Shown here: piece after piece, positions 1 through 29,838 of the stretch
How positions within the stretch are numbered: the first letter of the stretch is position 1
Layout: each line of letters starts with the position of its first letter
Assembly: GCA_016190245.1 (NCBI GenBank)
Contig: JACPQY010000072.1
Location: forward strand, 1-29,838
Source: Nitrospirota bacterium
GTDB taxonomy: Bacteria; JACPQY01
DNA: 29,838 bases
Direction: 5' to 3'
Notes under the pieces: model-generated
Database searches by the model: none
The model's input: the letters and a program-made list of their open reading frames with translations, nothing else
Told to the model about the DNA's origin: nothing
Made by a program: the position numbers and the translations under genes

Positions 1-1
1 A

Positions 2-1237
2 GAGGCGCGCGGGCTGTCCCGTCTCGGCTATCCGTCCATCCAGGCGGAATTCGAAGCGAAGGCGGCGGCCATCACCTCGGGCCATCCGGTCTTCTTCCAG
101 GCGCTGGCTGAGCTGCTCGAGGCGGAGCACACGGTCGTGATTCTCCCGGGAAACCACGATCACGAGACCCAGCTCGCACCGGTGCGCCAACGTCTCCGCG
201 GTGCCGTGGCCACCCGCCTCTCCACCGCGGCGGATCGCCCCGAAGTTCTCGATCGCCTGATCTTCCGATCGTGGTTCTACTACGCGCCCGGTCTGCTGTG
301 GGTGGAGCACGGCCACCAGTACGACGCGTACAACTCCTTCCGAAGCCTCCTAAAGCCCGTGCTCCCGCCCACGCCCTGCACGTGCCACGAGGACGAGGTG
401 GATTTCCCCTTCGGCTCGTACTTCCAGCGCTACCTCTACAACCGCTTCGGGGCCGTGACCTTCGTTGTGCCGGGATTGCGATCGAGCGCACAGTATTTCC
501 TCTGGCTCCTCGTGAATCGTCCCTCTGTGATCTTCAAGGCGGCGTTCTGGCACGCCCCCCTGTTCGTCAAGATGGCCCGGCGGTGCCTGCGAGGGCACGA
601 GGATTGGGAGAGCGGAATCGAGCAGCGCCACCGCGCGGAGTTGGAGGGACTGGCGAAGGAGTCCGGCCTCAGCGAACGGCTGAAAGAGATCGATGGGCTC
701 AAGATCGTCGCCGGGCGCGCGCAGTTGATGGTGGAGCGACTCCTGAAGCGGAGCGCCACGTGGGCCCTTTCGGGCGTGGCGCTGATCAGCGCGCTACTTT
801 GGGTTTGGTGGTTCGGCACCCGGTGGATCGACCGCGCCGAGATCCCCCTCTGGCTCCAGCCGTTCCTTTTCGTCCTGCTCACGCTGACGCTCTTCGCGAG
901 TATCGTGGGCCTCATCGTCTATTGGGCCTTCCGCGCCATGAAGAAGCGTCGGCCCACGCCCTACCGGCAGGCGGCGGCAAGGATCGCCGCGCTCACCGGA
1001 GCGCGTTATGTCGTCTTCGGCCACAGCCACATGGAAGATATCTGGCCGGTGCCGGGCACGTTATCCTGGTATTTCAACACGGGGACATGGATCACGACGT
1101 TCATGGCTTTCCGGCTCGAGCCGCGGGAGAGAATTCAGTTCACCTACCTGGAGATCCTGAACGGAAAGGGCCGGCTGATGGTCTGGAGCCCGGACGTCGA
1201 GCGGCCCAAACCGGCCGTGCTGCTGGAGGAAGAATAG
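2..1237 (+). CDS. Calcineurin-like metallophosphoesterase, membrane-anchored, 5'-partial
   Basis: The frame is open from the window edge, so the start and the first metal-binding motifs (DxH, GDxx) lie upstream. Visible family motifs are GNHDHE (encoded from about 149) and, near the C-terminus, VVFGHSHMED, the His ligands of a binuclear metallophosphatase. Between them are two hydrophobic stretches (about 760-830 and 845-930) separated by a short charged segment. This suggests a phosphatase domain interrupted by a helical hairpin in the membrane. The substrate cannot be read from the sequence. The stop is one base before the ATG of the next gene, an LPG-synthase-like flippase, so the two are probably one operon and may both act on lipids or the envelope. 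The first internal ATG at 137 lies just before GNHD and cannot be the true start, because conserved sequence continues upstream of it. Confidence 0.85.
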   Translation, partial: EARGLSRLGYPSIQAEFEAKAAAITSGHPVFFQALAELLEAEHTVVILPGNHDHETQLAPVRQRLRGAVATRLSTAADRPEVLDRLIFRSWFYYAPGLLWVEHGHQYDAYNSFRSLLKPVLPPTPCTCHEDEVDFPFGSYFQRYLYNRFGAVTFVVPGLRSSAQYFLWLLVNRPSVIFKAAFWHAPLFVKMARRCLRGHEDWESGIEQRHRAELEGLAKESGLSERLKEIDGLKIVAGRAQLMVERLLKRSATWALSGVALISALLWVWWFGTRWIDRAEIPLWLQPFLFVLLTLTLFASIVGLIVYWAFRAMKKRRPTPYRQAAARIAALTGARYVVFGHSHMEDIWPVPGTLSWYFNTGTWITTFMAFRLEPRERIQFTYLEILNGKGRLMVWSPDVERPKPAVLLEEE

Positions 1238-1238
1238 G

Positions 1239-2264
1239 ATGCGCACCGGTGTGAAGAGAGTGATTCAGACGGGTCTCGGCTTCGCCCTGGCGGCGGGGCT
1301 GCTCGGCTACATGTTCAAGAGCACGGATGCCGCCTCTCACATGATCCCCATGCTCAAGAAGGCCGGGAAGACGGAACTCGTCCTGGCCTGCGCGCTCCTC
1401 CTCGTCGCCAACCTCGTGCGGGCGCTCCGGTGGCGGGTTTTTGTGGCGCAACCCGTGTCCAGGCTGACGGCCTTTGCGGGGGTCTGCGCCGGATACGTGG
1501 TGAACAACGTCCTGCCGCGCGGGGGCGAGCTCTTCCGGATCTGGTACGTCGGCCGCGCGGCCGGGTTGCCGCTCGCGGGCGTGACGGCCACCGTGGGCGT
1601 GGAGCGGCTCCTGGATGTTGTGGCGCTGGGGATCCTGTTCTTTGCCGCCCTCTTGTGGGCCCCCACGGAGAAGGTGGAGGGGTTGGGCGTTGTGACGCGC
1701 TACGGCGCGATCGCCATGGTGACCGGTTTCGTCCTCCTTGGCGCCCTGGTGGTGGGGCTGGCTGTCCGCGGGAGGCGACGGGCGCAGGCCCAGCAGACCC
1801 AACCGGCTGAGGGGGCGTCGCGACTCGCGCGCGTTCTCCACTCCATGGAGCAGGCGCTCTCGTTCATGCGCTCCCCGAGGGCGTGGGCGCGGACCGTTGC
1901 CTGGACCGTCCCACTCTGGTCGCTCTATTTCCTCATGCTCGTCTTGGGCCTTGAGTCGTTCGGCCTGTTCCAAAGCATTGGCTGGAGGGGGACGTTCTTG
2001 ATCTTCACGATTACGGCCTTGAGCACCCTGATCCCAACGCCAGGTTCTGCGGGTGGATACCATGTATTGGGCATGATCGTGATGGATCGACTCTACGGGA
2101 TTGACCGGTCCGAGGCGGCGGCTTTCATTACGGATTTCCATATGTTGACGTACTATGTCGTCAATGGTTTGCTGGCTGGTCTGGTGTGGGGAGCGGACGT
2201 CTGGTGGAGGCGTAGGCTTGCCAAGAAGTCCGTTGACCAGCCGGGTCGCCTTGGGATACCATAG
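1239..2264 (+). CDS. Lysylphosphatidylglycerol synthase TM-region / YbhN-like flippase family protein
   Basis: A 341-aa polytopic membrane protein with about eight hydrophobic segments and the family pattern of an N-terminal Arg-rich turn (LVRALRWRVF), a GYVVNNVLPRGGELFR motif, and a late TLIPTPGSAGGYH motif. These are typical of the flippase-like domain shared by MprF, AglD and YbhN. Family members move or modify lipid-linked substrates across the inner membrane; the actual substrate is unknown. The start is supported by a GGAGG Shine-Dalgarno about nine bases upstream of ATG 1239. There is no soluble transferase domain, so it is a stand-alone flippase-type protein rather than a full MprF. 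It follows the phosphoesterase with a 1-bp gap. Confidence 0.88.
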   Translation: MRTGVKRVIQTGLGFALAAGLLGYMFKSTDAASHMIPMLKKAGKTELVLACALLLVANLVRALRWRVFVAQPVSRLTAFAGVCAGYVVNNVLPRGGELFRIWYVGRAAGLPLAGVTATVGVERLLDVVALGILFFAALLWAPTEKVEGLGVVTRYGAIAMVTGFVLLGALVVGLAVRGRRRAQAQQTQPAEGASRLARVLHSMEQALSFMRSPRAWARTVAWTVPLWSLYFLMLVLGLESFGLFQSIGWRGTFLIFTITALSTLIPTPGSAGGYHVLGMIVMDRLYGIDRSEAAAFITDFHMLTYYVVNGLLAGLVWGADVWWRRRLAKKSVDQPGRLGIP

Positions 2265-2292
2265 AGCCCCTAAGGAGGCTTGGCTCCCCATT

Positions 2293-3267
2293 TTGCTCAG
2301 TTCCGTCCAACCCACTTCCGAGGCGCAGCCGGATCGTTCGCCGACAGCGGCCAAGGGGACTGTGACGCAAGCGCGCGCGGAGTCCAAGCACCCGGTGGCC
2401 GCCTCGGATGCCTTCCCCGGCAAGCTGATCGCGGTTGAGGGTCTGGATGGATCGGGCAAGAGCACCCAGATGCAGCTCCTCAAGCAGTGGCTGGAGTCGG
2501 AGAAGGTCAAGGTGTTTTTCTCCGAGTGGAACTCCTCCGTTCTCGTCAAACCGGCCACGAAGCGCGGAAAGGAAAAGCAGCTTCTCACCCCGACCACGTT
2601 TTCGCTGATCCATGCGACCGATTTTGCCGACCGTTACGAGCGACAGATCCTGCCCCTCCTGGAGGGGGGGTATGTGGTCCTGTGCGATCGCTACGTCTTC
2701 ACCGCCTTCGCCCGTGACACCGTGCGCGCGTGCCATCCCCAGTGGGTGCGCCGCGTCTACTCGTTCGCCACCACGCCGAACATCACCTTCTTTTTCAAAC
2801 TCCCTCCCGAGACGGCGGCCGGCCGAATCCTCCAGGGCCGGGGAAAGCTCAAGTACCACGAGGCGGGGATGGACCTCGAACTGGCCTCGACCCCCGAGGA
2901 GAGCTTTCGGATCTTCCAGGCGAGGATCCATGATGCCTACGTGAGCATGGAAAAGGAATTCAAGTTCGTTGTCATAGACGCCACCCAGCCCGTGCAGAAG
3001 CAGCAGCGCCGGATGAGGCAGGTGGTGCAGGAGCGGATCGGCCTCGCCGCGTACCGCTGGGCGGTTCCCCCCCCCGATGAAAAAGCGCTACTACGGCCAC
3101 GGCCTCCCGGGCGCCTCTCTCGACGAGCTGGGCGGGTGTCTGATCGTCATCGAAGGGGCGGACGGGAGCGGCCGTTCGACGCTCATCGGGACTCTCAAGC
3201 CATGGCTGGAGGGGCAGGGGTACCCCGTCGCCACCATCGGCATCCGGCGTTCGACCCTCGTGGGTGA
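2293..3267 (+). CDS. Thymidylate kinase-like P-loop protein, first of a tandem pair
   Basis: The frame carries a P-loop (VEGLDGSGKST), the LCDRYVFT motif equivalent to the DRY motif of dTMP kinases, and a later KYHEAGMDLEL element. The usual family role is ATP-dependent phosphorylation of a nucleoside monophosphate; a different acceptor is possible because the lid region differs from classical Tmk. The start is uncertain. AAGGAGG at 2272-2278 lies 14 bases before TTG 2293, which I chose; ATG 2155 in the same frame would overlap the flippase gene by 110 bases. The last 63 or so codons (from 3077) are Arg/Pro/His-rich and look like an off-frame reading of the next kinase. The true protein therefore probably ends near 3075 or continues into the second kinase through a +1 shift at the C9 run 3067-3075. 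Confidence 0.72.
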   Translation: MLSSVQPTSEAQPDRSPTAAKGTVTQARAESKHPVAASDAFPGKLIAVEGLDGSGKSTQMQLLKQWLESEKVKVFFSEWNSSVLVKPATKRGKEKQLLTPTTFSLIHATDFADRYERQILPLLEGGYVVLCDRYVFTAFARDTVRACHPQWVRRVYSFATTPNITFFFKLPPETAAGRILQGRGKLKYHEAGMDLELASTPEESFRIFQARIHDAYVSMEKEFKFVVIDATQPVQKQQRRMRQVVQERIGLAAYRWAVPPPDEKALLRPRPPGRLSRRAGRVSDRHRRGGRERPFDAHRDSQAMAGGAGVPRRHHRHPAFDPRG

Positions 3268-3868
3268 GGCGCTCGGCGAGGCAAAGAAAGGGAACATGAT
3301 GGGCCGCCTCACGATGGGGCTTTACTATGCGACGGATTTTGCAGACCAGTTGGAGAACCAGGTCATTCCCGCCCTTCGCGCGGGGTTCGTCGTTCTGGCG
3401 GATCGCTACATCTACACCCTTATCGCCCGCGAGCGGGTGCGCGGGGTGTCCCTGGAGTGGCTGACGAACCTGCTGGGGATGGCGATCGTGCCGGACATCG
3501 TGTTCTACCTCTCCGTGAGTCCGCAAACTCTTATCGAACGCAACCTGACCAAGAACGGTTCGCTGGACTATTGGGAGTCCGGCATGGACATGGGTCTGGA
3601 TCCGAATCTCTACCGCAGCTTCATGATGTACCAGCGGCGGGTCAGGGCGCAGTTTATCGGCATGAGGGATGTGTACGGGTTCCAGATCATGAACGCCAAC
3701 CGGCCGACCTCCGCCGTGGCCAAGGACATCCAGCGCAGGCTCAAGACGCTCCTCACCCAGGTCATGCCTAGCGAGGCGGCGGAGAAGCAGGAAGAGGCGG
3801 CAGCCGGTCAGCCCCGAGAGGCGAAGACCCAGGATCCCGCGAGCGGCCCGCCCGGCACGGCGGCGTAG
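3077..3868 (+). CDS. Thymidylate kinase-like P-loop protein, second of a tandem pair
   Basis: A 263-aa frame with a P-loop (VIEGADGSGRST, Arg replacing the usual Lys-Ser pair order), an ADRYIYT motif and a DYWESGMDMG element matching the EAGMDL element of the preceding kinase, so the two are paralogues. The P-loop reads GSGRST where the first copy has GSGKST, that is, the catalytic P-loop Lys is replaced by Arg. This could weaken ATP hydrolysis and make this half regulatory. No Shine-Dalgarno precedes ATG 3077; instead there is a run of nine C. The gene lies inside the preceding frame, overlapping it by about 190 bases. A one-base shift in the C run would fuse both into a two-domain protein of about 520 residues. 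The C-terminal 30 residues are Ala/Glu/Gln-rich and probably unstructured. Confidence 0.78.
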   Translation: MKKRYYGHGLPGASLDELGGCLIVIEGADGSGRSTLIGTLKPWLEGQGYPVATIGIRRSTLVGEALGEAKKGNMMGRLTMGLYYATDFADQLENQVIPALRAGFVVLADRYIYTLIARERVRGVSLEWLTNLLGMAIVPDIVFYLSVSPQTLIERNLTKNGSLDYWESGMDMGLDPNLYRSFMMYQRRVRAQFIGMRDVYGFQIMNANRPTSAVAKDIQRRLKTLLTQVMPSEAAEKQEEAAAGQPREAKTQDPASGPPGTAA

Positions 3869-3942
3869 TTCAGCCAAGACAGATCCCACAAGAAAAGCGC
3901 TCCCCCCGACGGACCCTTCACGCCTCTAAGTGCGTAAAGTGC

Positions 3943-3990
3943 GCAATACCTGATATAGATGTATAGTACTTGACAAGCAGTAGGTATTGC
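3943..3990. promoter_or_regulatory. 9-bp inverted repeat spanning a promoter (candidate operator)
   Basis: GCAATACCT at 3943-3951 is repeated as its exact reverse complement AGGTATTGC at 3982-3990. The arm centres are 39 bp apart, close to four helical turns. The right arm ends two bases before the -10 hexamer and the -35 lies between the arms, so a bound protein would contact the promoter directly. The downstream gene begins with a MerR/excisionase-type DNA-binding domain, so autoregulation is a natural hypothesis, though not shown. Confidence 0.55.
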
Positions 3991-3998
3991 CCTATGAT
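3970..3998 (+). promoter_or_regulatory. Sigma70-type promoter of the HTH-receiver-FapA gene
   Basis: TTGACA (3970-3975), a 17-bp spacer and TATGAT (3993-3998) match the sigma70 consensus at 11 of 12 positions. The predicted transcript starts near 4005, giving a leader of about 20 bases before TTG 4026. The surrounding sequence is AT-rich compared with the rest of the window. It is the best promoter in the window. Confidence 0.75.
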
Positions 3999-4025
3999 GT
4001 CTGCTAGATTCGCTGGCGGTGCCGA

Positions 4026-6092
4026 TTGAAAAGCTATTCGCCACTGGACTTAGCTCGTTTGTGCCACGTAGGCCGCGGCTCGGTCCTGAACTGGATCGAC
4101 CGTGGCCTGATCGCCGCATACCGCACCCCGGGGGGCCACCGAAGGGTAACCGAGGTGGCCCTCCGGGCCTTTCTCCAGCAGCACGGCAAGCCGATACCTT
4201 CCGGCTTGGAGGGTACTGTTCGGATCCTTCTCGTGGATGATGATGAGGGGATCGTTGAGACCCTCGCCGCAAACCTGAGCCGGGAGGGCCGCAACGTCCG
4301 GTCGGCGCCGAACGGGATTGACGCCCTGCTCGAGGTTGGGCAGGAGCCCCCCGAGATCCTTGTCCTCGACCTCGCATTGCCGGTTCTGGACGGCTTCGAG
4401 GTTGTGCGTCGCCTCAGGGCCCGGCCGAGGACGGCGGGGGTCCGGATCGTCGCCATCTCAGGGCATAGTCCGGACCAGTTCCGCGCCAAGGCGATGGAGG
4501 CGGGCGCCGATCGGTTCCTGGCCAAACCGTTTCGTGCCGAGGATCTCGAAGCGGCGATCTTGGACGTTCTCTCCCGTCCCTCGCGCCCTCCGAGGAGTCC
4601 GCCCGAACTGAAGGTGCTCATCGAGCGAGGGGAGATGATGGCGGCGCTCGATTACATCCCGGCTTCCACTGGGGCCGACGATTTCCCGGAGGGTGAAGGA
4701 GATCTCCTGGCGTATCTGAGCAAGGAGGGCGTGAACCACGGAGTGGAACGAGCGGCGGTGGCCGCGTGTCTGGAGCACATCAAGAAGAGAGAGGCGTTTC
4801 GGGGAACCATCGTCGCGCGAGGGCGGCCACCCACGGATGGGCTCGATGCGCGATTCCAACTGGACGAGGTGTTCACATGGAGGGGGCCGGTCGAGCGTGA
4901 TGACGGCTCGATCGACTTCAGGGAGCAAGCCACTGTACTTCCGGTGGGCCCCGGCGACGTAATCGGCGTGCGACACCCCGCCACACCGGGCGAGGATGGC
5001 TTCACCGTCACGGGCAAGGTGCTTCGGGCGAAGCCGGGCTTGGATCGAACGCCGGCCACCGGCGCGGGGGTAAGACTCGACCCCAACCCGGATGGCACGT
5101 TTCTCTATCGGGCGGAAGTCGGCGGGTCGCTGCGGCTCCGTCCACAGCTCGTCGAAGTGGTCCAGCGAACCGTGATCGAGGGGGATATCGACTACTCCAC
5201 GGGCAACATCCGGTGCAAAGGCGACCTGGAAATCCGCGGCGGTGTGGGCCCGGGGTTCAAGGTTCAGGCGGACGGCCACCTGATGGTGCATGACGTCGTG
5301 GAAGGAGCGGAGATCCGAGCGGGGGGGGACGTGACGCTCAAGAGCGGCGTGAAGGGCCAATCCTCCGCCGTCATCGAGTGCGGTGGAACCCTTCGAGCGC
5401 GCTACATCGAGCGTGCCACCGTTCGGGTGAAGGGCGACCTGGAGGTCGAGATGGGGCTCCTCGACTCCAATGTGACCGTCGGCGGGCGTGTTCTGGCCCT
5501 CAAGGCGAGAGGTGCCATCGTAGGGGGGACTGTGCGTGCGGGGCGCGGAATCGAGGCAAACAGGCTGGGGTCGGATCATGCGGGCTTCACGCGGGTGGAA
5601 CTGGGCGTGGATCACATGTCGCAGGAGGAAACTCGGGATCTCGGCCGGAGGCTCAAGGAGGTGGAGGCCCAGATGGCCCGGTTCTCGAGGGTGCTGAGCG
5701 TGGACATTTTGACGACGGGCGACATCTCAGGGCTCCCCGAGAGGCTCTGGCCCCGGGCGCGAAAGGCCGTGGCCGCCTGGCGGAAGTTGCGCGAGGAGCG
5801 GTCCGAGTTGGCGGAGCAGAGAGGGAATCTGATGCGCACGCCCGCCGCCACCGAGCTCGCGCGGATCCGGGTCCGCTTTCTGGCGGCGCGTGTGCGGCTC
5901 CAGTTCCCTCGTACCCGGTTCACCACGGACCGGTCGTACGAGAATGTCATCGTGTTCGAGGACGTTGAGCGGGGCATGATCCGAATCGAGCCCAGCGGCC
6001 TGCGGCGGGGTGGCGCCGCAGGGAGGCACGGCCTCCCCGGCCCGACCGACAACGGCCACCCGGCCCCGCCTGAGGCGACCGCGCCCCGCTAG
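4026..6092 (+). CDS. HTH (MerR/excisionase)-receiver-FapA (DUF342) fusion protein
   Basis: A 688-aa protein with three recognisable parts. Residues 1-55 form an excisionase/BldC-like HTH, with YSPLDLARLCHVGRGSV followed by a TPGGHRR wing. Residues 64-182 form a response-regulator receiver with acidic pocket D71-D73, phospho-acceptor D115, switch S145 and K167. From about 257 to the end is a FapA/DUF342 region: VARGRPPTDGLD, then a beta-helix of repeated short turns (about 380-515) and a charged coiled coil (about 525-610). FapA-type proteins have been tied to flagellar assembly and FlhF localisation in Vibrio. A DNA-binding receiver on the N-terminus would put this under phosphorelay control. 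The TTG start is forced, because an in-frame stop lies at 4005 and the HTH begins at once. The stop codon lies inside a 36-bp dispersed repeat. No dedicated kinase is adjacent. Confidence 0.85.
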   Translation: MKSYSPLDLARLCHVGRGSVLNWIDRGLIAAYRTPGGHRRVTEVALRAFLQQHGKPIPSGLEGTVRILLVDDDEGIVETLAANLSREGRNVRSAPNGIDALLEVGQEPPEILVLDLALPVLDGFEVVRRLRARPRTAGVRIVAISGHSPDQFRAKAMEAGADRFLAKPFRAEDLEAAILDVLSRPSRPPRSPPELKVLIERGEMMAALDYIPASTGADDFPEGEGDLLAYLSKEGVNHGVERAAVAACLEHIKKREAFRGTIVARGRPPTDGLDARFQLDEVFTWRGPVERDDGSIDFREQATVLPVGPGDVIGVRHPATPGEDGFTVTGKVLRAKPGLDRTPATGAGVRLDPNPDGTFLYRAEVGGSLRLRPQLVEVVQRTVIEGDIDYSTGNIRCKGDLEIRGGVGPGFKVQADGHLMVHDVVEGAEIRAGGDVTLKSGVKGQSSAVIECGGTLRARYIERATVRVKGDLEVEMGLLDSNVTVGGRVLALKARGAIVGGTVRAGRGIEANRLGSDHAGFTRVELGVDHMSQEETRDLGRRLKEVEAQMARFSRVLSVDILTTGDISGLPERLWPRARKAVAAWRKLREERSELAEQRGNLMRTPAATELARIRVRFLAARVRLQFPRTRFTTDRSYENVIVFEDVERGMIRIEPSGLRRGGAAGRHGLPGPTDNGHPAPPEATAPR

Positions 6093-6123
6093 CCCCCTTT
6101 ATTCATGAACTCTGCGAGGCCAA
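6088..6123. repeat. 36-bp dispersed repeat, copy 1, at a convergent gene junction
   Basis: Positions 6088-6123 are identical to 29594-29629. The left end holds the stop codon (TAG, 6090-6092) of the fapA-like gene. On the other strand the repeat supplies the last six codons (LASQSS) and the TGA stop of the alpha/beta hydrolase. Only 10 bases separate the two stops. The right half contains the palindrome TTCATGAA. A C-rich block followed by TTTATT could work as a weak terminator. Confidence 0.8.
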
Positions 6124-6888
6124 AGAGCCCTGCCGGCTGAACAGCCGGCTCCAGTTGAGCGTGAGCTGCACGAGGCGGTCGGTGTCCTCGGGATTCGAAA
6201 ACTGGTGGTCGGCCTTGTGCATCACGGTGAGGGACTTCGTGTACGGCAACGCCTCGAAGATCTCGCGCGCGCAGCGCAGGGGCACCAGCTCGTCTCGGTC
6301 CCCGTGGACCACCAGCGTCGGGAAATGGAGGAGGCGGGCGGCGGCGACCACGTCCAGCGCGGCCGCGTCGTCGTAGAACTCGTAGCGGACGGGCCCGCCC
6401 TCGCCCTGCATCACGCCCGCACCTTTCCACTCCTCTCGCTGCTCGGGTGTCATGTTCTCTTTGACGTAGAGCAGGGTGTCCGACGGCGCCGCGATCAGGA
6501 CGAGGCTCGCGATCTTGTAGGGGCGCGAGGCGGCGTGGAGGATCACGGTGGCCGCCCCCATGCTCGACCCGACGAGGCACAGCCGAGAGGCGTGATACCG
6601 CTCGTCGAGGACGTCCACCGCCCCGGAGACATCGCGCACCTGTTGTGAATAGAGGATGAGTCCCGGTTCTCCTTCGGACTCGCCGCAGGCCGTGAAATCG
6701 AACCGGAAGGCGTTCAGGCCCGCGCGCCCCGCTTCCTCCGCGAGCCGCGTCACTTTGCGACCGTTCTTGCTGGAGAACATGCCGTGGCAGAGGATGAGCC
6801 ACGGCCGCCTCTCGCCGGCGTCCCCGATGTGCGCAACGCCGCGCAGAACTTGATTTCTGGAGTTCCGAAAACTAATCTCCTCTCGCAT
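6103..6888 (-). CDS. Alpha/beta hydrolase (serine hydrolase), cytoplasmic
   Basis: A 261-aa protein with a complete alpha/beta-hydrolase triad. The nucleophile elbow is GSSMG at 107-111 (S109), the acid is D199 in HGDRDELVP, and the His is H228 in KADHQF. The oxyanion region is LCHGMFSSKNG. There is no signal peptide, so it probably acts in the cytoplasm on an ester or thioester; the substrate is unknown. I chose ATG 6888 because MREEISFRNSRNQVLRGV is the natural first strand of the fold. The longer upstream frame is the antisense of aroD. Its start codon overlaps that of aroD by two bases, and no Shine-Dalgarno is visible. The C-terminal six residues come from the 36-bp dispersed repeat. Confidence 0.85.
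   Translation of the reverse strand: MREEISFRNSRNQVLRGVAHIGDAGERRPWLILCHGMFSSKNGRKVTRLAEEAGRAGLNAFRFDFTACGESEGEPGLILYSQQVRDVSGAVDVLDERYHASRLCLVGSSMGAATVILHAASRPYKIASLVLIAAPSDTLLYVKENMTPEQREEWKGAGVMQGEGGPVRYEFYDDAAALDVVAAARLLHFPTLVVHGDRDELVPLRCAREIFEALPYTKSLTVMHKADHQFSNPEDTDRLVQLTLNWSRLFSRQGSLASQSS
6850..6878 (+). promoter_or_regulatory. Possible promoter for a leaderless aroD transcript
   Basis: TTGATT (6850-6855), 17 bp, then TAATCT (6873-6878) ends eight bases before ATG 6887, so a transcript would start at or next to the start codon. The match to consensus is modest. On the opposite strand a similar TAAGTT (6896-6901) ends seven bases before the hydrolase ATG, with a weaker TTGGAC 18 bp further upstream. 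Confidence 0.3.
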
Positions 6889-7600
6889 GGCGGGTAACTT
6901 AGGGCGGTTCGCGTTCAATGTCCAATTTCCCGTAGCGGGCGTCTGGACGGGGAAGGGCACGCCCAAGGATCTTGCAGCGTGGAGGGCGCTTGGGCCCGAC
7001 CTGGTGGAAATCCGCCTGGATCTCTTCCCGGCCCGCCCGTTTCCAGAGTACCCGCGCCTGATCGAGGATCTCAAGAAGGTGCTCCCCTGTCCGTTCCTCC
7101 TCACTATCCGGTCGAAGGAGGAGGGCGGCGGCGGTCTGGTCGCGACGCTCCGGGAGGAACAGAGACGCTCACTCTTCGAGGGGCTGGTGGACGCGGTGGA
7201 CGGGGTGGACATCGAGCTTTCGGCCCCCATCGCGAAACAGGTCGTGGGACTCTGCCGCGCACGCGGGCGGATGGTGGTCGTCTCAGCCCATGATTTCAAG
7301 AAGACACCGACCGATGCACAGCTCCGGTCCCTGCTGAAGAAGGCGATCTCTCTCAAACCGGATTTCGTCAAGATCTCGGCGCTGGCGCGATCACCAGAGG
7401 AGGCATTGCGCCTTCTAGCCCTGCCGCGTGAGAACCCCAAGGTGCCGCTCGTGGTCATGCCGATGGGGGATGCCTCCCGTGGCCTGCGCATTCTCGCCCC
7501 CGTTTTCGGTTCGCGCTGGACCTACGCCTACTTGGACGCGCCCACCGCTCCCGGCCAGATCTCGCTCGCGGACTACCGGGAGATCGTTGGCAGGTTGTAG
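6887..7600 (+). CDS. aroD: Type I 3-dehydroquinate dehydratase
   Basis: A 237-aa protein, the usual length for type I enzymes. It converts 3-dehydroquinate to 3-dehydroshikimate (shikimate pathway) through a Schiff base. The expected residues are present: substrate-binding VEIRLD (41-45) and TIRS (R75), general base H135 in SAHDF, and Schiff-base K162 in VKISALA. A late GSRWTYAYLD segment is where the family carries a carboxylate-binding Arg. There is no Shine-Dalgarno before ATG 6887; the start codon overlaps that of the divergent hydrolase, so the mRNA may be leaderless. No other aro gene is adjacent. Confidence 0.9.
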   Translation: MAGNLGRFAFNVQFPVAGVWTGKGTPKDLAAWRALGPDLVEIRLDLFPARPFPEYPRLIEDLKKVLPCPFLLTIRSKEEGGGGLVATLREEQRRSLFEGLVDAVDGVDIELSAPIAKQVVGLCRARGRMVVVSAHDFKKTPTDAQLRSLLKKAISLKPDFVKISALARSPEEALRLLALPRENPKVPLVVMPMGDASRGLRILAPVFGSRWTYAYLDAPTAPGQISLADYREIVGRL

Positions 7601-7913
7601 CCTCCTGCCCGCGATCCAACAAAAGCTCTAGAGCCGGCGATGTAGGTCCCCCTCACCCGGTCTTTCCGCCGATCGGCGGACAAGCCGACCACCCTCCCCG
7701 CCTGTCCGGTCCGCCACGGCGGACGAACGGGCAGGTCCCGCTGGCGTGAGAGGGGAGGGCGCGGGGCTCCGACCGGGCGAAGCAACAGCCGGCACTTTGG
7801 AGCCAAGCGTACATTGACCGGCGTCATGGCCAGCCGGGGTCCCCTCGGGCAGCTTGAATCGGAAGGACAAGTTTTCCCAAACGGCCGGCACTGGGAACTG
7901 AGAGGAGGACGCG
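7601..7913. other. Intergenic region without a convincing gene
   Basis: About 310 bases between aroD and the SCO protein. The first two thirds hold a hairpin-rich repeat-like element (7648-7759, listed separately). The rest is plain sequence leading to the AGGAGG ribosome-binding site at 7903-7908. No strong promoter could be picked out, and the short frames here lack protein-like composition. Confidence 0.6.
7648..7759. repeat. REP/MITE-like hairpin-rich intergenic element
   Basis: The element starts CCCCCTCAC (7648-7656) and ends GTGAGAGGGGAGGG (7746-7759), approximate inverted ends. Inside are a perfect 16-bp palindrome TCCGCCGATCGGCGGA (7665-7680) and a hairpin GTCCGCC-AC-GGCGGAC (7709-7724). 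That hairpin is extended by CCTGTCCG and CGGGCAGG with one mismatch (7701-7735). The layout is typical of dispersed non-coding repeats. No second copy was noticed in this window. Confidence 0.5.
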
Positions 7914-8840
7914 CTGGGACTGGTCGTCTTTGCGTTTTGGCTGATCGGAACGGCGGCTTGGTGGGCCTTGGCTCTTGTGCCGCTTCCAGCGGGCGCCCCC
8001 GAGTGGATGGATCGAGTTCGCGAGATCTGTTTCGGATCATCCCCCGGTGGGTTGCCGGACACCTTCGGATGGATCGGCCTGATCCTGGGCCCGGCTTCGA
8101 CGTTGGCCGCGCTCATCGTCATCTGGTCCCCGCAGTTTCGCTTTTCGCTGTCAGGCACGCTTAGGAGACTGGTGGGGGCGGGTCTTGCCGGTGTGATGTT
8201 GGCCGGCATCGCTTGGACGGGCGAGCGTATCCATCGGGCCTGGAAGGTTATGCCTCCGTTGCCCGGTTCGCACGTCTCCGTGGATGGAATGCCGTCTTCC
8301 TATCCGCGGGTGGATCGCCCAGCCCCGGATTTCTCCTTGATCGATGAGGCCGGCCGAACGTGGTCCCTTGCAGATTGCCGAGGTCGGCCCACGCTCCTGA
8401 CCTTCGCCTTCGCTCACTGCGAGACGACCTGTCCCACCATCGTCAAGAATGCGATCGCGGCGGTCGAGTCCGCCCGCCCACTCCGGCCGATCCTTCTGAT
8501 CGTCACGCTGGACCCCTCGCGGGACACGCCGCCATCCCTCCCTTCGATCGCCCGGGAGTGGGGGCTTCGCGAGGATATGCATGTCCTGTCGGGAACCCCC
8601 GCCGAGGTCGAAAGCGTTCTGGACACATTCAACGTGAGACGCCGGCGGGACAATTCAACGGGAGAAGTTGAGCACCCTTCGCTCGCGTACGTGCTGGGAC
8701 CGGACGGAAGGCTGGTGTACGAACTGAGGGTACTTTCGAGGTCCTGGTTCGAGCAGGCGATTGAGCGCGTGGGTGGGGGGGGCAAGTCGGCAAGGTCCCG
8801 GGACCGCGAGTCGGCCCGCAAAGCCCAGCGGCCGGGCTGA
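7914..8840 (+). CDS. SCO1/SenC-type copper-binding thioredoxin-fold protein with N-terminal membrane helices
   Basis: SCO proteins deliver copper to cytochrome oxidase CuA or act as periplasmic thiol-disulfide proteins. The copper site is complete: CETTC (C169, C173) and H254 in VEHPSLAY, within a thioredoxin fold starting at APDFSLID. The upstream part contains hydrophobic segments for three membrane helices. I place the start at CTG 7914 because AGGAGG (7903-7908) lies five bases upstream. The frame from there gives a clean first helix (LVVFAFWLIGTAAWWALAL). TTG 7968 has no good ribosome-binding site and would cut off that helix. An in-frame stop at 7899 excludes anything longer. No oxidase genes are adjacent. 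The C-terminal 25 residues are basic and low-complexity. Confidence 0.82.
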   Translation: MGLVVFAFWLIGTAAWWALALVPLPAGAPEWMDRVREICFGSSPGGLPDTFGWIGLILGPASTLAALIVIWSPQFRFSLSGTLRRLVGAGLAGVMLAGIAWTGERIHRAWKVMPPLPGSHVSVDGMPSSYPRVDRPAPDFSLIDEAGRTWSLADCRGRPTLLTFAFAHCETTCPTIVKNAIAAVESARPLRPILLIVTLDPSRDTPPSLPSIAREWGLREDMHVLSGTPAEVESVLDTFNVRRRRDNSTGEVEHPSLAYVLGPDGRLVYELRVLSRSWFEQAIERVGGGGKSARSRDRESARKAQRPG

Positions 8841-8856
8841 CACTGCCGCCCGCAGC

Positions 8857-10641
8857 CTACGGGCGATACAGCACGTACACCTCGCCGGCACGAGCGCGGC
8901 CGACGGAGACCGTGATGAGCCAGCGGCGTCCCTCGCGGTCCATCGCGTGCTCGGCGAGAAGATCCTCCGCCCGAATCGGGATGCCGCGGTCGTCCCGACC
9001 GCTGGCGTTGGCGTAGCCCTTGAAGTTGATGCGCACGTCCCCGGCAGGTGGCGTCGTCTCGGCAGCCACGATTTCGAGGGTCTGGGAGCGCTCCACTTCA
9101 AGGGTCTCGCCCGGTTCGAGCCAAGTTCGCTGACCGTCCGCAAGGACGAGCAGCCGCTCCAGCCGCGGCCGCGTGAGATGGAGGAACCACGCGGCGGCCT
9201 CCCGCCCGGCCTGCGTGGCCGAAATCTTGTACGTCTCACCACGGCGGTCCACCGACCACCGCGGCAGGAGATCCGTGGCGGTGTTCACGGCATAGGCGAG
9301 GTCGTGGCCCAGGTTCTCCCTCCGCTGGTCCGGCGGGACGAAACCCAGGAGGTTCACCTTGAACGGGCCTTCTTTGCCGGAGGCGAGCTCCAGCAGGGTG
9401 AGGGTCTCCCCCAACGGGACATCGAGGACGGCATTGGGCCGCAGCCACTGGTCCCTCTCGCCGTGACGGACGCGCAGGGAAATCCCCTCCGTGGGCTCGG
9501 ATCGCTCGGCCGCCACCTCGATGCGCACCTCGCCGCAGGGGAGGCTGTCTTTGCGGGCGACGACCGACGTGGCGTGGTCAATCACGATCGGCCGGTGCAT
9601 GTCGTTGTCGCCCCCGAGCCCCACCACGTCCGCAGAGAGCCCGCGTTCATAGTTCGACTGGACGTGCTCGACCTCGATCTCGGACCCCGGCGGCACGGCG
9701 ATGGTCTCGCGGTCCCGCGCCACGACAGGTCGGCCCTGTCCCACGCGGATCACCATGAACTCCAGGCGCGGGGGATCGAAGCGCACGGGGGGCAGATCCG
9801 GCACCACGTCGAACAGCTTGAAGAACTCATTGATCACCGTGGACTGGTAGCGCAGCCGGGCCGAGTGAGGCTGGATGCTCTTGCTGGTCTCCACGCCGAA
9901 GGCAGGGATCCCGACCTTCGTCACCGCAAAGAACGTGGCCGAGAGGCGCTGTTCGGGGTGGGGCGAGTCCGGGTCTCCCGTGCGGGTGTTCTTCACGTGG
10001 AAATGATGCCGCGCCTCCGTGATCTCCGCGTTGGCCCCCGCCGCCGCCTGCTCCGCGATGTCGCGCAGCGGGATGATCTTCTTCTCCTCGGTTTCGTGGG
10101 TCTCGGCATCGATGATGATGCTTTGACCCCACCGCTTCGGGCTGACCTCGTCGTTCATCGCCTCGGGCGAGTAGAAGCCGGATCCGTCGTGAAGATTGAG
10201 CAGGAGCTGACTTTCGCGCATGAGGGACTGGAGGACCTGGACCACTCTCTCCTCGTAGATGTTGTCCCTTGCGGCTTTGTTGAACTGCCGATTCATGTCC
10301 GCGTTGATGGCCCGGGTGTTCTGCATGATCGTCTTGAAGTTGGCGCGAGGGATGACGATGAGGTTCCCCCGCTTGAGCGTGAGGTCCACATAGAGGTCGG
10401 CGGTGAGATAGCCGCCCGGCTCGTCGCCCTGGATTCCACCGATCATCATGATCGTGTGGCCGGGCTCACGGCCGAAGATCTTGTAGACGTCGAGCTGGTA
10501 GTCCGTGTTCTCGAAGTAGGTGAGGCGCTGCGTGTCCGCGCGAGAGGGAAAGGGATGGGCAAGAGCCAGGAGGAGAACCGAGAGGAGCAGGGGTGCGAGG
10601 CGCGGCCGGTCGGGCGGGCGCGGCCGCGTTGCGGGGGTCAT
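8857..10641 (-). CDS. M99-family zinc carboxypeptidase, Csd4/Pgp1-like peptidoglycan hydrolase
   Basis: A 594-aa exported protein. The signal peptide (about residues 14-35, ending PSRADT) is followed by a carboxypeptidase domain with GGIQGDEPGGY (Q71, E74) and LNLHDGSGFY (H151). This matches the unusual Gln-Glu-His zinc site described for Helicobacter pylori Csd4, including the roughly 80-residue spacing to the His. Csd4/Pgp1 trims tripeptide to dipeptide stems and gives cells their helical shape. The C-terminal half (about 300-594) contains several beta-rich repeats with Arg/Glu-rich strands, probably accessory domains. ATG 10641 fits the signal peptide. ATG 10707 would add residues coded by a heptamer repeat and is less likely. 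The gene follows the Csd6-like gene on the same strand, and the pairing supports the role. It converges on the SCO gene with a 16-bp gap. Confidence 0.85.
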   Translation of the reverse strand: MTPATRPRPPDRPRLAPLLLSVLLLALAHPFPSRADTQRLTYFENTDYQLDVYKIFGREPGHTIMMIGGIQGDEPGGYLTADLYVDLTLKRGNLIVIPRANFKTIMQNTRAINADMNRQFNKAARDNIYEERVVQVLQSLMRESQLLLNLHDGSGFYSPEAMNDEVSPKRWGQSIIIDAETHETEEKKIIPLRDIAEQAAAGANAEITEARHHFHVKNTRTGDPDSPHPEQRLSATFFAVTKVGIPAFGVETSKSIQPHSARLRYQSTVINEFFKLFDVVPDLPPVRFDPPRLEFMVIRVGQGRPVVARDRETIAVPPGSEIEVEHVQSNYERGLSADVVGLGGDNDMHRPIVIDHATSVVARKDSLPCGEVRIEVAAERSEPTEGISLRVRHGERDQWLRPNAVLDVPLGETLTLLELASGKEGPFKVNLLGFVPPDQRRENLGHDLAYAVNTATDLLPRWSVDRRGETYKISATQAGREAAAWFLHLTRPRLERLLVLADGQRTWLEPGETLEVERSQTLEIVAAETTPPAGDVRINFKGYANASGRDDRGIPIRAEDLLAEHAMDREGRRWLITVSVGRARAGEVYVLYRP

Positions 10642-10662
10642 CCCCCCGGCTGGCGGAGACTT

Positions 10663-10704
10663 GAGATCTGAGATCTGAGATTGGAAATCTGAGATTTGAG
10701 ATTC
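10663..10704. repeat. Tandem heptamer repeat (six GAGATCT-like units)
   Basis: Six consecutive 7-bp units: GAGATCT, GAGATCT, GAGATTG, GAAATCT, GAGATTT, GAGATTC. They sit in the 80-base gap between the Csd6-like and Csd4-like genes. The AT-rich composition stands out from the surroundings. Heptamer tandem repeats of this sort are known as non-coding elements in some bacterial lineages. It could also affect the start or coupling of the downstream gene. Confidence 0.75.
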
Positions 10705-10721
10705 CATATGAGGTGGGGGGG

Positions 10722-12446
10722 TCATTCCGGCTCCAGCAACCCGGCCCCCACGAGCGGGAACGGCTCGACCGGCCGGTAGGGCATCCACGATTCGGTCAGG
10801 ATCCGGTACTCCGCCCCTTCCTTCGTCAAGTAGATCCGTTTCACGCCCACGTCCCTCAGATCGTCCGACTGGTAGTTCTGCACGTATTGTGCCACGACGA
10901 TCTCCTGTGCGCCTAGGGGGGGAGGTTCCGCGTACCGCAGGAGTTTGAGTTCCTCCATGCCGATGCGCACATCGGACTTGGCTTCGAAGATGCGGGACTT
11001 GTACGCGCGCCACTGCGCCTTGTTGCGCCCGAGGGCTTGGAACCGATCGGAGTAAAACGCCATGTAGGCATTGAGATCTCCCTTCTCCCAGGCCTTTGCC
11101 CAGCCCTCGACCGTGCGGCGCAGTTGGGCGCGGTCGCGCAGGCTTTTCTCTCGTCCCGCGAAGGTGAGGCGGTCAGTCACGGCGATGGGTGTCATGTGGA
11201 TGCTCAGGAACTGGGCGAGGGCGGAAAGTGTGCTGTTGCGCACCACCACACAGCCTCGCGAATTGAAGGGCGGCCGCTCTTCCTCCTTCCGGTCCACCCC
11301 GTGCAGCCAGATCCCGCCGCCGGACTTGCCCAGCCAGGTATCGATCTCGTTGGGGTAGTTCATCGGGAAGGCCATGGCTCCGAAGCGAGGCTCGAGCCGC
11401 TCGCCCGGGATGCGGGTGGTGAAGAAGTAAATGCCCTCGGGCGTTCGCTCGTCGCCCCGCGTCCGTTTGTCCCCGCTCATCCGGCCGGTGGTGGTTGGGT
11501 ATTCGGCGACGCGTTCGATCTCGCCGGAGAGGTGTTGTTTGTAAAGGAAGAGCCGCTGGGTGGATTTCTCCACGACCAGCGCGTAGGGCTGGCTCCCGCC
11601 GATGTCCACCAGGACGTTGGGGTAGTTGATCTTCTCACGCTCCTCGCGGAGGCGGGCGACGGCCCCGCGGATCTCATCGGCCTCGGTCTGGAGGGTGCGG
11701 TCGGAGGGGAAGGCGGGGAGGGCCCGTTCGTAGGCATCCAGGGCCTGCTCCAGCCGGCCGGCGGTTTTATAGGCGCGCGCGAGAAGGACGAGAGCCGGCG
11801 ACAGTCGGGGGTCCTTCGCAAGAGCGACCTCGAGGTGACCGATCGCCCGCTCGGTCTGGCCTCGCTCCAGGCTGATCTGGCCGAGGAGCGTGTAGACCTG
11901 GGGTTCGAGCGAGCGGCGGCTTCGCAGGATGCCGAGGTGCCGTTCGGCCGAGTCGTGGTCGTGGCGCTGGATGAGGAGTTGGGCAAGCCGCAGGCGGAGC
12001 GTATCGATCGATTCGTCGAGCTGAAGGGCGGTGGTGTATTCGACGATGGCCTGGCCTTCCCGCCCCGCGCTCTCAAGTCGGGTCCCGCGCTCGATGAAGC
12101 GGTCAGCCCCGAGATCGGGCCGGCCGCGCGCGGCGGCCTTGAACTGGGCGACGGCGTCGTTCCAGCGTCCCTCGGCCCTGAGGAGGAGGCCGGAGTAGTA
12201 TTGGAAGAGCGGCTGGGCGGGCTGGGATTCGATGAGGGCCTTGAGGAGGGCGTGTTTCTCCTGCGGGAGGGTGCCCGCCTCGAGGAGTTCGCCCAGAAGA
12301 TGCACGGCTTGGCGCAGGTGCTCATCCGCCTGCTCGATTTCGGCGGAGGGTGCGGCCGCGGGCGCGGCGAGTGCCGCGTGAGGGGAGGCAAGGAATGGCA
12401 CGAGCAGCCATCCCCAAGTCCAGCGGAAGTTCAGTCCCTTGAACAT
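10722..12446 (-). CDS. TPR-containing L,D-transpeptidase-fold enzyme, Csd6/Pgp2-like L,D-carboxypeptidase
   Basis: A 574-aa exported protein. It has a signal peptide (residues 1-28, ending HAALA), TPR-like helical repeats (about 80-250), a YkuD catalytic domain (about 275-430) with H382 in IWLHGVDR and nucleophile C399 in NSRGCVVV, and a C-terminal NTF2-like domain (about 440-560, WAKAWEKGDLNAYMAFYS). YkuD plus NTF2 is the architecture of Csd6 (Helicobacter), Pgp2 (Campylobacter) and Bd1075 (Bdellovibrio), L,D-carboxypeptidases that cut tetrapeptide to tripeptide stems and set cell curvature. The product is the substrate of the adjacent Csd4-like enzyme. The N-terminal TPR domain is an addition and may recruit partners. 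ATG 12446 was chosen for the signal peptide. An exchange activity (true L,D-transpeptidase) cannot be excluded. Confidence 0.87.
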   Translation of the reverse strand: MFKGLNFRWTWGWLLVPFLASPHAALAAPAAAPSAEIEQADEHLRQAVHLLGELLEAGTLPQEKHALLKALIESQPAQPLFQYYSGLLLRAEGRWNDAVAQFKAAARGRPDLGADRFIERGTRLESAGREGQAIVEYTTALQLDESIDTLRLRLAQLLIQRHDHDSAERHLGILRSRRSLEPQVYTLLGQISLERGQTERAIGHLEVALAKDPRLSPALVLLARAYKTAGRLEQALDAYERALPAFPSDRTLQTEADEIRGAVARLREEREKINYPNVLVDIGGSQPYALVVEKSTQRLFLYKQHLSGEIERVAEYPTTTGRMSGDKRTRGDERTPEGIYFFTTRIPGERLEPRFGAMAFPMNYPNEIDTWLGKSGGGIWLHGVDRKEEERPPFNSRGCVVVRNSTLSALAQFLSIHMTPIAVTDRLTFAGREKSLRDRAQLRRTVEGWAKAWEKGDLNAYMAFYSDRFQALGRNKAQWRAYKSRIFEAKSDVRIGMEELKLLRYAEPPPLGAQEIVVAQYVQNYQSDDLRDVGVKRIYLTKEGAEYRILTESWMPYRPVEPFPLVGAGLLEPE

Positions 12447-12475
12447 CGGCAGGCGTCCTGTTGCAAGGCGGCGGT

Positions 12476-12505
12476 ATTTTCCTCGGATTGCCCCCCGGTT
12501 GTCAA
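12476..12505 (-). promoter_or_regulatory. Promoter for the csd6/csd4-like genes
   Basis: On the minus strand TTGACA (12505-12500) is followed by an 18-bp spacer and GAAAAT (12481-12476), predicting a start near 12469, about 23 bases before the ATG. It lies back to back with the FTR1 promoter in a 177-bp divergent region. Confidence 0.5.
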
Positions 12506-12541
12506 CCCGCGCGAGTTCTTGCCGTGGAGGAGGCGCGCCAC

Positions 12542-12569
12542 TTGACACTTTGCGGAACTCCTGTATCCT
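12542..12569 (+). promoter_or_regulatory. Sigma70-type promoter of the FTR1 permease gene
   Basis: TTGACA (12542-12547), 16 bp, TATCCT (12564-12569), with a predicted start near 12576. The Fur-box-like sequence at 12582-12600 lies immediately downstream, where a bound repressor would block initiation or escape. Confidence 0.55.
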
Positions 12570-12581
12570 GACCGCGTAAAT

Positions 12582-12600
12582 GATAATGAAAGTCAATATC
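12582..12600. promoter_or_regulatory. Fur-box-like operator upstream of FTR1
   Basis: The 19 bases from 12582 match GATAATGATAATCATTATC at 16 positions, with TGATA and TATCA outer arms (12581-12601). It lies between the predicted transcription start and the AAGGGGG ribosome-binding site (12611-12617). Iron repression by Fur is the expected mode. Confidence 0.7.
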
Positions 12601-12623
12601 ATCTAGGACCAAGGGGGTCCACA

Positions 12624-13442
12624 ATGTTCGAGTCCTTCGTGATCACGCTTCGGGAAGGTATGGAGGCATTTCTGATCGTCGCCATCAGCGTCGGCTACCT
12701 GCGCAAGACGGGCCGCGGGTCGCTCGTCCGGGCCGTCGGCTGGGGTGCGGTCGCCTCCGTTCTGGCGAGCGTCGGGGCGGGGGTTCTCCTCGAACGGGCC
12801 TTGAATCAGCCGCTGTGGGAGGGTGTTCTCGCCGTGGCGGCCGCGCTGCTGGTGGGCACCATGACCGTCCACCTGGCTGTGGCCGCGCGGACGCTCAAGA
12901 AGCGAGTGGAGAGCCGATTGGAGGCGGCCACGCGCAAGCCCGGCCCTGCCGCCTACGCGGGCCTTTTCCTCTTCACCGTGCTGATGGTCACGCGCGAGGG
13001 CATGGAGACGGCGCTCCTGCTCGGCAGTTTGCTGGTTCAGGAAGGCTCCACTTCGGTGCTGGCGGGCGCTCTTCTCGGTCTCTTCGCGGCGGCGGGGCTC
13101 GCGTGGCTCTGGAGTCGATATGGTCATCGCGTGAACCTGGCGCACTTCTTCCAGGTCACCGCGGTCTTCTTGTTCGTTTTTCTCGTCCAGCTTCTGATCT
13201 ACGGCTTCCACGAGATCACGGAGGCGGGCGTCCTTCCGATCGAAAGGACGCTGAACGATCGGCTCCATTGGGCCACCGAGCCGTTCGGCCCCGAGGGGCT
13301 CTACGGGCAGTGGCTGACCTACGCGATGGTGATGCTTCCGCTGGCTTGGCTGGCGTGGGCGTCGCTGCGCGACCGGATGCTGCCCAAGGCGATCGCCGCG
13401 TCGGGGGGACACAGGCCGGGGTTCTCCGACCGAAAAGGTTGA
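12624..13442 (+). CDS. FTR1-family iron permease
   Basis: A 272-aa polytopic inner-membrane protein with two REGME motifs, R10-E14 in TM1 and R124-E128 in TM4, the REXXE iron-transport signatures of the FTR1/EfeU family. About seven hydrophobic segments fit the family. FTR1 permeases import iron, in several systems as Fe(III) formed by an oxidase or delivered by periplasmic partners. ATG 12624 is preceded by AAGGGGG six bases upstream. The Fur-box-like site before the gene agrees with iron import. No EfeO, EfeB, multicopper oxidase or P19 partner gene is adjacent. The next genes are instead a porin, a cytochrome-porin and a flavin protein, an unusual setting. Confidence 0.9.
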   Translation: MFESFVITLREGMEAFLIVAISVGYLRKTGRGSLVRAVGWGAVASVLASVGAGVLLERALNQPLWEGVLAVAAALLVGTMTVHLAVAARTLKKRVESRLEAATRKPGPAAYAGLFLFTVLMVTREGMETALLLGSLLVQEGSTSVLAGALLGLFAAAGLAWLWSRYGHRVNLAHFFQVTAVFLFVFLVQLLIYGFHEITEAGVLPIERTLNDRLHWATEPFGPEGLYGQWLTYAMVMLPLAWLAWASLRDRMLPKAIAASGGHRPGFSDRKG

Positions 13443-13498
13443 CGGCCGTCATGGTCTTCCCCGTGGGAGCCCGTATCATCTCGGCCTTCCGAACAGAT

Positions 13499-13517
13499 GA
13501 TATTGAGAATCATTAGC
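13499..13517. promoter_or_regulatory. Fur-box-like operator upstream of the acidic porin
   Basis: The 19 bases from 13499 match the Fur consensus at 16 positions, including the central AATCATTA block. It lies in the 135-bp gap between FTR1 and the porin, downstream of TATCAT (13474-13479), a possible -10 without a clear -35. The porin and later genes may thus have a second iron-controlled promoter. Confidence 0.65.
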
Positions 13518-13577
13518 AACAAGGCGGACGGGAATAAGCCCCGCCGGGAAGGACCAATCAAAGGAAGGGAGAGTCCA

Positions 13578-14981
13578 ATGAAGACACGGTTGGCAAAGAC
13601 TTGGTGGGCGCTCGGCGCTGCGGCGGGCGCGCTTTTGGCCGCGGACGTCTCGCGGGCTTCCGATGTGAAAATCGGCGGCTACGGCTCGTTCCGGTGGAAT
13701 ACCACTGCGGGGAGCGAAGACGTCAAGGGCGTCCCGGAAGAACTCAACACGTTCACGCTCCGGCGGTTCGTTCTCACAACGGACGCGCAGCCGGTGCCCC
13801 GATTCCGGTCGTACCTCGAATTCGAACTGGAGCGGTTCCGGCTCATCGAGCTCAAGAAGAAGCTCGAGGTGGGGAGCGCCGATGAGCTCGAGGCGGAACT
13901 GGAGATCGAGAACACCTCCGGCTCCGAGATCAGCCTGGAACAGGTGTGGGGACAGGTGGATCTAGTGGAGCAGGAACTGGGCTTGCGCTTCGGCGGCATT
14001 CTCGTGCCGCTGGGCCGGTACAACATCCGGCACGACGACAACCAGTGGGACATTCCCAAGAGGCCGCTCGTGGATCGCGGCGACGGCGAGCTCGGGATCC
14101 GGTCCGTTCTCCCCTCCAAGGCGGCGTGGGACGAACTGGGCGTGGGTCTCGTGGGGACCTACGACACGTTCGGCTTCGAGGCCTACTACATGAACGGGCC
14201 GACGCTCGATTTCGAGTACGAGTCGGAGTTCGAGAAGGAGTTCACCGCGGACCACAAGGCAGTGGACGTGGAGACGAAGATCGCCACCCGGCTCATGACG
14301 GGGACGTTCGATGTGGACCCGAAGGGGGCGCTCAAGTTCGGGGGCGCGCGCGGGTACGTGTGGCCCGGAGTCGGATCCGAACTGGCTCTCTCGGCCTTCG
14401 GCGGCCGATACACGCCGGAGGAGTTCCCGACTCAGCAGTCGCTCTATTCAGTCGCCGCGGACGGCCTGGGGACGCTCGGCATCCTCGAGGTGGAGGGCGA
14501 AGTGGCCTATTCATCGTTCGGGGACGTCGGGAAGGTCAAGAATGCCGTCGGCATGGAGGCGGAGGCCATGGCGATGCAGACGGTGGACGCCCAGGGGAAT
14601 ATCACCAACATCGACCCCAAGGTGGACGCTCATCCCGACTTGGTGCTCGTGGTCGAGGGCCCGAACCTCCCGGAGAAGTCCTACGGGGGCTGGGTCGAGT
14701 TCCGGTGGCCGATCCCCGTCAACGTATGGGGCGACTCCACCAAGCTCATCCCGCTCGCACGGGTGGAACAAGTCGCCTACCAGAACTGGGACGGCAACGA
14801 CAAGGATGATCGCTCGGCCTTCCGGCTCACTCCGGGGATCGCGCTCCGGCCTTCGCCGCTGGTGACCTTCTCGGCGGTCTACCAACTCACCCAGATGAAC
14901 GATTTCCCCGGAGCGGCGAAAGGGACGACCGAGGACGCCGCGGTGCACTCCGTCCTCGTGGGCGGGGCGTGGGGGTTCTAG
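13578..14981 (+). CDS. Outer-membrane beta-barrel porin with acidic segments
   Basis: A 467-aa protein with a signal peptide (MKTRLAKTWW..., cleavage near residue 27, SRA-SD) followed by alternating beta strands and a C-terminal ...VLVGGAWGF ending in Phe, the outer-membrane insertion signature. GGILVPLGRYNIRHDD and the overall layout resemble phosphate-selective-porin/OprP-like barrels. Two Glu-rich segments (about residues 82-112 and 213-235) are unusual and could bind cations such as Fe2+/Fe3+; that is inference. The start has AAGGAAGGGAGAG just upstream. The 81 bases of in-frame sequence before it include the Fur-box-like site, so the longer frame is rejected. It is probably the outer-membrane entry point of the iron system. 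Confidence 0.8.
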   Translation: MKTRLAKTWWALGAAAGALLAADVSRASDVKIGGYGSFRWNTTAGSEDVKGVPEELNTFTLRRFVLTTDAQPVPRFRSYLEFELERFRLIELKKKLEVGSADELEAELEIENTSGSEISLEQVWGQVDLVEQELGLRFGGILVPLGRYNIRHDDNQWDIPKRPLVDRGDGELGIRSVLPSKAAWDELGVGLVGTYDTFGFEAYYMNGPTLDFEYESEFEKEFTADHKAVDVETKIATRLMTGTFDVDPKGALKFGGARGYVWPGVGSELALSAFGGRYTPEEFPTQQSLYSVAADGLGTLGILEVEGEVAYSSFGDVGKVKNAVGMEAEAMAMQTVDAQGNITNIDPKVDAHPDLVLVVEGPNLPEKSYGGWVEFRWPIPVNVWGDSTKLIPLARVEQVAYQNWDGNDKDDRSAFRLTPGIALRPSPLVTFSAVYQLTQMNDFPGAAKGTTEDAAVHSVLVGGAWGF

Positions 14982-14996
14982 TCTGAGAGGTTCTGG

Positions 14997-15024
14997 GGGG
15001 GGATCGGTCCGAGTCGGTCCCCCC
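14997..15024 (+). terminator. Terminator-like hairpin after the porin gene
   Basis: GGGGGGA (14997-15003) pairs with TCCCCCC (15018-15024) around a 14-base loop. No U-tract follows, so it may attenuate or stabilise the mRNA end rather than terminate fully. A second stem (AAC-C-GGGTC with GACCCGTT, about 15065-15085) follows before the next gene. Confidence 0.4.
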
Positions 15025-15104
15025 GAGGGATGGGATCATGTTGGGGAGAGCTGTTGATGTGCCGAACCGGGTCGCCGGACCCGTTGCTTGTCGCTCTTTC
15101 CATC

Positions 15105-15142
15105 GCTACTGTACAGTGGCCGGCCGTCCAATGTACAGTAGC
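15105..15142. promoter_or_regulatory. 11-bp perfect inverted repeat across the start codon of the cytochrome-porin gene
   Basis: GCTACTGTACA (15105-15115) and TGTACAGTAGC (15132-15142) are exact reverse complements separated by 16 bases that contain GGCCGGCC. The ATG at 15131 lies next to the right arm. It can be read as an operator for a dimeric repressor or as an mRNA hairpin that hides the start. Because TGTACA is itself palindromic, it is also a direct repeat of TGTACAGT at a 22-bp period. Confidence 0.55.
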
Positions 15143-16459
15143 CGGGTCGCGGGCCTGCTGCTCGTCGCCTTGTTCATCGGTCTGCGGCCCGGCCTCGCCT
15201 CGGCCGTGCCCAGCTTCTCGCGGCAGACGGATCGCTCATGCAGCTCCTGTCATGTCATCTGGCCGGGGCAACTGCGGAAGGCGGGACGGGTCTTCAAGTT
15301 CGCCCAGTACGGGGATGCGGCGCCCGAATACCCTGGCGGGGAGGTGAAGGGGGACCGGCTGAGTCTTCTCCGGGTCTTCCCCCTTTCCGCGCGCTTTGCG
15401 GCCGCGCCCTACGCGAGCGGGCCGGGCGAACCGGCGGGGTCGAACTCGCAGATCGATCGTCTGTCAGTCTTTCTTTCCGGGAGAGTGGCCGACGGCGTCG
15501 GCGCGCACTCGGAGCTTTCGTATGAGGGGCAGTTGGTGGTCCCTGCCGCGCGGCTCGCCCTCAGGGGGCCTTCCTCGGCCAACTACGCGAGTGGTCTGGT
15601 TGTGGGTCGGATGGAGCCCGGCGGCGCGGATCCGTTCAATACCATCCGCCACAATGCGCTGTTGATGCGGTGGATCACTCCGGCGCTGAGCGAGGGGGAG
15701 CTCCCGCTGGTGTCAACCCGGAACTTCGGCGCGGTGGCCCAGGTGTACCTTTTCGACGAGATCTACCTTGCTGCCGGTCCCTTCCGCGGCAGTTCCGCCT
15801 GGGCGACGGCCGACCAGGGATTGGATCTCTTCGCTCGGGGTGCCGTGGACCACCTATTGGACTGGGGGGACGACGCGAGTGTGATGCTCGGGACCTTCGT
15901 CTACACCGGGAAGGAACGCGATCGCACCATGCCTGGAGCGTCGGACGCCGGCGCGGAAATCCCGTTGACGTACGACACCTCGGTTCGACGCTGGGGACTG
16001 GATGCTCAATTCCAGTATTTTTCGGGAAAGCATGGGGCCCAGTTGACGGCCGTGATGGTGCAGGGGCGCGATGGAAAGGCCGGGGGTGCGGCGCCTGCGG
16101 CCTACACGGGTTTCGTTCTGGACGCGCTCTATGTTTCGGGCTGGGAGCATGGGATTCTGCTGCGGTGGGATTCCATCTACACACGGCCGGACATCGCGAG
16201 GGGGAGAAAGACTCTGGGTTTCGGCCCGGTGTTCTTCCTCTCAGAGAATGTCCGGCTGGGCGTGGAATGGCGGCAGCAGATTCGCACTGGCCGCGCGGGC
16301 GGCGAGCCGATCCCCGAAGTCCCGCATCAGCATGCTCCTGTTCGACGTGTTTCCCAGGCCGCGAAGGCCCCAACGGGGGACGTGAGCTTGGCGCCGGAGA
16401 GTGCGGGCGGGAGCCGCGGGAAGACCGGTCTTTCCTTCGTCATTGATGTGGCGTTTTGA
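15131..16459 (+). CDS. Monoheme cytochrome c-porin fusion, Cyc2-like
   Basis: A 442-aa protein. The signal peptide (residues 1-25, ASA cleavage) is followed at once by a single heme-binding site CSSCH (37-41) in the setting VPSFSRQTDRSCSSCH, then RKAGRVFKFAQYGD, and about 380 residues of beta-barrel sequence ending GLSFVIDVAF. A short N-terminal heme segment with a (S/A)xFxRQT-CxxCH-GRxFK pattern ahead of a barrel is the layout of Cyc2, the outer-membrane Fe(II) oxidase of iron oxidisers. Many proteins of this wider class have unknown roles. ATG 15131 suits the signal peptide but has no clear ribosome-binding site. ATG 15038, with GAGGG upstream, would add 31 residues before it. No ccm genes are in the window. 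Fur-linked context favours iron metabolism, as assimilation or as respiration. Confidence 0.72.
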   Translation: MYSSRVAGLLLVALFIGLRPGLASAVPSFSRQTDRSCSSCHVIWPGQLRKAGRVFKFAQYGDAAPEYPGGEVKGDRLSLLRVFPLSARFAAAPYASGPGEPAGSNSQIDRLSVFLSGRVADGVGAHSELSYEGQLVVPAARLALRGPSSANYASGLVVGRMEPGGADPFNTIRHNALLMRWITPALSEGELPLVSTRNFGAVAQVYLFDEIYLAAGPFRGSSAWATADQGLDLFARGAVDHLLDWGDDASVMLGTFVYTGKERDRTMPGASDAGAEIPLTYDTSVRRWGLDAQFQYFSGKHGAQLTAVMVQGRDGKAGGAAPAAYTGFVLDALYVSGWEHGILLRWDSIYTRPDIARGRKTLGFGPVFFLSENVRLGVEWRQQIRTGRAGGEPIPEVPHQHAPVRRVSQAAKAPTGDVSLAPESAGGSRGKTGLSFVIDVAF

Positions 16460-17750
16460 CGTGGGCGTGCGGACGCTGACGCCTTTTCGTATACTGGAAG
16501 GCACGCCACCGGTGCTCTGCATCTCGCTCTGTTGCCTCGTCCTGTTCGGGCAGGTTTGGACTGCCCGGGGCTATGAGGTCCCTTCCGGGTCGCTGGCGCC
16601 GGTCTTTCCTGAGGCGAAAACGATTTCGAAGATCGAGGTCCGGTTCTCCGATGAGAGCTACGAGGCATGGCTCAGAGCGCTGCCCAAGAAGCCTTCGATC
16701 GAGGAGCGTGTGTTCGAGGGCTACGAGTTTCGGAAGGCCGCCGAGTCGGGGGACGGCTCCACGGTGGGCTATGCCTTTTTTGTGGACGAGATCGGGAAGG
16801 ATCGGCCGATCACATTCCTCGTCTCCGTTGCGCTGCCCGGCGAGGTGAGGGCCCTGGAGGTGGTGCACTACCGGGAGACGCGCGGCGGCGAGATCCGCGC
16901 GAAGTCGTTTCTCAAGCAGTACCGTGGCCGAACGCTGGCGGATTCGTTCGGAGATGTGAAGGTCGTCCGCGGGGCGACGCTCTCGGCGTACTCAGCCACG
17001 CGGGCGGTGGTGAAGGCGCTGGCCGTGGTGCGATCGCTCGGGAGTCCGGGCGTCGAGGTGAAGCGGGGGGAGGCGACCAAGTTGGCGTCGAGCCGGTTCC
17101 TTCGCAGGTCGTTCTTTGTGGGAGATGCCGTGCTCACGATGCACGTGGAGTGCGGGGGCCGGGACGCGGCGGCCTGCGCGGTGGTTCTGGATGAGGTGGC
17201 AGGGGAGGCGCGGCGCTGGTTTCGTCGGTTCGAGGAGTGGAGGGAGGGTTGTTTTCACCCGGCCCTGGTGGACTTGGAGCGTCGTGCGCGGTCCTACCGG
17301 GATGCCTCGGGCGGGGCGTTCGACCTCAGGTGGGCCAAGCCGGCCGCCCGGCAGGGCATCGACTTCGGCAGCGTGTACAAGGGTTTCATCCTCGACCGCG
17401 TGGCGGAATTGATGCAAGATGAAGGGATGGGCCGCTTCGAATTGGCCTACGGCGATTCGAGTTTCCTCGTTCGGGGGGGGGGTAGCCGGTTTCTTGCCTG
17501 GGGGCGGGAACTGGAGGTACGGGACGGTAGCCTCTCGGTTTCGGCCGCTTCGGGGGAGTACAGCCGAATCGTGGACGCGCGGGACGGCCGGCCCCTCACC
17601 GGGCGGCGTGTGGCCTATGCCATGCATCCGAGCGCGGAGGTGAGCGATGCGCTCTCGACCGCGTGCCTGTTGACGGGATCGCGGTGTCCCACGGTGGCGG
17701 AGCGCCTGCGCGGCGTGGCGCTGGCCTTCGCCGCGCCCGAGGACTTCTGA
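16446..17750 (+). CDS. FMN-binding domain fused to ApbE-like FMN transferase
   Basis: A 434-aa exported protein (hydrophobic signal or anchor, residues 21-38). Residues about 80-195 resemble an FMN_bind domain: VGYAFFVDEIGKDRPITFLVSVAL and a GATLS motif at 176-180 whose Thr is the expected covalent-FMN acceptor. The residue before GAT is Arg rather than Ser/Thr. Residues about 220-434 match ApbE flavin transferases: SGGAFDLRW, DFGSVYKGFILDRVAELM, RIVDARDGRPL and SDALSTACLLTG. The usual His of the HxxDPxTG segment is Arg. Thus the flavin carrier and the enzyme that attaches FMN appear to be in one chain. Such flavinylated proteins carry electrons in the periplasm. It overlaps the preceding cytochrome gene by 14 bases (translational coupling). 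A G10 run at 17473-17482 lies in the ApbE part. Confidence 0.78.
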   Translation: MWRFDVGVRTLTPFRILEGTPPVLCISLCCLVLFGQVWTARGYEVPSGSLAPVFPEAKTISKIEVRFSDESYEAWLRALPKKPSIEERVFEGYEFRKAAESGDGSTVGYAFFVDEIGKDRPITFLVSVALPGEVRALEVVHYRETRGGEIRAKSFLKQYRGRTLADSFGDVKVVRGATLSAYSATRAVVKALAVVRSLGSPGVEVKRGEATKLASSRFLRRSFFVGDAVLTMHVECGGRDAAACAVVLDEVAGEARRWFRRFEEWREGCFHPALVDLERRARSYRDASGGAFDLRWAKPAARQGIDFGSVYKGFILDRVAELMQDEGMGRFELAYGDSSFLVRGGGSRFLAWGRELEVRDGSLSVSAASGEYSRIVDARDGRPLTGRRVAYAMHPSAEVSDALSTACLLTGSRCPTVAERLRGVALAFAAPEDF

Positions 17751-17751
17751 C

Positions 17752-18219
17752 ATGCTACGGAAGCTCCCCGTTGAGACCAGACTCACCATCAGCCTCTTTC
17801 TTGCGTTCTGCCTCGCAGGCCCGTTCGTGAACGCTCTGTACCACATCCTCAAAGTGGGGGTGGGGCTGGACAGCGGGACGGTTCACTACCAGGGAAACGG
17901 CGACCTTCCGCCCAAGAGTTTTCTCGAAATGGTGGAGACCACCCACTTTCATACGTGGATCCAAGCGGTGGTGATGTTCCTGGCGTCGCTCCTGTTCAGC
18001 CTCACCGGGCAGCTCGGTCCGCGCCGGCGTGGGGGCCTGGTTGTGGCCGGCTACGGTTTCGTCCTCCTCCATCTCATCTCGCCGTTTCTCGCGCGCCTGG
18101 CCGTGCCGGGAGGCACGCTGTTGGTACTGGCCTCGGCTGTGGGCATTACGTTCTGCCTGTGGTTGTACGCCGGCTTCGTATTGAGAGAGATCTGGTCCGC
18201 GCCAGGCCGGTACAACTGA
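17752..18219 (+). CDS. Small four-helix membrane protein of unknown function in the iron/flavin cluster
   Basis: A 155-aa protein with four hydrophobic helices (about 12-31, 64-85, 95-117 and 121-145). Histidines lie within or at the ends of helices (H31, H65, H67, H107), in the segment ETTHFHTWIQAVVM. That could fit heme or quinone binding, but I do not recognise the family and no function is proved. It starts one base after the stop of the FMN/ApbE gene, so it is almost certainly co-translated. The position suggests a membrane partner that passes electrons to or from the flavin protein. The start ATG 17752 is the only reasonable one. Confidence 0.75.
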   Translation: MLRKLPVETRLTISLFLAFCLAGPFVNALYHILKVGVGLDSGTVHYQGNGDLPPKSFLEMVETTHFHTWIQAVVMFLASLLFSLTGQLGPRRRGGLVVAGYGFVLLHLISPFLARLAVPGGTLLVLASAVGITFCLWLYAGFVLREIWSAPGRYN

Positions 18220-18306
18220 TCTCTCCGGCACCGCAGGCGGAGCTCCCGGTCATACGCAACAGGGATGCGACGCCCGCGGTCAGCTTTTTCACCTGTGATT
18301 TTTAAA

Positions 18307-18335
18307 TTGACGCGTATATCCCGTCCTGCTAGAGT
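18307..18335 (+). promoter_or_regulatory. Sigma70-type promoter of motA-motB
   Basis: TTGACG (18307-18312), 17 bp, TAGAGT (18330-18335), in an AT-rich patch that contrasts with the surrounding DNA. The predicted start is near 18342, giving a leader of about 40 bases with AAGGGAAGGG before ATG 18385. The 165-base gap 18220-18384 holds nothing else recognisable. Confidence 0.5.
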
Positions 18336-18384
18336 AAACGCAATTTTCTGCCGATTCATTGTGCTAAAGGGAAGGGTGTAGGCG

Positions 18385-19227
18385 ATGAAGGTCGTTCGAG
18401 GCATGCAGAGTTCCACTCCCCTGGGACTCCTCGTGGGCGTGGGCGGGATGATGGTAGCCATCGTGCTGGAGATGGGCCACTTGAATCCGGATTTCGGCAC
18501 ACCTTTTCTCAAGATCTCGGCCCTCCTGATCATCTTTGCCGGTGGGTACGGTGCCGTCCTGTTGTCGCTTCCCGCCGCTACGGCCCTCGCGGCTCCGAGG
18601 CTGTTTCTCCTCTCTTTTTCAAGGATAGCCATTGACCGCCAGGAGCTGACGAACACGCTGACCACGTGGGCACAGAAGGCCCGCCGGGGCGGCATTCTTC
18701 AGCTTGAGACCGATCTCGCGGAGGTGGATCACCCGTTCATTCACAAGGGACTCCGGATGATCATTGACGGTGTGGACCCCAAGCTCGTGCGCGAGGTGCT
18801 CGAGAACAACATTGACCGCATGCGACAGCGGCACGCGCTGGGGGCGGAGGTGTACAACCAGTTTGGCGGCTACGCGCCCACCATGGGCGTGGTGGGTGCG
18901 ATCGTGGGTCTCATCGGCGCCCTTTCCGAGGCGGGCGCGGAAGGTTCGGATCCGGCCGAGGTGGTCGGCGCGATCGCCACGGCGTTCATCGCCAGTTTCT
19001 ACGGCGTGGGGATTGCCAACCTGATTCTGCTCCCCATCGCGCGCAAGCTGAAGGCGCGGTCCGATGACGAGATCTTCATGCTCGAGGCCGCCGTGGACGG
19101 ACTCCTCGCGCTTCAGCAGGGCGAGCACCCCACGTACATTCAAGATCGCATGAATTCCTACTTCGCCTTCACGGAGGAGGCGGAGGGCGCGCCCCGGGAA
19201 GTGAGCACCGAGAGCAAGGCGGCATAG
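18385..19227 (+). CDS. motA: Flagellar motor stator protein MotA
   Basis: A 280-aa inner-membrane protein, standard MotA length. Four hydrophobic segments lie at about 10-29, 41-63, 165-182 and 196-218, with a large cytoplasmic loop between the second and third. That loop carries the charged motif (R100-E108, RRGGILQLE) that contacts FliG. The third segment has APTMGVVGAIVGLIGAL, including the conserved proline (P165) near the proton path. It forms the stator with MotB, encoded 25 bases downstream. No other flagellar genes are in the window, but the FapA-type protein at 4026-6092 may be functionally related. Confidence 0.93.
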   Translation: MKVVRGMQSSTPLGLLVGVGGMMVAIVLEMGHLNPDFGTPFLKISALLIIFAGGYGAVLLSLPAATALAAPRLFLLSFSRIAIDRQELTNTLTTWAQKARRGGILQLETDLAEVDHPFIHKGLRMIIDGVDPKLVREVLENNIDRMRQRHALGAEVYNQFGGYAPTMGVVGAIVGLIGALSEAGAEGSDPAEVVGAIATAFIASFYGVGIANLILLPIARKLKARSDDEIFMLEAAVDGLLALQQGEHPTYIQDRMNSYFAFTEEAEGAPREVSTESKAA

Positions 19228-19252
19228 CCGGGCGCTCGGGATGCCGAGCTGA

Positions 19253-19957
19253 ATGGCCAGAAAGAAGAAGGGTGGGCACGATGGGGGCGGTGGCGGTCAC
19301 GATGCCACCGGAGGCTTGCGCTGGCTTCTCACCTATGCCGACCTCATCACGCTCCTCCTCGCGCTCTTTATTTTCCTCTACTCCGCCTCGCAGATGGACA
19401 CGGCGAAGATGGCGAGCTTCCTTCAACAGTGGCACGAGGCCTTCACGATCATCGGAAAGGAGCCCATCCCGTCTCAAACAAACGTCATTCCCGAGCTGAC
19501 CCGCTACAAGACGATCCGCGAGGCGTTCTACGAGCGTTTGAGCGAGGAGCTCAAGAAGGGAGAGATCAAGATCGAGTCGCGTCCCGAGGCGCTCATCCTT
19601 CAGATCTTCAACGAGACGCTCTTTTTCGAGGCGGCCAGCGCGGATTTGCGACCTGAATCGCACCGCGTCCTGAAAAAGATTTCGGAGCTCCTGCGGGGCT
19701 TGTCCAACCAGATCCGAATCGTCGGCCACACGGATCCCGTTCCCATCCGAAGCGAGCGGTATCCCACCAACTGGGAGCTGTCTTCCGCTCGCGCATCGGC
19801 GGTGGGCCGGTACATGATCGATCAGGGAGTGGATCCCTACCGGCTGATGGCGGCGGGCCGGGCCGAGTTCGAGCCGATCGAAGGGCTCCTGGCGGACGAT
19901 CCGCGCAACCGTCGAGTGGAGGTCTGGATCCTGCGCAAGGGGCAAGAGGAGTGGTAG
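19253..19957 (+). CDS. motB: Flagellar motor stator protein MotB
   Basis: A 234-aa protein with a short basic N-terminus (KKKGG), one membrane helix WLLTYADLITLLLALFIFL with the proton-binding D30, and a C-terminal OmpA/Pal peptidoglycan-binding domain (VGHTDPVPI, NWELSSARA, NRRVEVWIL). It anchors the MotA ring to the cell wall. The TYAD motif and the absence of Val after the Asp favour a proton stator, though ion choice is not certain from sequence. After the stop come two compact hairpins (ACGGG-GT-CCCGT 19961-19972; GGCGC-TGT-GCGCC 19974-19986) that may separate it from the next gene. Confidence 0.93.
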   Translation: MARKKKGGHDGGGGGHDATGGLRWLLTYADLITLLLALFIFLYSASQMDTAKMASFLQQWHEAFTIIGKEPIPSQTNVIPELTRYKTIREAFYERLSEELKKGEIKIESRPEALILQIFNETLFFEAASADLRPESHRVLKKISELLRGLSNQIRIVGHTDPVPIRSERYPTNWELSSARASAVGRYMIDQGVDPYRLMAAGRAEFEPIEGLLADDPRNRRVEVWILRKGQEEW

Positions 19958-19960
19958 GAG

Positions 19961-19986
19961 ACGGGGTCCCGTAGGCGCTGTGCGCC
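19961..19986 (+). terminator. Paired hairpins after motB
   Basis: Two adjacent perfect 5-bp stems with loops of two and three bases. No U-tract follows. Weak candidate for a terminator or mRNA 3' end. Confidence 0.3.
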
Positions 19987-20030
19987 GCCGGCGCGTTGAA
20001 ACGCCCGGCCGCGCGTGAAAGAGTCGCGGC

Positions 20031-23000
20031 GTGAGCGGTTCCACTCCGAGCGGTCGAACGGCTGAGCAGACGGCGGGCCTGCGCCACCGGGGTATGGGGC
20101 GGGCGTGGGCTTGGCTGCTCGTCCTGGGCGGCATCGCCGGGCTGATCGTCGGTGTCGTGCTCTTCGACCGATCGAGTCCGAGCGCAGCGATTCGCCTGGA
20201 CCTCGACCGGGGCGAAGTCCTGAGCCGCGCCGCTGCATTTCTGGCGGCCATTGGCGAGGAGACCGACGACTACCGGACGGCCATCCGATTCGTCGAGCCT
20301 TCGGAAACGCTCCGCTACGTCGAGAAGACGCTGGGGATTGAAGAAACCAACCGGCTCCTCCGGGGGGGGGTGCGTCTCCACCGCTGGGAAGTACGGTTTT
20401 TCAGGCCCGGCGAGAAGACGGAGTTCACAGTGGGTTTGACGCCGGGAGGGATGCTCGTTCTCTACGAGAAGATCGTTCCGGAGGACGAACCCGGCGGGGC
20501 GTTGGGGGAGCTGGAGGCCGAGGGCCGGGCGCGGGAGTTCCTGCGCTCTTTCGCTCCGGTGGACGCGGGGGCTCTCGAACGGATCGAGTCCGGCTCCACG
20601 GCACGCCCCAGCCGGGCTGATGTGACGATCACATTCCGGGATGGGGGCAGCGCGATCGCGGAGGCCGAGCATCGGTTCGACGTGTGGTTCCTGGGCGACC
20701 GACTCGGGGGATTCAACGAGTACTACCAGGTGCCGGAGGCGTTCACCCGCGATGGGGCGGCGCTCGATGCGCTGCGCTCGGCCGTGCAGACGGTGGCCGA
20801 CTACGCGCACACAGCGCTCGAGATCGCCATGCTGATTGTGTTTCTCGTCGCGGTGCGGCGCGGGTGCGTGCCGTGGGAGATGTCGCTGGCGGCCGGCGCT
20901 GCGCTCGCGGGGGTCGAAATCCTTTCCCACGCCAACTCGCTGGGCCTCTGGCTGCACAGCTACGATCCCGTGCAGTCCTACGGCAGTTTCCTGACCGGCT
21001 TCGCGACGCAGGGCGTGACGTCGGCCGCGTACGAGGGGTTGGGCGGCCTCGTGCTGGCCGGTGCGGCCCTCGGGTTGGCACGCATGACCGGCGACGGACG
21101 GGGGCTGGGTGAGGTTCTTCTGGGGCCGGGATCGCCTCCGTCCGTCGGACGAGGGGTCGCGACCGGCTACGGCTTGGCCGGCGTGATGTTCGGCTACGTC
21201 ACGCTCTTCTATCTCGCGGGGCAGGAGTGGCTTGGCTTCTTCGTCCCGCTCACGGTCAACTACGACGATACGCTTTCGACGCGCTTGCCGTGGGCATATC
21301 CGCTCGGGGTCGGGGTCTCCGCCTCACTCACGGAGGAGCTGATGTACCGCTTGTTTGCGATCGAGGCCGTAAGGCGTCTCACGCGGAGTTCGGTCCTCGC
21401 GGTGCTCCTCCCAGCCGCGGCTTGGGGGTTCGGCCACACGTTCTATGACGTCGAGCCTGTCTATGCCCGGGGGATCGAGGTCGGAGGGATGGGATTGGTC
21501 CTGGGCTGGGCCTACCTGCGCTTTGGCCTGCTGCCCTGTCTCGTGTGGCACTACGCCTACGACGCAGGCCTTGTGGGTCAACTTCTGCTCCGGAGCGGCA
21601 ACCCGACCTTCTTGGCCTCCGGGGTGGCCGTGGTGGGACTGGCGATCGCCCCGGTCTTTCTCGCTTGGCCGGGAGTGCGGCGATGGATCGGTCGTCGGCT
21701 CGAAGCCGGCCATCCGGAAGGTGGTCCGCTCGCTGCGTCTGAGACGGGGTGGTCTCCCCCGCCGGCGCAGCGCCCACCCGCTCCCCTCGCCTGGTTCGGG
21801 TACGCACTCGGCCTCGCGTCGCTGGCCCTACCCTTCGTCTGGACTCGATTCGAGAACCCCGGCGCCACTGTGGGCGAAGTGCGGCTCACGCGCGCGCAAG
21901 CCCTGCAACGGGCGGAGGAGTGGCTCGCGACCGAAGGATTCGACACTGCGGATTACCGGCGTGTGGACGAGCTCGAAATCGCGGACGACGGATGGGACGC
22001 CGTCTACCTGTCGAGAATGAACGGCGCGAGGACAGCCCGGGGGATACTCGACGACGCGGGAGCGGGTCGGCCTGTCTGGCTCTTTCGCTGGTTCCGTCCC
22101 CAGGACGAGCACGCGCTTGCGGTCGCCGTGGATCAGGAAGGGCGGATTACAAGATTCGAGATGGGCCTGCCAGAAAATGAGCAGGGCGCATCGCTGAGCC
22201 TCACCGAGGCGCGCGCCCTGGCCAGGGCGGCGGCGGAGCGCTGGCGGCCGGACCTGCGGCCGGACGAGTGGGAGGAGAGCCACACGTCCTACGTGCGTCC
22301 CGCGCGCACCGACTACGACATCTGGTGGACGCGGAGGGGGGGGGAATTGGCGGAGGCCGAGGCCCATCTCCATGTGGGGTTGGCGGGCGACCGTATCGCC
22401 CGCCTCGACTCGCACGTGGAGGCGCCGGAAAGGTTCATCGATGACGCGTCGCGCGTCGGACCTATCGATCACGTGGTGGGTCTGACGGGCGATCTGGGCG
22501 GAATGATCAAGAGCGGAGCGGCCATGCTAGCCGCGGTGATCCAGCTCCGCGCGGGGCGATTTGACTTGCGAATGGGGCTTCTTCTCGGGGGCGCGGTGCT
22601 CGTCCTCCGACTGCTGGGTCTGGCCAATGCGTGGCCCGTGTTCTGGGCGGGCTACGCGGACGACACGGCCGCCTCGCCATTCCTCTATCTCTACCAGTCG
22701 CTAGCGGACGACCTGATGGCCGGCGGATGGTCGGCGTTCGTCACGTTCCTTCTGATCGGAGCGGGCTGGCGTGCACGACCGTGGAGTCGGAGGGGCGCGG
22801 GGGGTGCCCCGCTTGCCCTCGCGCTACGCATCGCCATCTCGATCGGGCTCACCTTTACCGCCGCATATCTTTTCGGCGAGCGATGGCCCGGCCACTACCT
22901 CCAACTCTTCGCCTACTCGCAGGAATACAACACGTACTCGCCGCTCGGGTCGGCCGCTCTCGATGCCGTCTCGCGGGGGATCGGTCTCATCGGTGTCGTG

Positions 23001-23390
23001 GGCGTGTTCGCCACCCTCGCGGAATGGCGTCCGCGTGGGCGCTCACTCTGGGTGGCGCTCTATTTCCTCGTCGCGGCCTGCGACGCCTGGCGCGCGGGCG
23101 CCTCGGCAGGCCTTCATGTTGCGGACACCGCGACCGCGGTCCTGCCGGACGTCCTGGCTCTGGCCTGCCTCCTGCGCTTCGGCGGCTTCGATCGCCGAGC
23201 GATCTTTCTCCTGGGCGCGGCGCCCGCGTGGCTGTCGGGGCTGAGCGTGCTCGAAGGGCCGGGCCTGTGGTGGCGTGCCAACGGGGCAGCTTGCGTGATC
23301 GCGCTGGCCCTGATGGCGTGGCGGATGACCTGGCCTGGAAACCCATCTCGGGCGCGTGCGCAGCTTGACAGCCCCGGGGCGATTTGCTAA
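20031..23390 (+). CDS. Giant CPBP-family (CAAX-like) membrane protease with duplicated extracytoplasmic domain
   Basis: A 1119-aa protein, much longer than usual CPBP proteases (about 200-300 aa). Order: TM (about 24-45); extracytoplasmic domain A (about 59-260); membrane block with the three CPBP motifs EELMYR (435-440), FGHTF (H469) and HYAYD (H507, D511); extracytoplasmic domain B (about 620-804); second membrane block (about 815-1105). Domains A and B are clearly related: both begin with an Ala-rich helix and a G(x)-DxxDYR turn and end with GDR(L/I)...-PE-(A/R)F-x-(R/D)D. The second membrane block lacks the protease motifs. The motifs imply an intramembrane metalloprotease, substrate unknown. 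GTG 20031 is the longest start; ATG 20094 is an alternative. G9 runs at 20362 and 22336 sit in both duplicated domains. No operon partner is evident. Confidence 0.78.
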   Translation: MSGSTPSGRTAEQTAGLRHRGMGRAWAWLLVLGGIAGLIVGVVLFDRSSPSAAIRLDLDRGEVLSRAAAFLAAIGEETDDYRTAIRFVEPSETLRYVEKTLGIEETNRLLRGGVRLHRWEVRFFRPGEKTEFTVGLTPGGMLVLYEKIVPEDEPGGALGELEAEGRAREFLRSFAPVDAGALERIESGSTARPSRADVTITFRDGGSAIAEAEHRFDVWFLGDRLGGFNEYYQVPEAFTRDGAALDALRSAVQTVADYAHTALEIAMLIVFLVAVRRGCVPWEMSLAAGAALAGVEILSHANSLGLWLHSYDPVQSYGSFLTGFATQGVTSAAYEGLGGLVLAGAALGLARMTGDGRGLGEVLLGPGSPPSVGRGVATGYGLAGVMFGYVTLFYLAGQEWLGFFVPLTVNYDDTLSTRLPWAYPLGVGVSASLTEELMYRLFAIEAVRRLTRSSVLAVLLPAAAWGFGHTFYDVEPVYARGIEVGGMGLVLGWAYLRFGLLPCLVWHYAYDAGLVGQLLLRSGNPTFLASGVAVVGLAIAPVFLAWPGVRRWIGRRLEAGHPEGGPLAASETGWSPPPAQRPPAPLAWFGYALGLASLALPFVWTRFENPGATVGEVRLTRAQALQRAEEWLATEGFDTADYRRVDELEIADDGWDAVYLSRMNGARTARGILDDAGAGRPVWLFRWFRPQDEHALAVAVDQEGRITRFEMGLPENEQGASLSLTEARALARAAAERWRPDLRPDEWEESHTSYVRPARTDYDIWWTRRGGELAEAEAHLHVGLAGDRIARLDSHVEAPERFIDDASRVGPIDHVVGLTGDLGGMIKSGAAMLAAVIQLRAGRFDLRMGLLLGGAVLVLRLLGLANAWPVFWAGYADDTAASPFLYLYQSLADDLMAGGWSAFVTFLLIGAGWRARPWSRRGAGGAPLALALRIAISIGLTFTAAYLFGERWPGHYLQLFAYSQEYNTYSPLGSAALDAVSRGIGLIGVVGVFATLAEWRPRGRSLWVALYFLVAACDAWRAGASAGLHVADTATAVLPDVLALACLLRFGGFDRRAIFLLGAAPAWLSGLSVLEGPGLWWRANGAACVIALALMAWRMTWPGNPSRARAQLDSPGAIC

Positions 23391-23399
23391 TCCGCGTGC

Positions 23400-24587
23400 A
23401 TGCCCGATCGTCCCGAGGTTTACATCGCCTCCTCCGCTCGAACTGCCATTGGAAGCTTCCTCGGTAGACTCGCGTCCGTTCCCGCACCGAAGCTCGGTTC
23501 CACGGCCATCAAGGGGGCGCTGGATCGTTCGGGTGTGAAGGCGGACCAAGTGGAGTTGTGCGTCATGGGGAACGTCCTCTCCGCGGGCGAGGGGCAGGCG
23601 CCGGCGCGCCAAGCCGCGCTGGCAGCGGGGATTCCGGACCGTGTGCCGGCCCTCACGATCAACAAGGTATGCGGCTCGGGCCTCGAAGCGGTCATCCTTG
23701 CGTCACGGGCGATGATGACGGGGGACTGCGCCATCGCGGTGGCGGGCGGGATGGAGAACATGAGCCTGGCGCCGTACCTCATCAAGGAGGGGCGGACCGG
23801 CTACCGGATGGGACACGGGCAGATGCTGGACTCGATGATCTCGGACGGCCTTTGGGATCCCTACAACAACGTTCACATGGGGAACTGTGCCGAGGAATGC
23901 AGCCGCAAGTACGAGGTCTCGCGCGCGGAGCAGGACGCTTTTGCCGCGGAATCCTACGGGCGGGCTCAGAAGGCCATCGCCGACGGGAAGTTCAAGCAGG
24001 AAATCGTTCCGGTTCAGGTGAAAGTCAAGAAAGACACGGTCGCGGTGGATACGGACGAAGAGCCCGGTCGTGGGGACATCGCGAAGCTCACCTCGCTGCG
24101 TCCTGCGTTTCAAGAGGGCGGGACGGTCACGGCGGGGAACGCGTCCAGCATCAACGATGGGGGGGCCGCCGTGGTGCTCGCGACGAAGGAGAAGGTTAAG
24201 GAGCTTGGCCTCAAGCCGGTGGCGCGGATCCTCGGGTGGGGGTACGCGGCGCAGGAACCCAAGTGGTTCACTACCGCCCCGATCCCCGCGGTCCGCAACG
24301 CCCTTAAGAACAGCGGCCTTTCCCAGAACGACGTCGATCTGTATGAAATCAACGAGGCCTTTGCCGTCGTCACCCTCGTGGTGGCCAAGCAGCTTTCCCT
24401 GGACCTGAAGAAAGTCAACGTGAACGGTGGCGCCGTCTCGCTCGGCCATCCCATCGGGGCGAGCGGCTGCCGGATCCTGACCACGCTCCTGCACGCCCTC
24501 AAAGAACGGGGTCAGAAGCGCGGCCTGGCCAGCCTGTGCATCGGAGGCGGAGAGGGAATCGCCCTCACCGTCGAGATGCTCCACTGA
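23400..24587 (+). CDS. Acetyl-CoA acetyltransferase (thiolase II)
   Basis: A 395-aa protein of normal thiolase length. Catalytic residues are all present: C91 in NKVCGSG, NEAF (318-321), H350 in GHPIGASG and C380 in CIGGGEG. The family usually has Gln or Met where this has Glu (GGGEG). It condenses two acetyl-CoA to acetoacetyl-CoA, or the reverse, in ketone-body, fatty-acid or polyhydroxybutyrate metabolism. No partner genes (phaB, atoDA, HMG-CoA synthase) are adjacent, so the pathway is open. The start ATG 23400 is 9 bases after the preceding stop, without a strong ribosome-binding site. Confidence 0.92.
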
Positions 24588-24651
24588 GGAAGCCGGACTC
24601 CGCGCTGGAACCCAACCGGGCAGGGCATCGCATCAAACCTCGGGCCGAAAC

Positions 24652-25617
24652 TTGAAGAAAGCGCTTATCACGGGCATTACGGGTCAGGATGGCTCCTACT
24701 TGGCGGAGCTCCTCCTCGAGAAGGGGGTAGCCGTATACGGGATGGTCCGCCGCACGAGCACGGAGAAATTCGAGCGCATCAGCCATCTCTTGGACAAGGT
24801 CCACCTCGTCCAGGGCGACCTGACGGACCAGAGCTCGCTCGACGAGGCCATCCGCGAGGTCAAGCCTGACGAAGTGTACAATCTCGCTTCCCAGTCCTTC
24901 GTGCCCACCAGCTTCAACCAACCCGTCCATACGGCCGAGGTGACGGCCCTCGGTCCGGTGCGGGTTCTGGAGTCCATCCGGAGAATCAAACCGGACACGA
25001 AGTTCTACCAGGCCTCTTCGAGCGAGATGTTCGGGAACGCGAAGGAAGTGCCTCAGCGCGAGACGACCCAGTTCCATCCCCGAAGTCCGTATGCGGTGGC
25101 GAAGTTGTATGCCCACTGGATCACGGTCAACTACCGGGAGAGCTACGGACTGTACGCATGCTCCGGAATCCTTTTCAACCACGAGTCGCCCCGCCGCGGC
25201 CTCGAGTTCGTCACGCGCAAGATCACCCACGCCGTGGCCCGCATCAAGCTGGGGCTTTCGGACAAGCTTTCCCTGGGCAACTTGGAGGCGAAGCGCGATT
25301 GGGGGTTTGCCGGAGACTACGTGCGCGCGATCTGGCTGATGCTTCAGCAACCCAAGCCGGCTGACTACGTGGTGTCCACGGGCCGCTCGCACAGCGTGAG
25401 CGACTTCGTGAGGATCGCCTTTGCCGGGGCGGGACTCGATTGGAGCAAGTACGTGGTGCAGGACCCCAAGCTTTTCCGCCCGGCGGACGTGGATCATCTC
25501 ATCGGAGATGCGTCGCTTGCGCGGAAGAATCTGGGCTGGGAGCCCACGGTGCCCTTCGAGGAGTGGGTACGGCTCATGGTGGAGTCGGACCTCAAGTTGG
25601 TTCAGGACCACCGCTAG
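24652..25617 (+). CDS. gmd: GDP-mannose 4,6-dehydratase
   Basis: A 321-aa extended SDR enzyme that makes GDP-4-keto-6-deoxymannose, the precursor of GDP-fucose, GDP-rhamnose and GDP-perosamine for surface polysaccharides. Visible features are [17 protein letters not shown] at the N-terminus (NADP Rossmann motif), the active-site Tyr-Lys pair in [11 protein letters not shown] (Y147, K151), SSSEMFG, and the FNHESPRRG segment typical of Gmd. The start is TTG 24652; the NADP motif follows within eight residues and there is no ATG upstream in frame. The ribosome-binding site is weak. No GDP-fucose synthase or reductase is next to it. Confidence 0.93.
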
Positions 25618-25660
25618 CGGTGCCCGCCGCACGGAGGCGGCGCGTGCGCCTGCGCCGAGC

Positions 25661-26548
25661 ATGATCGGGTACCTCGGGGTCCTCCTCCCGGGCGTCGATC
25701 CGCGCTTCAGCATTCTTCTCGAGTGGGGTGGCGTTCTGGTCTTCGGGCTTCTGGTGGGAAGCTTCCTCAACGTCTGCATCTACCGGATCCCGAGAGGGCT
25801 TTCCGTCGTCGCCCCGCGCTCGTTCTGCCCGGGGTGCCATCTGCAGATCGAGGCATGGGAAAACGTTCCGATCCTGAGCTATCTCATCCTGAGAGGGCGC
25901 TGCCGCAGATGCGGCCTGAAGATACCTCTGCGATATTTCCTCGTGGAACTCACCACGGGCGTCCTGGCCGCGGGCCTCTATCTGCGGCTCGGGGCGACAC
26001 GGGAGGCGGCTCTGGCCTTTGTGTTCGCCTGCGCCCTCCTCGTGGTCGCGTACATTGACCTTGACTTCTTCATCATCCCCGATCGCATCAGCCTTGGAGG
26101 GACGCTTCTTTTCTTCCTTGCCTCGCTCCCCACCGAGAGTGAGGCGGATTGGGGCGAAGCCATCGTGGGCATCGCCTCCGGCTGGACCCTCGGCGCGCCC
26201 TCGTCGGCCGCGGGGTGGAGGGACTCCCTCGTGGGCCTTGCCACGGGCGGGTTGATCCTGCTCGCCATTGCCTGGAGCTATCGGAAGTTCACGGGGCGCG
26301 AGGGGTTGGGGGGGGGGGACGTGAAACTGCTGGCGATGATCGGAGCGTTTTTCGGTGCGAAGGGCGTGGTCCCTTCGTTGCTCGTCGGTTCCGTGCTGGG
26401 GTCGCTCACGGGCGTGGCCTTGATGCTCCTCCGGCAGGCCGACCGCCGCACGGCGCTGCCCTTCGGACCGTTCCTTTCGGTGGGTGCCTTGACGTACCTT
26501 TTCCAGCCGGCGGGAGGGCTGCCTCCAGCCTGGGAGTGGCCGTGGTAG
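25661..26548 (+). CDS. pilD: Type IV prepilin peptidase
   Basis: A 295-aa inner-membrane bifunctional peptidase/methylase that cleaves leader peptides of type IV pilins and type II pseudopilins. The N-terminal cytoplasmic domain has GSFLNVCIYRIPRG and the zinc-binding CPGC (C56, C59) and CRRC (C81, C84). Catalytic aspartates are D133 in YIDLDFFIIPD and D220 in GGGDVKLLAMIGAFFG. ATG 25661 gives the canonical length; the longer upstream frame overlaps gmd. The GGGD catalytic motif is coded by a run of 11 G (26318-26328). The following histidine kinase gene overlaps the stop. Confidence 0.9.
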   Translation: MIGYLGVLLPGVDPRFSILLEWGGVLVFGLLVGSFLNVCIYRIPRGLSVVAPRSFCPGCHLQIEAWENVPILSYLILRGRCRRCGLKIPLRYFLVELTTGVLAAGLYLRLGATREAALAFVFACALLVVAYIDLDFFIIPDRISLGGTLLFFLASLPTESEADWGEAIVGIASGWTLGAPSSAAGWRDSLVGLATGGLILLAIAWSYRKFTGREGLGGGDVKLLAMIGAFFGAKGVVPSLLVGSVLGSLTGVALMLLRQADRRTALPFGPFLSVGALTYLFQPAGGLPPAWEWPW

Positions 26549-27621
26549 CGTCCGGCCGGCTCGGCTGGCTCCTTGGGCTGATCCTCGCCTTTTCCGTTCT
26601 GGTTTGGGTGGCGTTGACGCTGGGCGCCGTTCTCCTCGCATCGAGGGCCACATGGGCCGCGGGCGATCCGGAGGCGGGCCGGCTCTTGCGCGTGCTCCTT
26701 ACCTACGGGTTGGCGAACGCCGTGTTCGTCGCTGCCGTTGCCTTCCTGCTCGTTCGGCGCTGGATCCTTTCGCCCTCGGCTCTGGCCGGTGGCGGGGGCG
26801 GAGGCGATCGCCGCGAGGCCGCGGACCCCGAGATGCTCCAGAGTCACCTCCAACAACTCCTGGGCGAGCTTCGGGCGCTCCCCGAGCGGAGGGGAGGCAA
26901 GGCCGCGCAGGGCGAGGTGGAGCGCCTCAGCCGGGAGTTGCGCCGTGTCTACGACGAGCTCGCCCGGGCCGAACGGCTCGCCACCACTGGCCAGCTCGCC
27001 TCCGCATTGGCCCACGAGGTGGGGAATCCGATCGGGATCATCATCGGATTCGCCGACCTTCTCCCTCAAGAGGGCAGGGCCGGCGAATACAAGGGGAAGA
27101 TTCTCTCGGAGGCCATGCGTATCCAGGGTCTCCTGCGCGGACTCCTGGATTTCGCGCGGCCCTCCCCTCCGACGATGGGCCCCACCGACGTCCGGCGCGT
27201 GGTGCGCGAGACGAAGGGTCTCGTTCAGGGGCAGGCCTCGTTCCGCGCCGTGGAGTGGAGGATCGATGCCGAGGAATCCTCGCTGACGGCGGAGGCCGAT
27301 CCCCGGCGGCTCAAGCAGGTGCTGGTGAACCTGTTCTTGAACGCCGCCGATGCGATGCCCGGCGGCGGGAGGCTCGAGGTCGAAACGAAACGTGAGGGGC
27401 CCCACGTCCTCGTCAACGTGAGCGACACGGGTGAAGGCATCCCGTCGGACCGCCTTGACGCTGTGTTCCAGCCCTTCTATACTACCAAGCCGGGGTCGAA
27501 GGGGACCGGCCTTGGACTCGCCATCTGCAAGCGACTCATGGAGCAGATGCATGGAGACATCTGGGCCACGAGCACACCGGGCAAAGGGAGCACATTCCAC
27601 CTCCGCTTGAACACCGCCTGA
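26542..27621 (+). CDS. Two-TM sensor histidine kinase
   Basis: A 359-aa membrane sensor kinase. Two hydrophobic helices (about 4-30 and 53-73) enclose a very short periplasmic loop, so it probably senses a membrane or cytoplasmic signal. A Gly-rich linker and coiled coil precede the dimerisation box LASALAHEVGNP (H158). The ATPase domain has N box NLFLNAADAM, G1 DTGEGI, F box FYTTKPGSKGTG and G2 GLGLAI. The layout resembles NtrB/ZraS/PilS-type kinases that pair with sigma54 activators, and such an activator follows 37 bases downstream. GTG 26542 overlaps the prepilin peptidase stop and is the best start; longer frames run inside that gene. Confidence 0.85.
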   Translation: MVASGRLGWLLGLILAFSVLVWVALTLGAVLLASRATWAAGDPEAGRLLRVLLTYGLANAVFVAAVAFLLVRRWILSPSALAGGGGGGDRREAADPEMLQSHLQQLLGELRALPERRGGKAAQGEVERLSRELRRVYDELARAERLATTGQLASALAHEVGNPIGIIIGFADLLPQEGRAGEYKGKILSEAMRIQGLLRGLLDFARPSPPTMGPTDVRRVVRETKGLVQGQASFRAVEWRIDAEESSLTAEADPRRLKQVLVNLFLNAADAMPGGGRLEVETKREGPHVLVNVSDTGEGIPSDRLDAVFQPFYTTKPGSKGTGLGLAICKRLMEQMHGDIWATSTPGKGSTFHLRLNTA

Positions 27622-27658
27622 TTCGGATGCCGACTATCGGTTCGGTCGAGCCGCCACG

Positions 27659-29011
27659 ATGAAAGTTCTCGTCATCGACGACGAGGAGAACTACCGTTCC
27701 CTCATCCGCGAGACGCTGACGCCACACGGGTTCGAGGTGGCGACCGCCGGCTCCGTGCGCGAGGCGGTCAAGCTCCTCGATGAGGAAGTCTACGATTTCA
27801 CGCTCTGCGACTTGCGGATGCCGCAGCACGATGGCTTCGATCTCCTCAAGCACGTGCGCGACAGCGGCTACCACACCACCGTCATTATCACCACCGCCTA
27901 CGGGAACGTGGACCTGGCCATGGACGCTATGCGTCGGGGCGCGTACGACTATCTCTCCAAGCCGTTCCGCGCGGAGGAACTCCTCCTGGTCCTCAAGAAG
28001 TCGCAGGAACGGGAGCGCCTGCGGGGTGAACTGAGCCGCCCGCGCAAGGTGGAGGGCGAGCCGTCCATCGCCAACATCATCTTCAAGAGTCCGGAGATGG
28101 TCCGCCTCTTGGAGACGGTCAAGAAAATCGCCGTCTACAAGAGCACGGCCATCATCTACGGAGAGAGCGGGACCGGCAAGGAGCTGATCGCGCGGGCCAT
28201 CCATATCGCCGGCGATCGCGCGAACCGGACCTTCGTCGCGGTGAACTGCGGAGCGATTCCCGAAACGCTGCTCGAGAGCGAGTTGTTCGGGTACGTGAAG
28301 GGCGCGTTCACCGGCGCGGTCAAGTCCAAGATCGGACTCTTTGAGGAGGCCAGCGGCGGAACGCTGTTTCTCGACGAGATCGGCGAGATCCCTCCGTTCC
28401 TCCAGGTGAAGCTCCTGCGCGCCTTGCAAGAGGGAGAGATCCGGCGCGTTGGCGACACCGTTCCCGTCTTCGTGGATGTCCGCGTGATCGCCGCCACGCT
28501 GCGCAACCTCACGGAAGACGTCACCACCGGCCGTTTCCGCCAGGATCTGTACTACCGCCTGAACGTCATCCCCCTCACGCTCCCGCCTCTCCGCGAGCGC
28601 AGGGAGGACATCCCCCTTCTCGTGAATCATTTCCTTCAGAAGTATGCCCATCTCGGGCGCGATCGCCAGAAACACCTCAGCTCGCAGGCCATGGAGATGC
28701 TTCTCAGCTACCACTGGCCCGGCAACGTGCGCGAGCTCGAAAACGCCATGGAGAGGGCCATCGTGCTGTCGGATGGCAAGGTCATCAATCCCCAGCACCT
28801 GCCGACCGCCGTGCGCGACTACAACCCCGATCAGGCCATCACCCAACTTCACGAAACTGTCTCGCTCAAGAAGGCCACCCAGATCTTGGAGAAGAACCTG
28901 ATCCACAAGGTGCTGGCGCTCACGAAGGGGAACAAGAGCAAGGCGGCGAAGATGCTCGAGATCAGCGTGCGCACGCTCATGTACAAGATGAAGCAGCATG
29001 GCGAGGAGTAG
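27659..29011 (+). CDS. NtrC-family sigma54-dependent response regulator
   Basis: A 450-aa activator. The receiver domain (1-118) has phospho-acceptor D51 (LCDLRMPQHDG). The AAA+ domain (about 140-370) has Walker A GESGTGKE (168-175), the sigma54-contact loop GAFTGA (215-220) and Walker B GGTLFLDEIGEI. A Fis-type HTH at the C-terminus (NKSKAAKMLEISVRTLMYKMKQHG) binds enhancers. It should be phosphorylated by the adjacent kinase and switch on sigma54 promoters. PilR-like control of pilus genes is suggested by the neighbouring prepilin peptidase, but targets are not visible. The start ATG 27659 is consistent with the receiver beginning at residue 1. Confidence 0.93.
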   Translation: MKVLVIDDEENYRSLIRETLTPHGFEVATAGSVREAVKLLDEEVYDFTLCDLRMPQHDGFDLLKHVRDSGYHTTVIITTAYGNVDLAMDAMRRGAYDYLSKPFRAEELLLVLKKSQERERLRGELSRPRKVEGEPSIANIIFKSPEMVRLLETVKKIAVYKSTAIIYGESGTGKELIARAIHIAGDRANRTFVAVNCGAIPETLLESELFGYVKGAFTGAVKSKIGLFEEASGGTLFLDEIGEIPPFLQVKLLRALQEGEIRRVGDTVPVFVDVRVIAATLRNLTEDVTTGRFRQDLYYRLNVIPLTLPPLRERREDIPLLVNHFLQKYAHLGRDRQKHLSSQAMEMLLSYHWPGNVRELENAMERAIVLSDGKVINPQHLPTAVRDYNPDQAITQLHETVSLKKATQILEKNLIHKVLALTKGNKSKAAKMLEISVRTLMYKMKQHGEE

Positions 29012-29558
29012 ATCGGCCCCGGCGCGAGGTCCCACGCTGGACGATCTGCGGAGGTTGAGCGTCGGCGAATTGGAGCAGGTCTTCGCTCGGGGGGTGCAAC
29101 CGGAGTTCGACAAGCTCGATGGCTGGGAGTTCCGCGGCTTCAATCCGCCGCTCTTCGCGCGAGTGCTCGGATTCCAGAAATTCAAGAAGGGGTTCTATCG
29201 TCTGGAGGGGCGCGGCGGGCGATGGCCCGCCGGATACAACATCCCGATCGTTCAGAACGGGCCGGACGCCCCCTGGATCTGCAAGCCCTCGGACGAGCAT
29301 CCCAAGCGTTTCGGGTTCTACCGCGTCCGCCCGGCCTCCGAGGCGGGCCACCGCGCGCCGAAGATGGAGTCCCTCTTCCTCGACTACGGGAGTGGGGGAA
29401 ACGCCGTCTACGACCCGACCCGCTTCATCCGCGATTTCCTCGTGCAGGTCTCGCCCGAAAACCCCGACGTCCATCTCGGCAAGGCCTACATCGCCGCGGG
29501 CCCGGTCTGGGTGAGCACGAACTTCTTCATCCTCGAGCGCGACCGTCGGGCGCCCTGA
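28998..29558 (+). CDS. Unknown 186-aa soluble protein overlapping the regulator gene
   Basis: I do not recognise this family. The protein is soluble, aromatic-rich and has no signal peptide or membrane helix. It contains segments such as FDKLDGWEFRGFNPPLF, ILGFQKFKKGFYRL-like strands and NPDVHLGKAYIAAGPVW, suggesting a compact beta-rich fold. The start overlaps the NtrC-type gene by 14 bases, so translation is probably coupled. ATG 28998 could be longer than needed, since the first 15 residues are basic and not conserved-looking. Codon use and GC content match the neighbours. Confidence 0.65.
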   Translation: MARSRSAPARGPTLDDLRRLSVGELEQVFARGVQPEFDKLDGWEFRGFNPPLFARVLGFQKFKKGFYRLEGRGGRWPAGYNIPIVQNGPDAPWICKPSDEHPKRFGFYRVRPASEAGHRAPKMESLFLDYGSGGNAVYDPTRFIRDFLVQVSPENPDVHLGKAYIAAGPVWVSTNFFILERDRRAP

Positions 29559-29838
29559 CCGGATCGGCCGCACGGGCCTGCCGAGGCCTTGGGGCTAGCC
29601 CCCTTTATTCATGAACTCTGCGAGGCCAAGGAGGCGGGGGCCAGCCCCGCCCCACGCTTCCTGCGTCGGGGCGGCCCCCTAGGGCGAACAATTCATGCAC
29701 TTTATCAAAGGAGGTTCCTCTGCAGTTTGAGTACATGGGTTTTGGGGAGATCGGATGACCTCCTGTCCCATCCTGGACGCACCGCGCATCCGGCGCGGTG
29801 AACCCTCCGCCTCCTGCGTCGGGTCTTTCGGGGTTGAC
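29559..29838. other. Gene-free repeat and hairpin region at the window end
   Basis: No convincing gene. Contents: palindrome GGGGCTAGCCCC (29591-29602) followed by CTTTATT; the second 36-bp repeat (29594-29629); hairpins GGCGGGG-GCCAG-CCCCGCC (29633-29651) and ACCGCGC-ATCCG-GCGCGGT (29781-29799); and an 11-bp direct repeat CCTGCGTCGGG (29660-29670, 29813-29823). AAAGGAGG near 29705 resembles a ribosome-binding site, but no good start and frame follow. A short frame through the repeat (29589-29801) is not protein-like. Confidence 0.7.
29594..29629. repeat. 36-bp dispersed repeat, copy 2
   Basis: It is identical over 36 bases to 6088-6123. Here it lies in non-coding DNA. The palindrome GGGGCTAGCCCC extends across its left end, which the first copy lacks (CCCCGCTAGCCCCC there). 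The conserved core is therefore the CTAG block plus the TTCATGAA-containing half. Confidence 0.85.

Follow-up and report, generated by a model that had tools for sequence, protein, structure and literature searches.

A conserved porin, FMN-binding protein and four-helix membrane protein unit with predicted Fur boxes and a proposed role in iron uptake

Results

Genes and predicted sites at the locus

We analysed a 29,838-nt stretch of DNA from a Nitrospirota bacterium, referred to here as the window. All five genes that an earlier note on this DNA had claimed are present (5/5) and lie on the + strand, together with a predicted promoter and two Fur-box-like sites:

12542–12569, + strand: predicted sigma70-like promoter TTGACA-16-TATCCT upstream of FTR1, 10/12 matches, by consensus match only
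12582–12600, + strand: predicted Fur box 1, GATAATGAAAGTCAATATC, 16/19 matches, directly 3′ of the promoter hexamers and 23 bp 5′ of the FTR1 ATG
12624–13442, + strand: FTR1-family iron permease, 272 aa
13499–13517, + strand: predicted Fur box 2, GATATTGAGAATCATTAGC, 16/19 matches, ~60 bp 5′ of the porin ATG
13578–14981, + strand: heme-less porin, belonging to the porin family found in the conserved unit described below
15131–16459, + strand: monoheme Cyc2-like cytochrome-porin, AVPSFSRQT-DRS-CSSCH-VIW-PGQL, C-terminal Phe
16446–17750, + strand: fusion of FMN_bind and a truncated ApbE-like domain (Pfam FMN_bind 23.3 bits, ApbE 36.8 bits)
17752–18219, + strand: four-helix membrane protein of 155 aa from a new family in which E62-x-x-H65-F66-H67 is invariant

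The porin starts at ATG 13578 with an SD-like GGAAGGGAG, and a start at 13497 is not credible. For the cytochrome-porin, ATG 15131 is the most likely start, with 15038 as the alternative. The last three genes are as tightly spaced as had been noted, since the fusion gene overlaps the cytochrome-porin stop by 14 nt and is followed by a 1-bp gap. Neither Pfam nor NCBIfam models matched the porin, the cytochrome-porin or the small membrane protein. No other FTR1 was found in the genome. The permease resembles EfeU/FTR1 permeases in its two REGxE motifs (both REGME, in TLREGME and VTREGME) and scores far above the Pfam FTR1 cut-off (103.9 versus 25.3 bits); it stays below the NCBIfam EfeU equivalog threshold (130.3 of 255 bits), and no EfeO or EfeB gene was recognised among the five genes of the window.

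A conserved unit within the gene set

The conserved unit is the porin, the FMN-binding protein (with or without ApbE) and the four-helix membrane protein with its E..HFH motif, not the five-gene set. Of 386 sampled genomes, 42 contain the four-helix family, as do 42 of the 57 genomes of one phylum, Dadabacteria; the unit itself occurs across many phyla. FMN and four-helix genes share a strand in 56/56 scored loci, and the porin adjoins them in 50, so that the neighbourhood is conserved in other lineages. The five-gene membership implied by the earlier note did not hold: FTR1 stands at only 13 of 57 unit loci, and the cytochrome-porin motif was found beside no other unit copy by regex scans, whose patterns are restrictive and may let a divergent motif escape. 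We therefore rejected a conserved five-gene unit. The proposed outer-membrane-to-periplasm chain survives in part, as a conserved unit of porin, periplasmic flavoprotein and inner-membrane protein tied to iron permeases.

Predicted Fur control

Both Fur-box-like sites described ahead of the FTR1 and porin genes were recovered at 16/19, and dinucleotide shuffles gave an expectation of 0.00 for these two sites in the window. Scanning the whole 3.29 Mb genome with the Fur pattern at up to 3 mismatches yielded three matches, the two window sites among them, and the reversed control pattern yielded none. The third match precedes a gene for a ZIP transporter–cytochrome c fusion; all three thus stand ahead of metal-uptake genes, and the genome encodes two Fur-family proteins. 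At 52 unit loci, predicted boxes occur at 9 loci with up to 3 mismatches (0.04 expected), at 15 with up to 4 (0.25 expected) and at 29 with up to 5 (1.6 expected; maximum 5 in 200 shuffles). They are rarer in a second locus sample (2/35 at up to 4 mismatches, 0.04 expected). The sites therefore lie far above shuffle expectation both in the window and at other unit loci. These predicted boxes support the suggested iron regulation of the cluster. As far as sequence can indicate, the iron link of the unit is strong.

Linked permeases and the direction of electron flow

FeoB adjoins the unit in four lineages (L074, L174, L191 and family f30), with Fur genes next to FeoB at L174 and L191; a FUR-domain ORF lies at L092, and DtxR-type repressors are encoded at L075 and L077. 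One of the two permeases, FTR1 or FeoB, tends to stand in for the other, with a tally of 12 with FTR1 only, 7 with FeoB only, 5 with both and 1 with neither (Fisher p 0.011, uncorrected for phylogeny). At L125, a gene for a MauG-like dihaem protein lies between the porin and FMN genes.

FeoB is an Fe(II) importer, and its proximity to the unit, seen in four lineages, speaks for a reductive electron flow. An oxidative direction is possible because yeast FTR1 works with an oxidase. By analogy with yeast Fet3–Ftr1, the cytochrome-porin (and the FMN protein) would oxidise Fe(II) and FTR1 would import the resulting Fe(III). The joint presence of FTR1 and a Cyc2-like protein in the window is consistent with this arrangement, as are the fusions of FTR1 to cytochrome c in Dadabacteria and at L075 and the ZIP permease–cytochrome c fusion of the window's genome. 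We nevertheless regard it as unlikely, as no other unit copy was found with a Cyc2-like gene beside it, the linked permease in those four lineages imports Fe(II), and the search for FTR1 came up empty in 6 of 8 unit-carrying genomes.

The Cyc2-like cytochrome-porin

Cyc2 proteins carry one CXXCH behind a signal-peptide-like segment at the start of a chain of at least 365 aa, AXPXFAR[Q/K][T/Y] upstream of it and PXL 4 aa downstream (PMC8406198). A 16-strand barrel and Fe(II) oxidation activity further define the class. The cytochrome-porin, 442 aa from ATG 15131, has one CSSCH near its N-terminus behind a segment that resembles a signal peptide by eye. Its AVPSFSRQT deviates from the upstream motif at one position (FAR to FSR, A to S), and CSSCH-VIW-PGQL places the leucine of PXL one residue later, and we therefore term the protein Cyc2-like rather than Cyc2. 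The monoheme cytochrome-porin of the earlier note is thus retained with its single CXXCH and C-terminal Phe, but agrees with the published signature only with deviations. With the Cyc2 iron oxidase (Keffer et al. 2021, PMC8406198) it shares the N-terminal single CXXCH behind a signal-peptide-like segment, the long C-terminal region and the final Phe, and it comes close to the upstream motif. It differs in that its gene is grouped in one operon with a predicted Fur box and the porin and flavoprotein genes instead of an oxidase chain. A PDB sequence search gave nothing useful.

The FMN_bind–ApbE fusion

The FMN acceptor motif [S/T]GA[S/T] is kept in most FMN proteins of the unit. In the window it reads RGATLS, with the predicted acceptor Thr178 (codon 16977–16979) retained and Arg at the first position, as in L176; other unit FMN proteins read SGAT or TGAT, or carry A, V or G at the first position. 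The ApbE half is truncated. Its C-lobe motifs are preserved as DFGSVYKG (DxGxxxKG) and SDALST (SDxxST, with the conserved Asp and Thr), and the catalytic His257 of YSHIIDP is replaced by Arg in the window (EYSRIVDA) and by Lys in L176 (EYSKIFDP). In V. cholerae ApbE, transfer is lost when this His is changed to Gly (H257G; PMC5655446). Judged from these motifs, the ApbE half is unlikely to act as a normal transferase. The description of this protein as a fused FMN carrier and flavin transferase is hence correct for the fusion, but not for a full ApbE half with its catalytic His.

The second lineage, L176, carries the same truncated fusion, which indicates a subtype and not a single wreck. Plain degradation of the ApbE half is less likely for this reason, and the protein could still be inactive. 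Elsewhere, as at L075, a copy of the unit has an intact ApbE. In the 85%-complete MAG, this half is the only ApbE found; because it is probably catalytically altered, flavinylation in the organism is uncertain.

Porin and four-helix protein models

The AlphaFold2 model of the heme-less porin (pLDDT 79, pTM 0.81) adopts a porin barrel and matches OprP/OprO best (Z 26), with OmpF-type porins at Z 22–23; the modelled fold shows a general porin, not a specificity. In cyanobacteria, porins have been described as letting iron through the outer membrane (PMC11221513), there by passive diffusion under iron-replete conditions, whereas the window porin is encoded in an operon with predicted Fur boxes and a flavoprotein gene.

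For the four-helix protein, AlphaFold2 gave a confident model (pLDDT 94, pTM 0.85). Foldseek found no relative of it (best E 0.39), VIA-align returned generic helical bundles only (Z about 8), which excludes nothing, and a PDB search with the family profile yielded nothing useful. The two histidines of the motif, H65 and H67, do not vary, but Ser takes the place of H80 in both the window protein and G071, and the family conserves no His that could act as a partner. A heme b protein is not supported, as no conserved residue pair is obviously fit for heme. In view of this, and of the lack of a solved relative among those searched, an electron-transfer role for the four-helix protein is a guess.

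Discussion

With moderate confidence, we read the window as a local variant of a widespread uptake unit that would be induced by iron deficiency, be mainly reductive and end in FTR1 or FeoB. Gene content, conserved order, predicted Fur boxes and closeness to iron permeases and regulators are observed; beyond these, we infer iron transport by the porin, the path of the electrons, their use for reduction and whatever part the cytochrome-porin may play. In the proposed pathway, (i) Fur would leave its boxes under iron limitation and the unit would be switched on, (ii) the dedicated porin would admit iron ions or small iron complexes to the periplasm, (iii) the inner-membrane four-helix protein would take up electrons, with the quinol pool as their most likely source, and hand them to the flavoprotein in the periplasm, (iv) the FMN of the flavoprotein would reduce Fe(III) to Fe(II) or hold iron reduced, and (v) an inner-membrane permease would import the iron, FTR1 here and in Dadabacteria and FeoB in many other hosts. 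The Cyc2-like cytochrome-porin, whose gene lies inside the operon here, may provide the outer membrane with a second path for electrons.

A more far-reaching version is possible but doubtful. Here, the four-helix protein would found its own, new class of electron carriers in the membrane, leading from quinol to the flavoprotein, at the core of siderophore-independent, porin-based reductive iron uptake in many phyla; in the subtype of the window, a degenerate ApbE would in addition be kept in the flavoprotein and the Cyc2-like protein would extend the chain to the outer membrane.

The porin could let in a substrate different from iron, which speaks against the iron model. This substrate might be a different metal, or an organic chelate of iron or manganese, that becomes important in low iron and for which the porin is specific. 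The modelled porin fold points to no particular substrate, and the MauG-like gene of L125 would fit this explanation, but the FTR1, FeoB, Fur and DtxR neighbours all indicate iron and make this explanation very improbable.

The unit may instead serve iron-sparing respiration, with flavin carriers replacing iron-rich cytochromes for electron disposal and iron genes adjoining through shared regulation only. Meheust et al. suggest that flavinylation may save iron by taking the place of cytochromes (PMC8238504), and Fur control fits; a dedicated porin at nearly every locus and the repeated proximity of FTR1 or FeoB would be unexpected, and we consider this explanation decidedly unlikely.

On the iron-uptake reading, the unit is apparently an undescribed variant of flavinylation-linked iron assimilation. 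P19/FTR1 clusters with FMN_bind have been implicated in iron assimilation, and such FtrABCD-type systems (Meheust et al. 2021, PMC8238504) likewise combine FTR1 and an extracytosolic FMN_bind protein in one cluster; the constant partners in our unit are instead a dedicated porin and the four-helix protein. P19 had no match among the five genes and three flanking genes scanned, and no FtsX/MacB, thioredoxin or FtrD gene was recognised among the five. The Fur-repressed PepSY/DUF2271/DUF4198/ApbE clusters (PMC8238504), thought to reduce iron, resemble the unit in Fur control, ApbE link and presumed iron reduction, and differ in that the carrier of the window is FMN_bind and its membrane partner another four-helix family, the small membrane protein having no Pfam match; PepSY and DUF2271 had no match among the genes scanned. 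In the open-access literature we found no description of this gene set, or of Cyc2 together with FTR1.

If this reading is true, about one tenth of the sampled bacterial genomes hold an iron-uptake unit that has apparently not been described, equipped with a dedicated porin and with a membrane protein family without a Pfam match, and periplasmic ferric reduction feeding FeoB or FTR1, a long-standing question, becomes directly testable. Surveys based on Pfam FMN_bind could miss the unit, because the FMN domain of a Dadabacterial member scores 18.9 bits, below the gathering cut-off of 22. In genome G058, the only one sampled from its phylum, the four-helix gene sits within an FTR1–FtrD locus.

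Gene layout in the window

The window is all of contig C52; the MAG it comes from measures 3.29 Mb and is 85% complete. Its lineage is isolated, with a single same-family relative in the collection. The five genes singled out in the earlier note were all confirmed as real and on a single strand, after correction of three starts:

12624-13442 (+), FTR1 permease
13578-14981 (+), porin, start corrected
15131-16459 (+), cytochrome-porin, start corrected
16446-17750 (+), FMN_bind-ApbE fusion, start corrected
17752-18219 (+), four-helix membrane protein

The last three genes are probably co-transcribed, because their spacing is either a 14-nt overlap or 1 bp; 149 bp lie between the porin and the cytochrome-porin. 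Both flanks appear unrelated: an M99 peptidase and a TPR-bearing L,D-transpeptidase lie to the left of the set (8857-12602, (-)), and genes for MotA and a MotB-like protein to its right (18385-19957).

A conserved unit found through the four-helix protein

We searched for relatives of the small four-helix membrane protein, which matched no Pfam or NCBIfam model. They led to a consistent unit of a porin, an FMN-binding protein that may stand alone or be joined to ApbE, and the four-helix protein. With taxa taken from record titles, a collection scan gave 54 loci in Planctomycetota, Verrucomicrobiota, Latescibacterota, Armatimonadota, Binatota, Dadabacteria, Myxococcales, Oligoflexia, Desulfuromonadales, Methylococcaceae and other taxa; among Dadabacteria, 42 of the 57 genomes of the phylum carry the unit. 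In a scored set of 57 loci (the window, L063, L064 and L072-L125), the FMN and four-helix genes are both present in 56, on the same strand in every case, and a porin adjoins in 50, ApbE in 32 and FTR1 in 13. The four-helix family occurs in 42/386 genomes of a broad sample (29/333 among good-quality genomes). The 37 loci from this sample, a few of which share one genome and several of which lie on short contigs, have the FMN gene in 31, the porin in 21, ApbE in 19 and FeoB in 5. No four-helix gene was found in G001, the sole same-family genome.

The cytochrome-porin begins with a signal-peptide-like segment and contains a single CXXCH. It nearly matches the Cyc2 motif, with two deviations, and we therefore label it Cyc2-like. 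Regex scans recovered no such gene adjoining the unit at other loci, and its presence in the window may be functional or incidental.

Individual loci show further variation. At L011, a four-helix gene lies within an FTR1-FtrD/FtsX/MacB locus (9868-10748 and 14256-15671, (-)), where an adjoining ORF resembles a decayed copy of it. In a Methylococcaceae MAG (L125:5365-7337), the stretch that separates the porin gene from the FMN gene encodes a cohesin-like protein and a MauG-like dihaem protein that has a dockerin match. In one Dadabacterial family (L068:7536-7886, L066:6645-6995), a signal-peptide-bearing protein of ~116 aa is encoded between the four-helix gene and FTR1.

Link to iron

In the window, one Fur box (16/19) stands 23 bp ahead of the FTR1 ATG and another (16/19) ~60 bp ahead of the porin ATG, where shuffling of the window predicts none. 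As the earlier note anticipated, a genome-wide motif scan recovered both, among just three sites in total; the reversed control pattern gave 0. The third site and its gene are (G000, the window's own genome; L012, a locus in it):

G000:C74:7739-7757, third Fur box, 18-36 bp before a ZIP transporter-cytochrome c domain fusion
L012:6543-7721 (-), this ZIP transporter-cytochrome c domain fusion, downstream of the box

FTR1, the porin and the ZIP fusion follow the three boxes, so each box stands ahead of metal-uptake genes. Two Fur-family proteins are encoded in the genome, as is FTR1; no FeoB was found in this 85%-complete MAG.

For 52 loci, the best Fur-box match upstream of the unit has ≤3 mismatches in 9, ≤4 in 15 and ≤5 in 29, against shuffle expectations of 0.04, 0.25 and 1.6; these loci are often related and hence not 52 independent events, but more than one phylum shows such matches, several in all. 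In a second sample, 2 of 35 loci have a box at ≤4 mismatches (0.04 expected), and other regulators may serve the unit there. FTR1 neighbours the unit in the window, at L075 and in Dadabacteria and their relatives, FeoA and FeoB at L074, and FeoB at L174, L191 and in the f30 family. Fur genes adjoin FeoB at L174 and L191, a FUR-domain ORF occurs at L092, and DtxR-type repressors lie near the unit at L075 and L077. Among 25 carriers of the unit, FTR1 alone is present in 12, FeoB alone in 7, both in 5 and neither in 1 (Fisher p 0.011, uncorrected for kinship and with several carriers being incomplete MAGs). We regard the breadth of the unit and its iron link as strong. Cytochrome c-FTR1 fusions also adjoin the unit at L009:6438-8390 (-) and L075:2498-4519.

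The fused flavoprotein

The fusion retains the acceptor Thr in its FMN acceptor motif, RGATLS. Its ApbE half is without much of the N-terminal lobe and has Arg in place of the catalytic His257. Without that His, V. cholerae ApbE loses its transfer activity (PMC5655446). Apart from the fusion, no ApbE was found in the 85%-complete MAG. A second lineage, represented by locus L176, encodes the same truncated fusion (4236-5405, (-)), in which Lys replaces the catalytic His and RGATLS is kept. A related porin adjoins it there (identities 33% and 32%), and a Fur box with 2 mismatches lies upstream of the four-helix gene. Because L176 carries the same fusion, the truncated form is a shared subtype. 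The window fusion may be active; alternatively, a further ApbE may be encoded in the 15% of the genome that the MAG lacks, or the protein may need no covalent FMN.

Predicted structures

The heme-less porin is predicted to form a porin barrel (pLDDT 79, pTM 0.81), with OprP/OprO as the closest solved structures (Z 26). The Cyc2 barrel has these same structural relatives, according to Keffer et al. (PMC8406198).

The four-helix protein was modelled with high confidence (pLDDT 94), with helices at 7-34, 57-83, 90-115 and 121-147 and a short extra helix at 39-47; comparison of the model with solved structures gave no clear relative. In an alignment of 37 sequences, E62, H65, F66 and H67 are invariant and H80 and W112 nearly so, H80 being Ser in the window and in genome G071. 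The positive-inside rule would place E62-H67 close to the periplasmic side of the membrane.

Proposed pathway of iron reduction

The five genes had been read as an outer-membrane-to-periplasm redox chain that sets the iron oxidation state for import. The iron link and the conserved unit support this reading in part; regex scans recovered the cytochrome-porin beside the unit only in the window. We infer that, under iron limitation, the porin would admit iron and the four-helix protein would supply the FMN protein with electrons drawn from the membrane; this flavoprotein would reduce Fe(III), and FTR1 or FeoB would then import the iron. Reduction is preferred mainly because FeoB is an importer of Fe(II). 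That P19 clusters link FTR1 to FMN_bind proteins, and that ApbE systems are linked to iron reduction, has already been proposed (PMC8238504). Judged by the open-access literature, the new element is the partnership with a porin and a four-helix protein.

Follow-up and report, generated by a model that had tools for sequence, protein, structure and literature searches.

A divergent Cyc2-like cytochrome-porin in a Fur-boxed iron-uptake cluster with flavin genes

Cyc2, an outer-membrane iron oxidase, is normally known from bacteria living on iron, and the presence of its genes is taken to indicate microbial iron oxidation. What, then, is the role of a Cyc2-like gene found behind an iron permease gene and Fur-box-like sites? 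The question is raised by the open reading frame at 15131..16459 of the window, the whole stretch of 29,838 nucleotides analysed here, for which an earlier note made from the sequence alone had proposed a product of the Cyc2 plan and a part in iron uptake or iron sensing. The features that bear on the answer are the following.

12542..12569, plus strand: sigma-70-like promoter TTGACA-16-TATCCT, upstream of FTR1 (10/12 matches; 3 in the region against 0.5 expected)
12582..12600, no strand assigned: Fur box 1, GATAATGAAAGTCAATATC, just downstream of the FTR1 promoter (16/19 matches, 3 mismatches; 0 expected in shuffles)
12624..13442, plus strand: FTR1/EfeU-like iron permease, 272 aa (NF041756 E 8.9e-38, TIGR00145 E 2.2e-34)
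13499..13517, no strand assigned: Fur box 2, GATATTGAGAATCATTAGC, upstream of the porin (16/19 matches, 3 mismatches; 0 expected in shuffles)
13578..14981, plus strand: outer-membrane module porin (frame open from 13497; 33-40% identity to module porins elsewhere, E down to 4.5e-64)
15106..15141, no strand assigned: palindrome CTACTGTACA-N16-TGTACAGTAG, overlapping the ATG of the cytochrome-porin
15131..16459, plus strand: Cyc2-like monoheme cytochrome-porin, 442 aa, ATG 15131 to TGA 16459
15239..15253, plus strand: codons of the heme c site CSSCH (residues 37-41), from the sequence
16446..17750, plus strand: FMN_bind-ApbE fusion with leader peptide (PF02424 E 3.9e-9, PF04205 E 1e-4, both over cut-off)
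17752..18219, plus strand: 155-aa membrane protein with HxH (His65, His67); four helices in a low-confidence single-sequence model, pLDDT 64

The frame of the cytochrome-porin is open at these coordinates (positional GC 0.67/0.54/0.76), and its translation begins with a hydrophobic leader peptide, judged by eye, that runs to ...ASA and is followed by VPSFSRQTDRSCSSCHVIWPGQLRKAGRVFK. The single CXXCH is succeeded by PGQLRKAGRVFK, and the C terminus reads ...FVIDVAF, with Phe last. As in Cyc2, the product is secreted and at least 365 aa long, with one CXXCH near the N terminus, and its motifs come in the order AVPSFSRQT...CSSCH...GRVFK. In Cyc2 the CXXCH is preceded by AXPXFAR[Q/K][T/Y] (Keffer 2021, PMC8406198), from which AVPSFSRQT departs by one substitution, A to S within FAR. 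FSRQT also occurs in other cytochrome-porins, e.g. L071, and SRQT in L094 and L113; the pattern used to find our 80 cytochrome-porin loci fixed AxPSF[A/S]RQT, so that the invariance of those residues is by construction. At the Cyc2 PXL position (+4 after CXXCH) the P is present in the target, which reads PGQL and then continues to GRVFK; GPQL variants are found in other Cyc2-type rows, e.g. L074 and L085. Pfam and NCBIfam scans of the protein matched no family, and a PDB sequence search returned chance matches only. Maturation of c-type heme is possible in the source genome, since CcmF, CcmC and CcsA-like genes are present (names inferred from length and family).

Where translation starts is uncertain: ATG 15131 falls within the palindrome and lacks an evident ribosome site, and ATG 15038 offers another start in the same frame. 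As RNA, the palindrome reaches -27 kcal/mol over a 66-nt stretch (z -2.2) and would mask the start codon. We considered whether it could be the operator of a regulator and rejected this as the likely reading: the one other genomic copy, with exact arms (G000:C27:38117-38152, which is L228 8118-8153), sits between convergent genes. The palindrome looks like a dispersed palindromic repeat or a terminator.

Does the remainder of the protein form a porin? An AlphaFold model based on 40 aligned sequences (mean pLDDT 73.8, pTM 0.75) gave a complete 16-strand barrel, with a helix at 172-182 between strands 5 and 6. The earlier note had taken an incomplete barrel as evidence against Cyc2, and the arrangement it had described, CSSCH after a signal peptide with FSRQT, GRVFK and a Phe-ended barrel, is borne out by the sequence together with this model. 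The top Foldseek match of the barrel model was OprP (2o4v, E 4.7e-10), and the top PDB matches in VIA-align were OprO (4rjw, Z 22.7 over 300 residues at 3.3 A) and OprP (2o4v, Z 22.6). Cyc2 of Mariprofundus has been modelled on OprO/OprP (PMC8406198). Because other porins of 16 strands come within about 2 Z units of these two, what the model shows is a predicted porin fold rather than OprO/OprP specifically, in agreement with the published model of Cyc2 without singling it out.

The second issue is whether the protein is related to Cyc2 over its length. The whole-length relatives are the Aquificota proteins L054-L056, which are 27-30% identical to the target over residues 18-392 (E 1e-24 to 2e-22); Gallionella, Pseudomonas fluorescens FW300-N2E3, Robiginitomaculum and others gave weaker matches. 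In a profile comparison quoted in bits, its E-values referring to a four-sequence set, the large Cyc2-type clade scored 86 against the target, 43 with the barrel shuffled and 31 with the barrel alone; the Aquificota profile scored 75 (barrel alone 41) and that of the Gallionellaceae group 52 (barrel alone 15), with at most 42 for the barrel alone in any comparison. The neighbouring porin obtained no score with the same Cyc2-type clade profiles. At the sequence level, the whole-length homology of the target to Cyc2-type proteins exceeds chance, and the Cyc2 plan proposed earlier is supported by fold, homology and motif together.

The place of the target within the family is another matter. A 67-row tree, built without Acidithiobacillus or Leptospirillum references and with long branches involved, grouped it with the Aquificota rows (support 86/86); its branch is long and falls outside both the large Cyc2-type clade and the Gallionellaceae group, whose rows we took as Cluster 1 because Keffer and McAllister put the family there. 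AU tests rejected neither a placement with the Gallionellaceae group or the large clade (p 0.145 and 0.173) nor one with the outgroup set (p 0.407). Of the two findings that the earlier note had named as refuting, neither was obtained outright: the barrel is complete, the heme motif resembles that of Cyc2, and the tree puts the protein outside the sampled Cyc2 clades in a position to which the tests prefer no other significantly and reject none. Judged by its fold and its homology, the target is a divergent Cyc2-like protein that may or may not belong to Clusters 1-3. With Cyc2 Clusters 1-3 (McAllister 2020, Keffer 2021) it shares a leader, one CXXCH after AxPxF[A/S]RQT, GRxFK, a length of more than 365 aa and a 16-strand barrel nearest OprO/OprP. 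Unlike them, it has a long branch of its own beyond the clades sampled, reads PGQL for PXL and FSR for FAR, and sits in a Fur-boxed FTR1/flavin cluster, not in a respiratory one.

Nor is it the ordinary cytochrome-porin of its lineage, since both the source genome and G001, the sole other genome of the phylum compared, carry a second, different one (L008 343-1782 and L007 340-1779). G001 has neither the target gene nor the FMN_bind-ApbE gene. The L008/L007 protein is conserved in this small phylum, with AIPAFARRE[QK]MPCHRCHDSWPRLNKFG and a large insert after the heme domain.

What is the cluster in which the target is found? The putative permease at 12624..13442 is FTR1-like, in line with the iron permease named in the earlier note; both family matches are below the curated cut-offs, and EfeU is unproven. 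The two Fur-box-like sites seen earlier hold up as well, each with the match quality listed above, and the source genome contains two Fur-family genes. The module porin has no Pfam match, and a 149-nt gap with the palindrome separates it from the cytochrome-porin, so that Fur control of the cytochrome-porin itself is only putative. Downstream, the ATG of the FMN_bind-ApbE gene at 16446 overlaps the end of the cytochrome-porin gene by 14 nt, and ATG 17752 of the HxH protein comes one base past the FMN_bind-ApbE stop at 17750. As in ApbE flavinylation systems, a secreted FMN_bind domain is accompanied by ApbE; here both are in one protein, with a flavinylation-type motif, RGATLSAYSAT, and its gene is the sole FMN_bind match found in the source genome. 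The HxH protein has no Pfam match, DUF4405 included. His65 and His67 are each conserved in 16/17 aligned sequences, from which heme binding by this predicted 4-helix protein may be inferred; a link to those 4-helix proteins that frequently carry the annotation 'elongation factor-1 alpha' may be conceivable. These flavin genes, absent from the earlier note, are the main clue to function. P19, EfeO and EfeB were not found among the window neighbours scanned with Pfam and NCBIfam. MotA/MotB lie beside the cluster and also, in a different order, beside L038; we took this as chance.

It could be argued that the protein is an ordinary respiratory Cyc2 that carries out dissimilatory Fe(II) oxidation and has iron-uptake genes as neighbours through a chance of gene order. 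Its fold and motif and the capacity of the genome to mature c-type hemes would fit this, and its closest relatives in the tree, e.g. L055, stand beside apparent oxidase subunits (read by eye). However, the gene overlaps that of FMN_bind-ApbE within a Fur-boxed module, and the Pfam-scanned part of the window contains no cyc1-like or oxidase gene. We hold this explanation to be highly improbable.

To what extent is the neighbourhood found elsewhere? We searched 386 genomes with the FMN_bind-ApbE and 155-aa proteins, whose matches lay close together on one contig in many of them. Among 20 stretches compared, three gene families recur side by side, encoding a porin, an FMN_bind protein that may or may not include ApbE, and the HxH membrane protein. 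The same gene order is seen in two further genomes, whose family also accounts for three of these stretches. About 19 genomes have two or three of the module genes together, and many families are represented; five of these genomes come from one family, so that not all are independent. Iron genes (FTR1, FeoB, FbpAB, Fur or multicopper oxidase) are near the module in 8 of the about 19 genomes and a Fur box stands just before the module porin in 6, with one or the other in 13 in all. FbpAB flank the module in L169, L171 and L174, FTR1 is near it in L175 and L182, FeoB in L173 and L177, and the Fur family in L171, L173, L174, L177 and L179. Fur boxes with at least 15/19 matches come just before the module porin in L164, L165, L167, L173, L224, L225 and the window, and before FbpA in L169, the expectation in part of the stretches examined being 0 to 0.2 by rough single-base shuffles. 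The control consisted of 100 loci (1.5 Mb) that surround other cytochrome-porins, rather than of stretches drawn at random from genomes; it contained 5 Fur-box-like sites and no match to FTR1, FbpAB, Fur, FeoB or multicopper oxidase. In the open-licence literature we found no description of the porin/FMN_bind/HxH module, or of FTR1 with FMN_bind and a porin.

Individual loci illustrate the variation. L173 is a tidy version of the module without the cytochrome-porin: at 7952-13126, Fur, a Fur box, FeoB, a second Fur box, porin, FMN_bind and the HxH protein are colinear, with boxes of 17/19. In L171 (7432-16525), ferric ABC transporter genes, porin, multicopper oxidase, FMN_bind, an ApbE-like frame and the HxH protein follow in a row. 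L182 has at 10742-12715 an FTR1 permease fused to a cytochrome c domain, adjoining the porin/FMN_bind/HxH module.

The porin usually adjoins FMN_bind in the other module loci, where no cytochrome-porin was found. Only in the window is the gap between them filled by a cytochrome-porin, and the link of this protein to the module rests on one locus because it was found there in one genome only. No conserved cytochrome-porin/FTR1 neighbourhood was found in about 20 nearest whole-genome loci or in 80 named loci, and no description of a cytochrome-porin in an iron-uptake cluster, or of Cyc2 with iron uptake or Fur, was found in the open-licence literature. An uncultured proteobacterium has a Fur-box-like site (15/19; L089 9857-9875) about 90 bp before a Cyc2-type gene, which may be chance.

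An assimilatory role of the cytochrome-porin is probable in our judgement. It is supported by the overlap with the FMN_bind-ApbE gene and the Fur boxes before FTR1 and the porin, and by the recurrence of the module with Fur boxes or iron genes, the latter absent at the 100 other cytochrome-porin loci. The same recurrence favours uptake, one half of the role proposed in the earlier note; the other half, iron sensing, found no support. A cytochrome-porin unconnected with iron, which might deliver electrons to copper, to an organic acceptor or, for some other purpose, to the FMN protein, would suit the Aquificota relatives L054-L056, which stand beside apparent copper-efflux and oxidase genes (by eye), and organisms with no known iron oxidation harbour many cytochrome-porins (PMC8406198). 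The presence of Fur boxes and FTR1, together with the links of the module to iron, argues against such a protein here, and we find it improbable.

In which direction would electrons flow? FTR1 and FbpABC are ferric-type transporters, FeoB is a ferrous one, and covalent FMN has a low potential. Under iron starvation, Fur would release the genes; the 4-helix HxH protein would pass quinol electrons to the periplasmic FMN, which would reduce a heme placed where the 16-strand barrel opens to the periplasm. This heme could then reduce ferric iron outside or inside the barrel, and the freed Fe(II) would enter via the neighbouring porin and be taken in by FTR1. Outward flow is favoured because FeoB accompanies the module elsewhere, and because flavinylation genes occur with iron transporters and the flavinylated proteins there are generally read as reductases (PMC8238504).

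The same module could work in the opposite direction, with the heme oxidising Fe(II) and supplying FTR1 with ferric iron. Electrons would then pass from Fe(II) in the barrel to the heme, and from there either to FMN and the 4-helix protein or to some other acceptor; the cytochrome-porin would replace the multicopper ferroxidase of yeast Fet3-Ftr1. Tested Cyc2 proteins do oxidise Fe(II), and the potential of the sole one tested near neutral pH, +208 mV (PMC8406198), is high for a ferric reductase, which weakens the reductive reading. It is also weakened by the ferric-type FTR1 and FbpABC, with FbpAB beside the module in three loci, and by L171, where a multicopper oxidase between porin and FMN_bind occupies the slot of the cytochrome-porin and could mean an oxidising step. 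However, transfer from a heme near +200 mV to a low-potential covalent FMN would be uphill, and both the FeoB genes flanking the module and the reductase reading of flavinylated proteins beside iron transporters speak against inward flow. We regard the oxidase as unlikely. If the role is assimilatory, we lean towards outward flow, the reductase being the more likely candidate direction.

The reading we prefer, direction included, is that an outer-membrane monoheme cytochrome-porin of Cyc2-like build has been drawn into a Fur-controlled module for flavin-based iron acquisition, with electrons moving outward; in our estimate it has close to an even chance. More tentatively, at less than even chances, the Cyc2-family protein could be the heme end of an undescribed Fur-controlled module in which FTR1, FeoB or FbpABC serve as interchangeable permeases and electrons go outward to solubilise ferric iron. 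Keffer and colleagues have noted that Cyc2 may have additional functions (PMC8406198).

The cluster resembles several known systems. With the ApbE/FMN_bind flavinylation systems of the P19-FTR1 and VIT1 types (Meheust 2021) it shares secreted FMN_bind, ApbE and an adjacent FTR1; it differs in having no P19 among the neighbours scanned, and an outer-membrane porin, a cytochrome-porin and a Pfam-less 4-helix HxH protein in addition. Small membrane cytochromes, DUF4405/FezC, pair with flavinylation and iron genes (2024, PMC11334425); these heme b proteins of flavinylation systems and ferrosomes are, like the HxH protein, small, with conserved histidines, beside flavinylation and iron genes, whereas the HxH protein is unmatched by DUF4405 and has its two conserved histidines in HxH. 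The passages of Rodionov 2004 (PMC545781) on Geobacter and Desulfuromonas describe predicted Fur-boxed porins, psp and an OprB-like one, preceded by a Fur box as in the window, one of them followed by feoAB, and a Fur-boxed cytochrome c gene. Likened to the window by description, psp is weakly like phosphate porins and the OprB-like porin is followed by an iron permease; those passages name no FMN_bind, ApbE or cytochrome-porin partner (PMC545781). The analogy with yeast Fre-Fet3-Ftr1 reductive uptake (Fre reductase and Ftr1) is functional, a flavin-linked redox step beside an FTR1 permease, and the counterpart of Fet3 is the multicopper oxidase of one related bacterial locus, L171. The window differs in its Gram-negative envelope, covalent FMN and outer-membrane heme barrel, and we claim homology for FTR1 and the multicopper oxidase only.

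Our results suggest that proteins of the Cyc2 type have a part in iron nutrition as well, and that their presence alone does not mark iron respiration. If the Cyc2 fold is also assimilatory, divergent Cyc2 matches could not be counted as iron respiration without their context. The porin/FMN_bind/HxH module would be an apparently undescribed possible route coupling membrane electrons to iron uptake in Gram-negative bacteria.

Two minor observations were made along the way. A 1119-aa membrane protein with an Rce1-like protease domain and a weak YcdB-like match is encoded at 20031-23390 of the window. Two further cytochrome-porins, with a DPYN motif, are found at L043 2316-3548, by a multiheme cytochrome gene, and at L048 7106-8311, with a NapA-like oxidoreductase and another porin nearby.
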